DNA of 64,000 bases from Anaerolineaceae bacterium (GTDB lineage Bacteria; Chloroflexota; Anaerolineae; Anaerolineales; Anaerolineaceae), in NCBI GenBank assembly GCA_016841445.1, contig JAENZD010000006.1, positions 1 to 64,000 of the forward strand, written 5' to 3'. Under the pieces are notes generated by a model, which saw nothing but the letters and a program-made list of their open reading frames with translations, did not search any database and was not told where the DNA came from. Within the stretch, counting starts at the first letter, position 1; every line of letters starts with the position of its first letter. Shown one piece after another: positions 1 through 64,000 of the stretch. Position numbers and translations under genes: made by a program.

Positions 1-59
1 CTATCCGTGAAGGTGGCTTGACGGTTGGCGCTGGCGTGATCACTAAAATTATTGAATAA
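1..59 (+). CDS. tuf: Elongation factor Tu, C-terminal end (partial)
   Basis: Only the last 18 codons are in the window, read in the frame that ends with TAA at 57-59. They give IREGGLTVGAGVITKIIE, the signature C-terminus of EF-Tu. EF-Tu delivers aminoacyl-tRNA to the ribosome as a GTPase in the cytosol. The rest of the gene lies upstream of the window. Its place just before rpmG, tRNA-Trp, secE and nusG is the classic bacterial order. Confidence 0.93.
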   Translation, partial: IREGGLTVGAGVITKIIE

Positions 60-78
60 AAAACTTTAGGAAGGAAAA

Positions 79-109
79 CATGGTTGTCCTGGAAGACAGG
101 GCAACCATG
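79..109 (+). promoter_or_regulatory. Hairpin between tuf and rpmG, overlapping a possible leader ORF
   Basis: Arms 79-90 (CATGGTTGTCCT) and 98-109 pair over 12 bp with one G-U pair and a 7-nt loop. There is no T-tract, so it is not an obvious terminator. An ATG at 80 lies behind a good ribosome site (AGGAAGG, about 69-75) and opens a 24-codon frame, 80-154, that runs across the rpmG start. rpmG itself (121) has no clear Shine-Dalgarno. Translational coupling or control of rpmG by this element is an inference. Confidence 0.5.
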
Positions 110-120
110 GTAGAATACAC

Positions 121-288
121 ATGGCGAAGAAGAAAGGTGTCCGCCCGGTTATAACTCTGGAATGTACGCAATGCCAGGAACGGAATTATACGACTGAGAA
201 AAACCGTCGTAATGATCCAAGCCGGATGGAGTTGAAAAAGTATTGTCCCCGATGCAAAGAACACACGATGCATCGAGAGATTAAGTAG
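121..288 (+). CDS. rpmG: 50S ribosomal protein L33
   Basis: A 55-residue protein starting [18 protein letters not shown] and ending HTMHREIK, a clear L33. It belongs to the large ribosomal subunit near the E site. The zinc-binding (C+) form is indicated by two CxxC pairs, one near residues 15-18 and one near 43-46. It sits between tuf and tRNA-Trp, upstream of secE-nusG. No good ribosome binding site precedes its ATG, whereas a strong one precedes an overlapping ATG at 80, so translation may be coupled. Confidence 0.93.
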
Positions 289-337
289 GTTGTTGAGGAT
301 AAGCTATCGATTAGCGAGCTGACCTCACATTAAACAC

Positions 338-410
338 AGGCCAGTGGCTCAATTGGCAGAGCACCGCTCTCCAAAAGCGGGGGTTGAGGGTTCAAATCCT
401 TCCTGGCCTG
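338..410 (+). tRNA. trnW: tRNA-Trp (anticodon CCA)
   Basis: A complete cloverleaf is readable: acceptor arms AGGCCAG (338-344) and CTGGCCT (403-409), anticodon stem CCGCT/AGCGG (364-368, 376-380), loop CTCCAAA with anticodon CCA at 371-373, and a T-arm with GGTTCAAATCC. The discriminator is G410, as expected for tRNA-Trp. The 3' CCA is not encoded. A tRNA-Trp between rpmG and secE is common in bacteria. Confidence 0.97.
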
Positions 411-423
411 CCTGGAATTTTTC

Positions 424-450
424 AACGCCGTCGATACTGGCGGCGTTTTG
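424..450 (+). terminator. Weak terminator-like hairpin after tRNA-Trp
   Basis: Arms AACGCCG (424-430) and CGGCGTT (441-447) pair perfectly around a 10-nt loop and are followed by only TTG, not a full T-run. It may protect or process the tRNA 3' end, or partly terminate transcription before secE. Confidence 0.4.
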
Positions 451-471
451 AGCGTCAACAAGGAGATACTT

Positions 472-690
472 GTGGCAGCTAAGAAGAAAAGTAAATTATC
501 GATTGGTAAACGAATTCAGCGCTTTTGGCGTGAAACAGTCGGAGAGTTGAAGAAAGTCACCTGGCCCACACCCCCGGAAGCCTGGAAGATGACACGATTG
601 GTGTTAATTGTGATGATCATTATGGCATTGATCCTTGGCGTTTTGGACTTTGCTTTCTCACGATTAATCACATTCCTGGTCGCTATTTAG
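472..690 (+). CDS. secE: Preprotein translocase subunit SecE
   Basis: A 72-residue protein with a basic N-terminus, the conserved amphipathic stretch RFWRETVGELKKVTWPTPPE and one C-terminal membrane span (LVLIVMIIMALILGVLDFAF), the single-span form of SecE. It joins SecY and SecG in the membrane export channel. I chose the GTG at 472 because AGGAG at 461-465 lies at the right distance; a TTG eight codons upstream has no such site. It stands directly before nusG, the usual pair. Confidence 0.92.
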   Translation: MAAKKKSKLSIGKRIQRFWRETVGELKKVTWPTPPEAWKMTRLVLIVMIIMALILGVLDFAFSRLITFLVAI

Positions 691-721
691 TTTTTGAGAC
701 ACAGGAAGGTCAGGTAAAGAT

Positions 722-1399
722 ATGATGGCAGCGAAAGATAATCCGGAAGAACAGGTTCCGGAAGAAGAACAAGAATCAACCGTTTCGGAAACGGAAGAAC
801 TACCCGCGTCGGCTGAAGACGCTGCCGAATCACCTGTCGATTCAATCGATAATGATGAAAGCAGCGAAGAGGACGAAGATCGAGGCTGGTATGTTGTTCA
901 TTGTTATTCAGGTTATGAGAACAAAGTCCGGCATAATCTTGAACAACGGATTGAAACCATGGGAATGAAAGATGATATCTTTGATGTCGTCATTCCAACA
1001 CAAGAAGAAATCGAAGTCAAAGATGGCAAACGCCGGTCTATTGAGCGGCATGTTTTCCCTGGTTATGTTCTGGTTAACATGAAGATGAGTGAAGAGAGCT
1101 GGTATGTCGTCAGGAATACGCCTGGTGTAACTGGGTTCGTGGGTATGGGAAATGATCCCATCCCGCTGCGGCCTGAAGAAGTAGCTCAGATCATCAAACG
1201 TATGGAAGCCGAAGCGCCAACCATCAAGGTGACCTACAAGCCAGGCGAGAACGTCCGCATTATCGATGGCCCATTCAATGATTTCCATGGAACTGTGGAT
1301 GAGATCGATATGGATCGATCAAAGGTTCGTGTGATGGTCAATTTCTTTGGCCGATCAACACCAGTGGAATTAGACTTCTTGCAAGTGGAGAAGATATAA
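722..1399 (+). CDS. nusG: Transcription termination/antitermination protein NusG
   Basis: A 225-residue NusG. The NGN domain begins near residue 58 (WYVVHCYSGYENKV) and includes VFPGYVLV. The KOW domain is at the C-terminus (PGENVRIIDGPFNDFHGTV). The first 55 or so residues are an extra, very acidic, low-complexity extension rich in Glu, Ser and Asp, so the protein is longer than the usual 175-180 residues. NusG binds RNA polymerase and couples it to ribosomes or Rho. It is followed by rplK. A second ATG directly after the first could equally be the start. Confidence 0.95.
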   Translation: MMAAKDNPEEQVPEEEQESTVSETEELPASAEDAAESPVDSIDNDESSEEDEDRGWYVVHCYSGYENKVRHNLEQRIETMGMKDDIFDVVIPTQEEIEVKDGKRRSIERHVFPGYVLVNMKMSEESWYVVRNTPGVTGFVGMGNDPIPLRPEEVAQIIKRMEAEAPTIKVTYKPGENVRIIDGPFNDFHGTVDEIDMDRSKVRVMVNFFGRSTPVELDFLQVEKI

Positions 1400-1417
1400 G
1401 TTTTAGTTCAGTTTATT

Positions 1418-1446
1418 GTGGGAGGGATTAAACCCGCTAGAACCAC
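1418..1446 (+). promoter_or_regulatory. Putative L1-binding leader hairpin before rplK
   Basis: GTGG (1418-1421) pairs with CCAC (1443-1446), and inside it a GGG run pairs with CCC, followed by CTAGAA, then AAAGGAG as ribosome site. A near copy precedes rplA at 1898-1929. Such paired leader motifs in rplK-rplA operons are known as mRNA mimics of the 23S site bound by L1. Assignment here rests on the repeat, the fold and the position. Confidence 0.6.
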
Positions 1447-1460
1447 AAAGGAGTATACAC

Positions 1461-1889
1461 GTGGCAAAGAAAGTAAAAGCAATCATAACCCTACAAATCC
1501 AGGCTGGAAAAGCCAACCCCGCACCTCCAATTGGTCCGGCGTTAGCCCAGCATGGTGTCAATATCATGGCGTTCTGCAAAGATTATAACGGCCGCACAGC
1601 GTCACGGATGGGAGAGATTATCCCTGCGGAGATCACAATCTACCAGGATAGCTCATTCCGTTTTAAATTAAAATCCCCACCGGCTGCAATCTTGCTTTGT
1701 AAAGCTGCTGGCATTGAAAAGGGATCAGGTGAACCCAATCGTGATAAGGTAGGCACGGTGACCCGTTCGCAGGTGCGCGAAATTGCTGAGCAAAAGTTCA
1801 ATGATATGAACGCAGTTGATATTGAAGGTGCAATGCGCCAAATCGAAGGAACCGCCAGCAATATGGGGATCCTTGTAGTTGAAGATTAA
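1461..1889 (+). CDS. rplK: 50S ribosomal protein L11
   Basis: 142 residues from the GTG at 1461, the family's normal length (about 141). It starts [33 protein letters not shown], a diagnostic L11 N-terminus, and has the RNA-binding C-terminal half ([32 protein letters not shown]). L11 forms the GTPase-associated centre with 23S rRNA. The open frame extends 15 codons upstream, but AAAGGAG at about 1448-1453 fixes the start at the GTG. It forms a pair with rplA downstream. Confidence 0.96.
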
Positions 1890-1897
1890 TTGATATA

Positions 1898-1929
1898 GTG
1901 GGAGGGTCTGATGGACCCGTTAGAACCAC
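1898..1929 (+). promoter_or_regulatory. Putative L1-binding leader hairpin before rplA
   Basis: Second copy of the element before rplK: GTGG (1898-1901) pairs with CCAC (1926-1929), with an inner GGG/CCC pairing, then the shared tail TAGAACCACAAAGGAG. The pairing is kept while the loop sequence differs (TCTGATGGA against ATTAAA), which supports a selected RNA fold. L1 autogenous control of both cistrons is inferred. Confidence 0.6.
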
Positions 1930-1941
1930 AAAGGAGTTTTC

Positions 1942-2652
1942 ATGGCAAGTCATGGTAAGAAATATTTAGAAGCAAGAGAAAAGGTCGATCGAGAAAACCT
2001 CTATCAGCCGATGGAAGCTGTTAAGCTTCTGAAAGATATTGGTTTTGCAAATTTTGATGAGACGGTTGAAGTCCACCTGCGCACGGGGTTGGATCCCCGG
2101 CAGGCAGATCAACAGGTACGCGATGTTGTATCTTTACCCAATGGCTTGGGTAAATCAGTGACCATTGTTGTGTTTGCCCAGGGCGATGCTGCGGACGCAG
2201 CAAAAGCAGCTGGCGCAGACTATGTTGTTGATAATGAAGAAATGGTGAATAAGATCCAGGGTGGATGGACAGATTTTGATGTCGCCATTGCAACGCCGGA
2301 TATGATGGGAACTGTTGGCCGCCTGGGACGTGTTTTAGGCCCGCGTGGTTTGATGCCGAACCCTAAAGCTGGCACCGTCGTTCAACCTGATAATATGGCA
2401 GAAGCGATCAATGAAGCAAAAGCAGGCCGCATTGAATTTCGCCTGGATAAGACAGCGAATATTCATGTGCCGATTGGCAAGCTTTCGTTCACAGCTGAGC
2501 AGCTTCATGAAAACCTGGTCGCATTTGTCCAGGCTGTTCGTCACGCACGCCCACCCGGCGCAAGCGGTAACTTTATTCGTCGTGTAACAGTCGCTTCATC
2601 CATGAGCCCGGGGATCAAAATTGATCCCAACGCTGAAGAAATGACTTTGTAA
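1942..2652 (+). CDS. rplA: 50S ribosomal protein L1
   Basis: 236 residues, full length for L1. It begins with [21 protein letters not shown] and contains the family signature around [24 protein letters not shown] at about residues 122-145. L1 builds the stalk at the E site and in many bacteria represses its own operon by binding mRNA. The ATG follows AAAGGAG. It lies 52 nt after rplK and ahead of a separate promoter for rplJL. Confidence 0.96.
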
Positions 2653-2674
2653 ACTGTTTGATATGTGCTATAAT
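2647..2674 (+). promoter_or_regulatory. Promoter for rplJL
   Basis: TTGTAA (2647-2652), 16 nt spacer and a consensus TATAAT (2669-2674) preceded by TGC, an extended -10. It overlaps the rplA stop codon and is followed by the long rplJ leader, so rplJL probably has its own transcript start near 2681. Confidence 0.65.
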
Positions 2675-2680
2675 GCATGA

Positions 2681-2846
2681 TGCAATCCTTAACAAATGAA
2701 TAAATTTCTTCGCTGAAGAAAGCAGGTGCTCCAACTGGAGCTTAATATCCCGCCGAGGTGAAGGCAGATGATCGTCAAAAGGATACCCACAGGTATCTTC
2801 AGGAGTCTTTGCCTCAGCGGATACAAGAGGCAAAGACTTTATCGTT
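2681..2846 (+). promoter_or_regulatory. Ribosomal protein L10 leader (autoregulatory 5' UTR)
   Basis: About 190 nt without a gene separate the promoter from rplJ. The stretch carries stem-loops (for instance GATACC 2782-2787 with GGTATC 2792-2797) and a CCGCCGAGGTG segment near 2750-2760 that resembles the conserved part of L10 leaders, and it ends in a terminator hairpin. L10 leaders bind the L10/L12 complex and stop transcription when the protein is in excess. The identification is from motif and position. Confidence 0.7.
2805..2846 (+). terminator. Attenuator terminator before rplJ
   Basis: GTCTTTGCCTC (2805-2815) pairs perfectly with GAGGCAAAGAC (2827-2837) around an 11-nt loop, followed by TTTATCGTTT. 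It lies inside the leader and upstream of the rplJ start, so it is most likely a regulated attenuator. Confidence 0.75.
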
Positions 2847-2875
2847 TAAAACAATGATGGAAGGAGGTGAACAAA

Positions 2876-3412
2876 TTGGCGTTTACCCGTAAAGAAAAAG
2901 AAAAGATGGTTGAGCAGTATAAAGAGTGGGTTGAAAATAGCAAAGCATTCTTTGTGATGTCCTACCAAAATATGAACATGTCAGCGGTTGATGAAGCTCG
3001 TTCGCAGCTTCGTGAAGTCAATGGCGAAATTCATGTTGTTAAAAACCGGGTCTTTAGACTGGTCATGGACGAGATGGGTTTGAAATATGGTGAGGATTTT
3101 TGGGAAGAGAACAACATGGTTAGTTTCGCATTCAGCGATGCTCCCAGCGTTGCCAAAGTCATGAGCGAAATCTCAAAAACCAATGTTTTTGAGATTCGTT
3201 TAGGCTATATGGATCAGAGCCTTCTCAAACCTGAACAAGTTAAAGCCCTGGCTGACCTACCCACACTGCCGGTTATGCGTGGCATGTTATTGGGTACGAT
3301 TATGGCTTCTGCGTCCAAGCTCGTACGGACATTGGCTGAACCTGCCCGTACGATGGCGGCGGTTGTTAAAGCCTTCTCAGAAGAAGGACAGGCTGCTGAA
3401 AGTGCTGCCTGA
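2876..3412 (+). CDS. rplJ: 50S ribosomal protein L10
   Basis: 178 residues from a TTG at 2876. The strong ribosome site AAGGAGGT (2861-2868) sits 7 nt ahead, which favours this TTG over the in-frame GTG at 2867 that lies within it. L10-type features include FFVMSYQNMNMSAVDEARSQLREVNGEIHVVKNR and a C-terminal helix (LVRTLAEPARTMAAVVKAFSE) that would hold L7/L12 dimers. L10 anchors the stalk on the large subunit. It is co-transcribed with rplL 80 nt downstream. Confidence 0.93.
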   Translation: MAFTRKEKEKMVEQYKEWVENSKAFFVMSYQNMNMSAVDEARSQLREVNGEIHVVKNRVFRLVMDEMGLKYGEDFWEENNMVSFAFSDAPSVAKVMSEISKTNVFEIRLGYMDQSLLKPEQVKALADLPTLPVMRGMLLGTIMASASKLVRTLAEPARTMAAVVKAFSEEGQAAESAA

Positions 3413-3492
3413 GTTAGTTAATAGCAAGATAGAAATGGGTGGAGGACCACCCGAAATAATATAAAAAAATACATTGCAAGGAGAAATTTGAA

Positions 3493-3870
3493 ATGGCTGA
3501 TTTAGAAAAATTAATGGATCAATTGAGCGAGCTTACAGTTTTAGAGGCTGCAGAACTCGTCAAAATGCTGGAAGAAAAATGGGGCGTTTCCGCTGCTGCC
3601 CCAGTAGCTGCTATGGCCGCCCCCGGTGCTGGCGCTGCTGAAGAAGAAGTAGAAGAACAGACCGAGTTTGATGTTGTTCTCAAAGGACCTGGCCCCAAGA
3701 AGATCGAAACCATCAAGGTTATCCGCCAGCTGACAAACCTGGGCCTGGTTGATGCCAAGAATATGGCTGAAACCGCTGACACCAAGATCCTCGAAGCTGT
3801 TGGTAAAGATATTGCCAACGACGCCAAGGAAAAATTGGAAGCCGCTGGCGCAGAAGTCGTTCTGAAATAA
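3493..3870 (+). CDS. rplL: 50S ribosomal protein L7/L12
   Basis: 125 residues. N-terminal dimerisation helices ([29 protein letters not shown]) are joined by an Ala/Gly-rich hinge (residues 34-50) to the conserved C-terminal domain ([22 protein letters not shown]). It recruits translation factors to the ribosome. A terminator follows. In most bacteria rpoB comes next, but here the next gene is an S41 protease-like protein. Confidence 0.96.
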
Positions 3871-3895
3871 TTAAGTTTTTAGAACAATTAATAAC

Positions 3896-3937
3896 ACTCC
3901 CTTCTTTTCCAATATTTGTGGAGAAGCGGGGAGTTTT
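3896..3937 (+). terminator. Terminator of the rplJL transcript
   Basis: ACTCCC plus TTCT (from 3896) pairs with AGAAG plus GGGGAGT (ending 3934), with a small internal mismatch, followed by TTT. It closes the ribosomal protein block. Confidence 0.65.
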
Positions 3938-4031
3938 GCGTTTAAGAATATCACAAATTATTTATTGTATAATGTATGGAGGATTATCTGAAATTTAGCC
4001 GTCAAAAACAGATGAACGCTGGAGGTTTATT

Positions 4032-5303
4032 ATGACAAAGCCCCTTAACTCTGAGATGAAGGCAAGGGTCATTGAAAGTATTTTAAGCATACTTATTGAT
4101 CATTATATCGATAGGAGAGTTGCCAACAAAATAGCTGACGATATAAAACAAAAACTCAAGCGTGGCAAATATGATCAATGCGCTAAACATTCAAGTTTTG
4201 GTGAAGCCTTATCCCAGGATGTAAGAAACTGCTCGGGTGATTACCATTTCTTAGTTTATTATGATCAAGAAAAATCCAATGAACTGATTGAATTGGATAA
4301 AGATGAGCAGTATCACGAAAAATACGAAGATGACTGGTGGTCGAACCTTAAATTCTATAATTATGGCATACAGAAACTTGAATACCTTCAAGGCAATGTG
4401 GGGTATATCAATATTCAATGTTTTGCACCAGCGCCCATGGCAGGAGATACGGTTGTTTCAGCTATGACGTTTTTATCAGGATCGGATGCCTTGATAATAG
4501 ATCTTCGAGAATGCGTTGGCGGTGATCCATTTACCGTCCAGTTCTTTGAAAGCTATTTATTTGATCAAAGAAAAAGGCCAAAGCTGATGTTGACTAGATA
4601 TACACGGGATGAAATACCAGAACAGCAAGAATGGACATATCCTTATGTCCCAGGGAAAAGACTCCCCGATATTCCAGTCTACGTCTTAACAAGCGCCAGA
4701 ACTTTCTCAGGTGGTGAAGATATGGCTTATTCGCTTAAACATCATGGCAGAGCGATTATTGTTGGAGAACAAACGGGTGGTGGTGCTCATGGTGTGAAAT
4801 GGATGGGAACGCCGGAAGGCTTTGTTATTGTGCTGCCCAATTCATATTCAAAGAACCCGGTCACACAAACCGATTGGGAAGGCGTTGGTGTTGAACCAGA
4901 TGTGAAGGTTACAGGTGATAAAGCGCTTTCCATAGCACATACACTTGCGATGGAAAGTCTTATCGGAATGTCTGTCTCCCAGGATCAAAAGCATCGGTTG
5001 GAATGGTCTCTTGATAGATTAAAAGCGGAAAATCAGCCTCATATTATAAGCGAGAAACAGTTAAGAAAATATACTGGCAATTATCGGGGTTGGGCAATAA
5101 CTTATAAAGATGGCTTTCTTCATCTGTCTCAAAACGGGGGTATCGGACTTTCGAAAATGCTGCCTATTTCTGAAACGCTATTCACTGGGGATGCAGAATA
5201 TAATATCCGTTTTGAATTAGGCGAAGATGGAAATGCTAAGGCAATCACCTGGCTTGCAAGAGATAATGATAAGGAGATTGTTTATGATAGAGATGGAGAG
5301 TAA
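4032..5303 (+). CDS. S41 family (tail-specific protease/IRBP-like) peptidase
   Basis: 423 residues. A helical N-terminal part (about 1-110) precedes an S41 core: GYINIQCF, ALIIDLRECVGGDPFTVQFFESYLF and TSARTFSGGEDMAYSLKHHGRAIIVGEQTGGG. The serine in TFSGGE (residue 226) is the expected nucleophile. The last 100 or so residues look like a separate beta-rich domain. There is no signal peptide, so it is probably cytosolic, unlike processing proteases that act outside. GGAGG precedes the ATG, and a TATAAT lies at 3968-3973. The substrate is unknown. Confidence 0.8.
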   Translation: MTKPLNSEMKARVIESILSILIDHYIDRRVANKIADDIKQKLKRGKYDQCAKHSSFGEALSQDVRNCSGDYHFLVYYDQEKSNELIELDKDEQYHEKYEDDWWSNLKFYNYGIQKLEYLQGNVGYINIQCFAPAPMAGDTVVSAMTFLSGSDALIIDLRECVGGDPFTVQFFESYLFDQRKRPKLMLTRYTRDEIPEQQEWTYPYVPGKRLPDIPVYVLTSARTFSGGEDMAYSLKHHGRAIIVGEQTGGGAHGVKWMGTPEGFVIVLPNSYSKNPVTQTDWEGVGVEPDVKVTGDKALSIAHTLAMESLIGMSVSQDQKHRLEWSLDRLKAENQPHIISEKQLRKYTGNYRGWAITYKDGFLHLSQNGGIGLSKMLPISETLFTGDAEYNIRFELGEDGNAKAITWLARDNDKEIVYDRDGE

Positions 5304-5317
5304 GCTTTTAGAAAAAC

Positions 5318-6013
5318 TTATGCACTTTCCATCCGGCGGATGACCAGCACTACTTTTCCCTGGACCTGAACATGGGCTGGGTCATCAATGATGATTGGTT
5401 TCATCAGGGGGTTAGCTGGCTGCAGACGAACTTTGCCGTTTTCGTTAAAGAAGTATTTCAGCGTTGTCTCATCACGATCAGATAACCAGACAGCAACCAT
5501 CTCACCGTTTTCAGCTGTTGTGATCGGGCGCATAACAACGATATCACCGTCGTTAACCATGGCGTCGATCATGGAATCCCCCTGGACTTCGAGTGCAAAC
5601 AGGTCTTCCGTTTTTTCTTTCGGTGGCAGCAGGCTTCGGGCAATATCAATCCCGGTTTCCTGGTCATAATAGCTGAAATCAGATGATGGTACAGGTACGG
5701 GTTCACCTGCAACGATCCGGCCGACGACCGGCACCGTGAACATATCAGAAATAGCCTGGGTTGCTTTATGCAAACTGCCTTCTAAATTGCGCATAAGGCG
5801 AATACCCCGAGAAACATTGCTCTCACGTTCAATGTATTTCATCTCTTCAAGCTGGTTGAGATAATAATTAACCACAGATGTTGAGCTGATATTGGTATTC
5901 TCACCAATTTCGCGTATCGATGGCGGGAATCCATTGTCATCCTGAAATTTTTCCAGGAATTTAAGGATTTTTTTATGTCTCTCGCTTAAACCTGCTTTCC
6001 TTCTTGCCATCAT
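5318..6013 (-). CDS. lexA: SOS repressor LexA
   Basis: 231 residues. N-terminal winged-helix DNA-binding domain (about 1-75, LSERHKKILKFLEKF, PSIREIGENTNISSTS) and a C-terminal S24 protease domain. The self-cleavage bond Ala102-Gly103 (RIVAGEP), the nucleophile Ser147 (QGDSMID) and the general base Lys186 (TTLKYF) are all present, so it should be cleaved with RecA. Its own promoter holds a perfect SOS box. Two adjacent ATGs are possible starts. The gene is transcribed away from the YitT gene. Confidence 0.95.
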   Translation of the reverse strand: MMARRKAGLSERHKKILKFLEKFQDDNGFPPSIREIGENTNISSTSVVNYYLNQLEEMKYIERESNVSRGIRLMRNLEGSLHKATQAISDMFTVPVVGRIVAGEPVPVPSSDFSYYDQETGIDIARSLLPPKEKTEDLFALEVQGDSMIDAMVNDGDIVVMRPITTAENGEMVAVWLSDRDETTLKYFFNENGKVRLQPANPLMKPIIIDDPAHVQVQGKVVLVIRRMESA

Positions 6014-6063
6014 ATCAGGCTCCTTCTTATACTACTGCTCATTTGTGCTATTTATTTGCTTTA

Positions 6064-6092
6064 ATAATACACGAACATACGTTCGAAGTCAA
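6064..6092 (-). promoter_or_regulatory. lexA promoter with SOS box in the spacer
   Basis: On the minus strand TTGACT (6092-6087), a 17-nt spacer and TATTAT (6069-6064) form a near-consensus promoter. The spacer contains CGAACGTATGTTCG (6085-6072), a perfect 5-4-5 palindrome of the Bacillus type (CGAAC-N4-GTTCG). LexA bound here would block polymerase directly, giving autorepression. Confidence 0.92.
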
Positions 6093-6271
6093 GCACTTAG
6101 CGATATCAAAATGAAATGAAATCCATTGATGCAATCAGAAATGTTTTCGAGAATGATCCTTGGGTAGGAGGACGGCCATTATTACTTCATTAGATAGACA
6201 CCTTCATTGTGTCCTGAAGGTATAATGGTGTGGGTTTTTACCTTATCCATTCATCATTTATCAGAGAAGAT

Positions 6272-7201
6272 ATGAAAAGAGACTTAACTCAAGTCAAGAA
6301 ATTAATATCCAGGATTGATGTTTCAAAACGAGCCCTTTGGGACTATGTATTGATATTGCTGGGCGCCTTTATTCAGGCACTGGCTCTCAGGCTGTTTCTT
6401 ATCCCCGCTGACCTGGTAAGCGGCGGTATCAGCGGTCTGGCGCAGTTATTCAACCATTACAGCGGTTTTCCGATCGGTATGATGGTTTTAATTGGCAATA
6501 TTCCGCTTTTTGTTCTCGGCTGGCAGTATCTGGGTGGAGAACGTTTTGCGCTACGTACGGTATTATCCATCGTTTCTTTCTCAGCTTTCACTGATGTGTT
6601 GATTTTTTTCCTTCCAAGCGGAGGTGTGACAGACGACCTTTTGTTGAATACCCTCTATGGTGGATTGCTGCTTGGCATTGGCCTGGGAATTGTTTATCGA
6701 GGCCGCGGGACAAGCGGTGGGACGGATATCCTCGGAAGGATCCTCAATCACCATTTCGGAATTACGATTTCGCAGGCATATTTGATCACCGATTCAATCG
6801 TTGTTCTTGGGGCTGGCTTTGTGTTTGGCTGGACGAAAGCGCTCTATGGATTGGTCTTGATCTATGTGAGTGGATTGGCTGCAGAAGTTGCGCTGCAAGG
6901 CACAAATATCATTCGGACAGCGATCATCATTACAACGGAGACAGATGCTGTTAAGAAAGCCATTTTTACGGATTTAGAAAGGGGTGTGACGATTTTATCC
7001 GGGACTGGGGGGTATACCGGCGAGCCCCGCTCGGTTATTTATTGTGCTGTTTCAAGAATGGAAATAAATCGGTTGAAAATATTGGTCCATGAGATTGACC
7101 CCAAGGCATTCATGGTTATTGGTCAAGCCCAGGAGGCCCTGGGGGAGGGGTTTATGCCCTTAACACCTGAACATCATTACAGAAAAAAAGATAAAAGTTA
7201 G
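6272..7201 (+). CDS. YitT-family membrane protein (DUF161 plus DUF2179)
   Basis: 309 residues from the ATG at 6272. About five membrane spans lie between residues 20 and 210 (for example LWDYVLILLGAFIQALALRLFL), with the family feature YRGRGTSGGTDILGRIL, and a soluble C-terminal DUF2179 domain (residues 225-295, TIITTE...ERGVTILSGTGGYTGE). The role of the family is not established. An in-frame GTG at 6230 is less likely: a TATAAT at 6221-6226 would start transcription after it. The 3' end overlaps the convergent OsmC gene by 4 nt. Confidence 0.85.
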   Translation: MKRDLTQVKKLISRIDVSKRALWDYVLILLGAFIQALALRLFLIPADLVSGGISGLAQLFNHYSGFPIGMMVLIGNIPLFVLGWQYLGGERFALRTVLSIVSFSAFTDVLIFFLPSGGVTDDLLLNTLYGGLLLGIGLGIVYRGRGTSGGTDILGRILNHHFGITISQAYLITDSIVVLGAGFVFGWTKALYGLVLIYVSGLAAEVALQGTNIIRTAIIITTETDAVKKAIFTDLERGVTILSGTGGYTGEPRSVIYCAVSRMEINRLKILVHEIDPKAFMVIGQAQEALGEGFMPLTPEHHYRKKDKS

Positions 7202-7611
7202 CCTTCTATTAATTCAAAGCTGGTGGAGATATCGACTTTTTCCCTTATCGTTGCAGCAACGGAACAGTATTTCTCTTCAGAGAGGACGATTGCTTTTTGA
7301 ACGTCTTTCTCTGACAGGTTGTCACCCTTAACAAGAAAATGCATATGGATTTTACGGAAGGTCCACGGCGGGTCGGCGTCTTGTTCAGAACTGACCCGAA
7401 CTTCAAGGGATGAAAGCGGCATTCGCTTCTTTGCCAGGATATCCACGACATCAAAGGATGTGCAGCCAGCCAGGGCGGAAAGCAGGAGCTCAGAAGGTTT
7501 CATGCCGGTATTTTCATCGGGTGACGACATCACCAAGGAATGACCGGTGGAGTCGGTTGAGATGAACCGCTTGCTTCCGGGAACCCATCTTAATGTTGTA
7601 TCGCTTGCCAT
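7198..7611 (-). CDS. OsmC-family protein
   Basis: 137 residues with the two conserved cysteines of OsmC/Ohr proteins, one in ALAGCTSFDVVDIL and one in EEKYCSVAAT. The family reduces organic hydroperoxides or handles related thiol chemistry. The start has a good AAGGAG site. It is the last gene of a three-gene minus-strand set (FmdB, CsoR/CstR, OsmC) with 20 nt to the gene before it. Genes of this family often travel with persulfide or metal sensors, which fits the neighbour. Confidence 0.85.
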   Translation of the reverse strand: MASDTTLRWVPGSKRFISTDSTGHSLVMSSPDENTGMKPSELLLSALAGCTSFDVVDILAKKRMPLSSLEVRVSSEQDADPPWTFRKIHMHFLVKGDNLSEKDVQKAIVLSEEKYCSVAATIREKVDISTSFELIEG

Positions 7612-7631
7612 TGTTTCTCCTTTGAAACTAC

Positions 7632-7916
7632 CTATGAGAGTTTTCCGAGTATTTGGATCAGGTCAGCCACCTGGATCTTCTGCATTTCAGGATTGATTGG
7701 GTCCTGTGTGTTGAGGAGACAGTCATTGGCAACATCCTGCATGAACTTGATGCTGGCAGAATGAATCCCTGCACGGATCGCGATCAACTGCTGGATGATG
7801 GCTTTACAGTCACGATCCTCATCGATCATTTTTTGTACACCTCTCAACTGGCCTTCGATCCGGGAAAGCCGGTTCCTGATTTGTGCTTTAACCTCTGGAT
7901 TCTTTGTTTGAATCAT
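7632..7916 (-). CDS. CsoR/RcnR/CstR-family repressor
   Basis: About 94 residues from ATG 7916 (ATG 7919 also possible), with AAGGAAG just upstream; the open frame extends much further but only as overlap with the FmdB gene. The DUF156 fold is clear: RLSRIEGQLRGVQKMIDEDRDCKAIIQQLIAIRAGI. The two Cys of the CsoR site are kept (DRDC and NDC), but the histidine four residues before the second Cys is valine (QDVANDC). That pattern is closer to the persulfide sensor CstR than to a copper-sensing CsoR. The likely operator is at 8187-8214. Confidence 0.85.
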   Translation of the reverse strand: MIQTKNPEVKAQIRNRLSRIEGQLRGVQKMIDEDRDCKAIIQQLIAIRAGIHSASIKFMQDVANDCLLNTQDPINPEMQKIQVADLIQILGKLS

Positions 7917-7959
7917 CATCTTCCTTTTCAGACCACCGGTCTGATAATCGCTAACCACC

Positions 7960-8172
7960 TCAGCGAAACCCGCCTGATGAGCCGCAGCTTGATGAGCTAT
8001 AACCCTGGGAACTGCCCGAGCTGCTATAGGATGCGATGGTTGAAAGGCGTTTACGGGTGTTTTGAGATTGACAGGTTGGGCACTCAGGCGCGTTGGCATT
8101 AGGGTCTGAAAAACCCATCAGCTTCTCAAACTCATTACCACAATCAGAGCAACGATATTCGTAAATCGGCAT
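7960..8172 (-). CDS. FmdB-family zinc ribbon protein
   Basis: 70 residues from ATG 8172, preceded by GGAGGT. MPIYEYRCSDCGNEFEKLM followed by CPTC gives the two CxxC knuckles of FmdB/CxxC regulatory proteins. The tail is Ser/Gly/Cys-rich, as is common. The function is unknown; a regulator or zinc-dependent accessory role has been proposed for the family. It is the first gene of the operon with the CsoR/CstR-like repressor and OsmC. Confidence 0.88.
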   Translation of the reverse strand: MPIYEYRCSDCGNEFEKLMGFSDPNANAPECPTCQSQNTRKRLSTIASYSSSGSSQGYSSSSCGSSGGFR

Positions 8173-8186
8173 AAAAAAAGTACCTC

Positions 8187-8214
8187 CATATACTATACTG
8201 GGGTATAGTATATG
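8187..8214 (-). promoter_or_regulatory. Palindromic operator before the FmdB-CsoR-OsmC operon
   Basis: CATATACTATAC (8187-8198) and GTATAGTATATG (8203-8214) are a perfect 12-bp inverted repeat around TGGG. The centre, ATACTGGGGTAT, resembles the ATACC...GGTAT operators of CsoR/CstR proteins. It lies 15 nt upstream of the FmdB start, so autoregulation of the operon by the repressor is likely. Confidence 0.8.
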
Positions 8215-8288
8215 CGCGTTTACGCCACCTGTCAAGGGGAAGTTTTAGATTGTTATCATGACCTCTTTATTTACAAAAGATCTGGTTT

Positions 8289-9242
8289 TTATGACCTGAG
8301 CCGTATTAGGGAGGGAAAAGAAAAGCGTGGGATTGAGCATGTGCTATATTTTTTGTTATGGATGATGGCGTCAGCAGCCAGTAGTCCACTTTCGATAGCT
8401 GGCGCGATTCCTTCACCCATGTCACGGGTCGCTAACCCCAGTGCATCGCCGATCAGGAAGGCATTATCAATTTGTGGTGGCTGTGATGCCTCCCGCAGGT
8501 AGTAGCTGTACCCCAGGGGCTGATATGGATGGTCATTGACGATTTTGGCAGTGGCTAAATCCTCAACCAGCTGATTCCAGTAAGCGTTTAACGTTTTCTC
8601 CTTTTTCTTCAGACCGGAAGCGCTCGCGCCAATCCCCACGTTGACATAGCCATCCATTTTTGGAACATACCAGGCATAACCCGGCAAGCCATTTTCAAAA
8701 AACCACAAATGACAATCTTTATCCTTTATTGGATAACGGAACTCTTCTTCCTTCGCGATGATCAGGCGGTCTGATTGGTGGGAAGGGATACGTTTGAAAA
8801 AGTTTTGGCGGACGGGGCAGCGAGTCCCGCCGGCGCCGATTAAGAATTTTGTATGAAATAGACCGTCAATAGTGTAACCGGATGAAGTTTTCTCGATTTT
8901 CCGGACCTGGTGCTGGCGGACTTCGACATCTGCCCGGTCTATAAGCCAGGAATCAAACTCGATCCTGCGGATCGCGTATTGATGGGTAGACAGTCGGAAT
9001 TTGATTCCCAGAAGAGAAATTTTGAAGGAATTAAAATGGGTCAAACCAAAGGGGTAATTAGTGGGATCGGTCTCCAGAAGCTCGAAAACTTTTGGTGTAA
9101 GCCAACCCGCACAGGGTTTGGCTCTAGGAAAATTTGATTTTTCCAGGATGAGGGGACTGAATTGATACTGCTTTAGACGCCAGGCGCATGCAGCACCTGC
9201 CGGACCGCCTCCCTCAATGATGACTTCTCTTTCGATCATCAT
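8289..9242 (-). CDS. FAD-dependent oxidoreductase, geranylgeranyl reductase family
   Basis: 317 residues. An N-terminal FAD-binding Rossmann motif (EVIIEGGGPAGAACAWRL), a CAGW segment near residue 44 as in geranylgeranyl reductases, and the second FAD motif FLIGDALGLATRDMGEGIAPAIESG near residues 265-290. Members reduce double bonds of prenyl chains or lipids. It is short for the family, with an odd Ser/Arg-rich end, so the last part may have been lost or replaced. It starts 4 nt after the cfa stop, so the two are translated from one mRNA, hinting at lipid modification. Confidence 0.8.
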   Translation of the reverse strand: MMIEREVIIEGGGPAGAACAWRLKQYQFSPLILEKSNFPRAKPCAGWLTPKVFELLETDPTNYPFGLTHFNSFKISLLGIKFRLSTHQYAIRRIEFDSWLIDRADVEVRQHQVRKIEKTSSGYTIDGLFHTKFLIGAGGTRCPVRQNFFKRIPSHQSDRLIIAKEEEFRYPIKDKDCHLWFFENGLPGYAWYVPKMDGYVNVGIGASASGLKKKEKTLNAYWNQLVEDLATAKIVNDHPYQPLGYSYYLREASQPPQIDNAFLIGDALGLATRDMGEGIAPAIESGLLAADAIIHNKKYSTCSIPRFSFPSLIRLRS

Positions 9243-9246
9243 TTTT

Positions 9247-10362
9247 CTACTTCAAGCGGCAATCGGGTTGAGGTGTACCAACTCGGGTCAGTACGACCTG
9301 CCAGAGCTGCTGTGATCGGGAGCGGAAGCCTCCGGCGCTGCTCAGCAGGTAATAATTCCACATCCTCCGGAAGCGATCGGAATACTTCTCTTTGAGCTGC
9401 GGCCAGGCATTGTTGAAGTTCGCATGCCAGGCCATCAGGGTTGGGTCGTAGTATTGACCGAAGTTGTGCCAATCCTCTATGACAAACATCCCTTCGATGG
9501 CTTTGCTCAATTGCGCAATGGATGGCAGCTGCCCGTTGGGGAAAATATACTTATCCGTCCAGGCTTCCCCTGTTTTGATGCTCTTATTGCTGCCAATGGT
9601 ATGGAAGAAGGCAACCCCGTCTTTCTTCAGACAGCGGTCAACGACCTCAAAGTATGTGCGGTAGTTTTTATATCCCACGTGCTCCATCATGCCAATGGAG
9701 ATGACCGCATCAAATTCCCCTTCAGCCTCGCGATAATCCTGCAGCCTAAGTTCAACAGGCAAACCCTTACAGAGCTCGCGTCCCAAAGCAACCTGCTGTT
9801 TTGAGATGTTGAAAGCAACGATAGAAGCGCCATGCTTTTCAGCAGCATACTTTGCAAAGCTGCCCCAGCCGCAGCCCAGTTCCAGGATTCGCATCCCGGG
9901 GTAGATGCCAATCTTCTGGCAGACGAGTTCGAGTTTGGCTTCCTGAGCGTCATCAAGATTATCCGCATCTTTCCAGTAGGCACAGGTGTAATTCAGGCGT
10001 TTGTCGAGCATCACCTTATAGAGGTCATTACCAAGGTCGTAATGACGCTCAGCAACCTCTATTGATTTTAATTTGGACTGCCGGTTAAATAATTTAGCCT
10101 TGAGGACTTGAAAAGCGATCTTCATGTCGTTTTCAACTTTTTCACGCAGATTCGCCCTGAGGACACGGTCTATGAATGAATCAATGGATTGGCAATCCCA
10201 CCAGCCATCCATGTAAGATTCACCCAACCCAAGAGAGGAGTCCCGCAAAATACGTTCGTAGAGCCTTGGATCGTGAACTTGAATGTCCCATAGCCGGTTC
10301 CCATTGACTTCAATGTCTGCGGAAGCAAGTAATTTTCGAACAGCATTTTCTGATTTATTCAT
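9247..10362 (-). CDS. cfa: Cyclopropane-fatty-acyl-phospholipid synthase
   Basis: 371 residues from ATG 10362, which has GGAGG 7 nt upstream; an ATG four codons earlier overlaps that site. The N-terminal domain (LWDIQVHDPRLYERILRDSSLGLGESYMDGWWD) and the SAM motif ILELGCGWGSFAKYAAEKHG are typical, as is HYDLGNDLY. The enzyme adds a methylene from SAM across double bonds of membrane lipid chains. It is followed at once by the geranylgeranyl-reductase-like gene. Confidence 0.93.
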   Translation of the reverse strand: MNKSENAVRKLLASADIEVNGNRLWDIQVHDPRLYERILRDSSLGLGESYMDGWWDCQSIDSFIDRVLRANLREKVENDMKIAFQVLKAKLFNRQSKLKSIEVAERHYDLGNDLYKVMLDKRLNYTCAYWKDADNLDDAQEAKLELVCQKIGIYPGMRILELGCGWGSFAKYAAEKHGASIVAFNISKQQVALGRELCKGLPVELRLQDYREAEGEFDAVISIGMMEHVGYKNYRTYFEVVDRCLKKDGVAFFHTIGSNKSIKTGEAWTDKYIFPNGQLPSIAQLSKAIEGMFVIEDWHNFGQYYDPTLMAWHANFNNAWPQLKEKYSDRFRRMWNYYLLSSAGGFRSRSQQLWQVVLTRVGTPQPDCRLK

Positions 10363-10667
10363 CAAGTCCTCCATCAGGATAAAGTTTGCATTTGAAAATA
10401 CAACACAAAAAGGAACATCTCGTCACGGAAAGTGTACCTGCTTAACATTATATCGAATTACACTATAAATCTAAAATGAGCAAACCCATTTGTGTTGATC
10501 TGAAAAACGAGAGTAATTGACATCTAAAATGGAGAAATATATACTAGTGTTAAGTTGATTAATTTCCCTATCCTATGTTCTCCTGATCCTGACACCTGAC
10601 TTAACGGTTTGGGTGGAGAAGGTAGCTCAAATGGACTGGGAATGATTGGATTGGTCGGAGGTGGGAC
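10363..10667. other. Intergenic region between cfa and a lipoprotein gene
   Basis: No gene seen. It should hold the cfa promoter on the minus strand and the lipoprotein promoter on the plus strand, but I cannot assign either firmly. At 10581-10602 there is a short run of CCTGAT/CCTGAC units like the repeat family at 15474 and 39751. Confidence 0.5.
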
Positions 10668-11528
10668 GTGAAGAAGGTGTTTTTATTATTTCATTTGCTG
10701 GTTTTACTCGCTCTATTAGCTTGTTCAGCAGACATTCCTTTGAGTGAATGGATTGGCCGCTTCAAAGGAGATCAGATCACACCGGATGTTCAGGAAGAAA
10801 CATCAGAACCCGACACACTATCGATAACGTGGCAGAAAAATATTACAGATCTGCAGAACTTATTCAGTTCTATCTCACTTCCTGACCATTTCATGGACGA
10901 AAATCCGACTTTCCAGGGCGGGGAATTTGACCTGATGTCCGTCTTTGAAATTCTGGATCATATTTGGATGACGGATGGATACAAATTAGCCTATGTTTAC
11001 CAATATGATTTCATGGGCGGTTATCCTATCCTGTATGCCTATCATTCAACGGATAGCCCCTACCCGAGCTACCAGGCTTACCTTGAAGATCGAGGAGAAT
11101 GTTTGCAGGGAAATGGGCTGGGATTGGATTGCAATTATCTAGCTCATGTTCAAACGGACGGCAGCGAGTTGGGGTATCTGCAATTGCTTCTGTTGGATGT
11201 GATGGGAAACCAATTCTACTTGTTCTGGCATGCGGAATACAATGATACAATCTTTGTGGCGACCGAAAAAGCTCTTGATGACATTATTGAGGATATATCA
11301 GATCCATTCATTCCCTTATCCAGGCAGCAGCGGTCAAAAGCCAGCAGGATCAATCCCACACCCACTGTAAGTATTGGCGAGGAAACGGTTGAAATCAGGG
11401 CTGTGTGGTTCACGAAATGGGGTGGGTTTTATGAAAGTACATATTCGATCAACCGAAAAGACCCACATCTGATTTCTATTGGTTCTACGAAGAACCTGGT
11501 AGAGTATGACTGCGGTTTAATGTTTTAA
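10668..11528 (+). CDS. Putative lipoprotein of unknown function
   Basis: 286 residues from a GTG with GGAGGTG 5 nt upstream. A type II signal peptide is clear: KK, a hydrophobic run and the lipobox LLAC with Cys19. The rest is predicted extracytoplasmic, rich in aromatic and acidic residues, and has no motif I recognise. It stands alone, with cfa divergent upstream and a membrane protein gene convergent downstream. Confidence 0.75.
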   Translation: MKKVFLLFHLLVLLALLACSADIPLSEWIGRFKGDQITPDVQEETSEPDTLSITWQKNITDLQNLFSSISLPDHFMDENPTFQGGEFDLMSVFEILDHIWMTDGYKLAYVYQYDFMGGYPILYAYHSTDSPYPSYQAYLEDRGECLQGNGLGLDCNYLAHVQTDGSELGYLQLLLLDVMGNQFYLFWHAEYNDTIFVATEKALDDIIEDISDPFIPLSRQQRSKASRINPTPTVSIGEETVEIRAVWFTKWGGFYESTYSINRKDPHLISIGSTKNLVEYDCGLMF

Positions 11529-11556
11529 GTCTCAAATTGATACAGATAGGAAACAA

Positions 11557-11598
11557 ACACCTCCCCTGGGACTTATAAGGTTCCTTCAAGGGAGGTGT
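11557..11598. terminator. Terminator-like hairpin between convergent genes
   Basis: ACACCTCCC (11557-11565) pairs perfectly with GGGAGGTGT (11590-11598), and an inner GGGAC/GTTCC stem extends it. There is no strong T-run on either side. It lies between the convergent lipoprotein and DUF4173-like genes. Confidence 0.5.
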
Positions 11599-11666
11599 AA
11601 CTGGTAATAGTTATGGCTGATGAGGTTTGGCGAGCAGCATATAATTAATATTTATTGTTTGCGCTC

Positions 11667-13352
11667 TTATTCTCCAATCTCATCAGAATTACACCAGATT
11701 TCTACATCATCCACAATGATAAAATAGCTGTTAATGGTGTCCTGTATCTCTTTTCCATTTTCTTCATAGTATATTTTTTCGCTGCGAGTTTTGAATGGGT
11801 AGGATTCAAGGACATCCTTTTCTTGATCAAAGCGATTTTCTGCCCTGATCCTGGATAGATGCCACTCTGACCAATACTTTTCATTGCCAAACGTATCATC
11901 ATTCGCTGCATAATAACATGTCAGGCTGGCTTCCAGCGCATTTTGCAGTTCTTCGGGTGTTTCGGTTTTATCCTGATATGCAAACATTTCAGGAATGCCA
12001 TCACTGCTCATATTCCCTACCAGGTACCTGGCATCCAGGGCATTGCCTGCTATGGCATGCTCGATATTTCGACTGACAATAAAGCGATCGACATTGAGCA
12101 GGTTCAGGGTTACTGTAAATCCAAAAAATACCAGGAAAATGGCCAATGCCATCCGCTTGAACTGGTTGGTTACTTCCATAACGACGGCAGCCAAAAGCAG
12201 TACACCTAACCAGATCATGAAGATGTGGGTGATGGTTCTCAGGGTTGTGAAGCCATACGCATTTTCGTATAATGTGAGCCGTTGAAACGCTGAAACAAGC
12301 ATAAATCCAACCTGGATAATTAAGAGAATGCCGAGGGCTGAGAAAATTAGCTTCTTAACAGGTTTTTGGCGTTTAGTGAACAGGCCCAGGAGGTAGAAAA
12401 TACCTAAACTGATGAGGGCGACTGCGACCAGTTCAAAAAATCCGCGCCTGGCATATTCGGCATAAGTGAAACCATCGAAAGAGATATTGGCGTCGCCGGC
12501 AAAGAAATAGCGAAATTGGATGATGATAAAACTGAGGAATAAAAGGTTAACTAACCCGAGAACGACAAATGCTTCAATACTTCCTAGGAAGGGTTTAATC
12601 CCAGACTTATTCTCATCCAATTCATTGTGATCAGCACTGCGATATAAGGCATGCAAGTATGCGCCAGCGAGTAAGTAAGCCAGAATGATGATATACATCG
12701 AACGCCAGATGATCTCACCTAAATTTTCGATGCTGATCCAATCGATCATGTTGGAGATACGGTCATTAAAGACCATATCTGCGCTTGAAAGCAGTGCACC
12801 TAAAATACAGACAAGTGGGAATGCGATCAAAAGGCCGATTAAATAAGGCCTGATCCGGACCCACATCCGGTTTTTGCCATCAGAGTCTGATCTCTTTTGT
12901 TGTTTGACTTTCTGTATAACCGAACGTACCGGGCTGATGATGGCTGAAGCAATCAGCTGCAAGATGCCCATAAAGAGATCCTGGAAGCGATACCGGAGCC
13001 ATGCACCACTATCCAAGGTCAGGGCGATCAATAACAGGCTCAAGAGCGTCAGCACGATATTGAAGAAGGTTGTGCTGCCCTCCCGGCGAATGACTGTCAT
13101 CACAGCGCCAAAGAGGGTTGGAATGAGCAAAAGCCAGGATGCCCAGGGCACTTTTTTCTTCTCGACCCTGATCAGGATGAATAAGCCGATCAAAATTAGT
13201 AGGGTCGTCAATAAGAACTGCAAGCCGAATGCCCTCTCCCAGGTCGCCTGGTCGAAAATGATCCAGATGACCAGCGATAGAATCAGCACAAGAGCAGGGT
13301 GTTTGAAGGTGATATTCGATTTTGAGTCATTTTTCGTATCGTTTTCAATCAT
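11667..13352 (-). CDS. Polytopic membrane protein, DUF4173-like
   Basis: 561 residues with about 11-12 predicted membrane spans over residues 18-430 and a soluble C-terminal tail of about 130 residues. The segment FDGFTYAEYARRGFFELVAVALISLGIFYL is typical of DUF4173/DUF4153 membrane proteins, whose function is unknown. The tail is rich in charged and aromatic residues and ends EIWCNSDEIGE. It is a single gene convergent with the lipoprotein gene. Confidence 0.75.
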   Translation of the reverse strand: MIENDTKNDSKSNITFKHPALVLILSLVIWIIFDQATWERAFGLQFLLTTLLILIGLFILIRVEKKKVPWASWLLLIPTLFGAVMTVIRREGSTTFFNIVLTLLSLLLIALTLDSGAWLRYRFQDLFMGILQLIASAIISPVRSVIQKVKQQKRSDSDGKNRMWVRIRPYLIGLLIAFPLVCILGALLSSADMVFNDRISNMIDWISIENLGEIIWRSMYIIILAYLLAGAYLHALYRSADHNELDENKSGIKPFLGSIEAFVVLGLVNLLFLSFIIIQFRYFFAGDANISFDGFTYAEYARRGFFELVAVALISLGIFYLLGLFTKRQKPVKKLIFSALGILLIIQVGFMLVSAFQRLTLYENAYGFTTLRTITHIFMIWLGVLLLAAVVMEVTNQFKRMALAIFLVFFGFTVTLNLLNVDRFIVSRNIEHAIAGNALDARYLVGNMSSDGIPEMFAYQDKTETPEELQNALEASLTCYYAANDDTFGNEKYWSEWHLSRIRAENRFDQEKDVLESYPFKTRSEKIYYEENGKEIQDTINSYFIIVDDVEIWCNSDEIGE

Positions 13353-13530
13353 TTAATATTCCTTCTTTCGTAGCGATGTAGGTTAAGCAAATATGATTCT
13401 ACATAAAAAGACTATCAAAACCTCCCAGAAGCAATCATATTTTATCAGAAGCGCCGATTCCTGCGAATATTCTGAAAAAATTATAACAGAAGGTGGTTTT
13501 TTTGATTTGTAATACAACTATCAATTTGGC

Positions 13531-13559
13531 TTGACAATCCTTTGCTTATTATGCATAAT
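13531..13559 (+). promoter_or_regulatory. Promoter of the pheS T-box transcript
   Basis: TTGACA (13531-13536), 17-nt spacer, CATAAT (13554-13559): ten of twelve or better to consensus. Transcription should start near 13566, just where the T-box leader begins. Confidence 0.8.
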
Positions 13560-13565
13560 TTAACC

Positions 13566-13862
13566 AACTTATAGAAATGATCGGCTGTGACAGAGGAAAG
13601 TAAACCGGCGGAAGCTGACAGGGCGGCGTGGGCATGACTGAGACCCATACCCTTCTGAACCTGGATGAAGTTCCCTCTTGAGCCGCCCAGGTGAAGGCAG
13701 TTTTTACTGCTGTTAGTCTGGGCCGCAAGGTCCTGCGTTATCGGGGCAGCCAATTGCCTCTTGTGGTTGTTGGTGAAGAGTGGATTGTACAGTGAGCCTG
13801 TGCAGTCAAATAAAGGTGGTACCGCGGTCATCCCGTCCTTTTTATAGGACGGGTGCTTTGTT
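13566..13862 (+). promoter_or_regulatory. T-box leader (tRNA-Phe sensing) of pheST
   Basis: The diagnostic T-box sequence AGGTGGTACCGCG is at 13814-13826, followed by a terminator. The bulge UGGU (13817-13820) would pair with the NCCA end of an uncharged tRNA whose discriminator is A, as in tRNA-Phe. The stem I region carries AGTA near 13600 and, on the 3' side, GAAG then TTC at 13671-13673, the likely Phe specifier codon. Uncharged tRNA-Phe should stabilise the antiterminator and turn on pheS-pheT. Confidence 0.92.
13832..13862 (+). terminator. T-box terminator
   Basis: CCCGTCC (13832-13838) pairs with GGACGGG (13847-13853), followed by TGCTTTGTTT. The 5' arm directly follows the T-box sequence, so the antiterminator and terminator exclude each other. 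Confidence 0.85.
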
Positions 13863-13909
13863 TAATAGGACCCGCAGCAGGTATTAACAATTGATGGAGG
13901 ATGGTTTGT

Positions 13910-14953
13910 ATGGCAGAAAAAGAACAGGCAATTGAAAAATTAGAGCAGATCAAATCTACAGCCCTTGCAGCCCTGGTCGAGGTTTCGAGGGAAGAAGACC
14001 TGGAAGCATGGCGCGTTGCGCACCTCGGGCGCAGTTCAGCCGTGATGGGGGTTTTCAGCAGCATGGGCAAAATGGATAAAGACCTGCGCCCATTAATGGG
14101 CAAGGCAGCGAACGAGGTCAGGCAGGCATTGGAATCCGCTCTGGAAGAAAAACAAGGGGTGCTGGCAGAGCAAGCGCTGAAAAAAGCCCTGGCGACAGAG
14201 CAGTTGGATGTGACCTTGCCAGGACGTCCGGTGACCCGTGGACGTCTGCACCCACTTACGCAGGTGCTGGGACGGATCACCCGCATTTTTGGTGATATGG
14301 GGTTCCAGGTATACCGCTCACCAGAGGTGGAGACGGACGATTATAACTTTACGTACTTGAATATGCCCCCTTACCACCCAGCAAGGGATATGTGGGATAC
14401 CTTTTACACCAAGACGGACGGGGTATTGCTGCGCACGCATACCTCACCAGGCCAAATTCATGTGATGCGGGAGCATGCTCCTGAACCCATCCGGGCGATT
14501 TTGCCCGGGGCAACCATGCGCTATGAACAGCTTTCAGCACGCAGCGAAATTGAATTCGCCCAGGTAGAGGTTTTGGTTGTGGGCGAAAAGGTGACGTTTG
14601 CCGAGATGAAAGGCACGTTGGAAGATTTCGCGAAGCGCTTGTTTGGCGAAGATGCCCGCCTTCGTTTAAGGGCTTCCCATTTCCCATTTACTGAGCCCAG
14701 CGCAGAGATGGATGTAGGCTGCTTTGTTTGCGGTGGTACAGGCTGCCCGGTGTGTAAGGAAACCGGCTGGCTGGAGATCCTGGGTTGCGGCATGGTCCAC
14801 CCGGTTGTGTTGGAATACGGCGGGTATGACCCGGAAGTCTATTCCGGTTTCGCCGCTGGTATGGGTATTGACCGCAGCACGCTGATGCGCTACCGGATCG
14901 ATGACATCCGGCATTTTAGGAATAATGATATAAGGTTTCTGAAACAATTCTAA
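13910..14953 (+). CDS. pheS: Phenylalanyl-tRNA synthetase alpha subunit
   Basis: 347 residues from ATG 13910; GGAGG at 13896-13900 suits this start better than the ATG at 13901, which touches it. N-terminal coiled-coil helices bind tRNA; the class II core shows FQVYRSPEVETDDYNFTYLNMPPYHPARDMWDTFY (motif 2 region) and, near the end, GFAAGMGIDRSTLMRYRIDDIR (motif 3). The protein pairs with PheT as alpha2beta2. Expression is under the T-box. An unrelated small gene separates it from pheT. Confidence 0.95.
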   Translation: MAEKEQAIEKLEQIKSTALAALVEVSREEDLEAWRVAHLGRSSAVMGVFSSMGKMDKDLRPLMGKAANEVRQALESALEEKQGVLAEQALKKALATEQLDVTLPGRPVTRGRLHPLTQVLGRITRIFGDMGFQVYRSPEVETDDYNFTYLNMPPYHPARDMWDTFYTKTDGVLLRTHTSPGQIHVMREHAPEPIRAILPGATMRYEQLSARSEIEFAQVEVLVVGEKVTFAEMKGTLEDFAKRLFGEDARLRLRASHFPFTEPSAEMDVGCFVCGGTGCPVCKETGWLEILGCGMVHPVVLEYGGYDPEVYSGFAAGMGIDRSTLMRYRIDDIRHFRNNDIRFLKQF

Positions 14954-14961
14954 TCGTAGAA

Positions 14962-14997
14962 ATCAGGAATTAGATGATTAGGAATTAGGCGATTAGG
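14962..14997 (+). repeat. Short GATTAGG-type repeats before the four-helix-bundle gene
   Basis: Imperfect units of ATTAGG/AATTAG fill this stretch. On the other strand they read CCTAATC, close to the CCTGAT units at 15474-15503 after the gene and to the eight-unit array at 39751-39816. The family thus flanks the inserted gene in opposite orientations. Confidence 0.6.
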
Positions 14998-15029
14998 TAA
15001 ACGGCAATAAAGGAATTGAGTTTTTAATA

Positions 15030-15455
15030 ATGGATCAGAAAACGAGAGGGCTTGAATCATTAGTGGTATGGCAGAAGGCGCTTGATTTTGCTGTTGATGT
15101 TTGCCAGGATGTCATTTCTCTTTTCCCAAACGATGAAAAGTGGGCATTGGCTTCACAGCTGCGAAGGTCCGTTCAGAGTATTCCTGCGAATATTGCAGAG
15201 GGTTATGGACGGTACATTTTTCAGGAAACCATTCATTTCTGTTATATCGCCAGAGGTTCGATGGCGGAAACAAAAACCCATTTAGTGTTAGCCCACCGAC
15301 TTTGTTACATTGATGATCAGACCCACGAAAAATACCAGGTGAGATTATCAGAATTAGGGAAAATGCTTAATGGATACATAGCCCATCTGAGGAATCAAAA
15401 GAGCCTTAATTCATTTCATGATTCCCCGCAACAGGATGATATTTATGAACCATAG
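15030..15455 (+). CDS. Four-helix-bundle protein (23S rRNA intervening-sequence protein family)
   Basis: 141 residues. The pattern LVVWQKALDFAVDVCQDVISLFPNDEKWALASQLRRSVQSIPANIAEGYGR is the hallmark of the four helix bundle (S23-type) family, small proteins of unknown function first seen inside 23S rRNA intervening sequences. Here the gene sits between pheS and pheT, with repeat runs on both sides, so it was probably inserted as a cassette. It should still be transcribed from the T-box promoter. Confidence 0.88.
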   Translation: MDQKTRGLESLVVWQKALDFAVDVCQDVISLFPNDEKWALASQLRRSVQSIPANIAEGYGRYIFQETIHFCYIARGSMAETKTHLVLAHRLCYIDDQTHEKYQVRLSELGKMLNGYIAHLRNQKSLNSFHDSPQQDDIYEP

Positions 15456-15473
15456 CAGTTTGTTTAAGTTTGT

Positions 15474-15503
15474 CCTGATACCTGATACCTGTTACCTGCT
15501 ACC
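15474..15503 (+). repeat. Tandem 7-nt repeats (CCTGATA type)
   Basis: Four units in a row: CCTGATA, CCTGATA, CCTGTTA, CCTGCTA, then CC. They follow the four-helix-bundle gene and are related to the repeats before it and to the arrays near 39.6-39.8 kb. Confidence 0.75.
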
Positions 15504-15547
15504 GACTCAGAAGGTTAACACGAAGAATAGAGATAAATGAGGAACAT

Positions 15548-18082
15548 ATGAACGTACCATTAACTTGGATTAAAGATTATGTCGATATTGAAGATCTGGG
15601 GCTGGAGGAACTGGCTAAGGTCATGACGATGGTTGGGCTTGAGGTGGATGAGATTCACCTGGTAGGCATGCCAAAGCCGGCCGGTGAGAAGCACGAATTC
15701 AAATATACCGGTTTATCCTGGCCAAAGGATAAATTTATCGTGGCCCAGGTGGATGAAGTCATGCCGCATCCCAACGCTGACCGCCTGGTGCTGTGCCGTT
15801 TGAATGATGGGGATGAGGAGATCATTGTCCTGACCGGCGCGCCGAACCTGTATGATTACAGAGGGAAAGGTCCTCTGGAGAAACCGCTTAAAGTCGCGTA
15901 TGCACGGGAGGGTGCGGTTCTTTATGATGGTCATGAGCCTGGGCGAAAGCTCACTACCCTCAAGCGGATGAAAATCAGGGGCGTTGACTCCTTTTCGATG
16001 ATTTGTTCTGAAAAGGAATTAGGCATTTCTGACGAACATGAGGGCGTGATCCTGCTGGATGATGATGCCCCAACGGGTACACCGCTGGTGGACTATATGG
16101 GCGATGCTGTTTTATCTGTGGACACACTTCCTAACATGGTCCGGGATGCATGCATGCTTGGCGTTGCCCGGGAAATTTCTGCTGCAACCGGAAAACCGCT
16201 CAGTTACCCGGACGATCAAATTCAGATGACCGGCAAGTCACTGGCGGGCAGGATTGATCTTAAAATACAAGACCCCGAACTGAACCCCCGGTTCGTTTTG
16301 GGAATGATCGAGGGTATCGCAATTCAGCCCAGCCCTTACTGGATCAGACGACGGTTGAACCTGGCGGGTATGCGGCCGATCAACTGCGTTGTGGATGCAA
16401 CCAACTATGTGATGCTTGAACTGGGTCAGCCCCTGCACGCTTTTGACTATGACAGCCTAGTAGCCCGCGCAGGCGGAGAGACTCCGACCATCATCACGCG
16501 CACGGCAAAACAGGGGGAGACACTGGTGACATTGGATGATATCGAACGAACGCTTGACCCAGAGATGGAACTGGTCACCGATACCGCAGGACCGCTTTCT
16601 ATCGCTGGGGTTATGGGGGGAGAAGAGAGCGAGGTCGGTGGGAGCTCGGAAAATATCCTGCTGGAAGGTGCGTCATGGAATTTTATCAATGTTCGCAAGA
16701 CTGTCAGCAAGCTCAAGCTCAATTCAGAGGCGGGTTACCGCTTCAGCCGGGGCATTCACCCTGCAATGTCTGAGAAAGGGGTCCGCCTGTGCCTGAAGCG
16801 GATGCAGGAATGGGGCGGTGGCGTCATTGCAGAAGGACTCGTGGACAAATACCCGAATCCCCAGGTAGACCCCGTTGTTGCGCTTTCGGCATCCTGGGTC
16901 AATGACAGTCTCGGTACTGCTTTAAAGCCTGGCGAGATTGCGGAAATATTATCCCGACTGGAATTTGAGTGTGATATTGATGGTGATGTGATCACGACCA
17001 AAACGCCATCCCACCGTGTGGATATCCATGATGGAATCATCGGTCGGGCAGACCTGCTGGAAGAGGTCAGCCGGATCTACGGCTATGACAGGATACCAGC
17101 AAGGCGCTTGAACCAACCGCTGCCACCTCAGAAAGTTGATCAACTTATGCTGATGGAGGATAAGCTGCGGGAACTGCTGGTGGACCTGGGCTTGCAGGAA
17201 CTGGTTGCTTACCGGATGACTGCCCCTGAGCGTGAGGCTCGCCGGTTCCCGCCTGATGATATGGCGACTGAAGTGGCATATCTCGAGATCCAGAACCCTA
17301 TCACCGTTGAACGCCGTGTGATGCGCCGAAGCATCCTGGCAACGCTGCTGGAGATCATTGAATATAACTGCAGTCTCAGCAACCGCCTTGTGCTGTTTGA
17401 AATTGGACCGGTCTTCCACCCCATCACGGGAAAGCAGTTACCGGAAGAGAAGATGATGCTTTCGATTGGATTGACCGGATTGCGGGAGATGCCTTCATGG
17501 CAAGGGGATCAACCTACCACCATGGATTTTTATGATATGAAAGGTGTGATTGAAGGCATGATGTCTGGCCTGCATATTGATGAAGTTCAATACCGTGCCG
17601 CAACGCACCCCAGCTTCCACCCTGGGAAGTCGGCTGAGGTATTAATCGGTGATGATATTGTAGGCGTGATGGGTGAGCTGCATCCGCTGGTTAAAGCGAA
17701 TTATGAGATGGCAGAACCACCTGTTTATGCAGCCGAGTTTGAACTGGAACCGCTATTGAAAGCTGGCCGGATTTTGTTTGATGTTGAAGCGGTGCCGACC
17801 TACCCACCCGTCCTGGAAGATTTAGCTGTTGTGGTCGATGAGGATATCACTGCTGATCGGGTTGAAGAAGTGATCAAAAAAGGTGGTGGTGAGACCCTGG
17901 CAAAGGTTCAGCTATTTGATATCTACCGGGGAAAGCAGCTCGGAGAAAGCAAGAAGAGCCTGGCTTTCAACCTGACTTATATTGCCCCTGATCGAACATT
18001 GACGGATAAGGAAGTGTTGAAGGTGCGCAATAAAATAATCCGCTTGCTTAACGAAGAGCTTGATGCTGAATTAAGAAGCTAG
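15548..18082 (+). CDS. pheT: Phenylalanyl-tRNA synthetase beta subunit
   Basis: 844 residues, somewhat longer than the usual 790-800. Order of domains: N-terminal helix (MNVPLTWIKDYVDIEDL), an EMAP-like tRNA-binding fold (about 45-190, HPNADRLVLCRL), B3/B4 editing region (LNPRFVLGMIEGIAI...RPINCVVDATNYVMLELGQPLHAFDYD), B5, the inactive catalytic-like core and a C-terminal anticodon-binding fold (ending near 844, YPPVLEDLAVVVDEDITADRVEEVI). It works with PheS in the cytosol. A terminator follows. Confidence 0.95.
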   Translation: MNVPLTWIKDYVDIEDLGLEELAKVMTMVGLEVDEIHLVGMPKPAGEKHEFKYTGLSWPKDKFIVAQVDEVMPHPNADRLVLCRLNDGDEEIIVLTGAPNLYDYRGKGPLEKPLKVAYAREGAVLYDGHEPGRKLTTLKRMKIRGVDSFSMICSEKELGISDEHEGVILLDDDAPTGTPLVDYMGDAVLSVDTLPNMVRDACMLGVAREISAATGKPLSYPDDQIQMTGKSLAGRIDLKIQDPELNPRFVLGMIEGIAIQPSPYWIRRRLNLAGMRPINCVVDATNYVMLELGQPLHAFDYDSLVARAGGETPTIITRTAKQGETLVTLDDIERTLDPEMELVTDTAGPLSIAGVMGGEESEVGGSSENILLEGASWNFINVRKTVSKLKLNSEAGYRFSRGIHPAMSEKGVRLCLKRMQEWGGGVIAEGLVDKYPNPQVDPVVALSASWVNDSLGTALKPGEIAEILSRLEFECDIDGDVITTKTPSHRVDIHDGIIGRADLLEEVSRIYGYDRIPARRLNQPLPPQKVDQLMLMEDKLRELLVDLGLQELVAYRMTAPEREARRFPPDDMATEVAYLEIQNPITVERRVMRRSILATLLEIIEYNCSLSNRLVLFEIGPVFHPITGKQLPEEKMMLSIGLTGLREMPSWQGDQPTTMDFYDMKGVIEGMMSGLHIDEVQYRAATHPSFHPGKSAEVLIGDDIVGVMGELHPLVKANYEMAEPPVYAAEFELEPLLKAGRILFDVEAVPTYPPVLEDLAVVVDEDITADRVEEVIKKGGGETLAKVQLFDIYRGKQLGESKKSLAFNLTYIAPDRTLTDKEVLKVRNKIIRLLNEELDAELRS

Positions 18083-18100
18083 ATTGCCTTATTGAAATAT

Positions 18101-18136
18101 AACAGAAGCGCTTGAGATAGCGGTTCTGTTTTTTTA
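18101..18136 (+). terminator. Terminator after pheT
   Basis: AACAGAA (18101-18107) pairs with TTCTGTT (18124-18130), with an inner CGCT/AGCG stem, followed by TTTTTTA. A standard intrinsic terminator. Confidence 0.85.
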
Positions 18137-18208
18137 AATCCGTTGTTTTAGTGAAAATATTGTAAAATGGAATAGAAGATTCTCTAATCAAAAGAAGAGG
18201 TGAACTTA

Positions 18209-19312
18209 ATGATTGATCCACGAGCAGTAAAACTGGCAGATGTTCTCGTTAATTACAGTGTTGAAGTAAAACCAGGTGATTGGGTGATCATCCAGGGAGA
18301 TATGCTTGCCGCCCCCATGATTGAAGAGATCTACCGGTTTGTATTGAAGGCTGGCGGCAATCCTAACACCTTATTTGGCGATACAAAATTGAGCGAGATT
18401 TTCTATAAAACCGCCAATGATGAGCAGCTTTGCTGGGTCTCCCCGTTTAATGAGTTTGTTTACAATAAAGCCGATGTGCTGATCAGCCTATTTGGGACAG
18501 ATAATACGCGCAGTCTGACAAATGTGGATCCCGAGAAAATTGGGAAAGCACAAGCTGCACGCAGAGATCTGTTTGTGAATTTTATGAAGCGTTCTGCAGC
18601 AGGTGAAGTTCGCTGGACGGGTTCGATGTTCCCCAATAATGCCAATGCCCAGGAAGCGGATATGAGCCTGAGCGAATATGAAGATTTTGTTTACAGCGCA
18701 ACCTTCGCTGACCGGGATGACCCGGTGACTGAATGGCAGAAGTTTCATCAGAAGCAGCAGGTTGTCGTGGATTGGCTGGATGGACGAAAAGCGCTGACGG
18801 TCAAGGGCCCGCATGTGGACTTAACCATGTCCATTGATGGGAGGCTGTTTGTCAATTCAGATGGAAAGAAGAATATGCCGGATGGCGAAGTCTTTACAGG
18901 CCCGGTTGAGGACAGTGTTAATGGCTGGGTTGAATTTTCTTACCCGGCTATCCATATGGGACGGGAAGTTGAAGACGTCCGCCTGGTATTTAAGGATGGC
19001 AGGGTTGTTGAGGCAAACGCAGCAAAGAACGAAGAAACCCTGTTGAGCCAGCTGGAAGTGGATGAAGGTGCTCGATATGTAGGTGAATTTGCGATCGGAA
19101 CGAATAATGGCATTCAACGCTTTACAAAACATATGCTGTTTGATGAAAAAATGGGGGGCACGATCCATATGGCATTAGGCGCTAGCATCGCTGAAACCCT
19201 CGGGAAGAACGAGTCCGCCATTCACTGGGATATGCTGTGTGATATGAAAGAAGACAGTGAGATCCGGGTTGATGGTGACTTGCTTTATAAGGACGGAAAA
19301 TTTGTGATCTAA
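18209..19312 (+). CDS. Aminopeptidase, M29 family
   Basis: 367 residues from ATG 18209, with AAGAGGTG upstream. It matches thermophilic M29 metallo-aminopeptidases (AmpS/AmpT/PepS): an N-terminal domain (LADVLVNYSVEVKPGDWVIIQGD) and the metal site region near the end (GEFAIGTNNGIQ, HMALGASIAETLG...SAIHWDMLCDM). It would remove N-terminal residues from peptides in the cytosol. Flanked by its own terminator at 19337, it appears to be monocistronic. Confidence 0.92.
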   Translation: MIDPRAVKLADVLVNYSVEVKPGDWVIIQGDMLAAPMIEEIYRFVLKAGGNPNTLFGDTKLSEIFYKTANDEQLCWVSPFNEFVYNKADVLISLFGTDNTRSLTNVDPEKIGKAQAARRDLFVNFMKRSAAGEVRWTGSMFPNNANAQEADMSLSEYEDFVYSATFADRDDPVTEWQKFHQKQQVVVDWLDGRKALTVKGPHVDLTMSIDGRLFVNSDGKKNMPDGEVFTGPVEDSVNGWVEFSYPAIHMGREVEDVRLVFKDGRVVEANAAKNEETLLSQLEVDEGARYVGEFAIGTNNGIQRFTKHMLFDEKMGGTIHMALGASIAETLGKNESAIHWDMLCDMKEDSEIRVDGDLLYKDGKFVI

Positions 19313-19336
19313 ACTAATTTGACCGGAATTACATGT

Positions 19337-19377
19337 AATGACCCGCAAGCTGCCATTAATTTGCGGGTCATTTTTTT
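19337..19377 (+). terminator. Terminator after the M29 aminopeptidase
   Basis: AATGACCCGCAA (19337-19348) pairs perfectly with TTGCGGGTCATT (19361-19372), followed by a run of T. A strong intrinsic terminator. Confidence 0.93.
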
Positions 19378-19841
19378 GTCTTCCCCGCACAAAAACCTCG
19401 TATAGATTACTTGTCTGATCTTATTCAAGTTTATCTGCCATTATCATGGCATCATCATAGATTGATATACAATAATGAATCTGAAAAAGGTATATTTAAC
19501 GGGAGGATTAATGTGATTCAAAACCTTACTTGTAATCATGCCAATCCAGGTAACCCAATGCTGAGAACAGATCATGGGTTGTCATTTATATAGAAAATAG
19601 GGGTTTATCCTCATGCCAGATGTCGGGCAATCGGGGAACTTTGCTGATAATGCTTATGTACTTAGGATTTACCGGTCGCGGATTGAAACCCTGGCAATTC
19701 TGCATCATCATCATGAACATACAGGTGGATTGGGAGGGTTCTTCATGGAAAATGCTTCATCCCGAGTTTACTCACGGCAGACCGGAAATGTGGAATTTTA
19801 ATAAAAAGTAAATTGTCATTAAAAAAGTCGGAGGATTAAAT
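19378..19841. other. Gene-poor stretch before the aldo/keto reductase gene
   Basis: Only short open frames of about 60 codons are present (for example 19613-19801, with a run of His codons near its middle). None has a good ribosome site or a recognisable product, and overlapping frames are equally open. It may contain gene debris; I see no firm feature. Confidence 0.4.
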
Positions 19842-20816
19842 ATGGAAATTGAAAAACGAATATTGGGAAAAAGTGGTATCGAAGTCACAAAACTTGGTGT
19901 TGGCTTATGGGCAGTAGGCGGTGATGAGTGGGGCCCGGTCGATGACCAGGATTCCCTGGATATGATCTCAGCCGCGCTCGATATGGGGATCAACCTTTTT
20001 GATACCGCTGATGTTTACGGCATGGGGCACAGCGAAAAATTGCTGGGGAAAGCCATGCAAGGCCGGCGGGATGCATTTGTGGTCACCTCTAAGATTGGTT
20101 GGGTGGGGTTTGACCGTGAAAATGATGTCAGCGCCTATGACACGGTCGATAAGCTGATTGCAGGTGTGGAAAGCAACCTGCAACGACTCCAGACGGATTA
20201 TATCGATGTTATGCAGTGTCATATCGATTATAGAGAACCGAATATGGAAATCTTTGTTGAAGGCTTTCAGATATTACAGCAGCAAGGCAAGATCCGGGCT
20301 TATGGCGTCAGTACCAGCGATTTTGATTATCTAAAGGCATTCAATGCTGACAACAAAACGGCGACCCTACAAATTGATTATTCAATTCTGAACCGGACCC
20401 CGGAGAAAGAAATTTTCCCATATACCCTTGCGAATGATCTGGGTGTGCTGGTGCGTGGACCGCTGGCAATGGGCATACTGACTGGGAAATTCGATGAAAA
20501 TACGACCTTCGAAGATGGTGATTTCCGCCAAAATTGGATCAAGAATGAAGATGAACACAAGATCTTCCTGGATGATCTCAAAAAGGTGGAACAGCTCAAA
20601 CCGTTGGAGACGGAAGAACGCTCACTGGCCAAGCTGGCGATCCAATTCGTGATGCATCATCCAGCCGTAACGGTGGCGATCCCTGGCGCTAAGCGCATCT
20701 CCCAGCTTAAGGAGAACGTAAGAACCGCTTTACTACCGGACCTGACACACGAGGAAATGGCAGTGATAGACAGCATCACGCCTCCGGGCGGCGGACGAAA
20801 GATCTGGCCGGCGTAA
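19842..20816 (+). CDS. Aldo/keto reductase
   Basis: 324 residues, full length. The family tetrad is visible: Asp and Tyr in INLFDTADVYGMGHSE, Lys in FVVTSKIGW and His in VMQCHIDYREP. The NADPH-binding end is AVTVAIPGAKRISQLKENV. It begins RILGKSGIEVTKLGVGLWAVGG, typical of the AKR family that reduces aldehydes or sugars. The substrate cannot be told. GGAGG precedes the ATG and a terminator follows. Confidence 0.92.
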   Translation: MEIEKRILGKSGIEVTKLGVGLWAVGGDEWGPVDDQDSLDMISAALDMGINLFDTADVYGMGHSEKLLGKAMQGRRDAFVVTSKIGWVGFDRENDVSAYDTVDKLIAGVESNLQRLQTDYIDVMQCHIDYREPNMEIFVEGFQILQQQGKIRAYGVSTSDFDYLKAFNADNKTATLQIDYSILNRTPEKEIFPYTLANDLGVLVRGPLAMGILTGKFDENTTFEDGDFRQNWIKNEDEHKIFLDDLKKVEQLKPLETEERSLAKLAIQFVMHHPAVTVAIPGAKRISQLKENVRTALLPDLTHEEMAVIDSITPPGGGRKIWPA

Positions 20817-20823
20817 AATAGCC

Positions 20824-20862
20824 AACCCACTCGGTTCTGTGACTGGACACGGGTGGGTTTTC
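20824..20862 (+). terminator. Terminator after the aldo/keto reductase gene
   Basis: AACCCAC (20824-20830) pairs with GTGGGTT (20853-20859), followed by TT. The loop is long (22 nt), so strength is moderate. Confidence 0.55.
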
Positions 20863-20900
20863 CATATAATCATGATCTCCGCCTTCCTGATATTACCTAT

Positions 20901-20906
20901 TATAAT
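20901..20906 (+). promoter_or_regulatory. -10 element of a possibly leaderless radical SAM gene
   Basis: TATAAT at 20901-20906 would place the transcript start about 20912-20914, one to three nt before the ATG at 20915. There is no ribosome site before that ATG and no good -35. A leaderless mRNA is a fair reading but not proven. Confidence 0.4.
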
Positions 20907-20914
20907 GACACGGT

Positions 20915-21943
20915 ATGAAATTTGAACATCAAAACCGCCAAGCCTCTGCACTGAAACCCAGGGACATCGGGCTGATCCTCAGCTATCGGTGCATGGCGAA
21001 CTGTGCACACTGTATTTACAACTGCAGTCCAAACTGGCATGACTGGATGACTGAGGATGCCGTGCAGACTGCCCTGGAAAATGAAAAGGCTTGTTGGGGC
21101 GAGGGATTCCAGGTACATCTCACCGGGGGCGAACCGTTTCTAAACTTTCCACTGCTGCTCAAAGCGGCGCGAATCGCTCATCAACTGGGTATCCCTGTTT
21201 ATGTTGAGACGAATGCAGGTTGGGTTAAACGTTATGAGTTTGCTGCCGACCGTTTTCAGCAATTAAGAGATGCCGGGATGATGGCGGTGCTGGTCAGCGT
21301 TTCGCCATTTCACCAGGAATCAATTCCTTTGGAACAGACCCTGCATGGGATCTCCGCCGCAAGGTCGGTCTTTGGTGCTGAACGGGTGATGGCTTACCAA
21401 TCAGAATGGCTGCCAGTGCCAGAGATGTCACAGTATGGGCTCAAAGAAAAGATTCCGCTTAACCGCTATATCGAGATGTATGGAAAGCAGCAAGCCGGTC
21501 TTCGGTTATGGATGGGTTTTGGATTGATCAGCGGGGGAAGGGCTGGCTACCGCCTGGGAAAGTGGATCCCAAAGCGACCAGCGGAGTCCTTTGAGAATGA
21601 ATCCTGCCGGCAAGAACTGCTTTTTTCCCAGCATTCTCACATGGACCTGTATGGTAATTTTATACCAGGCTTCTGTGGTGGGATCAGCCTGGGGGATTGG
21701 CATGGTCTGGATTCAATGGTCGACCAATACCGGATGGGGAAATTACCTTTGGCTGTTCAAATTTTAGCCAATAATGGCCCGTTTGGGCTCTTTGAAATCG
21801 CGGCTGAGACCTATGGATATATGCCTTTAAGAGATGGGTACGCAGGCAAGTGCCATTTGTGTGTGGATGTACGTGCACATTTGGAAAGGCAGGGGATGTA
21901 TCAAGAAATTTTTACGCCAGCCCTTTTTTATCAAAATTTATAA
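20915..21943 (+). CDS. Radical SAM protein of unknown function
   Basis: 342 residues. The [4Fe-4S] cluster motif CMANCAHC (CxxxCxxC) is near residues 27-34, and the SAM-binding LTGGEPFL follows near 69-76. A further Cys-containing end (YAGKCHLCVDV) and central Cys (ESCRQELL, GFCGG) might bind an auxiliary cluster, as in SPASM-like proteins. The product and substrate are not identifiable, and no peptide-substrate gene is seen beside it. Confidence 0.85.
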   Translation: MKFEHQNRQASALKPRDIGLILSYRCMANCAHCIYNCSPNWHDWMTEDAVQTALENEKACWGEGFQVHLTGGEPFLNFPLLLKAARIAHQLGIPVYVETNAGWVKRYEFAADRFQQLRDAGMMAVLVSVSPFHQESIPLEQTLHGISAARSVFGAERVMAYQSEWLPVPEMSQYGLKEKIPLNRYIEMYGKQQAGLRLWMGFGLISGGRAGYRLGKWIPKRPAESFENESCRQELLFSQHSHMDLYGNFIPGFCGGISLGDWHGLDSMVDQYRMGKLPLAVQILANNGPFGLFEIAAETYGYMPLRDGYAGKCHLCVDVRAHLERQGMYQEIFTPALFYQNL

Positions 21944-22107
21944 TAATTTAATCAAACATTTGATAAAACTTCAAAATTATGATTTAATGGGGTTAACCTT
22001 ATTTTAATGTCATCCTTTATCGTTATTTAGCTGAATATTTCCACAGGAGGGTGGATTTGCATTTGATCTTGTGTTTATTCATTTAACCGGAAAGAAGGAG
22101 AAGAACA

Positions 22108-23118
22108 ATGGCCCAACCAGAAGTTATCAATCAAAAACCCGAACAAGCATATGGTAAACCGGGATTACCGTTGATCCCTGAGAAAATCCGTGCCCACGCG
22201 CCAAAACTCAGCGGTAAATGCCCGGGCATGGCGGTGCTCCTGATGTTTATCCTGGCACCAATCATTAACTTTGTCGTGGGTATTGCTGCCCATTACCTGG
22301 GGATTGGTGTAGGGTTTGTCGGAGGTATCGTTGCAGCCGCACCCACACTGCTGACATCTGTGTGTGGATTTATTAACTGGTTCCTAGTTATTTTTGGTTT
22401 TGTTGTGGTTGTTGCCGTTTATTTGGGCTACCCTTACCTTGTTGGATTCCTGGAGGGCTCATTAGTTGTTGCTGGATTAGGGAAAAAGGGCCTGTGTCGG
22501 AATCCGGCTGTAGCGGGGCTGGCAGGACTGGTGAATGGTATTGCTGTATACCTGGGGCACGCGGCCATTTCCTTGATAACAGTTAAGGCACTGCACCCCC
22601 TGACATTTACAACAGCAAGGTTGGAAAATGTTTTCGATACGACGATCAGTGGAACACCTTTTTGGGTTTATTTGATCATTGGGATCGAGTTTATTATGCT
22701 TTTGATCGGGGGTTTTAGCGGCGCAAAGAGTGAAATCAAAGGGTCGACATTCTGTGAGACGCATCAAACCTGGTACGGCAAATGGAAGCAAGCTTATTTC
22801 CCGCTGACCATTAAAGAGGAACTTGCGCAGGCGGTGAGCGAAATGAACCCGGTCTATCTCGAACATACTGAACGGGTTACCAATGACACCTACCCACATA
22901 TCCTGATCTCATACCGGTGCTGTCCGGGAGGTGAAGCGTGTGACATGGAATTAAAAGCGACCTTATCTTGGAAAGAGCGTACGGTCGATAAAAAGGGAAA
23001 AGAAACCATCACTAACAAATCTGAAGTGTGGTTTGATACATTGCTCCAAGCGGATTTTGTGAAGGTGCTGGTTGAAAAATTGGAACTTGATCTGATCGAG
23101 GAAAAGAAAAAGAGCTAG
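22108..23118 (+). CDS. Membrane protein of unknown function
   Basis: 336 residues. A soluble N-terminus of about 35 residues is followed by about five hydrophobic spans (residues 40-215, Gly/Val-rich) and a soluble C-terminal domain of about 115 residues. That tail has Cys/His clusters (STFCETHQTWYGKW and YRCCPGGEACDM) that could bind metal. A GAAGGAG ribosome site precedes the ATG. I do not recognise the family. A CPBP protease gene follows after 84 nt in the same direction. Confidence 0.7.
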   Translation: MAQPEVINQKPEQAYGKPGLPLIPEKIRAHAPKLSGKCPGMAVLLMFILAPIINFVVGIAAHYLGIGVGFVGGIVAAAPTLLTSVCGFINWFLVIFGFVVVVAVYLGYPYLVGFLEGSLVVAGLGKKGLCRNPAVAGLAGLVNGIAVYLGHAAISLITVKALHPLTFTTARLENVFDTTISGTPFWVYLIIGIEFIMLLIGGFSGAKSEIKGSTFCETHQTWYGKWKQAYFPLTIKEELAQAVSEMNPVYLEHTERVTNDTYPHILISYRCCPGGEACDMELKATLSWKERTVDKKGKETITNKSEVWFDTLLQADFVKVLVEKLELDLIEEKKKS

Positions 23119-23202
23119 AATTTAGGCTGATCAAGTTGGGGTTGGTGGTTATTTTGGTAAAATTATTGGATGTAATCCAGCTCATCATAAAAGGATAAAC
23201 CA

Positions 23203-23955
23203 ATGCTGCCAACCCCAACCCAAGACCTTCGAAAACATTCGCTGATTGAATCGGTTATTTATCACCTATTGCCTGGCATATTGATTGGGGGTGTCTATTT
23301 CCTGATCGTCCCAACAATCGTCAAAGCCGGTTATCCATCTGTTTTGGCGTTGATTGTGACGGCATTATTTGTGCTGGTGCCGGTTGAACTGGGAATCTTG
23401 TTCTACCAGGGCAAAAAGCGCAACGGCAAATTTTCCCTTGAGGGGATTGTCTTGTATCGGCATAAGTTACCCTGGCATCAATACTTGCTGTGGGTGCCTG
23501 TTATTTTTGTGACTTCTGGGCTTATCATGACTGCGCTGAACCCTATCAGTTCTTGGATTGAGGGTTGGTTCAATTGGCTCCCTGAATCGCTGCGATTGGG
23601 CATGGGCTTATCGGGGGATTATGAGCGGGGAAAATTGATCCAGACCTATATTTTACATTTCATTTTCATTATTTTTGTTGCCCCAAGTGTCGAAGAGATT
23701 TATTTCCGGGGTTTCTTGCTGCCGAGAATGCCGGAAAATTTGCATTGGGGAAAGCCCATCCTTCACAGCTTATTGTTTGCCCTGTATCATGTTTGGTCGC
23801 CGTGGATGTTCCTGGTAAGGACACTTGCACTGCTGCCTTTGATAACTGTCGTGAGCTGGAAAAAGAACCTTTACCTGGGGATGATCGCCCATTGGCTGAT
23901 CAATTCCATTGATTTTTTTATTGGGATTGCATTTTTATTGGGGATGAGCGTGTGA
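23203..23955 (+). CDS. CPBP-family intramembrane glutamic endopeptidase
   Basis: 250 residues, about seven spans. The three active-site motifs of the Abi/CPBP family are present: SVEEIYFRGF (EExxxR), LLFALYHVW (FxxxH) and IAHWLINSID (HxxxN-like). Members cleave within membranes, for example in CAAX processing or bacteriocin immunity. The target is unknown. It lies after an unknown membrane protein, possibly as one transcript. Confidence 0.88.
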   Translation: MLPTPTQDLRKHSLIESVIYHLLPGILIGGVYFLIVPTIVKAGYPSVLALIVTALFVLVPVELGILFYQGKKRNGKFSLEGIVLYRHKLPWHQYLLWVPVIFVTSGLIMTALNPISSWIEGWFNWLPESLRLGMGLSGDYERGKLIQTYILHFIFIIFVAPSVEEIYFRGFLLPRMPENLHWGKPILHSLLFALYHVWSPWMFLVRTLALLPLITVVSWKKNLYLGMIAHWLINSIDFFIGIAFLLGMSV

Positions 23956-24002
23956 TGTTTTAACTGAGAGCGCTTCCTGATAAAAGAACCATGAATGATG
24001 GT

Positions 24003-25412
24003 TTACGTGTGCTGTGGTTTCTTTGCCACAATTACCAGGGAGAGCCCTTTCCATGGCAGGATTGGGTCGATCAATTTGATAATTGGAACAAGAACGTTGA
24101 AGACTTTTAATCCAAAGCGCCCGATCACTTTCTGCTTTGCCACCTTTCCCCGGTACCACCATCCCAGGACGCCAATTTTATTGAGGGTGAACAGTTCCTC
24201 AATCTCATATCCCAATGCCAGAAATAATGTCCGGAGTTGTTTTTTGTCATATCTACGGTGATGCCCAATGGCTTTGTCCAAGGATGAATACAGATTTTTG
24301 CCGCTCGGCACAATGAAAATCATCCGGCCGGCGGGCTTCAGGACTTTATCGGCATGCTTTATGACCTGTTGGTCATCTTCAATATGCTCAATCACGTTGG
24401 AACATAATATGGTGTCGACTTCTGGCAGATTTGGCGGAGGGGGTGTGGTCGCATCCCAGGGATAGACTTCCACCCCGGGCGTATTCAAATAGGCATTCCG
24501 AAGCACTTCCAGGTAAACCGGTTCAATTTCCGTGGCTATCACATCCGTATACTGCATTAAAATGCGGACGTTGTTCCCGATCCCCGATCCGATTTCCAGC
24601 AGTGTTTCCCCCACATAAGGTTTTGTGCGCTGCAGGGTCCATTCGGTGTATTTAGGCGCGGCTTCCATATCGATCAGGTCTTTATGACCGTAATCCCCCT
24701 GGAACATATCATCGATGATCCAGAATTTTAGAATGGTCCATAATGCTGTCCACCCATCTCGCCAGGTTATCTTCTTCCCCTCTGCGTACGTTCGTCCATG
24801 GTAGCTGATAGGTACTTCAAAGATCCGAAGCTTGCGTTTAGCAAATTTAGCAGTGATTTCAGGCTCAATACCGAAACCATTTGACCGGAGCGGGATGGTT
24901 TTTGCTACCTTTAAGCGGAAGGCTTTATAGCAGGTTTCCATATCGGTCAGGTTCAGGTCGGTGAACCAGTTGCTGGCGAAGGTCAGGAAGCGGTTTGCCA
25001 GGGTGTGACGGAAATACAAGACACGGCGGTTTTCCCTTTCCGCAAAACGTGAACCATAGACCACATCCGCTTCGCCTTTGATAATTGGGTGCAATACGGT
25101 GGGGTAGTCGGCTGGGTCGTATTCAAGGTCAGCGTCCTGGATGATAGCGATATCTCCAGTTGCTTCCTGGATCGCGGTCCGGATCGCGTTTCCCTTACCT
25201 TGATTCTTCTCAAGCAGGTCTGCAACGATAAGATCGGGATAATCTTGTATTAATTCGCGGATGATCTCCCTGGTGCCATCTGTGGACCCGTCATCGATGA
25301 TGACGATTTCTTTTTCTTCCACGCCTTCAACCTGCTGGTCGATGACGCGCGTCACGATTTCACGAATGGTACGGCGTTCATTATAAACCGGCATGAGGAT
25401 GGATAATTTCAT
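24003..25412 (-). CDS. Fused glycosyltransferase 2 and SAM methyltransferase
   Basis: 469 residues. Residues 1-225 are a GT-A fold of the dolichol-phosphate-mannose synthase type (LSILMPVYNERRTI, IVIIDDGSTDGTREII, QDADLEYDPADY). From about 250 a class I methyltransferase follows: TLLEIGSGIGNNVRIL, then a CSNVIEHIEDDQQVIKHADKVLKPAG stretch. No membrane anchor is evident except a weak hydrophobic C-terminus. The two activities on one chain suggest glycosylation and methylation of one lipid or glycan. It is monocistronic. Confidence 0.88.
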   Translation of the reverse strand: MKLSILMPVYNERRTIREIVTRVIDQQVEGVEEKEIVIIDDGSTDGTREIIRELIQDYPDLIVADLLEKNQGKGNAIRTAIQEATGDIAIIQDADLEYDPADYPTVLHPIIKGEADVVYGSRFAERENRRVLYFRHTLANRFLTFASNWFTDLNLTDMETCYKAFRLKVAKTIPLRSNGFGIEPEITAKFAKRKLRIFEVPISYHGRTYAEGKKITWRDGWTALWTILKFWIIDDMFQGDYGHKDLIDMEAAPKYTEWTLQRTKPYVGETLLEIGSGIGNNVRILMQYTDVIATEIEPVYLEVLRNAYLNTPGVEVYPWDATTPPPPNLPEVDTILCSNVIEHIEDDQQVIKHADKVLKPAGRMIFIVPSGKNLYSSLDKAIGHHRRYDKKQLRTLFLALGYEIEELFTLNKIGVLGWWYRGKVAKQKVIGRFGLKVFNVLVPIIKLIDPILPWKGLSLVIVAKKPQHT

Positions 25413-25500
25413 CTTAACTCTGTTTGATTATACTCTTATAAATTAGCCCAATGGCAAAACAAGGTTTTAAAAAAGGTTTAACCTTTAGAATAATTTAAAA

Positions 25501-25532
25501 AACAGCCCAAAGGTTGTGTCCTGAGGGCTGTT
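25501..25532 (-). terminator. Terminator of the 25.6-26.0 kb membrane gene
   Basis: AACAGCCC (25501-25508) and GGGCTGTT (25525-25532) form a perfect stem. T-runs lie on both sides, and the one on the minus strand is the longer (six T), fitting the minus-strand gene that ends at 25570. Confidence 0.85.
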
Positions 25533-25569
25533 TTCAATTACTCATTAATAATTATCCGCCTGATGACAA

Positions 25570-25971
25570 TCAAGCAGGCAATGAATCGATATATGCCTTA
25601 ACTTCAGGATCGTTGTAGAAAACGAGGTTAAGAATACCAACCACCAGGGACGGAAATGCGAGGCTTATTATGTTGACAATTTCAAGGATGGCGATTGTTT
25701 TAACTTTGAATTTACGTGGTGGTGATTTCAACAGTTTTGCACCTGCAATGATTTCGATAATGCCAACTGCGAGTGAGTATATGATTATTGGAATTGTAAA
25801 TGGGACGCAAATTAATCCTATTCCTACGGAAGCTATGACGCCAGCAAGAATTGCGATAACCCAGACAAAAGACCAGAGAATATTGAGGATGCCGTCCACT
25901 AATGTCAAAATAGCGATTGCTTGCACTTTCCCTGGTTTACCTGAACTTGGTCCTTCCGAATTGAAACTCAT
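25570..25971 (-). CDS. Small membrane protein of unknown function (DUF4064-like)
   Basis: 133 residues with four predicted spans in two pairs (about 18-45, 50-75, 90-120). The pattern is that of small Chloroflexota and Firmicutes membrane proteins of the DUF4064/DUF6114 kind, which is a loose resemblance. No catalytic motif. It ends in a good terminator. Confidence 0.65.
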   Translation of the reverse strand: MSFNSEGPSSGKPGKVQAIAILTLVDGILNILWSFVWVIAILAGVIASVGIGLICVPFTIPIIIYSLAVGIIEIIAGAKLLKSPPRKFKVKTIAILEIVNIISLAFPSLVVGILNLVFYNDPEVKAYIDSLPA

Positions 25972-26275
25972 GTGTAAAATCCTTTCTTTTTGATTTGAAG
26001 AAAAAAAATAGAATAATGATGTGTGATTTCCTGGTATTTAGCTGATTGTTAATGATGTTGAATTACGAGTAAGCCGATTCTACATTAGAAATCAATTAAT
26101 TTTATCAGTATTAATGGTTCTTGTGTGCGATCATTTTTAACCGTCCAGGTTTTAACAAGCACGGTTCTGTTAAATTTTCCAGGGAAAATTGCTGAACGCG
26201 AAAAACAGGTGCTGGTGTGCGTTCACGCGTATAATGGGGGTAAGTGAAAAAATCTAGAAAAATAGAGCGATACCG

Positions 26276-26812
26276 ATGCCTCGAAAAATTGAAGTTGTTC
26301 CACATGAACCACTCTGGCCAACGATCTATCAAAATGAGATTGATCGCATTTCCCCATTGATTCAGGATGTAATCACCACTTTTTACCATATTGGCTCGAC
26401 CGCTGTACCCGGGCTAGCTGCAAAACCGACGATCGATATTCTGGCTGAAGCAAGATCCATCGAAATGCTGGATACAAAAGATGATGCAATGTATTCATTG
26501 GGCTACCAGGTCAAAGGTGAGAATGGCATTCCTGGACGCAGGTATTATCGAAAACTGTCAGGGGAGGTACACCTGTTCCATGTCCATGCTTTTGAAGCAG
26601 GAAACCCTGAGATCTTGCGACACCTGAACTTTCGTGACTATTTACGTAGAAATGAAAAGGTCAGGTGCGCTTATGGGCAATTAAAACGGAAACTTGCGAA
26701 AAGGTTTCCGTACGATTCACCAACCTATACGGCTGGAAAATCAGAATTTATCCAAAAAGTTGATCGACAGGCTGCAGAATGGCGCGCCAGCATTGAAAGA
26801 AACCAGAAATAA
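26276..26812 (+). CDS. GrpB-family (UPF0157) nucleotidyltransferase-fold protein
   Basis: 178 residues. The family motif HIGSTAVPGLAAKPTIDIL is near residues 38-57, followed by HVHAFEAGNPE...LNFRDYLRRNEKVRCAYGQLKRKLA. GrpB proteins have a nucleotidyltransferase-like fold and mostly unknown roles; some are fused to dephospho-CoA kinase. A TATAAT is at 26230-26235. The upstream 300 nt (25972-26275) hold nothing else I can name. Confidence 0.9.
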   Translation: MPRKIEVVPHEPLWPTIYQNEIDRISPLIQDVITTFYHIGSTAVPGLAAKPTIDILAEARSIEMLDTKDDAMYSLGYQVKGENGIPGRRYYRKLSGEVHLFHVHAFEAGNPEILRHLNFRDYLRRNEKVRCAYGQLKRKLAKRFPYDSPTYTAGKSEFIQKVDRQAAEWRASIERNQK

Positions 26813-26853
26813 AAAATTCGTAGAATAAATTCTGACCAAAATTGGAGGCTTTT

Positions 26854-28692
26854 ATGCCCTTATATTTAATTGTCATCATCATTGTCTTATCTTTGCTTTT
26901 ACTATGGTTGATCTACCAGTTGGCCTGGGGAACGCCGCCCTGGATCAATCTGGCGGTTGAACGATTGGCTGCAAAGCTGGCTTTTTCTGATCCTGAGACA
27001 TTGACAGATCTTGGACTGCTGGATAATACGCTGTTTGATTTCCACAGCCACTTATTAACGGATGCTTCGCCAGGTTATATGGAGAAGTTAAACAGGCTTG
27101 ATCGTTCAGGTTTAGCTTTGATCAGGCGTTACGATCCCCAGCGGTTGGCCGGACAAAAAATGATCACCCACAAGCTGATGCGTTGGTATTATGAGCATAA
27201 TCTGCGTGGTCACCGCTTTAATTTCCATTGGGTTGCCAACCCGGTCTTTATGGGACCTTACCCGGTGAACCATATTTTTGGCGTACAAATTGATTTGATC
27301 AATTTCCTGAGCACAAATCATAAGATCAAGGGAAGCCGAAGCCTGCGGAATTATATCAAGCGCTTGAAACTGGTCCCATGGAAGCTGCAAGGTCTCCAGG
27401 CAAGCCTTTCGGAACGTGAAGAAGACGGTGTGATCCCACCTCGCTTTGTTCTTGAAAAGTCACTGCAACAAATCGAGACATTTTTGGCAAAGGAAGATCA
27501 GGAAAACCCACTGTATACCAGCTTATTGGAGCGATTAAGGGAAACAGGAAAATTCAGTGAAAGGTCAATTGAGCGGTGGGGGGAGCGAGTTCAGGATGCC
27601 GTCAGCAGTTATGTTAAACCAGCCTATGCTGGCCTCCAAGAGGTGCTTAAAAACCTGTTCCTAAAAGCATCCAGCGATGACGGCGTCTGGCACTTGCCGA
27701 ATGGCGAAGCGTACTATTCATTTTTGCTGCGAATGCATACAACCACTGAAATGAGCGCTGAACAGATCCACGAATTAGGCTTGCAGCATGTGCAATCATT
27801 AACCTCAGCTATTCAATCGGTTCTCGAATCAATGGGTTTACCCACCGATGAACCAGGACAACAATTAAAAGCGTTGATGCTGGCCTCTCAGTATCATTAC
27901 CAGGGAGAAAATCGGCAGGAGGATATCCTTCAGGATTACCAGGCAATTCTTGACGAGGTCAATCTGCGGCTGCCGGAGATTTTTTCCCAAGGTTCGCTTG
28001 AGCGAATCCAGGTTAAGCGGCTGCCCGAATACAAGGAGCCCGATTCGCCGATTGCGTATGCACAGGCACCTGCGATGGATGGCAGCCGGCCGGGAACGAT
28101 GTGGTTGAATTTACGTGACCCGGATAATATTTATCAATGGGGGATGCGAACACTGGCTTACCATGAGGGCATTCCCGGACATGTCTACCAGATGGCCCAG
28201 GCACAGAAGATTAAAGGACTGCCAACCTTCAGGCGGACATATAGCTTCAATGCCTACATTGAGGGTTGGGCTTTATATGCCGAACGGTTGGGATGGGAGT
28301 TGGGTTTGGAGGATCCGATCAGCAACCTGGGACGCCTGCAGGCACTCATTTGGCGTGCTGTCCGTTTGGTGGTGGATACCGGCATCCATACGATGCAGTG
28401 GACGAGAGAGGAAGCGATCGACTATATGGTGAAGAAGACCGGTCTACCTGAACGGGATGTCACAACTGAGGTTGAGCGCTATATCGTCATGCCCGGGCAG
28501 GCGTGTGCTTATTATGTTGGCTATATTAAATTACTCTCATTAAGGGAGAAAGCTGAATCAGTTCTGGGAGAGCAGTTTGATCTAAAGCAGTTTCACGATG
28601 TGATTATCAATAATGGAGGCTTGCCATTGATACTGCTGGAAAAAGTGGTCAATGATTATATTGATGAGGCTGCTGGATTGAAAGCTTATTGA
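26854..28692 (+). CDS. DUF885-family peptidase-like protein, membrane-anchored
   Basis: 612 residues from ATG 26854, with TTGGAGG upstream. A single N-terminal span (LYLIVIIIVLSLLLLWLIYQL) may act as a signal anchor. The DUF885 metal site is clear: YHEGIPGHVYQ near residues 436-446, then EGWALYAERLGWELG. Family members resemble zinc metallopeptidases of the HExxH-like (HExxxGH) type. The span places the catalytic part outside, if it is not cleaved. The gene ends in a strong terminator. Confidence 0.85.
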   Translation: MPLYLIVIIIVLSLLLLWLIYQLAWGTPPWINLAVERLAAKLAFSDPETLTDLGLLDNTLFDFHSHLLTDASPGYMEKLNRLDRSGLALIRRYDPQRLAGQKMITHKLMRWYYEHNLRGHRFNFHWVANPVFMGPYPVNHIFGVQIDLINFLSTNHKIKGSRSLRNYIKRLKLVPWKLQGLQASLSEREEDGVIPPRFVLEKSLQQIETFLAKEDQENPLYTSLLERLRETGKFSERSIERWGERVQDAVSSYVKPAYAGLQEVLKNLFLKASSDDGVWHLPNGEAYYSFLLRMHTTTEMSAEQIHELGLQHVQSLTSAIQSVLESMGLPTDEPGQQLKALMLASQYHYQGENRQEDILQDYQAILDEVNLRLPEIFSQGSLERIQVKRLPEYKEPDSPIAYAQAPAMDGSRPGTMWLNLRDPDNIYQWGMRTLAYHEGIPGHVYQMAQAQKIKGLPTFRRTYSFNAYIEGWALYAERLGWELGLEDPISNLGRLQALIWRAVRLVVDTGIHTMQWTREEAIDYMVKKTGLPERDVTTEVERYIVMPGQACAYYVGYIKLLSLREKAESVLGEQFDLKQFHDVIINNGGLPLILLEKVVNDYIDEAAGLKAY

Positions 28693-28743
28693 TCATTGGA
28701 ATAACAATCATAAAGGTATAAAAATAGCGTGCGGTAAAAATAA

Positions 28744-28788
28744 AATCATCTGCCTTGCTTGTAAAAAGGCAGATGATTGCTTTTTTTT
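28744..28788 (+). terminator. Terminator between the DUF885 gene and trpS
   Basis: AATCATCTGCC (28744-28754) pairs perfectly with GGCAGATGATT (28768-28778), then GC and eight T on the plus strand. It ends the DUF885 transcript; the minus side has fewer T for trpS. Confidence 0.9.
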
Positions 28789-28798
28789 GGAGGGTGGA

Positions 28799-29791
28799 TC
28801 AATCGATCCCGGTCGCTTTTCGGGCAGCTTTGAGATAGGGTTTTCCCATTTCGCGTGCTTTTTCAGCTCCCTGCATCAAAACCTTATCAATATAGGGTTT
28901 ATCTTCGATCAATGTGTTGAATTTCTCGCGCGCATCTGAGAAGTGGCTTAAAATCAGTTCCGCTAATTCTTTCTTAAGCGTGCCATAAGCCGCTCCACCG
29001 TTAACATACAATTGGCGGATCTCCTCAATGCGCTCAGGGCTTGCAAAGAACTGTAAAAGGGCGAATAAATTATCATTCGTTGGGTCTTTTGGATCCTCTG
29101 GGCGTTTGCTGTCGGTCACGATCCGCATCACCCGCTTGCGAAGCTCTTTTTCTGGTGCAAAGATCGGAATGGTGTTATCGTAGCTCTTGCTCATCTTACG
29201 GCCATCGATCCCGGGTACTTTCATCACGGATTCCTGGATCAAGCCTTCCGGGACTTTAAGAACCTCACCGTAAGTGCGGTTGAAAGCTTCGGCGATATCC
29301 CGGGTAATTTCGATGTGCTGTTTCTGATCTAACCCAACCGGGACAACATCGGAACCATACAGCAGGATATCGGCTGCCATTAAAACGGGGTAGTAGAAAA
29401 GGCCAGCGTTGATCCCCTCATCAGGGTCGTGTCCCAATGCCAGGTTTTCATCCATGGCTGCTTTATAGGCGTGAGCACGGTTGAGAAGTCCCTTAGATGT
29501 GAAGCAGGATAGGATCCAGGTGAATTCGGGGATCTCCGGGATATCTGACTGGCGAAAGAAGATATGTTCTTCAGGGTCAAGACCCAGTGCCAACCAGCTA
29601 GCAGCGACTTCGTAGACCAGTGATTGCAGCATTGCGGGGTCGTTTAAAGATGTGAGGGCATGATAATCTGCCACAAAGTACATCCCGAGGTAATTTTCCA
29701 TCAGGCTCAGGGCTGGCCGGTACATACCAAGGTAGTTGCCAATATGCGGCCTGCCCGTGGGTTTAATACCGGTTAATGCGATTGGTTTCAT
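28799..29791 (-). CDS. trpS: Tryptophanyl-tRNA synthetase
   Basis: 330 residues, the normal length. The class I signatures are PHIGNYLG (HIGH type, residues 16-23) and GRKMSKSYDN (KMSKS, near 197-206). Substrate-pocket parts such as GLDQKQHIEITRDIAEAFN are typical of bacterial TrpRS. No T-box is visible upstream, in contrast to pheS. It charges the tRNA-Trp at 338-410. Confidence 0.96.
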   Translation of the reverse strand: MKPIALTGIKPTGRPHIGNYLGMYRPALSLMENYLGMYFVADYHALTSLNDPAMLQSLVYEVAASWLALGLDPEEHIFFRQSDIPEIPEFTWILSCFTSKGLLNRAHAYKAAMDENLALGHDPDEGINAGLFYYPVLMAADILLYGSDVVPVGLDQKQHIEITRDIAEAFNRTYGEVLKVPEGLIQESVMKVPGIDGRKMSKSYDNTIPIFAPEKELRKRVMRIVTDSKRPEDPKDPTNDNLFALLQFFASPERIEEIRQLYVNGGAAYGTLKKELAELILSHFSDAREKFNTLIEDKPYIDKVLMQGAEKAREMGKPYLKAARKATGID

Positions 29792-29981
29792 AATTCATCC
29801 TTATCAAATTCTGATTAAAGCAATTATACCTTTGCGCTCAAATTTTACAGGATATTTGATAGATGCGCGAGATGTTGTCCGAATTTTACCTATTCCGGTG
29901 GAGATCATTACCCACTATAATCAAGTCAGGTTATCATTAGATGAACCAATAATTTAGAATTTTATTAATAAGAGGACTTTT

Positions 29982-30788
29982 GTGACTACCAAGTTAGAAA
30001 AACTGAAAGAAATCCAGTGTTTTCTGATGGACATGGATGGAACTATTTATTTAGGGAACCAACTCCTTCCTGGTGCGAAAAGCTGGTTTGACTTATTAGA
30101 TGAATTGAAATTGTCTTATTATTTTCTGACCAATAATTCCTCCAGGTCGCGGGTGGAATATGCCAGGAAACTGGATAAATTGGGATTGAATATCCATGAG
30201 GAAAAAATTTTCACCTCCGGGGAAGCTACAGCAATCTACTTGCAGAAGCATTTTCAGGATGCGTCTTTATATATCGTGGGTACCCCTCCTCTGATGGATG
30301 CGTTTGAAAGGCATGGATTTATTTTGAACGCGGAGTCCCCGGATGTTGTGGTTTTAGGGTTTGATACCACCCTCACTTACGATAAAATATGGCGGTTGTG
30401 CGATCTGGTTGCTGCGGGAAAGCCATACATCGCCACGCACCCGGATATCAACTGCCCAACGGAAGCCGGATTCATGCCGGATATTGGGTCAATGATCGAA
30501 TTGGTGGCAACCTCAACCGGGCGCAGGCCAGATGTGATCATTGGGAAGCCAAATGAGCCGATTGTGACGGCCTTGAGCGAGAAAACAGGTTTTCCTATCC
30601 GGGCACATTGCATGGTCGGTGACCGGTTGTATACGGATATTGCCCTCGGGCAATGGGGAATTACGACGGTGCTGACGCTCAGCGGAGAAACGAAGGCGAA
30701 GGAAGTGCCTGGGTCAGAATTTAAGCCGGATTTTATTGTTCAGGATATTGCTGAGATGACGGATTACCTGCGGGAGGCTTATTCATGA
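29982..30788 (+). CDS. HAD-superfamily phosphatase, NagD-like (subfamily IIA)
   Basis: 268 residues from a GTG. Motif I is CFLMDMDGTIYLG (Asp nucleophile), followed by FLTNNSSRS (motif II), then GKPNEPIV and CMVGDRLYTDIALG (motifs III/IV). This is the NagD/p-nitrophenyl-phosphatase type with a C2 cap. It dephosphorylates sugar phosphates or nucleotides in the family; the substrate here is unknown. It lies 9 nt before birA, so it is probably co-transcribed. A TATAAT lies at 29916-29921. Confidence 0.9.
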   Translation: MTTKLEKLKEIQCFLMDMDGTIYLGNQLLPGAKSWFDLLDELKLSYYFLTNNSSRSRVEYARKLDKLGLNIHEEKIFTSGEATAIYLQKHFQDASLYIVGTPPLMDAFERHGFILNAESPDVVVLGFDTTLTYDKIWRLCDLVAAGKPYIATHPDINCPTEAGFMPDIGSMIELVATSTGRRPDVIIGKPNEPIVTALSEKTGFPIRAHCMVGDRLYTDIALGQWGITTVLTLSGETKAKEVPGSEFKPDFIVQDIAEMTDYLREAYS

Positions 30789-30797
30789 TGTGCATCT

Positions 30798-31592
30798 ATG
30801 ATGAATGATAGGGATATGACGGAAAGCGATAAGCTTTCAGGATATTTGGAAGCACTTCACTTAGGTGGGTGGCGGTTTCATGAAGAAATAGGTTCCACCA
30901 ATGATTCTGCCCAGCAATGGGCAAGCGAGGGTGCACCGGATTGGTCCGTTGTTGTGGCTGATGCGCAAACCAATGGGCGCGGAAGGAATGGCCGCCAGTG
31001 GATCACCCAACCCGGGGCTGCCATCGCGCTGAGCGTGATCTTCAGGCCGGCAGAAATAGAATTGCAGTCTGTCTCCCGTTTTACAGCGTTGGGCGCATTG
31101 GGTGTGGTGCATGCCCTGGCAAGGATAGGTTTAAAGGCAGAGATTAAGTGGCCGAATGATGTCCTTTTAGCAGGACGAAAAACTGCCGGTGTCCTGGTTG
31201 AGGGTGAATGGCAGGGAGAAAATCCGCTGGCTGTGATCGTTGGGATCGGTGTCAATATTACCCCTGATGCTGTGCCGGGTGATGCAGAGATTCGTTATCC
31301 TGCAACATCAGTTGAAACGATGTTGGGGAAAAGGGTCGACCGGTGGGGAATCCTTTCTGATGTTATCCGCTCGATGCAAAAACTGCGCCCATTATTGAGC
31401 AGTGATGCCATCATTGAGGTCTGGAACCAGCACCTGGCTTTTCGTGATAAATGGATCATGTTCAAATCTGCTGGACAACAAGCTGAACGAATGTGCGTTG
31501 AAGGGGTCACCCGGGATGGCAGGTTGTCATTAACCCGGGAGGATGGGGAGATGATCGAAGCGATAGCGGGGGAGATCGTTATCACGAGATAA
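30798..31592 (+). CDS. birA: Biotin-[acetyl-CoA-carboxylase] ligase
   Basis: 264 residues. The catalytic core is clear: EEIGSTNDSAQQWA, GRGRNGRQWITQPGAAIALSVI (the biotinyl-AMP loop), KWPNDVLLAGRKTAGVLVE, and a C-terminal SH3-like end. It has no N-terminal DNA-binding domain, so it is a group I enzyme without repressor function. It attaches biotin to carboxylases. A bidirectional terminator follows. Confidence 0.94.
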   Translation: MMNDRDMTESDKLSGYLEALHLGGWRFHEEIGSTNDSAQQWASEGAPDWSVVVADAQTNGRGRNGRQWITQPGAAIALSVIFRPAEIELQSVSRFTALGALGVVHALARIGLKAEIKWPNDVLLAGRKTAGVLVEGEWQGENPLAVIVGIGVNITPDAVPGDAEIRYPATSVETMLGKRVDRWGILSDVIRSMQKLRPLLSSDAIIEVWNQHLAFRDKWIMFKSAGQQAERMCVEGVTRDGRLSLTREDGEMIEAIAGEIVITR

Positions 31593-31635
31593 GTTTAATA
31601 TAGAACGGACCAGGTAAAACCTGATAGTTAGAAAA

Positions 31636-31661
31636 TGAGACGCCCCAACCGGGGCGTCTCA
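31636..31661. terminator. Bidirectional terminator between birA and gyrA
   Basis: TGAGACGCCCC (31636-31646) pairs perfectly with GGGGCGTCTCA (31651-31661) around a 4-nt loop. The minus-strand tail begins TTTTC, the plus tail is AATGTTT. It serves both convergent genes. Confidence 0.88.
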
Positions 31662-31707
31662 AATGTTTATGCGTTCAAATGGGATTTAATGAAGTGTAAT
31701 TTCCAAA

Positions 31708-34146
31708 TTACTCCGGAATACGTGCAACGGCTGCAACGGAATCCTCTTTTTCAAGCCCCATGATCCTGACGCCGCGTGTGGCGCGCCCCTGGGTGGAGAT
31801 GTCCTTCACAGCCAACCGGATGACAATTCCCTGGCTGGAAATCAGTGTGACCTCATCCGCCTCCTGGACGATTCGGGCTTCAATGATCTTGCCGATGGCA
31901 TTGACCGCCCGTTTATCGATGGTTGCCATGCCCATTGTCGCTCGACCTTTGGGGGAATATTCAGACACCGGTGTGCGCTTGCCAAAACCTTTTTCTGTGA
32001 TAACCAGCAGGTATCCTTCCGGTTCCACAACCTCTAGGGCTGCCAGCTGATCGCCAGGTCGCAAACGTAAGCCGATCACACCCATGGCCGTGCGTCCCAT
32101 CGGGCGGATTTGAGTTTCAGAGAAGCGCAGAGCCTGTCCATTGCGGGTGACCAGCATGATCTCCTGCTCACCGCTTGTCAGGGAGACCCAACCGAGTTGA
32201 TCATCCTCTTCAAGAGAGATGGCGATTAAGCCGGAGGGACGGACGGATTCAAACTCAGAAAGCTCAACCCGCTTCACTCGACCTTTGACAGTCGCCATCG
32301 TGCAGAAGTTGGCATCTTCAAAATCTGCTACTGGGACTACTGCTGTGATCTTCTCATCAGGATCAATATTTATGATGTTGACGATTGGAATACCCCGGCC
32401 GGTACGACGCTCATCCGGGAGCTGCCAGACCTTTTCAGAATACACTTTGCCTTTATCTGAAAAGAACAGCAAGATGCTGAGCGTATGGCAGCGCAGGAAG
32501 AACTTAACTTCATCCTCGTCTTTCATTGACTGACCGATCACACCCCGACCGCCCCGCCCCTGGGAACGATAGGTTGTTTCTGAGACACGCTTGACATAGC
32601 CTTTTTGTGTCAGGCTGACCAGCACATCTTCTTTCTTAACCAGTGATTCTTCAGATAGATCGCTGCTGCCGTTTGGTTCAATGGTCGTGCGGCGGTCATC
32701 ACCGAAATTCTCAACCACCTCGTTCAGGTCAGTGCGGATGATCTCGAGGATTTTCTTGGGATGAGCCAGGAGGTCTTCAAGGAATTCGATCTCGGTCATG
32801 ACTTCTTTATGCTCGTCCATGATCTTCTGGCGCTCCAGGGCTGCCAGCCTGCGCAACTGCATATCGAGGATGGCCTGCGCCTGGATCTCGCTCAATTTGA
32901 AACGAGTCATTAAGCGCTCTTTGGCGATGTCTGCATCCGGTGATTCGCGGATGGTTTGGATGACATCATCGAGGTTTGCCAGGGCGATCAAAAGCCCTTC
33001 CAAAATATGAGCGCGTGCTTTTGCCTTATCGAGGTCATATTCTGACCGGCGTGTAATCACATCCTGGCGGTGCTCAATGTACGCTTGCAAGGCACGTTTA
33101 AGGGTCAGCAAGCGGGGCTCGCCGTTGACCAGTGCCAGGATTTGAGCGCCAAAGGTTGACTGCAGGGGTGTGTACTTGTACAGCTGGTTCAGGACACGCC
33201 GGGGTTGAGCATTGCGTTTTAACTCGACCACGATACGCATACCGTTGCGATCAGATTCATCACGAAGGTCACTGACCGAATCCAGCCTGTCTTCACGGGC
33301 TAATTCGGCAATCCGTTCAATCAAAGTTGTTTTATTCAGCTGGTAGGGTATCTCTGTGATGGTGATGGCAAATTTACCGGGCCGAATTTCTTCAATCACA
33401 GCCTTTCCGCGCATAATGATCCGGCCTCGACCAGTGCTGTAGGCCTGGCGGATGCCTTCATCCCCGATGATAATACCGCCGGTCGGAAAGTCTGGCCCGG
33501 GGAGGAATTCCATTAGATCTTCCACGCTGACATCATCCAATTCTTCATAGCGATCAATCAGGTAGTTCAGCGCTGCAACCAGCTCACGCAGGTTGTGGGG
33601 CGGGACGTTGGTTGCCATGCCAACAGCGATCCCGGAGGATCCGTTCAGCAGAAGGTTCGGTAAACGGGAAGGTAAGACTTCAGGTTCCTGGAGGGAGCCA
33701 TCAAAATTGTCAATGAAGTTGACCGTGTCTTTGTTGAGGTCCACCAGCATTTCTTCTGCCATTTTTGAGAGACGGGCTTCCGTATATCGCATGGCAGCAG
33801 GTGAATCGCCGTCGATAGAGCCAAAGTTGCCCTGTCCATCGACCATCAGGTAGCGCAGAGAAAAATCCTGTGCCATCCGCGCCATCGCATCATAAACAGC
33901 TGCGTCACCGTGGGGATGGTACTTACCCAGCACCTCACCAACAATACGAGCTGATTTCTTATGGGAAGATGTTGCCCGGATGCCCATATCGCGCATCGCG
34001 TAAAGTATCCTCCGGTGGACGGGTTTTAAGCCATCTCGAACATCCGGCAGGGCTCGTGCCACAATGACGCTCATGGCATAATCAAGGTAGGCTTCGCGCA
34101 TTTCACTATCAATGTCGACTTGCTGAACAATTCCAATATCTGTCAT
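31708..34146 (-). CDS. gyrA: DNA gyrase subunit A
   Basis: 812 residues. Catalytic Tyr121 lies in [10 protein letters not shown], in the winged-helix region; the C-terminal beta-propeller has the GyrA-box QGRGGRG, which separates gyrase from topoisomerase IV ParC. The quinolone region reads [12 protein letters not shown]: Ala82 where E. coli has Ser83, and Asp86 at the Asp87 position. GyrA cuts and reseals DNA and, with GyrB, adds negative supercoils. gyrB is not in the window. Divergent from uvrA. Confidence 0.95.
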
Positions 34147-34194
34147 TAAACCGGTCCTTATTTTGATTTCAGGGATGTTTCGATGTTAAACAAA

Positions 34195-34224
34195 CACCTC
34201 CTACTTATGCACAAAAAGGAGGTG
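34195..34224 (-). promoter_or_regulatory. Hairpin in the gyrA 5' region
   Basis: CACCTCC (34195-34201) and GGAGGTG (34218-34224) are an inverted repeat. On the minus strand it would fall in the gyrA leader, about 50 nt before the ATG, and one arm is a Shine-Dalgarno-like sequence not positioned for a gene. The role is unknown. The rest of the 380-bp gyrA-uvrA gap holds only the two promoters. Confidence 0.4.
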
Positions 34225-34249
34225 AGGTGCATCACTGGATAACCACCTT

Positions 34250-34280
34250 ATTATACCCCAGGAGGGCTAATTTGGGTCAA
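34250..34280 (-). promoter_or_regulatory. gyrA promoter
   Basis: Minus strand: TTGACC (34280-34275), a 19-nt spacer, TATAAT (34255-34250). The spacer is 2 nt longer than optimal, which can make gyrase promoters supercoiling-sensitive, but that is only an inference. Confidence 0.55.
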
Positions 34281-34472
34281 TTTTGTATAACACAATTTGT
34301 TTTAATTAAATGAAGGGAAATTTGATCAGTGAGTACTAACTGCAGTTATCTACAAAAGGGCAGGCATGTTCAGTTGTTCTACGAAATAAAGGGTTGTTCC
34401 GGTCATTTTCTTGAATTTTGATTCAACTTTCTAAAACAATGTATTAATATGTCATGATTTGACAACTATCTT

Positions 34473-34481
34473 TGCTATAAT
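34473..34481 (+). promoter_or_regulatory. uvrA promoter, extended -10
   Basis: TGCTATAAT at 34473-34481 is an extended -10. A TTGACA lies at 34459-34464 but only 11 nt upstream, too close for a normal -35. No CGAAC-N4-GTTCG SOS box is seen near uvrA, so direct LexA control as in many bacteria is not supported. Confidence 0.6.
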
Positions 34482-34527
34482 CCAATCACTATGAATCAAC
34501 AATACAGAAAAGGATAAGCCTCCGCCT

Positions 34528-37464
34528 ATGTTTCCTGATGTCATTATTATCAGAGGTGCTAAAGAACATAATCTTAAATCCGTTGACATTACGCTCCCAC
34601 GTAACAAGTTGATCGTCCTGACGGGGGTATCGGGCAGCGGAAAATCATCATTGGCGTTTGATACCCTGTATGCGGAGGGTCAGCGGCGTTACGTAGAGTC
34701 GCTCTCGACCTTTGCCCGCCAGTTCATCGGGCAGATGGAAAAGCCGAAGGTGGATTATATTGGCGGGTTGAGCCCGGCGATCGCTATCGAGCAGAAGCCC
34801 GTCAGCCGCAACCCCCGCTCGACCGTGGCAACTGTGACTGAAATTGCAGATTACCTGCGGGTGCTGTTCGCAAGGGTTGGGAACCCCCACTGCTACCAAT
34901 GTGGGCGTGAACTGCATGCCCAATCCGCTGAGGAAATTGTCTCCCAGGCAGCAGCCCTGCCAGCAGGTACCCGCTTCCAGGTGCTGGCACCCCTTGCCCG
35001 TCAGCGTAAGGGAACTTTTAAAGATATCTTTGACCAGGTCAAGGCGGATGGCTTCCTGCGGGTTCGGGTGGGTGAGGCATTTTTAGACCTATCAGATAAG
35101 ATCAAGCTTGACAAGAATAAGAAACACGATATTGACCTGGTGGTGGACCGCCTTGTCGCTGTTGAGAAAGGTCAGGAAACTTTCAGTGATTACCTGACCC
35201 GATTGACGGACTCGATCGAAACAGCCTTGAAGATGGGGGAAGGGCTGGTGATCATCAACCAGGATGCAGAACCGGATTGGCTGCTGTCTGAGAACCTGGC
35301 ATGTCCTGACTGCGGGATCAGCTTCCCGGTGATGGAGCCGACCATGTTCAGCTTCAACTCACCGCTGGGGATGTGCCCAACCTGTAACGGGTTAGGTGAA
35401 ATTTATGAATTTGATATTGACCTGATCATTGACCCAACTAAATCCGTTGGTGAGGGTGCTGTTCTGCCGTGGGGAGAGGTTAACAAGAAGAAAAAATCTT
35501 ATATTCATAGCGCGTCCCAGCAGATCATCGGCAAATTTGGTGCGACGCTGGATACACCCTGGACGGCAATCCCCGAAGCAGGGAGGGATGCTGTGCTGCA
35601 TGGTGGTGTGCAGATCAAGTCCACCTGGGAAACTGATCGGGGATCGGGTGAATATGAGTATGTCACTGAGGGGATCCTGAAGGGATTAAAACGCCGCTAT
35701 AAGCAAACCATTTCAGATGGCGCACGGAAATATTATGAAAGCTTTATGGGCACACAACCCTGCCACGAGTGCCATGGGAAAAGGCTCCGGCCTGAAAGCC
35801 TGGCTGTGACTGTTGGTGGGGTGAATATCGATGATGTGATGCACCTGAATATCAGGGAAGCCTACCGGTGGGCAGGTTCCATAGAAAACAGCCTGGATAC
35901 CGAATCCATGGAGATCGCAGGTGAGGTGCTGAAGGAGATCCAGGGGCGCCTGCAGTTCCTCTTGAATGTTGGCCTGCATTACCTGACGCTGAGCAGGCCT
36001 GCGCCCACACTTTCGGGCGGTGAAGGGCAGCGCATCCGCCTTGCCAGCCAGATTGGATGCGGGCTGGTGGGTGTGCTGTATGTGCTGGATGAGCCGACCA
36101 TTGGACTGCATCAGCGGGATAATGCCCGCCTGCTGGAGACCCTTGAACATCTGCGGGATATGGGCAACACGGTGGTTGTGGTTGAACATGATGAGGCGAC
36201 CATTCGAACGGCTGATTATATCGTGGACCTGGGGCCCGGTGCAGGAATCAAAGGCGGGGAGATCGTCGCCTATGGAACGCTCCCTGAAATCCTTAAATCA
36301 AAAACCTCGCAAACCGCTCAATATCTGAAAAAAGAATTGATCGTTCACTCTCCTCACCAAAAAAGGCGCCCAATCAACGGTAAATGGCTGACCCTTATTG
36401 GTGCCCGGCAGAATAATCTGAAAAGTATTACTGCCCGTTTTCCCCTGGGCTTGTTCACCTGCGTGACGGGTGTATCGGGCAGCGGAAAGTCTTCCCTTGT
36501 GGCGCAGACCCTACAGCCGCTGCTGGCGCGGGAGCTGCACCGCGCCAAAGATAAGCCCGGTGACCATGACGGTCTGGATGGTTTGGAATACATCAACAAA
36601 GTGATCAATATCACCCAGGATCCCATTGGACGCACACCGCGCTCTAACCCTGTAACGTATGTGAAAGTCTGGGGGGAGGTCCGTGATATCTTCGCAATGA
36701 CTTCTGAAGCTAAATTTAGAGGCTACAAGAAGGGCCGCTTCAGCTTCAATGTGAAGGGCGGGCGCTGTGAAGCATGCAAGGGGTATGGCAAGAAGAAGGT
36801 TGAGATGCACTTCCTTCCGGATGTATGGGTGACCTGCAATGTATGTAAAGGCCACAGGTTCAATCGAGAGACGTTAGAAATCAAATATAAAGGCAAGAAC
36901 ATTGCGGAAGTGCTGGACATGGATGTTGATGAAGCGTTGGATTTCTTTGAGAATGTGCCCAAGATCAACCGCATCCTTCAAACCCTTTCCGATGTGGGTT
37001 TGGGCTACATCAAACTCGGGCAAAGCGCAACCACGCTTTCCGGTGGGGAAGCCCAGCGGGTTAAGCTGGCAAGAGAACTGGCTCGCGTGAGTACCGGCGA
37101 CACAGTGTATATATTGGATGAGCCCACCACGGGGCTGCACTTTGCGGATATTCAGAAGCTGCTGGATGTTCTCCACCGCCTGACAGATGCCGGTAACACC
37201 GTAATCGTGATCGAGCATAACCTGGATGTGATCAAGACGGCAGATTGGCTGATTGACCTTGGTCCTGAAGGCGGGGATGGGGGCGGCCAGATCGTTGCTG
37301 AAGGCACCCCGGAAGCCGTTTCCATGAATGATCAATCCTACACGGGCGTATTCCTGCGGGGAATACTGGATATCCCCGAGCCGGTATCAGACTTATCAGA
37401 CCGCATTGCTGAGCTGGAACAGCCCATAAAATTGGATCGAAGTTTTTATAAAGGAAAAGTTTAA
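34528..37464 (+). CDS. uvrA: Excinuclease ABC subunit A
   Basis: 978 residues. Two ABC ATPase modules: first Walker A GVSGSGKSSLAF (near residue 33), second GVSGSGKSSLVA (near 650); signatures LSGGEGQRIRLA and LSGGEAQRVKLA; Walker B LYVLDEPTIGLHQRD and VYILDEPTTGLHFAD. Zinc-binding modules lie at CPDCG...CPTCNG, near residues 258-295, and CEACKGYG...CNVCKGH. UvrA finds DNA lesions with UvrB. It is longer than the common 940-950 residues, partly from the C-terminal tail. Confidence 0.96.
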   Translation: MFPDVIIIRGAKEHNLKSVDITLPRNKLIVLTGVSGSGKSSLAFDTLYAEGQRRYVESLSTFARQFIGQMEKPKVDYIGGLSPAIAIEQKPVSRNPRSTVATVTEIADYLRVLFARVGNPHCYQCGRELHAQSAEEIVSQAAALPAGTRFQVLAPLARQRKGTFKDIFDQVKADGFLRVRVGEAFLDLSDKIKLDKNKKHDIDLVVDRLVAVEKGQETFSDYLTRLTDSIETALKMGEGLVIINQDAEPDWLLSENLACPDCGISFPVMEPTMFSFNSPLGMCPTCNGLGEIYEFDIDLIIDPTKSVGEGAVLPWGEVNKKKKSYIHSASQQIIGKFGATLDTPWTAIPEAGRDAVLHGGVQIKSTWETDRGSGEYEYVTEGILKGLKRRYKQTISDGARKYYESFMGTQPCHECHGKRLRPESLAVTVGGVNIDDVMHLNIREAYRWAGSIENSLDTESMEIAGEVLKEIQGRLQFLLNVGLHYLTLSRPAPTLSGGEGQRIRLASQIGCGLVGVLYVLDEPTIGLHQRDNARLLETLEHLRDMGNTVVVVEHDEATIRTADYIVDLGPGAGIKGGEIVAYGTLPEILKSKTSQTAQYLKKELIVHSPHQKRRPINGKWLTLIGARQNNLKSITARFPLGLFTCVTGVSGSGKSSLVAQTLQPLLARELHRAKDKPGDHDGLDGLEYINKVINITQDPIGRTPRSNPVTYVKVWGEVRDIFAMTSEAKFRGYKKGRFSFNVKGGRCEACKGYGKKKVEMHFLPDVWVTCNVCKGHRFNRETLEIKYKGKNIAEVLDMDVDEALDFFENVPKINRILQTLSDVGLGYIKLGQSATTLSGGEAQRVKLARELARVSTGDTVYILDEPTTGLHFADIQKLLDVLHRLTDAGNTVIVIEHNLDVIKTADWLIDLGPEGGDGGGQIVAEGTPEAVSMNDQSYTGVFLRGILDIPEPVSDLSDRIAELEQPIKLDRSFYKGKV

Positions 37465-37565
37465 TCAAGCGCATTGAAACATTTGTATCTATCCACTGAG
37501 AGATTTCAGAAGTTGTTTACCATTCACAACTCACCCATCACTAAATAATTTGAAAGGAGATCAAA

Positions 37566-38051
37566 ATGCCTGAAATTAAGATCCAATCGCACCCCCGGAT
37601 GACCGTAGTTGGGCCGCTTTATCACGGGAAAAACGAAGCTGGTGAAATCCCCCAATTATGGGGAAAGTTGATGGAAAGGCAAGGTGACATCGAAAACCGG
37701 GATTTCAGCGTCCAGGCTGCTTATGGGATCAGCATTATGGGACCTGACTATGATGAGACCATGGTCTTTGATTACATCGCTGGCTTTGCAGTTACACTAG
37801 ACCCCGAGAACCTACCAGACGGTATGGGCAAGTTTGTCATCCCAGAAGGCGACTATGCCGTGATCACCTGCCCCAGCCTGGAATGGATATCGAAAGCTTT
37901 TGATGCTGTTTACCGCTGGATTCGAGAATCGAAGGAATATGTGATTGATCATTCTGATGGCAATTTTAACTTCGAGCGCTATGGTGAAGAATTCGCCCCG
38001 GATATGGGATCAACGAAGTTCACTATCCACGTACCGGTCAAAGAAAAATAA
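37566..38051 (+). CDS. GyrI-like small-molecule-binding protein (first of two)
   Basis: 161 residues. It resembles the AraC effector-binding/GyrI fold: MTVVGPLYHGKNEAGEIPQLWGKLMER at the start, then YAVITCPSLEWISKAFDAVYRWIRES. There is no DNA-binding domain. Such stand-alone domains bind drugs or metabolites, and some inhibit gyrase. It has AGGAG before its ATG and a second family member follows by 16 nt. Confidence 0.8.
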   Translation: MPEIKIQSHPRMTVVGPLYHGKNEAGEIPQLWGKLMERQGDIENRDFSVQAAYGISIMGPDYDETMVFDYIAGFAVTLDPENLPDGMGKFVIPEGDYAVITCPSLEWISKAFDAVYRWIRESKEYVIDHSDGNFNFERYGEEFAPDMGSTKFTIHVPVKEK

Positions 38052-38067
38052 TACAGCAGGAGGTTGC

Positions 38068-38535
38068 ATGGAACCCCGCATCGTCATTAAACCAGCTTTT
38101 TCGGTTGTTGGAATTTGGCAGAATGGAAATCCGTCCAGAAGCACCGTGGATCGTTTGTGGGAGCGCCTGGGTGAGCGTTTTCCTGAAATCCCGGGTGTGG
38201 ATCCGGACCAGGGATACGGGGTTCATGTTAAACGTGGAAATGAGGAAAAATATCTTGCGGGATTAATGGTCAGAAAAGGAATTCCAGATGGAAAACTACC
38301 TGAGGGGATGGCTTTACTATCCCTGGAAGCCCATGCTTATGCCGTTTTTCACTACAACGGGCGTCTAGAAAATATGGGTGCGACGTTGGAGGCGATATTT
38401 TTAACATGGCTGCCAAATTCAGGTTATCAAACGGAAGCGGATTTCTACTTTGAATATTTTGACGATCGGTTTCAGCCGGGGTCAGATGACTCATCGCTGT
38501 TTATCTATGTGCCGGTAAGGGAATCTGCGTCGTAA
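38068..38535 (+). CDS. GyrI-like small-molecule-binding protein (second of two)
   Basis: 155 residues from ATG 38068, with AGGAGG upstream; the open frame extends into the first gene but not as coding. The sequence follows the same GyrI-like layout (FSVVGIWQNGNPSRSTVDRLWERLGER...SSLFIYVPVRE) though it has diverged strongly from its neighbour. It is probably a tandem duplicate that now binds something else. A WYL regulator is convergent downstream. Confidence 0.75.
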   Translation: MEPRIVIKPAFSVVGIWQNGNPSRSTVDRLWERLGERFPEIPGVDPDQGYGVHVKRGNEEKYLAGLMVRKGIPDGKLPEGMALLSLEAHAYAVFHYNGRLENMGATLEAIFLTWLPNSGYQTEADFYFEYFDDRFQPGSDDSSLFIYVPVRESAS

Positions 38536-38572
38536 TAAAGCATCAGTTGTTCAGACTTCATGATATAAGAGA

Positions 38573-39526
38573 TTAGCCTTCATACTGCCTTAGTAAATCT
38601 TGTGCTGCCTGTTTCACCCGCTCGATCAATTCAGGGGGGGCAAGGGCTTTGGCATGCTTACCCCAGCTGAGCACCCAACCAGCGGCCCAGTTGAAATCAT
38701 CCACATCGAAACGGACTGTGACCGAGCCATCAGGGTTATCGCTGACCCGCATCCAATCGGTTTCTCGCTCCCGCATTGTCTCAGCGACTTCCCGATCCAT
38801 TTGCACAACGACAACATAGCGGTTTTCCCATGTCATCGTTTTTTCGAGGTAGGCTTTGGCGTCGAAGTCTTGAGGCAGTTTGAATGACCTATTCAAGGCT
38901 TCGAGGTGATTGATACGGTCGATCCGGAAAGTGCGCTTTTCTTTACGCATATGGCAGTACCCGATCAGGTACCAGTTTCCCCAGCGAAAGCTGAGCGCAT
39001 ACGGGTCAACAACGCGATCCGTTTCCATCCTTGAAAAGCTGTGGTAACGCATTCTGACCTGCTTGCCGTCTGCCATGCAATCTCGCAAGGTCGCCATCAG
39101 GCCGTGGAATGGTGAGTAATCCCGAGAGGTACCGGTCATCACCACCAGGCTGCGCTGGGAGCGCTGAACTTCCTCACGGATATCATCCGGCAGGACGTTA
39201 TCCAGCTTGGCGGTCACCCCGGTTACAGCGTCCCGGAAGGGCTTGCCCCAGATATCCTGCACCAGGCTAGCGCCCATATACAGCACGGTCGCTTCTTCGG
39301 GCGTGAAGATCAGCGGCGGGAGCTTATAGGTTCTAAGCAGGGAAAACCCGCCGTAGGGTCCGCGTTCCGCGTACAGGGGAATACCCATTTCCTCCAGCAT
39401 CCCGATATAGCGGTGGACCGTCCGGTTGGAGACATCCAGCTCGGTTGACAATTCCGAGACCGTCCACTGCCTGCGAGATTGAAACAGGAAGATCATGGAA
39501 AGCAAACGCGTGGCGACATTACTCAT
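38573..39526 (-). CDS. WYL-domain transcriptional regulator
   Basis: 317 residues. N-terminal winged helix-turn-helix of the DeoR/YafY type (TVSELSTELDVSNRTVHRYIGMLEEMGIPLYAERGPYGGFSL) and a WYL ligand-binding domain (VRMRYHSFSRMETDRVVDPYALSFRWGNWYLIGYCHMRKEKRTFRIDRI), with a WCX-type C-terminus. It is likely to regulate nearby genes, perhaps the GyrI-like pair, but this is an inference. Confidence 0.9.
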   Translation of the reverse strand: MSNVATRLLSMIFLFQSRRQWTVSELSTELDVSNRTVHRYIGMLEEMGIPLYAERGPYGGFSLLRTYKLPPLIFTPEEATVLYMGASLVQDIWGKPFRDAVTGVTAKLDNVLPDDIREEVQRSQRSLVVMTGTSRDYSPFHGLMATLRDCMADGKQVRMRYHSFSRMETDRVVDPYALSFRWGNWYLIGYCHMRKEKRTFRIDRINHLEALNRSFKLPQDFDAKAYLEKTMTWENRYVVVVQMDREVAETMRERETDWMRVSDNPDGSVTVRFDVDDFNWAAGWVLSWGKHAKALAPPELIERVKQAAQDLLRQYEG

Positions 39527-39575
39527 ACCGTTATTATACAGCGAAATATGACAGAGTATGACATAATTGAGATAA

Positions 39576-39626
39576 GGTGAATGGTGAAAGGTGAATGGTG
39601 AAAGGTGAATGGTGAAAGGTGAAGGG
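39576..39626 (+). repeat. Tandem 14-nt repeat array A
   Basis: Three exact units of GGTGAATGGTGAAA (39576-39617) and a partial unit, followed by GGAAAAAGCC and GTAGTTG. Array B repeats the same order downstream, so the whole block of about 70 bp is duplicated. No coding role. Confidence 0.9.
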
Positions 39627-39679
39627 AAAAAGCCAGTAGTTGTAGTTAGTCGCTGGTAGCTTTTGACTGATTGATGATA

Positions 39680-39716
39680 GGTGAATGGTGAAGGGTGAAA
39701 GGTGAATGGTGAAAGG
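39680..39716 (+). repeat. Tandem 14-nt repeat array B
   Basis: GGTGAATGGTGAAG, GGTGAAA, GGTGAATGGTGAAA, then GGAAAAAGCC(T)GTAGTT, the same tail that follows array A. The two arrays appear to be a direct duplication. Confidence 0.85.
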
Positions 39717-39750
39717 AAAAAGCCTGTAGTTCGTATTGCTTATCCCTGAT

Positions 39751-39816
39751 CCTGATCACCTGATCGCCTGATTGCCTGATCGCCTAATCGCCTGGTCACC
39801 TGATCTCCTGATTGCC
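39751..39816 (+). repeat. Tandem 8-nt repeat array (CCTGATCG type)
   Basis: Eight consecutive 8-nt units, for example CCTGATCA, CCTGATCG, CCTGATTG, CCTGATCG, CCTAATCG, CCTGGTCA, CCTGATCT, CCTGATTG, then CC. The unit is related to the 7-nt repeats at 15474-15503 and the shorter runs at 10581 and 14962. No function is known to me. Confidence 0.9.
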
Positions 39817-39852
39817 GAGCGCCTTATCCCTTGATAGTGTTGTCCTGAAACA

Positions 39853-39870
39853 TGTTAAGAATTCTTAACA
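39853..39870. promoter_or_regulatory. 18-bp palindrome, probable MarR operator
   Basis: TGTTAAGAATTCTTAACA is a perfect 18-bp palindrome 10 nt upstream of the -35 of the marR-type gene. MarR proteins bind such inverted repeats; autoregulation is likely. Confidence 0.8.
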
Positions 39871-39880
39871 TTAAAGCATA

Positions 39881-39924
39881 TTGACATTGGCGCAAGTAGA
39901 TATTATAGTTAAGCCCGTTTAACT
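39881..39924 (+). promoter_or_regulatory. Promoter of the MarR-ABC operon with second operator
   Basis: TTGACA (39881-39886), 17 nt, TATAGT (39904-39909). A second inverted repeat AGTTAA-N6-TTAACT (39907-39924) overlaps the start of transcription and shares the TTAA core of the upstream palindrome. Together they suggest repression by the MarR protein at two sites. Confidence 0.8.
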
Positions 39925-39944
39925 ATTAAGCGAGGTAAACATTG

Positions 39945-40412
39945 ATGTCAGAAGAATTGTTTTTGAGTGCGCTCAGGGAGTGGATAGAGATTTCCATGCA
40001 CCGCTCGCGCCATGCATTCATCCGGAACATCCGTGAAAGCGACCTCTCTTTTTCCCAGATCAATACCCTGTTCCGACTCTATCACCACGGTTCAAGCCCG
40101 GTCAATGACCTGGCAAACCACCTGGGGATCACAACAGCGGCTGTCAGCCAGTTATTGGAGCCGTTACATCAATCAGGGTTGATCCAGCGCTCCGAGAGCC
40201 CAAATGACCGTCGTGTGAAGCTGATCGCCTTAACAGATGCAGGCCAGGCTTTGGTGAATAGAAGTGTTCAAAACCGGCATGCCTGGTTGAGCGAGCTTTC
40301 AGAGGTGCTGACACAAGAAGAAAAAGAACAACTGCTGCCTGCTATCATCCTCCTAACAGAACGCATCCACCAGTTAGATGTGGAAGCTCACCCGCCATGT
40401 GACTCCGATTAA
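39945..40412 (+). CDS. MarR-family transcriptional regulator
   Basis: 155 residues from ATG 39945 (a TTG is one codon upstream). The winged helix is clear: VNDLANHLGITTAAVSQLLEPLHQSGLIQRSESPNDRRVKLIALTDAG. It precedes two ABC exporter genes in the same direction with 37 nt spacing, the common layout where MarR controls a drug pump. Two palindromic sites lie in its promoter. Confidence 0.92.
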   Translation: MSEELFLSALREWIEISMHRSRHAFIRNIRESDLSFSQINTLFRLYHHGSSPVNDLANHLGITTAAVSQLLEPLHQSGLIQRSESPNDRRVKLIALTDAGQALVNRSVQNRHAWLSELSEVLTQEEKEQLLPAIILLTERIHQLDVEAHPPCDSD

Positions 40413-40449
40413 CCGGCTACTAAAATATCAACGAAAGAAAAACTAATTT

Positions 40450-42687
40450 ATGTGGAAACTGACGAAATATCTAAAACCTTACATCCTGTTTATCATCCTG
40501 GCTATTGCGCTGCTGTTCGTGCTGGCAAATGCTGACCTGGCGCTGCCTGATTACCTCTCACGGATCGTGAATGTGGGTATCCAGCAGAACGGTATTGACA
40601 ATGCCATCCCGGAGTACATTCGGGAAAGCGAGCTGGATAAGGTTGCATTATTCCTGGATGACGATGAGCAATCCCAGGTCTATAGTGCCTACCAGCTTGT
40701 TGATGAATCAAATGATAACTACATCGATTTGGTAGAGATGGTTCCGGCGATATCTGCAGAGCCCGTTTATGCTCTGAAAGACATCTCTCAGGAGGAGCAG
40801 GATCAGCTTAAGCCTTTGATGTCCCGTGGGATGCTGATCGTGTTTGGCATCACCCAGATCCAGGAAAACCCGGAACAGGCAGCAACAATGCTGGGCGACT
40901 TGCCTAATGTTCCCTCGCAGATCCCCCAGGGGATGGATGTTTTTTCCCTGCTTCGGATGGCACCAGACCGGCTTGAAAAATTGAAGGAGGGTATTAATGA
41001 GCGATTCGATGCAATGCAGGACACTTTTGTTACCCAACTGACAACTGAAGCGATCCGCCAGGAATACCAGGCGATGGAAATCGACCTGGCACAAATCCAG
41101 ACCAATTATATCCTTCGCGTTGGCGGTATCATGATCTTGCTATCGCTGGTATCCGGATTGGCAAATGTAGGTGTCAGCTTCCTGGCTTCAAGAACCTCGG
41201 CCAGCGTTGCACGTGATATTAGGAAAGATGTATTTAAGAAAGTTTCATCATTTTCCAGCCAGGAATTTAATAACTTCTCAACAGCCTCTTTAATCACCCG
41301 TGCCACCAATGACGTGACCCAGATCCAGCAGGTTGTATTTTTGGTTATGCGGTTATTGTTCTTTGCACCGATCCTGGGTATTGGCGGCGTGATCCGTGCG
41401 GTGGATAAAAGCCCCAATATGTGGTGGATCATTGCCCTGGCGGTAGCACTGCTGATCTTGCTGATCGCGGTGGCTTTCGTGATCGCAGTACCCAAGTTCA
41501 CCATCATCCAGAAACTGATTGACCGGTTGAACCTGGTAACACGTGAGAACCTATCAGGCATGATGGTGATCCGTGCTTTCAACAAGCAGGATTTTGAAGA
41601 AGACCGTTTTGATAAGGCGAATAAAGACCTGGCGGGGGTGTCTCTGTTCATCAACCGCATGATGGCTACTATTATGCCGGTAATGATGCTGGTCATGAAC
41701 GGTCTATCCGTGCTGATCCTCTGGGTCGGCGCACACCAGATTGCGGCCTCAACCCTGCAGGTGGGCGATATGATGGCTTTCCTTCAGTACTCCATGCAGA
41801 TCATGTTCGCATTCCTGATGCTTTCGATGCTGTTCATCTTTTTGCCGAGGGCATTTGTTTCCGGCGACCGGATTGCTGAAGTTTTGGAAACTAAAAACGT
41901 GATCCAGGATCCCAAAGAACCCAAGGCTTTACCGAAACCTCTCATGGGCAAAGTTGAGTTTAGAGATGTTTATTTCCGCTACCCGGATGCGGAGGAGGAT
42001 GTGCTCGAGGGCATTTCTTTCACTGCCTTACCAGGACAGACAACTGCTATTATTGGTTCAACCGGCTGCGGTAAATCGACTGTGATTAGCCTTGTCCCGA
42101 GATTATACGATGTCTACAAAGGTGCTGTACTGGTGGATGATGTCGATGTACGTGAAGTGCGGCAGCGTAATCTGCGGGATATGATTGGCTATACACCCCA
42201 GAAAGGTGTCTTATTCTCGGGTACGGTGGAATCGAACCTGCGCTTCGCGGATGAAGACGCCAGCGATGAAACACTGCGTGATTCGATCGAGATTGCCCAG
42301 GCGGCGGAGTTTGTTTATGAAGACCCTGAAGGTCTAGAAGCACCGATCTCTCAGGGCGGATCCAACGTCTCTGGCGGACAGAAGCAGCGTCTGAGCATTG
42401 CGCGTTCACTTGTGAAAAAGCCGGCGATCTTTATTTTCGACGACTCCTTCTCAGCGCTCGACTTTAAAACTGACGCAACACTTCGAAAGGCACTTAAGGA
42501 AAAAACCGGCGAGAGCACGGTGCTGCTGGTAACTCAGCGCGTGGCAACCGTGATGAGTGCGGATCAGATCATCGTTCTGGATGATGGAAAAATTGTTGGT
42601 AAAGGTAAGCATCAGGACCTGATGAAGACCTGCCAAACCTACCAGGAAATTGCCACATCACAGCTCAGCAAGGAGGAACTGGCATGA
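40450..42687 (+). CDS. Heterodimeric ABC exporter subunit with degenerate ATP site
   Basis: 745 residues. TM1 (residues 10-30) is followed by an unusually large insert of about 160 residues (to about 215, outside the cell by topology), then the rest of the six-span domain and an ATPase domain: Walker A GSTGCGKST (near 536), signature VSGGQKQRL (near 640), Walker B IFIFDD. The catalytic Glu after Walker B is Asp, so its ATP site is degenerate. It resembles YheH/BmrD-type subunits. It overlaps the next gene by 4 nt. Confidence 0.9.
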   Translation: MWKLTKYLKPYILFIILAIALLFVLANADLALPDYLSRIVNVGIQQNGIDNAIPEYIRESELDKVALFLDDDEQSQVYSAYQLVDESNDNYIDLVEMVPAISAEPVYALKDISQEEQDQLKPLMSRGMLIVFGITQIQENPEQAATMLGDLPNVPSQIPQGMDVFSLLRMAPDRLEKLKEGINERFDAMQDTFVTQLTTEAIRQEYQAMEIDLAQIQTNYILRVGGIMILLSLVSGLANVGVSFLASRTSASVARDIRKDVFKKVSSFSSQEFNNFSTASLITRATNDVTQIQQVVFLVMRLLFFAPILGIGGVIRAVDKSPNMWWIIALAVALLILLIAVAFVIAVPKFTIIQKLIDRLNLVTRENLSGMMVIRAFNKQDFEEDRFDKANKDLAGVSLFINRMMATIMPVMMLVMNGLSVLILWVGAHQIAASTLQVGDMMAFLQYSMQIMFAFLMLSMLFIFLPRAFVSGDRIAEVLETKNVIQDPKEPKALPKPLMGKVEFRDVYFRYPDAEEDVLEGISFTALPGQTTAIIGSTGCGKSTVISLVPRLYDVYKGAVLVDDVDVREVRQRNLRDMIGYTPQKGVLFSGTVESNLRFADEDASDETLRDSIEIAQAAEFVYEDPEGLEAPISQGGSNVSGGQKQRLSIARSLVKKPAIFIFDDSFSALDFKTDATLRKALKEKTGESTVLLVTQRVATVMSADQIIVLDDGKIVGKGKHQDLMKTCQTYQEIATSQLSKEELA

Positions 42688-44573
42688 GCGACAACCAACA
42701 TAAGCAAAACGAACAAGAGCAAAAACAGCAATCCGGCCACCGTTCCCCCATGGGTATGGGACGCGGCGGCCCCATGGCGATGATGCGCGGCGAGAAAGCC
42801 CGCGACTTCAAGGGTACTTTCAAACGACTGGTGAGCTATTTAGGCAAATATAACCTGCTGATCCTTGGCGTACTGGTGGTCGCGGCAGCATCCACCATCT
42901 TTACCATTCTCGGGCCGAAGATCCTGGGCCGGGCGACAACCCAGCTATTTAAGGATGTAGTGGCGGAGATCACAGGGACAGGCAGCGGGGTTAACTACAA
43001 CGTGATTGGCAGGATCCTGATCCAGGTGCTGACCCTGTATGTGATCTCAGCTTTCCTGGCATTCATCCAGGGGTATATCATGGCGGGGATCGCGACCGAT
43101 ATCACATACCGCTTCAGGCAGGATATTGCGGCGAAGATCAACAGGCTGCCCCTGCAGTACTTCGACCGGGTCAGCCAGGGTGAGGTGCTCTCCCGTGTGA
43201 CCAATGATGTGGACACCGTCAGCCAGACCCTCAACCAGAGCCTTTCGCAGATCATTACCTCGGTCACCAGCGTGATCGGTATTTTAGTGATGATGCTGAC
43301 GATCAGCTGGCAGATGACGCTGATTGCACTGCTGACAATCCCTCTGTCGATCGTGGTGGTCAGCCTGATTGTTAAAAAATCACAGAAGTATTTCATGCAG
43401 CAGCAGAACTACCTGGGGCATGTCAACGGGCACGTAGAAGAGATGTTTGGTGGTCATACCGTTGTGAAAGCTTTCAATGCTGAAGAAGAATCGGTTAAGA
43501 CTTTCGACAAGCTCAATGAGACACTCTTCAGTTCAGCGTGGATCTCTCAATTCCTCTCTCATTTGATGATGCCCATCATGCGCTTGATCAGCAACCTGGG
43601 TTATGTAGCGGTCAGCATCCTGGGCGGCTACTACGCCATCCAGGAGATGGTTACGGTTGGGGATATCCAGGCTTTCATCCAGTATGTACAGCAGTTTAAT
43701 CAACCGATAATGCAGATCGCCAATATCTCCAACGTCCTACAGCAAACGGCTGCGGCCGCTGAGCGTGTTTTTCAGTTCATCAACGAACCGGAAGAGATCG
43801 CTGAAACTGAGGAACCGATCAAGCTGGACCATGTTGAGGGGTCCGTTGAATTCAGAAACGTGCAATTTGGTTATGAACCTGATACGGTCGTGATCAAAGA
43901 CCTGTCCTTCTCGGCTAAACCCGGGCAGAAGATTGCCATTGTTGGCCCGACAGGTGCCGGGAAGACCACCCTGGTCAAGCTGCTGATGCGCTTTTATGAT
44001 GTGAACGATGGTTCGATCCTGGTGGATGGACACAATATCCAGGATTTCACCCGGGCAGATCTGCGAAAAATGTTTGCCATGGTGCTGCAGGATACCTGGT
44101 TGTATAATGATACGATTTGCGAGAACATCCGCTATGGGCGTGAAGATGCTACGGATGAGGAGGTTTGCCAGGCGGCTGAAACCGCCCATGTCGATCACTT
44201 CATCCGCACCTTGCCGGGAGGATTTGAGATGGTTCTCAATGAAGAAGCGAGCAATATCTCCTCCGGGCAGAAGCAGCTCCTGACGATCGCCCGTGCAGTG
44301 CTGGCAGACCCGCCCATGCTGATATTGGATGAGGCGACAAGTTCGGTTGATACTCGCACCGAGGTCCTGATCCAGCAGGCTATGGACCGACTGATGCACG
44401 GACGGACCAGCTTTATCATCGCCCACCGGCTCTCGACCATCCGCAACGCCGACCTGATATTGGTGATCCGTGATGGCGATATCGTGGAGAAGGGCAAGCA
44501 TGAGGAACTTCTGGAGCAGAAGGGCTTTTATGCTGACCTGTATAACAGCCAGTTTGAAATGGTGTCGGTATAA
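42684..44573 (+). CDS. Heterodimeric ABC exporter subunit, active ATP site
   Basis: 629 residues: a hydrophilic, Gln-rich N-terminus, six spans (about 45-330) and an ATPase domain with Walker A GPTGAGKTT (near 421), signature ISSGQKQLL (near 523) and Walker B MLILDEATSSVD with the catalytic Glu. Its signature is SSGQ instead of SGGQ. In a heterodimer this weak signature faces the degenerate site of the partner, leaving one active site. The pair probably exports drugs or lipids. It ends the MarR operon. Confidence 0.9.
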   Translation: MSDNQHKQNEQEQKQQSGHRSPMGMGRGGPMAMMRGEKARDFKGTFKRLVSYLGKYNLLILGVLVVAAASTIFTILGPKILGRATTQLFKDVVAEITGTGSGVNYNVIGRILIQVLTLYVISAFLAFIQGYIMAGIATDITYRFRQDIAAKINRLPLQYFDRVSQGEVLSRVTNDVDTVSQTLNQSLSQIITSVTSVIGILVMMLTISWQMTLIALLTIPLSIVVVSLIVKKSQKYFMQQQNYLGHVNGHVEEMFGGHTVVKAFNAEEESVKTFDKLNETLFSSAWISQFLSHLMMPIMRLISNLGYVAVSILGGYYAIQEMVTVGDIQAFIQYVQQFNQPIMQIANISNVLQQTAAAAERVFQFINEPEEIAETEEPIKLDHVEGSVEFRNVQFGYEPDTVVIKDLSFSAKPGQKIAIVGPTGAGKTTLVKLLMRFYDVNDGSILVDGHNIQDFTRADLRKMFAMVLQDTWLYNDTICENIRYGREDATDEEVCQAAETAHVDHFIRTLPGGFEMVLNEEASNISSGQKQLLTIARAVLADPPMLILDEATSSVDTRTEVLIQQAMDRLMHGRTSFIIAHRLSTIRNADLILVIRDGDIVEKGKHEELLEQKGFYADLYNSQFEMVSV

Positions 44574-44617
44574 GCTGTTAGACGAATGGGCTTTCCAGGA
44601 TATTCCAGACGGATTTC

Positions 44618-44646
44618 TTGACTTTTGGGAATGAGAGTCCTATAAT
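44618..44646 (+). promoter_or_regulatory. Promoter of the his operon
   Basis: TTGACT (44618-44623), a 17-nt spacer and a consensus TATAAT (44641-44646). Transcription should start near 44652-44654, three to five nt before the leader ATG at 44657. Confidence 0.85.
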
Positions 44647-44656
44647 CATGCCAATT

Positions 44657-44734
44657 ATGTTTAAATCATTTCTCGGCCACCACCATCATACCAATTACAA
44701 TCCCTCTTTGAGCGAGGTTTCGCTGGCCGTTTAA
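44657..44734 (+). CDS. hisL: his operon leader peptide
   Basis: A 25-codon frame from ATG 44657 with four consecutive His codons (CAC CAC CAT CAT, residues 8-11), the hallmark of his attenuation. It ends 36 nt before a terminator hairpin, ahead of hisD. When His-tRNA is scarce the ribosome stalls at these codons and the terminator should not form. There is almost no 5' leader before the ATG and no Shine-Dalgarno, so translation appears leaderless. TGAGCG (44709-44714) could pair with CGCTCA (44777-44782) of the terminator as part of an antiterminator. Confidence 0.88.
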   Translation: MFKSFLGHHHHTNYNPSLSEVSLAV

Positions 44735-44770
44735 GTTATCAGAATTATTTCGAAAACAAAAAGCAAACAA

Positions 44771-44798
44771 AAATCCCGCTCAGCGGGATTTTTTTATT
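44771..44798 (+). terminator. his attenuator terminator
   Basis: AAATCCCGC (44771-44779) pairs with GCGGGATTT (44783-44791) around a 3-nt loop, followed by a T-rich tail TTTTATTT. It lies 14 nt before hisD, after the leader peptide. The hisD ribosome site AGGAG follows at 44800. Confidence 0.93.
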
Positions 44799-44811
44799 TA
44801 GGAGAAATCGC

Positions 44812-46152
44812 ATGATCAAAATATTTTCAACTGAAGCAGCACGGCAAACCATCCTTAAACGGGTTCCACTCGATAATATGCAAGTTTCATCTGGTTTGCT
44901 TGAGAGCATCCAGAGATTATTTGGTGAACCGCTCAGCCCTGATGAAGCCGTCAGGCAGATCCTTAAAGAGATCCGGCTAGATGGTGATGCTGCTTTGCAG
45001 CGCTGGTCATCCAAAATTGATGGTTTGGAAGAGAAACATTTCCGTGTGCCAAAGGAAGCGATCAAAACCGCTTCCAGTCAGATCACTAAAGAAGAGCGAA
45101 ATGCATTATTCGTTTCTGCTGAGCGAATCCGGTGGTTCTTTTCAGAACAACCAGCCTCTTCATGGACCTTCAAAGACGGCAGCGGCATGCTGGGTATGCT
45201 CGTCAGACCGATTCGGCGGGTTGGACTCTATGTTCCCGGCGGTACGGCACCGCTAGCGTCATCGGTGTTGATGACGGTGATCCCGGCCCAGGTGGCTGGC
45301 GTTGACGAGGTTGTGCTCGTTGTCCCACCGATGAAAGGGACCGGGGAAATCGCGCCGATCATTTTAGCAGCAGCGGAGCTCCTGGGAATTGAGGAAGTTT
45401 ACATGTTGGGAGGTGCCCAGGCTATTGGCGCGCTGGCATTTGGGACCGAAAGCATTCGACCGGTGGATAAGATCTTTGGTCCTGGCAATATTTTTGTGAC
45501 CCTGGCAAAGCGGCAGGTTTTTGGTGTGGTCGGTATTGATGGCCTGGCTGGGCCTACTGAAACCATGGTGATTGCAGATGAGACAGCTAACCCTGGCTGG
45601 GTGGCTTGGGATCTGCTGGCTCAGGCAGAGCATGATATTTTAGCCTCAGCGATTTTGCTGACTTCATCCAAAGCTTTGGCAAATGCTGTTCAAGACGCGG
45701 TAACTGAGCAGCTCGCCACTTTGCCGAGAGCAGAGATCCTGGAAAAATCGCTGAGTACTAATTCCGGGATTGTGCTTTCGGAAAGCCTGGAAGAATCGAT
45801 TGCTTTAGCCAATGCTTATGCACCGGAGCACTTGTGTCTTTCCATCGAAAACCCCACGCCCGTGGTGGAGAAAATCACTGCGGCGGGTGGGATCTTTGTG
45901 GGTGATTATTCCTGTGAGGTCCTGGGTGATTATACGGCTGGCCCCAGTCATGTGATGCCCACCAGTGGTACTGCACGATTTGCGTCCGCCCTGAATGTTC
46001 TGGACTTTGTACACTTTATCAACCTGGCTGCTCTTGATGATCAGACAGCGGTTGGCTTATGTGATCCAGCTGCGGTGATTGCCCGATCTGAAGGATTGGA
46101 GGCGCACGCTCGTGCAGCAGATGCAAGAAATCCATCTAAGCAGCGTAAATAG
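44812..46152 (+). CDS. hisD: Histidinol dehydrogenase
   Basis: 446 residues. Typical segments are RVGLYVPGGTAPLASSVLMTVIPAQVAGV, GAQAIGALAFGTESIRPVDKIFGPGN, the metal-binding QAEHD (about residue 270) and, near the end, GDYTAGPSHVMPTSGTARFASALNV. It oxidises histidinol to histidine with two NAD. As first gene of the operon it is directly behind the attenuator. A gap of about 255 nt before hisG contains no gene. Confidence 0.96.
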   Translation: MIKIFSTEAARQTILKRVPLDNMQVSSGLLESIQRLFGEPLSPDEAVRQILKEIRLDGDAALQRWSSKIDGLEEKHFRVPKEAIKTASSQITKEERNALFVSAERIRWFFSEQPASSWTFKDGSGMLGMLVRPIRRVGLYVPGGTAPLASSVLMTVIPAQVAGVDEVVLVVPPMKGTGEIAPIILAAAELLGIEEVYMLGGAQAIGALAFGTESIRPVDKIFGPGNIFVTLAKRQVFGVVGIDGLAGPTETMVIADETANPGWVAWDLLAQAEHDILASAILLTSSKALANAVQDAVTEQLATLPRAEILEKSLSTNSGIVLSESLEESIALANAYAPEHLCLSIENPTPVVEKITAAGGIFVGDYSCEVLGDYTAGPSHVMPTSGTARFASALNVLDFVHFINLAALDDQTAVGLCDPAAVIARSEGLEAHARAADARNPSKQRK

Positions 46153-46407
46153 TGACTGACTCGATCTGGCAAGAAATTACTCAATCCGTGGATATGCACG
46201 AGAAGAATATTGAAAGTATGACAAATCGTCACTGGTTCTGATAGGTTCCAAACATGAGAAAAAATACCTTGACCATTGACCGAGCACAACAGTATTCAAA
46301 CAAGATCTCAAATATCTCGCAGGATTTTGATATCTGAAATGGAATCAAAAAAACAACAATGGTAAGGACTGCCAACCAGAAACACCTTTTTATTGTTAGG
46401 AGGATTT

Positions 46408-47430
46408 ATGTTTATATTGAACGGAGAAGAACGCAAGATTCGAATAGCTCTACCGAGTAAGGGGAGGCTTTCAGAAGACAGCCTTCAACTGATGGAAAAA
46501 TCGGGCTTGTCCATCAAACGGCCAAATATTCGCCAATATCAAGCGAGTATCCCCTCTTTGCCCGGGGTGGAAGTTTTGTTCCAGAGGGCTGGGGACATTG
46601 CCCTGAGCGTCAGGGATGGTATTGTGGATTTGGGCATTACGGGGTTGGATGTTGTGTCAGAAACAGCAGATGGTACCAATCAAATTTTGGTGATGCTGGA
46701 TGATCTGGGGTTTGGCCAATGCAGGTTATGTGCGATTGTGCCCGAATTTGCGGAGGATGTTAACTGTTTGCAGGATGTAAAGAAATTGATCTCTTCAAAG
46801 CGGGATAACATCAGGGTCGCCACCAAGTTCCCAAATCTGACCAGAAGGTTTTTTGAACAACAAAATTTTGTAAATGTTGATTATATCGAGGCAGAAGGGG
46901 CGCTGGAAATTGCGCCGCTGATTGGTTATGCGGATATGATCACAGACCTTGTTTCTTCCGGCATGACGCTGCGGGATAACCGTCTTAAGATCCTGGATGA
47001 TGGACTCATCCTTGAATCCCAGGCTTGTTTGATTGCCAACCAGAAAAACCTTGTGGCCTCACCCCAGGTTATGGAGACCGCCAGGCTGTTACTGGAGTTC
47101 ATTGTGGCATATTTGAGGGCGGAGAACAACGTGGCTGTTTTTGCGAATATCCGGGGCCGCTCTGTGGAAGAAATTGCCGGGTTGATCCTCGATAAAAAGA
47201 TCATTCGGGGGTTGCAGGGCCCCACCATTTCAAAGGTGATCACACATCAGGGTGAGAACTGGTTTGCTGTCAATTTGATCATCAAGAAGAATCAATTGGC
47301 AGAAGCGATCAAGGAGATCCGTTCAATCGGGGGCAGCGGAGTTGTTGTGACGCCGGTCAATTTCATCTTTGAGGAAGAGCCCGAGGCGTACACCACAATG
47401 CTGGCGAATTTACGGAGGGACAATGGCTGA
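46408..47430 (+). CDS. hisG: ATP phosphoribosyltransferase (long form)
   Basis: 340 residues from ATG 46408, with TTAGGAGG upstream. Catalytic part: IRIALPSKGRLSEDSL, AGDIALSVRDGIVDLGITGLD. The C-terminal regulatory domain (SPTIS-type segment, then WFAVNLIIKKNQLAEAIKEIRSIGGSGVVVTPV) identifies the long form, which needs no HisZ and is inhibited by histidine. It is longer than most, with extra residues near 255-275. It makes phosphoribosyl-ATP, the first step. Confidence 0.93.
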   Translation: MFILNGEERKIRIALPSKGRLSEDSLQLMEKSGLSIKRPNIRQYQASIPSLPGVEVLFQRAGDIALSVRDGIVDLGITGLDVVSETADGTNQILVMLDDLGFGQCRLCAIVPEFAEDVNCLQDVKKLISSKRDNIRVATKFPNLTRRFFEQQNFVNVDYIEAEGALEIAPLIGYADMITDLVSSGMTLRDNRLKILDDGLILESQACLIANQKNLVASPQVMETARLLLEFIVAYLRAENNVAVFANIRGRSVEEIAGLILDKKIIRGLQGPTISKVITHQGENWFAVNLIIKKNQLAEAIKEIRSIGGSGVVVTPVNFIFEEEPEAYTTMLANLRRDNG

Positions 47431-48511
47431 TCGATTTTTGCGGGATCATATTCAATCCATTAAACCCTATGAACCCGTTATCCCCATCGATGTGCTTTCA
47501 AAAGAGTTAGGACTTCCCCTGGATAAGCTGATCAAACTGGACGCGAATGAAAACCCCTTTGGGATGCCGCCTTCAGCCATGAAAAGGCTTGCAAACTTAG
47601 CTTTTGGGCATATTTACCCGGACCCAGAAGCCAGGTACCTGAAAAGGCACCTATCACAGGTCCTGGGTGTGCCGTATCAAAATATCGTGGTGGGTGCAGG
47701 CTCAGATGAGTTGATTGACCTGATCATGCGGGTTATTTTAGGACCGGGCGAGAAATTGCTCAACTGCCCGCCCACATTTAGTTTCTACAGCGCGAATGGC
47801 CAAGTCAACAACCTTGATGTCGTGAATGTGCAGCGCAAACCGGATTTTTCCCTCGATTTCCAGGGGATTGAGCAAGCGGTTGGCAGCGGCGCAAAGCTGA
47901 TCTTTTTAGCCAACCCCAATAACCCGGATGGTGGTTTGATCCCTCCTGAAGTTATCAACGAGCTGCTGTCATTACCCGTTATGGTTGTCATGGATGAGGC
48001 CTACATTGAATTTGCCCAGGGCTACCGCAGCCTGGTATCTGAAGTGATGCAAAGAGAGAACCTGATCGTCTTACGCACCTTCAGCAAATGGGGCGGGTTG
48101 GCCGGCCTGCGCCTGGGCTATGGCATTTTCCCTGAAGCAATTGCTGCGGCCATCATGAAAATCAAGCAGCCTTACAATGTATCGGTTGCGGCGGCTGAAG
48201 CAGGGTTGGGGGCATTGGATGATTTGACGCTCCTGAATGATCGCGCAGAACAAATCATTTCTGAGAGGAAGCGAGTGATGTTGAGATTGGAAAAGCTTGA
48301 TTTCTTATCTCCTTACCCCAGCTCAACCAATTTTATCCTCAACAAAGTTATCGAACGCGATGCTTACCAGATCAAACAGGCCCTTGCCCAGCGCGGCATC
48401 TTGATTCGTTATTTCAATACCCCTGGCCTGAGGGATCATATCCGGATCAGTATTGGGAGAGAAGAAGACAATAACCGCTTATTAGAAGCCCTGGAGGCAT
48501 TAAAAGCATGA
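47423..48511 (+). CDS. hisC: Histidinol-phosphate aminotransferase
   Basis: 362 residues from ATG 47423, GGAGG upstream, overlapping hisG by 8 nt. Class I/II PLP enzyme: IKLDANENPFG, VVGAGSDELIDLIMR, FLANPNNPDGG, MVVMDEAYIEFA and the PLP lysine in TFSKWGGLAGLRLGYG. Converts imidazole acetol phosphate to histidinol phosphate. Confidence 0.95.
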   Translation: MADRFLRDHIQSIKPYEPVIPIDVLSKELGLPLDKLIKLDANENPFGMPPSAMKRLANLAFGHIYPDPEARYLKRHLSQVLGVPYQNIVVGAGSDELIDLIMRVILGPGEKLLNCPPTFSFYSANGQVNNLDVVNVQRKPDFSLDFQGIEQAVGSGAKLIFLANPNNPDGGLIPPEVINELLSLPVMVVMDEAYIEFAQGYRSLVSEVMQRENLIVLRTFSKWGGLAGLRLGYGIFPEAIAAAIMKIKQPYNVSVAAAEAGLGALDDLTLLNDRAEQIISERKRVMLRLEKLDFLSPYPSSTNFILNKVIERDAYQIKQALAQRGILIRYFNTPGLRDHIRISIGREEDNNRLLEALEALKA

Positions 48512-49095
48512 GAACAGCAAAGATCCAAAGAAAAACCAACGAGACCGATATCCAACTGGTGCTGAACCTTGACGGTTCCGGACGTTATAACATCAACACC
48601 GGCATCCCTTTTTTTGACCACATGCTGGCCCAGGTGGCCGTGCATGGTTTATTTGATATTGAGATCAGCGCAAAGGGTGACCTGGCCGTGGACCCGCATC
48701 ACACGATTGAAGATGTTGGATTAGCCCTCGGGCAGGCGTTTCAAGAGGCCCTGGGTGATAAAAGCGGTATTGAGCGGATGGGGCAAGCGCTCGTCCCGAT
48801 GGATGAATCATTATGCGGGGTGGTGGTAGACTTTTCCGGCAGGCCTTACTTTGTCTTCAATGCGAAATGGGAAGACCCCCGGGTTGCGGATATCCCCGTG
48901 ACATTGATTGAACACTTTTTCCATTCCTTCAGCGTGACTGCCAGGGCAACACTCCATGCGCAGATATACTACGGCAAGGATAACCACCACAAGATCGAGG
49001 GACTGTTCAAAGCCTTTGGCCGGTCTTTAAAGGGAGCGGCAGCATTAGATCCGCGTCGCGCCAATAATATTCCCAGTTCAAAAGGTGTTTTATGA
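48508..49095 (+). CDS. hisB: Imidazoleglycerol-phosphate dehydratase
   Basis: 195 residues, monofunctional (no N-terminal phosphatase). Metal-binding motifs: GIPFFDHMLAQVAVHGLFD, DPHHTIEDVGLALGQA and, in the second half, HFFHSFSVTARATLHAQ. It starts inside the hisC stop (ATGA overlap). The missing phosphatase domain means histidinol phosphate must be dephosphorylated by another protein. Confidence 0.96.
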   Translation: MRTAKIQRKTNETDIQLVLNLDGSGRYNINTGIPFFDHMLAQVAVHGLFDIEISAKGDLAVDPHHTIEDVGLALGQAFQEALGDKSGIERMGQALVPMDESLCGVVVDFSGRPYFVFNAKWEDPRVADIPVTLIEHFFHSFSVTARATLHAQIYYGKDNHHKIEGLFKAFGRSLKGAAALDPRRANNIPSSKGVL

Positions 49096-49703
49096 AAATT
49101 GTAATGATTGATTATGGTGTGGGTAACTTACGATCGGTTCACAAGGCCCTTGCATCGGTTGGGGCCGAAGTGGTTCAATCAGATGATCCTGAAACGATCC
49201 TGGCCGGTGAGAAAGTCGTGTTACCTGGGGTTGGTGCCTTCAAAGACGGGATGCGGGGGCTGCAAGCGCGTCATTTAATCGATGTTCTTGATATCATTGC
49301 TGCCCGCCGCACCCCCTTGTTGGGAATTTGCCTGGGAATGCAGTTGTTTTTTAGCAGCAGTTCAGAAATGGGCGAAACAAAGGGATTGGGTTTTGTGGGT
49401 GGAAAGGTTCTGCCATTTCCTGAAAATGAGCTGAAGGTACCCCAAACGGGGTGGAACCAGCTTCAAATTGATCCATCACAGCCCCTGTTCAACGGTATGC
49501 AGGACAAATCTCACGTCTATTTCAACCATGGTTATTATTGTGAACCTGCTGACCCATCAGACGCAATTGCCAGAACGGATTACGGTGTGGCTTTTGCTGC
49601 TTCAATTCACCGCGGTTCTATTTATGGCGTCCAGTTCCATCCTGAGAAAAGCCAGGATGTAGGGCTGCAGATCTTAAAGAATTTCGTGGAGGAATGCCTA
49701 TGA
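49092..49703 (+). CDS. hisH: Imidazole glycerol phosphate synthase, glutaminase subunit
   Basis: 203 residues, class I glutamine amidotransferase. The nucleophile Cys is in LLGICLGMQLFF, and the His-Glu pair in GVQFHPEKSQ near the end; the start is MIDYGVGNLRSVHKAL. It supplies ammonia to HisF. ATGA overlap with hisB. Confidence 0.96.
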   Translation: MKIVMIDYGVGNLRSVHKALASVGAEVVQSDDPETILAGEKVVLPGVGAFKDGMRGLQARHLIDVLDIIAARRTPLLGICLGMQLFFSSSSEMGETKGLGFVGGKVLPFPENELKVPQTGWNQLQIDPSQPLFNGMQDKSHVYFNHGYYCEPADPSDAIARTDYGVAFAASIHRGSIYGVQFHPEKSQDVGLQILKNFVEECL

Positions 49704-50428
49704 ACAACTTCACAGTTTTCCCTGCGATTGACCTGCGCTCAGGCCGTGTTATCCGGCTGGAACAGGGGCAGAAGGAACACATCAAACGGTTTGGATTCCA
49801 ACCCGCCCAGGCTGCCCAGCAGTGGATTTTACAGGGGGCGGCGTGGCTGCATGTGGTCAACCTGGATGGTGCTTTTGGAGAGAACACACAAACCAACCTG
49901 ACGGCATTGGAGAAAATACTGGCCGTCTCGGAAGGCAAGGCCTCTCTCCAATATGGGGGCGGGCTGCGGTCTATTGAAACCATCCAGGAGGTCCTCTCAC
50001 TGGGTGCTGCACGTGTGATCCTTGGCACAGCAGCCGTTGAACAGCCCAGACTGGTGCAGGATGCACTAAATGCTTTTGGTGCTGAACGGGTTGTTTTGGG
50101 TCTGGATGCACGCGATGGTTTTATTCAGATTAAGGGTTGGGAGAAGGGTACGACTTTGACCCCCATTAATCTAGCCAAACAGTTCATCCCTGATGGGCTG
50201 CAAACTATTATATATACCAATGTCAGGCGTGATGGCATGCAGGGGGGCGTGGATATCCAGGGCACCCAACAACTTGCTGATGAAACCGGTTTGTCGGTAA
50301 TCGCAAGCGGTGGTGTTGGGACCCTTGAGGATATCCAGAGGGTTAAAGAATCGGGCTTATCTGGCGTTATCGTTGGAAGAGCATTGTATGAAAAGCGTTT
50401 CACATTATTGGAGGCGATAAAATGTTAG
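49700..50428 (+). CDS. hisA: ProFAR isomerase
   Basis: 242 residues from ATG 49700, which has GGAGG 7 nt upstream; an ATG two codons earlier is too close. TIM barrel with [18 protein letters not shown] (Asp general base), [13 protein letters not shown] and [13 protein letters not shown] (phosphate sites). It opens the ribosyl ring of ProFAR. ATGA overlap with hisH. Confidence 0.94.
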
Positions 50429-51183
50429 CAAAACGGATCATTCCCTGTTTGGATATCAAAGACGGCAGAGTCGTTAAGGGAGTCAATTTCATTAATCTGC
50501 GTGATGCTGGTGATCCAGTAGAGCAAGCAAAGATCTATAACGATGCCGGGGCTGACGAATTGGTCTTCCTTGATATTTCAGCGAGTGTTGAAGGTCGGGA
50601 AACGATGGCGAAGGTCGTGACTGCCGTGGCGGACCATGTCTTCATGCCGCTGACGGTTGGCGGTGGGATCCGGACAGTAGAGGATATGCGCCGGCTGCTG
50701 GCGGCTGGCGCCGATAAGATCAGCATTAATACGGCTGCCGTTGACAACCCATCCCTGATTACGGGCGGTGCAAAACGGTTTGGCAGCCAATGCATCATCA
50801 TTGCAGTGGATGCCCGGAGAAACGGGGCTGGGGGCTGGGAGGTGCTGACCTATGGCGGCCGGAAGACGACCGGCCTGGATGCGGTTGCGTGGATCAGAAA
50901 AGCCGTTGAGATGGGCGCGGGTGAGGTTCTCCTGACCAGTATGGATGCTGACGGCACGCTCAGCGGTTACGACCTTGAGCTGACAGCGCTTGCTGCAGAA
51001 GGGGTGAACGTCCCCATCATTGCCAGCGGCGGTGCAGGCTGTGTGCAGGATTTTGCGGATGTGCTGACCCTTGGTAAAGCGGATGCAGCCCTGGCAGCGT
51101 CTCTTTTTCATGATAACCAGCTCAGCATCCCGGATTTGAAATCTTACCTGGCAGCGCACAATATCCCGGTCAGGATCACATGA
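50422..51183 (+). CDS. hisF: Imidazole glycerol phosphate synthase, cyclase subunit
   Basis: 253 residues. TIM barrel paralogue of His[20 protein letters not shown] (catalytic Asp), [13 protein letters not shown], then [11 protein letters not shown] (second Asp) and [11 protein letters not shown]. It condenses the HisH ammonia with PRFAR. It overlaps hisA by 7 nt. Confidence 0.97.
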
Positions 51184-51530
51184 TGAAAAAGGTTAATCCC
51201 AAAAACTTAACTGTGAACTATAACAAGCAGGGCCTGGTGCCTGCAGTTGTTCAGGACGATCGAACCAAACAGGTGTTGATGATGGCCTGGATGAATGAAG
51301 ACGCCCTCCGGCAAACCCAGGCTACAGGGCAGGCGACTTTTTGGAGCCGGAGCCGGAAGGAGCTGTGGCGTAAAGGTGAAACTTCAGGTAACACGCTGGA
51401 CGTGCGTGAGATGTGGATCGACTGTGACAATGACACGCTCCTGCTGCTGGTTGATCCTGCTGGGCCCGCCTGCCATACCGGAAATGTCAGCTGTTTTTAT
51501 CAAGCAATGGAGGATGAAGATGTTGGATGA
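51180..51530 (+). CDS. hisI: Phosphoribosyl-AMP cyclohydrolase
   Basis: 116 residues. Metal-binding Asp/Cys motifs: [19 protein letters not shown] and [27 protein letters not shown] stand-alone enzyme, not fused to HisE, though the next gene is hisE. Overlap of 4 nt with hisF. Confidence 0.95.
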
Positions 51531-51801
51531 ATTATTCGAGATCATTGAAGGGCGTAAAAAGGATCTGCCTGATGGCTCTTACACGGTACAGTTGATGAAT
51601 GCTGGGGAAAATGCGATCCTGAGAAAAATTGGGGAAGAATCCCTGGAGATCATCTTTGCTTCAAAGGATGAGGGCCGGCAGCGCCTGATCGAGGAATCAG
51701 CCGACCTGATCTATCATTTGTGGGTGCTGTTGTCTTATAAAGGGGTTTCACTGGAACAGGTGAAGGCAGAACTTGCAAAGCGGCATAAGAGTAAAAAATG
51801 A
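51520..51801 (+). CDS. hisE: Phosphoribosyl-ATP pyrophosphatase
   Basis: 93 residues from ATG 51520, with GGAGG at 51509-51513. The motif [16 protein letters not shown] followed by [14 protein letters not shown] is the HisE signature of the MazG-like fold. The open frame runs much further upstream, but only as a shadow of hisI. It overlaps hisI by 11 nt and the HAD gene by 4 nt. Confidence 0.94.
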
Positions 51802-52922
51802 AACGAAAATTGCTGCTGTTTGATATGGATGGTGTTCTACTGGATCCGGGCGGCTACCGCCAATCCATGAAAGCCTCGGTAAAGCGGATCAGCCTGGCAT
51901 TAGGGCTGGTGGGTTTTGAATTGAGCGATAACCAGATTGCACACTTTGAAGCCCTGGGCATCACCAACGAATGGGATACCCTGGCAATCTCCACCGCTTT
52001 AATTTTGATCAAAGTGTGGCAATTTGAACCGGATGTCCGGCTGGGTTCTTTGCTGCCAAGGGCTGTTCCAATCACGGATCAAGCGCCGGGGATTGACGCA
52101 TTTTTAGGTTCTTTTGAACCTTTTGGAAACCTGCCCAACCGGAGTGCTTTTGAGAAATTAATCCTGGAACATGATGACCTGACTCCGGGGCAAATCGAGC
52201 ACCTGAGGAAAATCCTGTTTGAAGCGCGGGATATTCACCGGTCGCTGACGCTTCCCGGCTATCAGGAAACGGTGCTGGGGAGCGACGTTTTTGAGCGAAA
52301 TTATGGGCTTCCTTCACAATTAGCCATAGATAGCTACCTGACGATGTATGACCGCCCCGCCATGCACCACAAGACGCGCAGTTCGTTATTGGATTGGCTT
52401 TCGAAGCCTGATCATGCTGCAGGCATCATGACCAACAGACCTTCTGCTCATCCGCCTGGGTATCTGAGCTCCCCGGAAGCAGAACTGGGTGAGCAGCGAG
52501 CGGGGTTGGGGGGCCTGCCTTTACTCGGCTCGGGGATGCTGGCCTGGTTTGCCGTGACCCAGTGTGATCTACCGGAGCATACTTTCCTGAAACCCAACCC
52601 CGTGCATGCCCTGGCGTTGATGCTGATGTGCCTGGGGGAGGAAACGCAGCATGCCTTAACTGCGGCTTGTGACCTGTGGCGTAAAAAGGGGAACAGGGAA
52701 GATTGGGCCCGGTTGGATGGCGCTGTGGTGACCATCTTCGAAGATGCTGTGAAGGGTTTTGAAGCGGGGGAAGCAGCAAGACGGCTATTGGAAACAGTGA
52801 ATGTGGGGGTTGAGATCAAATGCATCGGCGTCAGCCGGAATTCAATCAAAAAGCAAACATTAATTAGGCTCAGCGACCGTGTGGTTGAAAGCATGGATGA
52901 GATCGCGTGGGAAGAATTTTGA
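51798..52922 (+). CDS. HAD-superfamily phosphatase-like protein in the his operon
   Basis: 374 residues, overlapping hisE by 4 nt and so translationally coupled to it. Motif I is KLLLFDMDGVLLDPGGY (two Asp). A long cap and insertion follow, then TNRPSAHPPGYL (motif II region) and TIFEDAVKGFEAG (motif IV). It is not a member of the known HisB-N or PHP HisJ types by eye. Because the operon has every his enzyme except histidinol-phosphatase, this is the best candidate, unproven. Confidence 0.8.
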   Translation: MKRKLLLFDMDGVLLDPGGYRQSMKASVKRISLALGLVGFELSDNQIAHFEALGITNEWDTLAISTALILIKVWQFEPDVRLGSLLPRAVPITDQAPGIDAFLGSFEPFGNLPNRSAFEKLILEHDDLTPGQIEHLRKILFEARDIHRSLTLPGYQETVLGSDVFERNYGLPSQLAIDSYLTMYDRPAMHHKTRSSLLDWLSKPDHAAGIMTNRPSAHPPGYLSSPEAELGEQRAGLGGLPLLGSGMLAWFAVTQCDLPEHTFLKPNPVHALALMLMCLGEETQHALTAACDLWRKKGNREDWARLDGAVVTIFEDAVKGFEAGEAARRLLETVNVGVEIKCIGVSRNSIKKQTLIRLSDRVVESMDEIAWEEF

Positions 52923-52944
52923 GGAACCCCGATCACAAAACTGA

Positions 52945-52973
52945 TTGACGAGGGTGCGATAGTTTGCTATAAT
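52945..52973 (+). promoter_or_regulatory. Promoter of tRNA-Val
   Basis: TTGACG (52945-52950), a 17-nt spacer and TATAAT (52968-52973), with TGC as an extended -10. It lies about 75 nt before tRNA-Val. Confidence 0.85.
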
Positions 52974-52984
52974 GCAAGCCTACA

Positions 52985-53048
52985 AAAGAAGTAGGGCGCG
53001 GTGCTACGCAGATCCTGTCAAGGACTGCTGGGTAGAGCGCAAAAAGTA
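52985..53048 (+). other. tRNA-Val pre-leader with a scrambled tRNA-like copy
   Basis: GTAGGGCGCG at 52991-53000 repeats the bases at 53047-53056 that open tRNA-Val. The stretch between also contains GGTAGAGCGC (53031-53040), close to the D-arm. It reads like broken tRNA debris left by recombination at the tRNA end, and no cloverleaf can be drawn. Confidence 0.5.
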
Positions 53049-53126
<78 letters not shown>

Positions 53127-53142
53127 GTATTTAAAAAAGAGT

Positions 53143-53177
53143 GATGGTTCGAGCACTTCGTAGTTCGCGCCCATTTT
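53143..53177 (+). repeat. Second tRNA-derived repeat, left copy
   Basis: 35 bp (GATGGTTCGAGCACTTCGTAG onwards) that is a variant of the tRNA T-arm/acceptor end. It recurs exactly at 54488-54522. The order first repeat, second repeat is the same at both island ends. Confidence 0.9.
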
Positions 53178-53282
53178 GCTTTTAATTTTCAAAAGCGCAT
53201 GGTTCACATCCTGCCCCTCCGCTATGCTTCGGGGGTTACACTGAGTTTAAGGGTGCTTTGCAAAGTCGAAAGTCCCCGAAGT

Positions 53283-53321
53283 GAAACGGCGTGGGATGGA
53301 TCGAGTCCATTCGCGCCTATA
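53283..53321 (+). repeat. Third, diverged copy of the tRNA-Val 3' end
   Basis: The sequence around 53290-53320 (GATGGATCGAGTCCATTCGCG then CCTAT) is a degraded copy of the tRNA 3' end, with an A in place of a T in the TTCGA core. It suggests repeated insertions and excisions at this site. Confidence 0.6.
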
Positions 53322-53533
53322 TTTTTGACCAAAACTCGTATGCAAAATTATTAATTACACAAAAAAGACTTTTTGCTTTTTTTGTGTTCAATTATTCAAC
53401 AATTTTTAATTTTCTATTGAAATTGGAAAACTAAGATATAATATTTAAACTTACAATTGCAGGTGATTTTATCCGAACTTCCAAAAAAGTATGATCACTT
53501 TTCTCAAAATCCCTTTTGATAAATTAGACAAAA

Positions 53534-54175
53534 ATGAGACAACCAATGAATAGAAAATCGGAAAAACAATTCTTTACACTAACACCAATAATTATTATCG
53601 CAATCACTCAGATGACTGCGATTATATTAGGAAAATATCTCGAGACAAATGTATATTTTCCAATTATTTTAATTTATTGGTTAGTAATTGTATTATTTCT
53701 CAATAAATACGGATTAAAGAATATTCGGAGATGGCTTACTAAACCTAAAGGGCATTGGGGATGGATGATTCTCGCAGCATTATTAGGGTTTTCATCTTTA
53801 CCCTTATTTATTAGTAATATTCAAGTATTTAGTAACCCTTCAGTGTTAATTCCTCATATTTTATTCTTTCTCATTAATCCTTGGCTGGAAGAGTTTTATT
53901 GGCGAGGATTGCTAACCGATGTAACAAATAAATGGCCCGCATGGGTATCAGTTATCTATTCAACTGTTCTATTCACATTGTGGCACACGGCATTCGCATG
54001 GTATTCATTTGGAGTTCGAGACCTATTTTTCTATATCCCTGTTTTTATTATGGGTATTTCCATGGCACTGATTTATAGAAAAACAAAGAGCCTTTGGTTG
54101 TGCATTGTATCCCATATGTTAATCAATATATTTAATATGGGTATTCCAGTGCTAATGAATTTGATTGAATTGTAA
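53534..54175 (+). CDS. CPBP-family intramembrane protease (island cargo)
   Basis: 213 residues, about six to seven spans. Active-site motifs NPWLEEFYWRGLL (EExxxR), FTLWHTAF (FxxxH) and VSHMLINIF are present. Codon use is far more AT-rich than the neighbours, and no ribosome site is seen before the ATG. It is the only gene of an island of about 1.3 kb. Family members can act in immunity to peptides or toxins; its role here is unknown. Confidence 0.85.
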   Translation: MRQPMNRKSEKQFFTLTPIIIIAITQMTAIILGKYLETNVYFPIILIYWLVIVLFLNKYGLKNIRRWLTKPKGHWGWMILAALLGFSSLPLFISNIQVFSNPSVLIPHILFFLINPWLEEFYWRGLLTDVTNKWPAWVSVIYSTVLFTLWHTAFAWYSFGVRDLFFYIPVFIMGISMALIYRKTKSLWLCIVSHMLINIFNMGIPVLMNLIEL

Positions 54176-54387
54176 ATATACTCATATCTTTACCTTTCTT
54201 CTTAGGAATACTTTTTCCAATTAGTAATCGCAAAGTGGGTACAAAGGCAACTCACCATTCTAATGGCAGTTGACAATTTTTTTGGACAGCATTACAAGTG
54301 AACTTCGAAGAAATTCCTGTCAAAAGAAAACAACGATACTTTCTATTCAATTTTCATGATTTATGTACCTATTGGAATCAATACATA

Positions 54388-54428
54388 ATCCGTGAGGTCG
54401 ATGGTTCGAGTCCATTCGCGCCCATTTT
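54388..54428 (+). repeat. Right attachment-like repeat (tRNA-Val 3' end copy)
   Basis: Exact 41-bp copy of 53086-53126. It carries only the 3' half of the tRNA, so no tRNA is made. With its partner it brackets about 1,302 bp of AT-rich DNA; a likely attR. Confidence 0.9.
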
Positions 54429-54487
54429 ATATTTAATATTCCAATAAAAGAATCACATCTGTGTCGCCAGAAGGGGATGATAAGGTC

Positions 54488-54522
54488 GATGGTTCGAGCA
54501 CTTCGTAGTTCGCGCCCATTTT
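54488..54522 (+). repeat. Second tRNA-derived repeat, right copy
   Basis: Exact 35-bp copy of 53143-53177. The two copies are 1,345 bp apart. Confidence 0.9.
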
Positions 54523-54533
54523 TTAATAAAAAA

Positions 54534-54613
54534 TGTAGGTCGGGATCCGTACTTGATCCCGACAAATGGTTTGTCATGTCAAAAAATGGCGGGTTAAAGG
54601 TCGCAACCCGCCC
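54534..54613 (+). repeat. REP-like palindrome element, type 2 copy 1
   Basis: GTAG followed by GTCGGGATC and its complement GATCCCGAC, then a second hairpin GGCGGGTT...AACCCGCC. The same two-hairpin layout with different loops is at 56242-56338. Tail AGAGT. A stand-alone repeat with no gene; the 54176-54835 gap holds only it and the right island repeats. Confidence 0.8.
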
Positions 54614-54835
54614 TAAGAGTTTCTTGCAATCTTGATTTTCGTGTAGCACCCTGACGAAATCGGATATTTTCTGTGAGCCCGCAGAGATCGCAGACAAGGC
54701 ATTCGTTTACAAACAAGCTTCGACGAGTTCGCGTTTTAACTAACCGGCTTCTGGGTAGAATGATTTTTCCAATTGGGTAGCATTAACCTTTCGGTACGCC
54801 CAGGTCACTTTTGGGGGTGGTGGTTTATGCCGAGG

Positions 54836-55210
54836 TTACTTTGCTCCTTTTACATAGAGATAACCAAACCAAATGGCTAATCCCAGGTGCCCAATGAGCG
54901 GGATCAAGATCAGTAGATTCCCAACGCCCAGTACAAGCCCCCATATCCAGATGATGGAAGCTATTCCGGAGTGGACAATCACACCAAGGATGACGCTGCG
55001 GCGCGCTTCAGAAGGAGAGTCGCTTTTTACACGCCAACAGATTATGGCATATCCCAGCAGTGAAGCACCGAAAATTCTGGCGATAAATTCGCCGCCTTCA
55101 TTCACATCCATACCAAATAACGAAGCGGAGAAACCAGGAGCAAAGGTCAGCAACAGTCCAAATACACCAGCAAAAATAGCACCAATAACAAAAGCAAATT
55201 TTACTTTCAT
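54836..55210 (-). CDS. Small four-span membrane protein, DUF4345-like
   Basis: 124 residues with four predicted spans (residues 5-30, 42-60, 70-95, 97-118) and a short charged loop. It resembles small DUF4345-type proteins; this is a weak assignment. It lies alone between the repeat copies. The 397 bp after it (55211-55607) hold no feature I can name. Confidence 0.55.
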   Translation of the reverse strand: MKVKFAFVIGAIFAGVFGLLLTFAPGFSASLFGMDVNEGGEFIARIFGASLLGYAIICWRVKSDSPSEARRSVILGVIVHSGIASIIWIWGLVLGVGNLLILIPLIGHLGLAIWFGYLYVKGAK

Positions 55211-55607
55211 TGAAAATACGCTTTCTCTAAGAGGTCATTTTAGAATATGCAATAGACATGTTGTAGCAGTTGTGGAGATTAAAAATGGAAAACATATGCA
55301 TTTAATTCTGTCAAATGCGATCTCCTTTCAATTATGGACAACGGGGGTGTTTTTCAGTGGGAGTGTTTGGGATTAACTACACTGTAGCACGAATAAAATC
55401 CGGAGTCAATTCGTATAGGAATGGTGTTTGAGAAAATCAGGCATTTTGCAGGGTGTGGGCTTTATTTTGTACGCACCAAAAAATCCAGATGTGCTTGATG
55501 GCGGGAGGTGAATGCAAACGAATTGTTGACACAGGGGGATGACTTCGATATATAATTTGGTGTGGCTATTTATGGTAATAAAAAAATGATATTGAAAGGC
55601 AGTAGAG

Positions 55608-56216
55608 ATGAGTAAAGCGTTGCGAAGGATTGTGTTGGTTAATTTCATCATTCTGCTGGCGATACTTGCTTGTTCAATTGGACCGTATAACATTGAGCGA
55701 GATGATGACTCTTCTGATTCTGATGAAACAGATAAACGAGATGAATCTTCCGATCCCGCGAAGACACCACGCGTAACAAGAACTGAAAGGCCAACAAAAA
55801 CTCCCCGCACCGGTCCCTCCAATACGTCTGAACCCATACTTGTCTACACCGCCACGATCAAGCCAACCGAAACGCCATCAGGACCCTTCGAGTATATTGT
55901 GGTATCAGGTGATACTTTTGCGGGTATCGCTCTGCAGTTTGGTGTGACGGTTGAAAGTATCCTGGAAATCAACGGTCTTTCGAATAATTACATTTATGAA
56001 GGGCAAGTACTCCTGATCCCGCAGCCATCGACCGGGTCACCATTGGGACCGATTGAATATGTTGTCAAATCCGGTGATACCTGTGCGACAATTGCTGCAG
56101 CCTTTGGAGTCTCGATTCAAAATATCATCTGGACCAGTAATCTTTCAGGGGACTGTATCATTTATGAAGGGCAAACGCTTCTGATTACCCGCCCAACACC
56201 CACGGTGACACCATAG
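55608..56216 (+). CDS. LysM-domain lipoprotein
   Basis: 202 residues. A lipobox (LAILAC) ends a hydrophobic signal peptide at about residue 22. An acidic, then Thr/Pro-rich linker (residues 28-95) is followed by two LysM repeats, EYIVVSGDTFAGIALQFGV (about 97-140) and EYVVKSGDTCATIAAAFGV (about 150-195). LysM binds peptidoglycan or other N-acetylglucosamine polymers, so the protein is probably at the cell surface. No catalytic domain. Confidence 0.85.
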   Translation: MSKALRRIVLVNFIILLAILACSIGPYNIERDDDSSDSDETDKRDESSDPAKTPRVTRTERPTKTPRTGPSNTSEPILVYTATIKPTETPSGPFEYIVVSGDTFAGIALQFGVTVESILEINGLSNNYIYEGQVLLIPQPSTGSPLGPIEYVVKSGDTCATIAAAFGVSIQNIIWTSNLSGDCIIYEGQTLLITRPTPTVTP

Positions 56217-56241
56217 AGCGGTTGAGGGGGGCTAGCAGGCT

Positions 56242-56338
56242 TGTAGGTCGGGATCTGCACGCCAGCACCCGAAGGGTGTGATCCCGACAAATGTATTGAG
56301 ACACCAATTAATGGCGGGTTGAACACCGCAACCCGCCC
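56242..56338 (+). repeat. REP-like palindrome element, type 2 copy 2
   Basis: TGTAG, then GTCGGGATC and GATCCCGAC with a longer loop, then GGCGGGTT...AACCCGCC. Same order and spacing as 54534-54613 while the loop sequences differ. Confidence 0.8.
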
Positions 56339-56370
56339 AACGAGTCTCCTTATGCCTTTTTCGTTAGTTA

Positions 56371-57231
56371 TTAATTACAGACCATTTCAGTTATATCATT
56401 GATTACTAAGAGCCACTGATTATAGATTGAAATTAACCTTTCTAAATCTTTTCCAATTAGATTTTTTCCAAAATTACTTTCAGATAATTGCGAAAATAAG
56501 CTATAAGCTAAGTGTAAAGATTCAACCAGCTTTTTCCTTTGAGTTTCCGAATTTGTTAGTATTTCTGCAACTAAATTTCTATCATATTCTTTCTTAAATT
56601 CTAAACTTGTTACTGCATTGCCTGAATAATTTTTTCGTGCAATATGAACTAAATTTCCCCAAATTTGATTTAAAACAGCTCTGAGATCCATGGCACCAGT
56701 ACTTATTTTTAGATTACCTGCTTTGCATCTATCTATACTTTCAATTGCTATGAGAAATAGATCATCAAGATTTGGGAATAACTTAATCAGTCTTTGAGGA
56801 ATATTTTCACGATGAGATACATTTTTCACGTGTTCCTCAATAACACTCGACACATCATTTATCCAATCTGGCTTTGTCTTTTCGTTTGACTCAGAGTTAA
56901 CGATTGTTAAAATAACTTCAGTAAAAGAGGTGGTTGAATTTATGGCATTAAGGTCTGTTGTAAATTGTTTTTCATTAATATCAGGAATCAATCCTAATGG
57001 ACCAGTAAGATATTCATTGGTCCGTGATTGTTGTAAAGATAATCTAGGATATAGTTCTTCAATGATATCCTCTGGCATTGCATAAATCATATTGAATTTT
57101 GCTTCTGCTGCTTCTTTGTTCATTTGTATAGTTGAGATTATTTTTGTGAATTTATTGGCTCTTTCTAAAGATTTATCGTATTCTTTAATTTCATCGTCAA
57201 TTGAACCTAAAATCTCATTTTTCTTACTCAT
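56371..57231 (-). CDS. AT-rich protein of unknown function
   Basis: 286 residues from ATG 57231, preceded by GGAGG. The N-terminal half is charged and helical (KKNEILGSIDDEIKEYDKSLERANKF), the rest is also mostly helical with DLRAVLNQIWGNLVHIARKN near 200. No known motif seen. Its AT-rich codon use differs from the chromosome, like the island gene at 53534. A restriction-enzyme relic is next to it, so it may be part of a decayed defence locus; this is inference from position only. Confidence 0.7.
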   Translation of the reverse strand: MSKKNEILGSIDDEIKEYDKSLERANKFTKIISTIQMNKEAAEAKFNMIYAMPEDIIEELYPRLSLQQSRTNEYLTGPLGLIPDINEKQFTTDLNAINSTTSFTEVILTIVNSESNEKTKPDWINDVSSVIEEHVKNVSHRENIPQRLIKLFPNLDDLFLIAIESIDRCKAGNLKISTGAMDLRAVLNQIWGNLVHIARKNYSGNAVTSLEFKKEYDRNLVAEILTNSETQRKKLVESLHLAYSLFSQLSESNFGKNLIGKDLERLISIYNQWLLVINDITEMVCN

Positions 57232-57294
57232 ATTTCCTCCAAGAAAACTATAATTAGTAAAATTCAATGGTCACCCTTAAAAATTGAAATTAGA

Positions 57295-57528
57295 TTATTT
57301 TTCTCCCTCCACGATCTTGATCTCCTCTTCCGTGAGCCCATAGAGCTCGTAGACCAGGCGGTCGATTTGACTGTCAGTGGCGGCGATTTCGCGCTCGAGC
57401 TGCTCCCGCTCGAAGGGGTTGAGGAACTCCTGGCGGAGCTGGGCTTCGTTGTAGGCGTGGGAGCGGTAGGCGCCTTTGTTGTCGTCAAAGCGTCCGACGA
57501 GGTCTCGGATGATGTCGGGAATGGGCAT
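57295..57528 (-). pseudogene. Internally deleted Eco57I-like restriction-modification gene relic
   Basis: 77 residues from ATG 57528. Residues 1-38 (DIIRDLVGRFDDNKGAYRS...YNEAQLRQEFLNPF) match the conserved start of Eco57I/type IIG enzymes, and the last 35 (REIAATDSQIDRLVYELYGLTEEEIKIVEG) match their conserved C-terminus. The 800-1000 residues between, with the methylase motifs, are missing, yet the frame stays open. This looks like an in-frame internal deletion. Confidence 0.8.
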
Positions 57529-57647
57529 GGCTTTCCTCCTGTGGTGGCATGCGGATAGACCTATTGAAGCATAGATGGGGGTGAAAAATGGGATCTCCGG
57601 CGTTGCATGCAAAGCCGCTACGGGGTATTTTGTTTGATGGGTGGGTC

Positions 57648-57673
57648 AGACGCCCCCGCCGGGGGATCTCTAC
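57648..57673 (-). repeat. REP element, minus strand
   Basis: Read on the minus strand: GTAG, AGATCCCCC, then GGGGGCGTCT, an imperfect hairpin. It resembles the element at 59428-59453. Both have 5' GTAG. Confidence 0.6.
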
Positions 57674-57686
57674 GAGAGGAAAATTC

Positions 57687-57809
57687 GTAGGGTGCGCTCT
57701 TGTTTTGAGCGCACCTTTTATGGATGAGTAATGGTGCGCAGAACCCTCACGCCTTACAGGCTCAGGGCAGGAGAAACCCATTCCGCTTCGTTACAGGGCA
57801 GGCTGCGCA
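57687..57809 (+). repeat. REP/BIME block, left of the RAYT gene
   Basis: GTAG then a perfect hairpin GGTGCGCTC...GAGCGCACC (57691-57716), followed by a second long hairpin GGTGCGCAG...CTGCGCAC (57733-57809). 33 bp of the first part and 39 bp of the second recur exactly on the right of the RAYT gene. The 5' GTAG plus palindrome is the standard REP form. Confidence 0.88.
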
Positions 57810-57836
57810 CAATACAGATTGGGATATAATTTTTAT

Positions 57837-58388
57837 ATGCCTGAATATCGACGCGTCAAAAAAGAAGGCGGCATTTATTTCTTTACTCTCGTAACCTATC
57901 AGCGACAAAAATTATTCTTTCCCTCTGAGGTGAGAAAGTTGTTGATACAAACGGTTGAAGAGGTCAGGGAATTTCACTCTTTTGAGATGATAGCGTATTG
58001 TGTATTGACTGATCATGTTCATTTCCTTTGGCAGATGCCGGAACAGGAAAGTGATTACGCCATGCGAATTGGATTAATTAAACGACGATTTTCTAAGAAA
58101 TATTCACCTTTATATGGGGAGACTCTTCAGAGAACAGAATCGCAATTGAAGCGTCGTGAATTAACAATATGGCAGAGGCGATTTTGGGAGCATTTTATCC
58201 GTGATGAAATTGACCTTGGGCGTCATATTGAATATATCCATTACAATCCCATCAAACATGGTTTGCTAAAGCGAACGGTTGATTGGGATTGTTCAAGCTT
58301 TCATGATTATGTCAGTGATGGCGTTTATGATTCGGATTGGGGGATATCATACGAGATGGATGAACAACAATATCGATTTGGTGAATGA
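57837..58388 (+). CDS. REP-associated tyrosine transposase (RAYT)
   Basis: 183 residues from ATG 57837. MPEYRR start, GGIYFFTLVTYQRQKLF, the DHVHFLWQMP motif (HUH-type His-x-His) and HIEYIHYNPIKHGLL, whose Tyr is the expected nucleophile. RAYTs are single-domain Y1 endonucleases related to IS200/IS605 transposases that act on REP palindromes. REP blocks flank it on both sides within 30 nt. Confidence 0.93.
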   Translation: MPEYRRVKKEGGIYFFTLVTYQRQKLFFPSEVRKLLIQTVEEVREFHSFEMIAYCVLTDHVHFLWQMPEQESDYAMRIGLIKRRFSKKYSPLYGETLQRTESQLKRRELTIWQRRFWEHFIRDEIDLGRHIEYIHYNPIKHGLLKRTVDWDCSSFHDYVSDGVYDSDWGISYEMDEQQYRFGE

Positions 58389-58403
58389 AAAATAATTTAA
58401 TTT

Positions 58404-58509
58404 GTAGGGTGCGCTCTTGTTTTGAGCGCACCTTTTTTGCTCACACCTTACAGGCTCAGGGCAGGAGAAACCCATTCCGCTTCGCAAAAGGGCAGGCTGC
58501 GCGCCCTAC
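58404..58509 (+). repeat. REP/BIME block, right of the RAYT gene
   Basis: The GTAG hairpin recurs exactly (58404-58436 equals 57687-57719), as does the second block (58446-58484 equals 57752-57790). The right end is an inverted REP whose minus-strand GTAG is at 58509-58506, so the block has outward-facing ends. Confidence 0.88.
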
Positions 58510-58555
58510 GTGATGTTTTTTGCTTGTTTTGGGCATACCTTTTTGTGAAATTGAT

Positions 58556-58585
58556 GGTGCGCAGAAAAGAAACTGCGCACCCTAC
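58556..58585 (-). repeat. REP element, minus strand
   Basis: Minus strand: GTAG then GGTGCGCAG, 8-nt loop, CTGCGCACC. A perfect 9-bp palindrome with 5' GTAG, the same family as the RAYT-flanking REPs. Confidence 0.85.
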
Positions 58586-58618
58586 ATCTTCGAGCGATGG
58601 CAGCTTTTTCGTAGATAA

Positions 58619-59320
58619 TTATTCGTAGAATGCCGCCAGCCAGTCCTGAATCTCGGATAAGGGGACTTCTCCACCTTCATAGGTCCGGTGCCCTGCCTTT
58701 GATGTGCTGGTGGGGCATTTGGCAGGTTCCGATCCTGTGATCGTCGTTTTTGCGATGTAACGGCCTGTGGCAGCCTCAAAGATTTCAATTTCAACGTAAT
58801 GCTGCAGCCGCTTGATGGATACACCGCCGCTGGCGTATTTGCAGGTTTCAAGACCTTGCTGGGCTTGTTTCTGAACACAGGCAACCAGTTCGATGGTCCC
58901 AAGCTCCCTTGACTCCATGCCCCATTGAGAGAGGATGGCGTACGTGAGGTCATGAGATGTCCCATCCGGGCGCAGCAGGACCATAGGGTGCGGCCCGGGA
59001 GCCGCAAGGTTGTAATTTGATGTTCCCGGGATGCCATTGATTTGACCGGTTGTCCCAAAGGCGCAAAGGGGAGCCAGGGATATGAGCAGGGGGTCTCCGA
59101 GTTGATCCAGCTCTGCCCGGGCGTACTTAATATCGGGCCGTTCGATCAAGGCTTTCACCAGATTGCCAACGGGATCATCCGATTGAAGGATCTGGTCCAC
59201 CTCAACCCGATCACTTTTTTTCCGGCTTTCCGAATTGACGATGTCAACAACCGCGAAAATTGCGAAACCCACCATAACAACCGCAAAAAGGATATAGTAA
59301 ATATTGTTATTCTTATTCAT
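58619..59320 (-). CDS. Membrane-anchored protein of unknown function
   Basis: 233 residues. One N-terminal span (YYILFAVVMVGFAIFAVVDIV) and then a soluble domain outside by the positive-inside rule, with Cys at about 84, 148, 158 and 199 that might form disulfides. No motif I recognise. The start has a weak ribosome site. Confidence 0.7.
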   Translation of the reverse strand: MNKNNNIYYILFAVVMVGFAIFAVVDIVNSESRKKSDRVEVDQILQSDDPVGNLVKALIERPDIKYARAELDQLGDPLLISLAPLCAFGTTGQINGIPGTSNYNLAAPGPHPMVLLRPDGTSHDLTYAILSQWGMESRELGTIELVACVQKQAQQGLETCKYASGGVSIKRLQHYVEIEIFEAATGRYIAKTTITGSEPAKCPTSTSKAGHRTYEGGEVPLSEIQDWLAAFYE

Positions 59321-59427
59321 CAGGACCGTCCTCGGTTTAACCCTTTATGATCTTATTTTATCATTAATGAAATTAATTTTGATGATTTTGCAGTGGATAA
59401 AAACGAGGAAAATATGGTAGATGTATG

Positions 59428-59453
59428 AGACGTCTTGGTGGGGCGTCTCTACG
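59428..59453 (-). repeat. REP-like element, minus strand
   Basis: Minus strand: GTAG, AGACGCC, loop, GACGTCTC. Imperfect hairpin with the 5' GTAG of the family. Confidence 0.6.
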
Positions 59454-59563
59454 CGGTTGGAGGGGGAGAACAGGGCTATCCTCCAGTGGTAGCGTGCGGA
59501 TAGGGTGCGTGTAGTATAGATGATATTGTTTGTAGGGTTAGTTGCAGGAGGTATGAGAGGAAA

Positions 59564-59866
59564 ATGCGGTTGGGAACTTCAAACAACCGGCTGGTTTTAG
59601 CTAAAGTGACACCAGAGCGCATCTTAACATTTTATGAGCAGCCTGACCCCGAAATTCCAACGGTTTTACTGGATCGAGATGGGCGTTTTATCAGGTCCAC
59701 CGGGCGGATATTAAACCCAACACTGCCCCCTATTAGGGAAAGGGCAGCTTTTTCAGGCACGAATTGGGTAGCCTCGCCTTGGGATAATCACCGGCTTCCT
59801 ACCTGCTTTATTCAACATGTGGAACTGAACTGTCTGACCGGGAAGGTGATGATTAATGAAAACTGA
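59564..59866 (+). CDS. Hypothetical small protein, doubtful
   Basis: 100 residues from ATG 59564 with GAGAGGAAA upstream. No signal peptide, no known domain. It may be a remnant or a real small gene; I cannot tell. Confidence 0.35.
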   Translation: MRLGTSNNRLVLAKVTPERILTFYEQPDPEIPTVLLDRDGRFIRSTGRILNPTLPPIRERAAFSGTNWVASPWDNHRLPTCFIQHVELNCLTGKVMINEN

Positions 59867-60023
59867 AAGGTGACAGGTTCCAGCAGATTTAAATATGATG
59901 ATAAAATTCAAATCTAGGGTTTAAGTGGCTAAGTCAGCGTGGTACCGGTGATCAATTAACATCAACTTAGGCCTTTCGATGAAAAGATTATTATTGATTA
60001 GGATAAAGTATTGACTTTGAGGA

Positions 60024-61358
60024 ATGACAATTAAGATGCCAAAAGGAACATATTATTTTCCGGAACATTTCTTATGGGGGACGGCTACCGCAGCTGCACA
60101 AGTTGAAGGGCGCAACCAGAACAGCACCTGGTATGCCTGGGAAAAGGAGGAAGGGCGGATCGTCAATAGTGATTCAGCCCAGGTGGCCTGCGATTGGTGG
60201 AGCGGACGGTGGCGTGAGGATTTTGATCGAGCCCAGGCTGCAAATCAAAATGCACACCGCCTTTCCATTGCCTGGAGCCGCATCCAACCGGAGCCTGACC
60301 GTTGGGATGAAGATGCCCTGGACAGGTACCGGGAAATGCTGACCGGTCTTGTTTCGCGTAAAATGACCCCGATGGTCACCCTGCATCACTTCAGCGAACC
60401 CCTATGGGTAGCCGAGATGGGTGGATGGGAAAATGAAGCTATCCCCGATCTGTTTGCAGCATTTGTGCGTAAAGCCGTAGAAGCGCTAATGCCCTACTGC
60501 AACCTGTGGGTGACGATCAACGAACCAAACGTTTTTGCCTATGGTGCTTATTTGGAAGGAAATTTCCCTCCAGGAAAGCAAGACCTGAAAACAGCGGTCG
60601 GGGTGATGGCGCAGATGGTTCGTGCCCATGCCCGCGCTTATCATACCATCCATGAACTGCAGCCTGAATCTCGGGTGGGGATTGCTTTAAATGTCCGCGG
60701 CTTTAAACCGGCGACGTGGTCTCCGCTGGATAAGCTGGCAGCCAAAATTTACTCAAATTTATTTAATGAAGCATTTCCAAAAGCACTTAAAGACGGTGTT
60801 TATCAGCCATTTTTGCGAAAGGAACAGATACCGGAAGCAGCGGGGACGCAGGATTTTTTGGGTATTAACTACTACACCAATGAATTGCTTCGGTTCAACC
60901 CATTTGCGGGTGGCGGGATGTTCGCGACCGGATCTTTTCCCAAAAATACCGCTTTAAGCGAATCAGGCGATATCGCCAATATACCCATGGGTCTTGCAGA
61001 AAGTGTGGTGTGGGGAAATAAGTTCGGTGTGCCAATGATCATCACCGAAAACGGGATTGATGATTCAAAGGATGCGATTCGCCCACGCTATCTTGCAGAG
61101 CACCTGCATGCACTTTGGAAGGTGATGAATGGGAACTACCCGGTGGAAGGGTATTTTCACTGGACCCTGGTGGATAATTTTGAATGGGAGCGCGGCTGGT
61201 CGCAGCGGTTTGGTTTGTGGGAACTTGACCTGGAAACCCAGGCGCGCATCAAGCGGCCCAGTGCTGAACTTTATGCTGAGATCTGCCGGACGAATGGGAT
61301 CTCTGCGGATGCCGTGGAGAAGTACGCCCCGGATGCGATGCCGGCTCTTTTCCCTTAA
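60024..61358 (+). CDS. Beta-glucosidase, glycoside hydrolase family 1
   Basis: 444 residues, full length. N-terminal FPEHFLWGTATAAAQVEG is the family signature; the acid/base Glu is in WVTINEPNVFAYG (about residue 167) and the nucleophile Glu in MIITENGID (about 344). No signal peptide, so cytosolic, using imported sugars. No transporter or regulator adjacent. A short ATG further in (M5, at 60036) is possible. Confidence 0.95.
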   Translation: MTIKMPKGTYYFPEHFLWGTATAAAQVEGRNQNSTWYAWEKEEGRIVNSDSAQVACDWWSGRWREDFDRAQAANQNAHRLSIAWSRIQPEPDRWDEDALDRYREMLTGLVSRKMTPMVTLHHFSEPLWVAEMGGWENEAIPDLFAAFVRKAVEALMPYCNLWVTINEPNVFAYGAYLEGNFPPGKQDLKTAVGVMAQMVRAHARAYHTIHELQPESRVGIALNVRGFKPATWSPLDKLAAKIYSNLFNEAFPKALKDGVYQPFLRKEQIPEAAGTQDFLGINYYTNELLRFNPFAGGGMFATGSFPKNTALSESGDIANIPMGLAESVVWGNKFGVPMIITENGIDDSKDAIRPRYLAEHLHALWKVMNGNYPVEGYFHWTLVDNFEWERGWSQRFGLWELDLETQARIKRPSAELYAEICRTNGISADAVEKYAPDAMPALFP

Positions 61359-61648
61359 TCTTAGACCTAAGATGAAGTGAAAAACCAGCGATGCAATAAA
61401 ACATGAATACACCAGGTACCATCATGGTTTTTATTGCCCGCATTAATCTTGACATTGACAAACGAAAAGATCTTAATGAATTTTTCCCAAAACCAAGGGC
61501 GAACAGCTCCAAGGATTTGTTTCATAAAATACGCAGGGTTAGGTTGGTGGGGTAAAATTTACGAGTTATATTAATTTCTTAATAATTTCTCATATTCATG
61601 TATACTATTAAGATAATTCTTTAGTCTATTAGAGAGCCAGGAGAGTTG

Positions 61649-62494
61649 ATGAAAAAGGTAGCCATAATAACAGACAGCAGCGCCTATTTACCGCCAGAAG
61701 TCGTTAAAGAATTGGATTTGCATGTAGTCCCTCTGACACTGCATTGGGATGATGAAAGTTACCGGGACGGAGAAGATATCCGGGCTGAGGAATTTTATAC
61801 CCGGCTGGCGCAGTCCAGCACAATCCCGACCACCAGCCAGACAACGGTTGGTGAATTTGACCGGCTTTTTAAATCCTTGCTCGATCAGGATTATGCCGTG
61901 TTTGCCATGCTCATTTCCAGCGGCATTTCCGGCACAGTGGAATCTGCAATCCAGGCGAAAACCCATTTTCCTGATGCGCCGTTAGAAGTCTTCGATTCTC
62001 AGCTTGTTTCCATGGCTTTGGGTTTCATGGTTATGACCGTCGCTAGAGCAGCAAAAGAAGGTGCCAATCTCGCTGCTTGCAAAGCGCTGGCTGAAGCAGT
62101 TTACCCGAAAATAGGTGTCTATTTCACCGTTGATACACTAAAGTACCTCAATAAGGGCGGGCGGATTAACACAGCGAAGCGGCTGTTGGGATCTGCATTG
62201 AACCTCAAACCGATCATGGAGATCCGTGATGGGAAGATCGAACTGGTGGAATCTGTTAGATCGCGCAAGAAAGCAGTGAACCGCATGCTTGAACTGGTTG
62301 AACGGGATATCGCTGACCTGACGCCTGTTTCGATTTCAACATTCCACGCTGCAGCTGATGAAGATAACAAGGCATTAATGGAAGAAGCTGTTGCGCGTTT
62401 TCAGCCTGTGGAAACAGTGACAACATTCGTGAGCCCGGTTATTGGCACGCATACCGGCCCGGGAACATTAAGCATTGCTTATATGGCTGGATGA
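61649..62494 (+). CDS. DegV-family fatty-acid-binding protein
   Basis: 281 residues from ATG 61649, AGGAGAG upstream; the TTG one codon earlier is a weaker start. Start AIITDSSAYLPPEVV and TSQTTVGEFDRLF, ISSGISGTVESA, GRINTAKRLLGSALNLKPIM are typical. DegV/FakB proteins hold a fatty acid for FakA kinase. No fakA here. It is convergent with the YdcF-like gene, with one base between the stops. Confidence 0.93.
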   Translation: MKKVAIITDSSAYLPPEVVKELDLHVVPLTLHWDDESYRDGEDIRAEEFYTRLAQSSTIPTTSQTTVGEFDRLFKSLLDQDYAVFAMLISSGISGTVESAIQAKTHFPDAPLEVFDSQLVSMALGFMVMTVARAAKEGANLAACKALAEAVYPKIGVYFTVDTLKYLNKGGRINTAKRLLGSALNLKPIMEIRDGKIELVESVRSRKKAVNRMLELVERDIADLTPVSISTFHAAADEDNKALMEEAVARFQPVETVTTFVSPVIGTHTGPGTLSIAYMAG

Positions 62495-62495
62495 T

Positions 62496-63290
62496 TTAGA
62501 GCCAACCCCGTAACCTATAGATTGCCATCCCAAAATATTCCTTAAGCGCACTGGTTGTTAACCCCAGTGAGTTGGCGTTGGGCATGAGGTTGATAAAAAA
62601 CTCGCCTGCCGAGGGCTTGAAAGCACTTTGCCAGTTCTGTTCTGTTACGGTGAAATCTGCTGGTGCGGGAATTACCGTTAGCCCTTGCGCTTCGAATAAT
62701 GCGAGCGCACGCGGCATGTGCATGGCAGAGGTGACCAGGATGATCTCCTTGATGTCATTTTCCTTTAAGATCTCCGATGAAAGCACCGCATCATCATAAG
62801 TATTCTGCGAATCAGGCTGAAGCCAAATTGCATCCTGAGGCACACCAATGAAGACCAACAAGTCATTCATTTCTTCTGCCGGCGATTCTCCGCGTGCGGA
62901 ACTGAACGAAAGATTACCCCCGCTGGCTAAAATGACGGGTGCTGCACCATCCTGGTAAAGCTTTGAAGCATAAAGCACACGGTCACCGGCACTGTTGATT
63001 TCTGTCATGGGCCGCGGTGAATCCTGTGATTCAGTACCACCGCCCAGTAGGACGATCACTTCGGCGCTTGGTGGTGTCTCCGATGGTAAATTGCGCCACT
63101 CCAGCGACCGTGCCAGGGCATAGCTGACCCAACGATTGCTGCTGAGCCATAAGAGGATCAATGCGACAATCAGCAGGCCGCGCTGCCACTTGCGGTGTCG
63201 ATTAACGATCAGCAGGATGATCAACAGGATGCAGGTTAACCCGACAGGATAGATAAAGAGCGGTAATAATTTACTGAGATATTCGAACAT
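62496..63290 (-). CDS. YdcF/ElyC-like (DUF218) membrane protein
   Basis: 264 residues. Two N-terminal spans (residues 8-30 and 36-55) and a DUF218 domain: AEVIVLLGGGTESQ, AAPVILASGG and the conserved Asn-Thr-Tyr-Asp region (DSQNTYDDAVLSSEIL), then ILVTSAMHMPRALALFEAQGL. The domain probably faces outside or the cell-wall side. Family members such as ElyC and SanA affect envelope integrity; the reaction is unknown. Confidence 0.9.
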   Translation of the reverse strand: MFEYLSKLLPLFIYPVGLTCILLIILLIVNRHRKWQRGLLIVALILLWLSSNRWVSYALARSLEWRNLPSETPPSAEVIVLLGGGTESQDSPRPMTEINSAGDRVLYASKLYQDGAAPVILASGGNLSFSSARGESPAEEMNDLLVFIGVPQDAIWLQPDSQNTYDDAVLSSEILKENDIKEIILVTSAMHMPRALALFEAQGLTVIPAPADFTVTEQNWQSAFKPSAGEFFINLMPNANSLGLTTSALKEYFGMAIYRLRGWL

Positions 63291-63690
63291 GCTGGCCTTC
63301 TTTCTTCCGGTGCATTAAAAATGCTTTTCCAAGGGTTTATCCAGGGTTCCTCTTTACTTAAGGAGAAAAAAATACATTTGCATCACACAAACAGAACGTC
63401 GTAACAGTGATGAACCGTCAAAGATTATACTCGCGTAAAGACGGTGATTTCGACCAGTTTTATCGTCGCAAGGTTCATGCCAGAGTTCAATATAGAATTG
63501 GGTAAAATTGATTACTGGGTTTTCTATAATCCATAAAGACAAATACACCTTTTCGGGATATGACTTGCGATATAATACGATGATGAATTTCAATTTATTT
63601 TTAAATTGATTTTCTGGCTATTTATTATAAGATTTTAGCAGTTGACAGGATCAAAACGCATTTGGGTATTTTAATTGATTAGGAGTTTTT
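63291..63690. other. Intergenic region upstream of the final gene
   Basis: No gene that I trust. A TATAAT at 63571-63576 has no clear -35. The only open frame (63354-63593, minus strand) has no ribosome site or product. AGGAG at 63681-63685 belongs to the last gene. Confidence 0.5.
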
Positions 63691-64000
63691 TTGGCAAGAC
63701 CGTTGTGGTTTATTAATTTTCTAAAGAAACACTTTGAATTACGTTATCTTGGCGCAGAGATGACAAAATGGCCGGTGATTGGGAGGATCATGGAAAAGGC
63801 ACTCTTCAACGGCCATCAAACTGGCGATGCGCTTTTTTACCTGCCTAAAGACCGTGTGTTGATCCAGCAAAATATCACAGCACCCGATAATATTGTTGTT
63901 CCCTCGCAGGTGTTGGAATATTTTATCGATGAAGCGAAATATGTGTTTTTAATGGATAAATGTATCTGCCGCGATGCAGCAGACTGCCAGAATTATGACC
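63691..64000 (+). CDS. Putative iron-sulfur protein, N-terminal part (cut by window end)
   Basis: The TTG at 63691 has AGGAG 5 nt upstream. The first 103 codons read cleanly to the end of the window. Near the end is KCICRDAADCQNY, a Cys cluster (CxC and a later Cys) that could bind an iron-sulfur cluster. The N-terminus is basic and amphipathic. The rest of the gene and its function lie beyond the window. Confidence 0.7.
   Translation, partial: MARPLWFINFLKKHFELRYLGAEMTKWPVIGRIMEKALFNGHQTGDALFYLPKDRVLIQQNITAPDNIVVPSQVLEYFIDEAKYVFLMDKCICRDAADCQNYD

Follow-up and report, generated by a model that had tools for sequence, protein, structure and literature searches.

The REP hairpins of the RAYT encoded in the window (the whole stretch of 64,000 nucleotides analysed here) are probably chosen in large part by residues of the protein that read single stem positions, as judged from sequence comparison of this REPtron with its relatives. 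The locus itself is an ordinary low-copy REPtron of a known kind, and the new part is a covariation between residues of the protein and bases of the REP at four positions. The same comparison leans, with less assurance, towards a modular code used by RAYTs of a widespread group, in which residue 2 would be matched to base 6, residue 102 to base 7, residue 106 to base 9, and residue 107 to base 11, and by which the target could be predicted and re-aimed. The covariation was computed, and from it we infer physical contact and causality; it is well supported for bases 11 and 6, weaker for base 7, and mixed for base 9. The features of the locus are as follows, with the evidence for each in brackets.

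57837..58388, + strand: RAYT (TnpAREP) of 183 aa (NF047646, Y1_Tnp, match to 4er8_A, AlphaFold2/Foldseek, invariant columns)
57687..57715, + strand: REP 1, GTAG followed by the stem GGTGCGCTC / GAGCGCACC with a 7-nt loop (sequence, folding, covariance model)
58404..58432, + strand: REP 2, identical to REP 1 and in the same orientation (sequence, folding, covariance model, alignment)
58556..58585, - strand: REP 3, inverted, GTAG followed by the stem GGTGCGCAG / CTGCGCACC with an 8-nt loop (sequence, folding, covariance model)
57733..57815, - strand: worn REP with a long loop, head GTAT, 8-bp stem GTGCGCAG/CTGCGCAC (sequence; fold z -1.9)
58440..58509, - strand: second copy of the long-loop block, 90% over 70 nt, head GTAG (sequence comparison, folding)

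The open reading frame of the RAYT is intact and free of stops, and its product scores 169.5 bits against the curated RAYT model NF047646 REP_Tyr_transpos (cut-off 80) and 32.4 bits against Pfam Y1_Tnp (cut-off 23). It starts with MPEYRR and ends with FGE, and carries in between a DHVHF HUH motif (H60, H62), the segment S102-Q-L-K-R106-R107-E, an IWQRRFWEH motif, and Tyr133. H60, H62, and Y133 are invariant among 28 aligned RAYTs, and the window RAYT retains every HUH, Tyr, and IWQRRFWEH residue that these 28 proteins have in common; by homology, Y133 is the putative catalytic tyrosine. T17, also invariant in this alignment, was taken as the RAYT-specific N-terminal Thr of Nunvar 2010 (PMC2817692), and the NP(L/V)(R/K)xG motif given there appears as NPIKHG, with Ile for Leu/Val. 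At the C-terminal end, a GE or GD lies within the last 10 residues in 55 of 92 training RAYTs. The nearest solved relative according to phmmer is 4er8_A, the E. coli TnpAREP bound to a REP hairpin (E 6e-28), which is also the best Foldseek match (E 2.4e-15) of an AlphaFold2 model with a mean pLDDT of 89.4. A short helix at residues 101-105 is modelled with lower confidence (block means 81 and 76).

REPs 1 and 2 each fold into GTAG, a 9-bp stem, and a 7-nt loop at -11.4 kcal/mol (z -7.8), and REP 3 has a perfect 9-bp stem at -11.6 kcal/mol (z -6.6); these folds were matched by none of 200 shuffles. The stem changes between REP 1 and REP 3, and those between both RAYT loci of the genome, are compensated so that pairing is kept. 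Allowing at most one mismatch, GTAGGGTGCGC occurs five times in the window, four times at the locus and once at 39353, against a mean of 0.53 and a maximum of 2 in shuffles. The gene is flanked by GTAG-headed palindromes, two of which are mutually inverted (REPs 1 and 2 on the + strand, REP 3 on the - strand). Both the model score and the folding bear out the first-pass annotation, which had placed at 57837-58388 a RAYT with GTAG-headed REPs on both sides and extra inverted REPs; its reading of a RAYT with cognate GTAG REPs is also supported, and the paralog and most of the related RAYT loci inspected have the same layout.

The long-loop element is present as two copies, at 57746-57815 and 58440-58509. 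The loop of the upstream, worn REP is about 60 nt long and contains the module CCTGCCCTG...GGGTT, and the downstream block has lost its other stem arm, which falls in a 23-nt gap; neither block folds far better than its shuffles (z -1.9 and +1.6). In REPs of a genus relative (G013, locus L126) the module recurs in shortened form, CCTGCCCTGGTGAGGGTT. Searched with at most three mismatches, the 20-nt core of the block has 20 matches in the genome versus 4 for a reversed control, so the block belongs to a wider small repeat. This small repeat, with the core CCGCTTCGNNNCAGGGCAGG, was observed in the long REP loops, at G000:C3:221812 and C3:581178 of the window genome (G000), and elsewhere.

At the scale of the genome (3.35 Mb), a covariance model finds 16 REP hairpins at E<1e-3; its seed was 13 hairpins of this genome, so that 13 of the matches are the seed and three are new. 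Three lie at the window RAYT, five at a paralog on contig 6, and eight, away from RAYTs, at seven other places; the earlier reading had been open to refutation had the hairpins occurred only here, which did not hold. The family is thus repeated, but very low-copy. The paralog (L035, G000:C6:130184-131183) is 50% identical to the window RAYT and has the same REP arrangement. Three of its REPs read GTAGGGTGCGGTC and two, inverted, read GTAGGGTGAGGTG; part of them falls in a 101-nt direct repeat with a spacing of 223 nt. Inverted REP pairs are formed by REP 2 and REP 3 and by the paralog REPs at C6:130879-131183, and away from RAYT genes at C3:1516806-1516885 and, more weakly, at C5:61852-61928; they are too few for a repeated unit (REPIN/BIME). 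The genome also holds other Y1 transposase matches. A weaker one (L039, G000:C8:79439-82615, 44.4 bits) is framed by a perfect 30-nt inverted repeat, CGCGTAGGGGCGGACCTCCGTGTCCGCCCT, at 1051-1080 and 1749-1778, and resembles what Di Nocera 2013 (PMC3733652) calls the 'TIRYT' type. Two more (L042, G000:C2:261650, and L043, G000:C3:868689) have equal scores and model positions and are probably two copies of one insertion sequence.

Among the neighbours of the window RAYT, 55608-56216 encodes a protein with two LysM stretches, and 60024-61358 a glycosyl hydrolase of family 1; the three scanned ORFs nearest to the RAYT have no Pfam match, and no known RNA family reaches its Rfam gathering score within 57000-59500. 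When the ORFs of 54001-62000 were compared (E 1e-4) with those lying within about 1.2-1.5 kb of nine other RAYTs, eight in genus relatives and the paralog, only the RAYT itself was common, so inheritance in place is unsupported.

Other readings of the locus can be weighed against this layout. A Y1_Tnp domain with hairpins on both sides would also suit an ordinary IS200/IS605 insertion sequence with palindromic ends and no RAYT, a reading made extremely improbable by the score of 21.2 bits with the IS200 equivalog model (cut-off 55) against 169.5 with the RAYT model, by the two full hairpins that adjoin the gene in direct orientation with a third inverted, and by the outcome of searches that took one flank or the RAYT family as query, in which no second copy of the unit turned up but only the paralog of 50% identity. 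The first-pass annotation had deduced a recent duplication or gene conversion from the exact identity of the flanks. Exact matches of 33 nt (57687-57719 = 58404-58436) and 39 nt (57752-57790 = 58446-58484) are indeed present where it had placed them, along with others of 14 and 13 nt, yet they are only pieces: the full blocks (57687-57815 vs 58404-58509) align with 98 matches, 8 mismatches, and 23 gap columns, so that they differ at 8 of 106 aligned positions and by an indel of 23 nt. A duplication is therefore not dated, and what counts within the identical part is the REP, whose identity between flanks is also expected from constraint by the RAYT; so recent an origin is rather doubtful. The first-pass annotation had also called the pair active-looking; the gene and its three hairpins are intact, in a family of very low copy number. 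The RAYT might instead be a relic with an intact frame, whose REPs are no longer moved and whose hairpins persist for another reason, as terminators or mRNA ends. The scarcity of the hairpins, half of which sit beside RAYT genes, and the worn GTAT head and lost arm in the flanking blocks would fit this view. It nevertheless appears unlikely, given that the residues invariant among the 28 RAYTs are intact, that REP 2 repeats REP 1 exactly and both pair without a mismatch, and that stem substitutions, whether they set REP 3 apart from REP 1 or one RAYT locus apart from the other, are compensated.

Relatives of the window REPtron were collected for comparison. The 96 training loci comprise 80 from a scan of named genomes (the best 80 of at least 581 relatives), 15, the window included, from a scan of 61 genomes around the window's own, and the paralog. 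Four were dropped for early stops (L051, L113, L114, L124), leaving 92, of which 89 have a REP in the final count; two of the training proteins (L096 and L139) are identical. With the window and its paralog left out, the octamer GTAGGNTG lies within 600 nt of the RAYT in 88 of 94 training loci, at a density of 3.17 per kb near the RAYT versus 0.14 per kb beyond 1 kb (minus-strand loci were left unturned in this count and L131 is misplaced in it; the other flanks are symmetric). The base after GTAGG varies together with its partner in the 3' arm (GGTG/CACC, GATG/CATC, GTTG/CAAC). Among the best 80 of at least 581 relatives and the further loci, the hosts include Chloroflexota, Pseudomonadota, Planctomycetota, Cyanobacteriota, Thermodesulfobacteriota, and others. 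A search of the phylum at E<=1e-30 found relatives in 4 of 400 genomes, and viral contigs gave one relative. Two kinds of unusual locus were seen: in a Desulfobacteraceae genome (L102), near-unbroken REP hairpins of about 49 nt, GTAGGGTGCGCAAGATGGGATTTTT..., have stems far longer than at other loci, and three RAYTs (L046, L136, L137) are flanked by repeated GTAGGGTGGG heads, most of them with no simple hairpin adjoining.

Together with two held-out sets, these loci give 144 RAYT-REP pairs (89 training, 36 and 19 held out), that is, the window and 143 relatives; the REPs were assigned by proximity, by which a neighbour's REP can be borrowed. Four residues covary with four bases in these pairs. 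Arg at residue 107 goes with C at base 11 in 62 of 74 cases, and other residues in 6 of 69 (Fisher 6e-21); Arg at residue 106 goes with C9 in 41 of 52, and others in 4 of 90 (7e-21); Thr2 goes with A6 in 14 of 16, and others in 2 of 114 (6e-15); Ser102 goes with T7 in 121 of 122, and others in 8 of 19 (1e-10). Base 6 follows the N-terminal letters, G6 occurring with M-(P/S/A)-x-YRR, A6 with M-T-x-YRR, T6 with M-x-YRR, which is one residue shorter, and C6 with M-(V/R)-x-Y. Residue 2 predicts base 6 correctly in 126 of 133 cases versus 94 for always G, a count in which only Thr2-A6 and Pro/Ser-not-A6 had been set before the second held-out set was fixed, the other base 6 letters being post hoc and the Met-T6 and Val/Arg-C6 rules derived from all data; the Ser102-T7 rule came from training and the first held-out set. 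For base 9, where no prediction is made if residue 106 is other than Arg, Lys, or His, the rule is right in 119 of 135 cases versus 86 for always G. In training, residue 106, the X of the motif S-x-x-K-X-R-E (Arg106 in the window), is Arg in 33 of 33 RAYTs with C9 REPs and Lys or His in 46 of 50 with G9. All applicable rules are right at 109 of the 144 loci, versus a mean of 23 and a maximum of 34 in 200 random re-pairings. Residue 107 also correlates with base 12. Other columns were tried for T6 and rejected: residue 109 was concordant in about 0.7 of 5 independent pairs, residue 170 in almost none, and residue 183 ran opposite to Glu in 3 of 4.

The rules were also applied to loci held out from training, largely paralogs in the training genomes and hence separate genes, not separate organisms. 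For set 1, the base 9 prediction was fixed from training before paralogs in the named genomes already scanned, together with a few further relatives, were taken; ORFs were found in 91 of 92 loci, 37 were dropped for at least 85% identity to training (among them L164, identical to L046) and one as a duplicate, and 53 were kept, including L191, which has an inner stop and should have been dropped under the selection rule; its intact part was used. Sixteen of the 53 score below 150 bits and were excluded from the 144 pairs. As fixed, the rule gave the correct base 9 in 21 of 27 cases, a count that includes L244, a distant transposase with a non-aligning segment. When loci without the octamer were counted by their most frequent GTAG hairpin, set 1 had C with Arg in 7 of 10 cases and with Lys or His in 2 of 22 (p 0.001). 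For set 2, all four rules were fixed beforehand, and 43 ORFs in 47 loci yielded 22 kept and 19 with REPs. The base 11 rule held (Arg107 with C in 7 of 8, others in 2 of 11, p 0.0055), as did that for base 6 (Thr2 with A6 in 5 of 5, others in 1 of 12, p 0.001). Base 7 was unconfirmed in this set (Ser with 15 T and 1 C, others with 2 T and 1 C, p 0.3). At base 9, Lys or His went with G in 14 of 14 cases and Arg with C in 0 of 4, a failure due to every REP of the set having G9. Both sets taken together give 15 of 19 versus 2 of 35 for base 11 (p 5e-8; rule right in 48 of 54 versus 37 for always 'not C'), 7 of 8 versus 1 of 41 for base 6 (p 7e-7), and 7 of 14 versus 2 of 36 for Arg with C at base 9 (p 9e-4), where the rule is right in 39 of 50 cases versus 38 for always G.

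The window genome and its genus show the matches at close range. The window RAYT has Pro2, Ser102, Arg106, and Arg107, and its own REP has G6, T7, C9, and C11; the paralog has Ala2, Ser102, Arg106, and Gly107, with G6, T7, C9, and G11. Both fit. The base 11 rule holds for 10 of 11 RAYTs of the genus, including 9 of 9 in the window's own clade; of the two from another clade, one fits (L046, which is genus locus L164) and the other breaks the rule (L157, Arg107 with T11). Three RAYTs of genome G001 (L168-L170) are without the residue 102-107 segment and stand outside this count. Exceptions at base 9 cluster in the same genus: residue 106 is Arg in all nine RAYTs of the window's clade and yet four of them (L126, L127, L129, L130) are exceptions, so base 9 is read loosely there. 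L163 carries both kinds of REP, and two Massilia loci (L309, L330) are further exceptions. The clearest one is L130 (G012:C53), where 20 GTAGGGTG repeats surround one RAYT and 17 of them are GTAGGGTGGG despite Arg106.

The main alternative to residues reading bases is shared ancestry, RAYT and REP being co-inherited so that a clade-specific residue tracks a clade-specific base without contact. REP states do follow the RAYT tree, with 8 changes at base 6 versus at least 15 in 200 shuffles, 17 versus at least 20 at base 9, and 8 versus at least 12 at the stem start, and the correlation of residue 107 with base 12 fits this explanation too. Independent pairs, drawn from a tree built without the four tested columns, speak against it. 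For residue 106 and base 9, about 16 of 26 are concordant and 0 discordant; for residue 107 and base 11, about 15 of 19 and 0.01; for residue 2 and base 6, 8 of 11 and 0; and for residue 102 and base 7, about 7.7 of 9 and 0, so that practically none is discordant. These pairs rest on an uncertain tree, as 13 of 88 inner branches of the training tree are strongly supported; with such branches only (treekit), four base 9 pairs are left, in which residue 106 agreed in 2 and differed in 0, too few for a test. Moreover, each named column is the best for its base, and other columns of equal ancestry associate more weakly, clearly so for bases 11 (0.77 vs 0.34 for the runner-up), 9 (0.75 vs 0.49), and 6 (0.86 vs 0.42), and less so for base 7 (0.70 vs 0.58). 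Finally, residue 107 and base 11 switch together within the window's clade and within one genome. Shared ancestry by itself is thus a quite improbable account, and reading of stem bases by single residues is preferred.

Such reading could work as follows. As a single-strand DNA endonuclease of the HUH/Y1 class, the RAYT would bind the REP strand when this is single-stranded and folded, and Tyr133 would cut and rejoin it. By analogy with E. coli TnpAREP, in which strand 1, the surroundings of strand 4, and the C-terminal Gly-Glu supply the residues that hold GTAG (Corneloup 2021, PMC8266576), the IWQRRFWEH segment and the GE at the C-terminus may hold the GTAG head. Base 6 would be read by residue 2, which lies two positions ahead of Tyr4, base 7 by Ser102, base 9 by residue 106, and base 11 by residue 107. 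Residues 102, 106, and 107 share a short segment that follows helix 3 and directly precedes the IWQ strand. This segment may reach into the lower-stem groove, where Arg107 could bind the guanine opposite C11 and Arg106 the one opposite C9, and a Lys or His at residue 106 could bind G9 itself. A search for solved RAYT structures found none with the 102-107 segment on DNA. In the lower stem of the E. coli REP, T11 and G32 are contacted and matter (Corneloup 2021, PMC8266576), the numbering of that paper being taken as GTAG = 1-4 because this brings T11 and the A12A13 bulge into register with the E. coli REP listed in Table 1 of Nunvar 2010 (PMC2817692).

If true, a nuclease acting on single-stranded hairpins would follow a code of one residue to one base, and the target of a RAYT could be predicted from sequence and re-aimed by single substitutions. 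Genomes often hold several RAYTs, and a sequence-level rule would help to assign REPs to them and to explain switches of REP family, and would give a small hairpin-specific nuclease with a changeable aim. The rule is simple and testable at the bench, and the window genome offers a natural test pair, two RAYTs that differ from each other in residue 107 and, in step with it, in base 11 of their REPs. Bench work on how RAYTs tell their own REPs from others has covered few proteins, namely three duos (Corneloup 2021, PMC8266576).

That RAYTs and REPs have co-evolved is known at the level of whole trees or groups (Nunvar 2010, PMC2817692; Corneloup 2021, PMC8266576). A residue-to-base rule was not found in literature searches or in the parts covered of PMC2817692, PMC3686654, PMC3733652, PMC6006769, and PMC8266576, and the 4er8 structure paper (2012) or the Bertels 2017 RAYT classification might mention parts of it. 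A close study is Corneloup 2021 (PMC8266576), in which the lower-stem bases T11 and G32 of the E. coli REP are contacted and two RAYT groups co-evolved with their REPs are proposed; it deals with three RAYT-REP duos and, in the parts covered, gives no residue-to-base code. E. coli TnpAREP (PDB 4er8), the best match in both sequence and fold, shares the IWQ.RFWEH motif and the flanking GTAG hairpins and may share the group 2 type with a C-terminal tail, but lacks the segment that carries residues 102-107, which falls in an alignment gap. Its REPs have a bulged stem, GTAGG(acg/cat)GATAAG (Nunvar 2010 Table 1, PMC2817692), whereas those of the window have GTAGGNTG and a perfect stem. The GTAG repeat families of Di Nocera 2013 (PMC3733652), which include Chloroflexi, have in common with the window a GTAG head, a stem of 6-13 bp, variable loops, a RAYT often nearby, and monomers as well as dimers, and differ in that the window family is very low copy. 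More than 100 REP copies per genome are usual in Nunvar 2010 (PMC2817692), Table 1 of which also has 20-40, compared with the 16 of the window genome. The Haemophilus REPs of that same paper, GTAGGGTGGGCTT...AGCCCACC, are RAYT-linked and have the octamer head GTAGGGTG and a perfect stem as in the window, but carry G9 where the window REP has C9.
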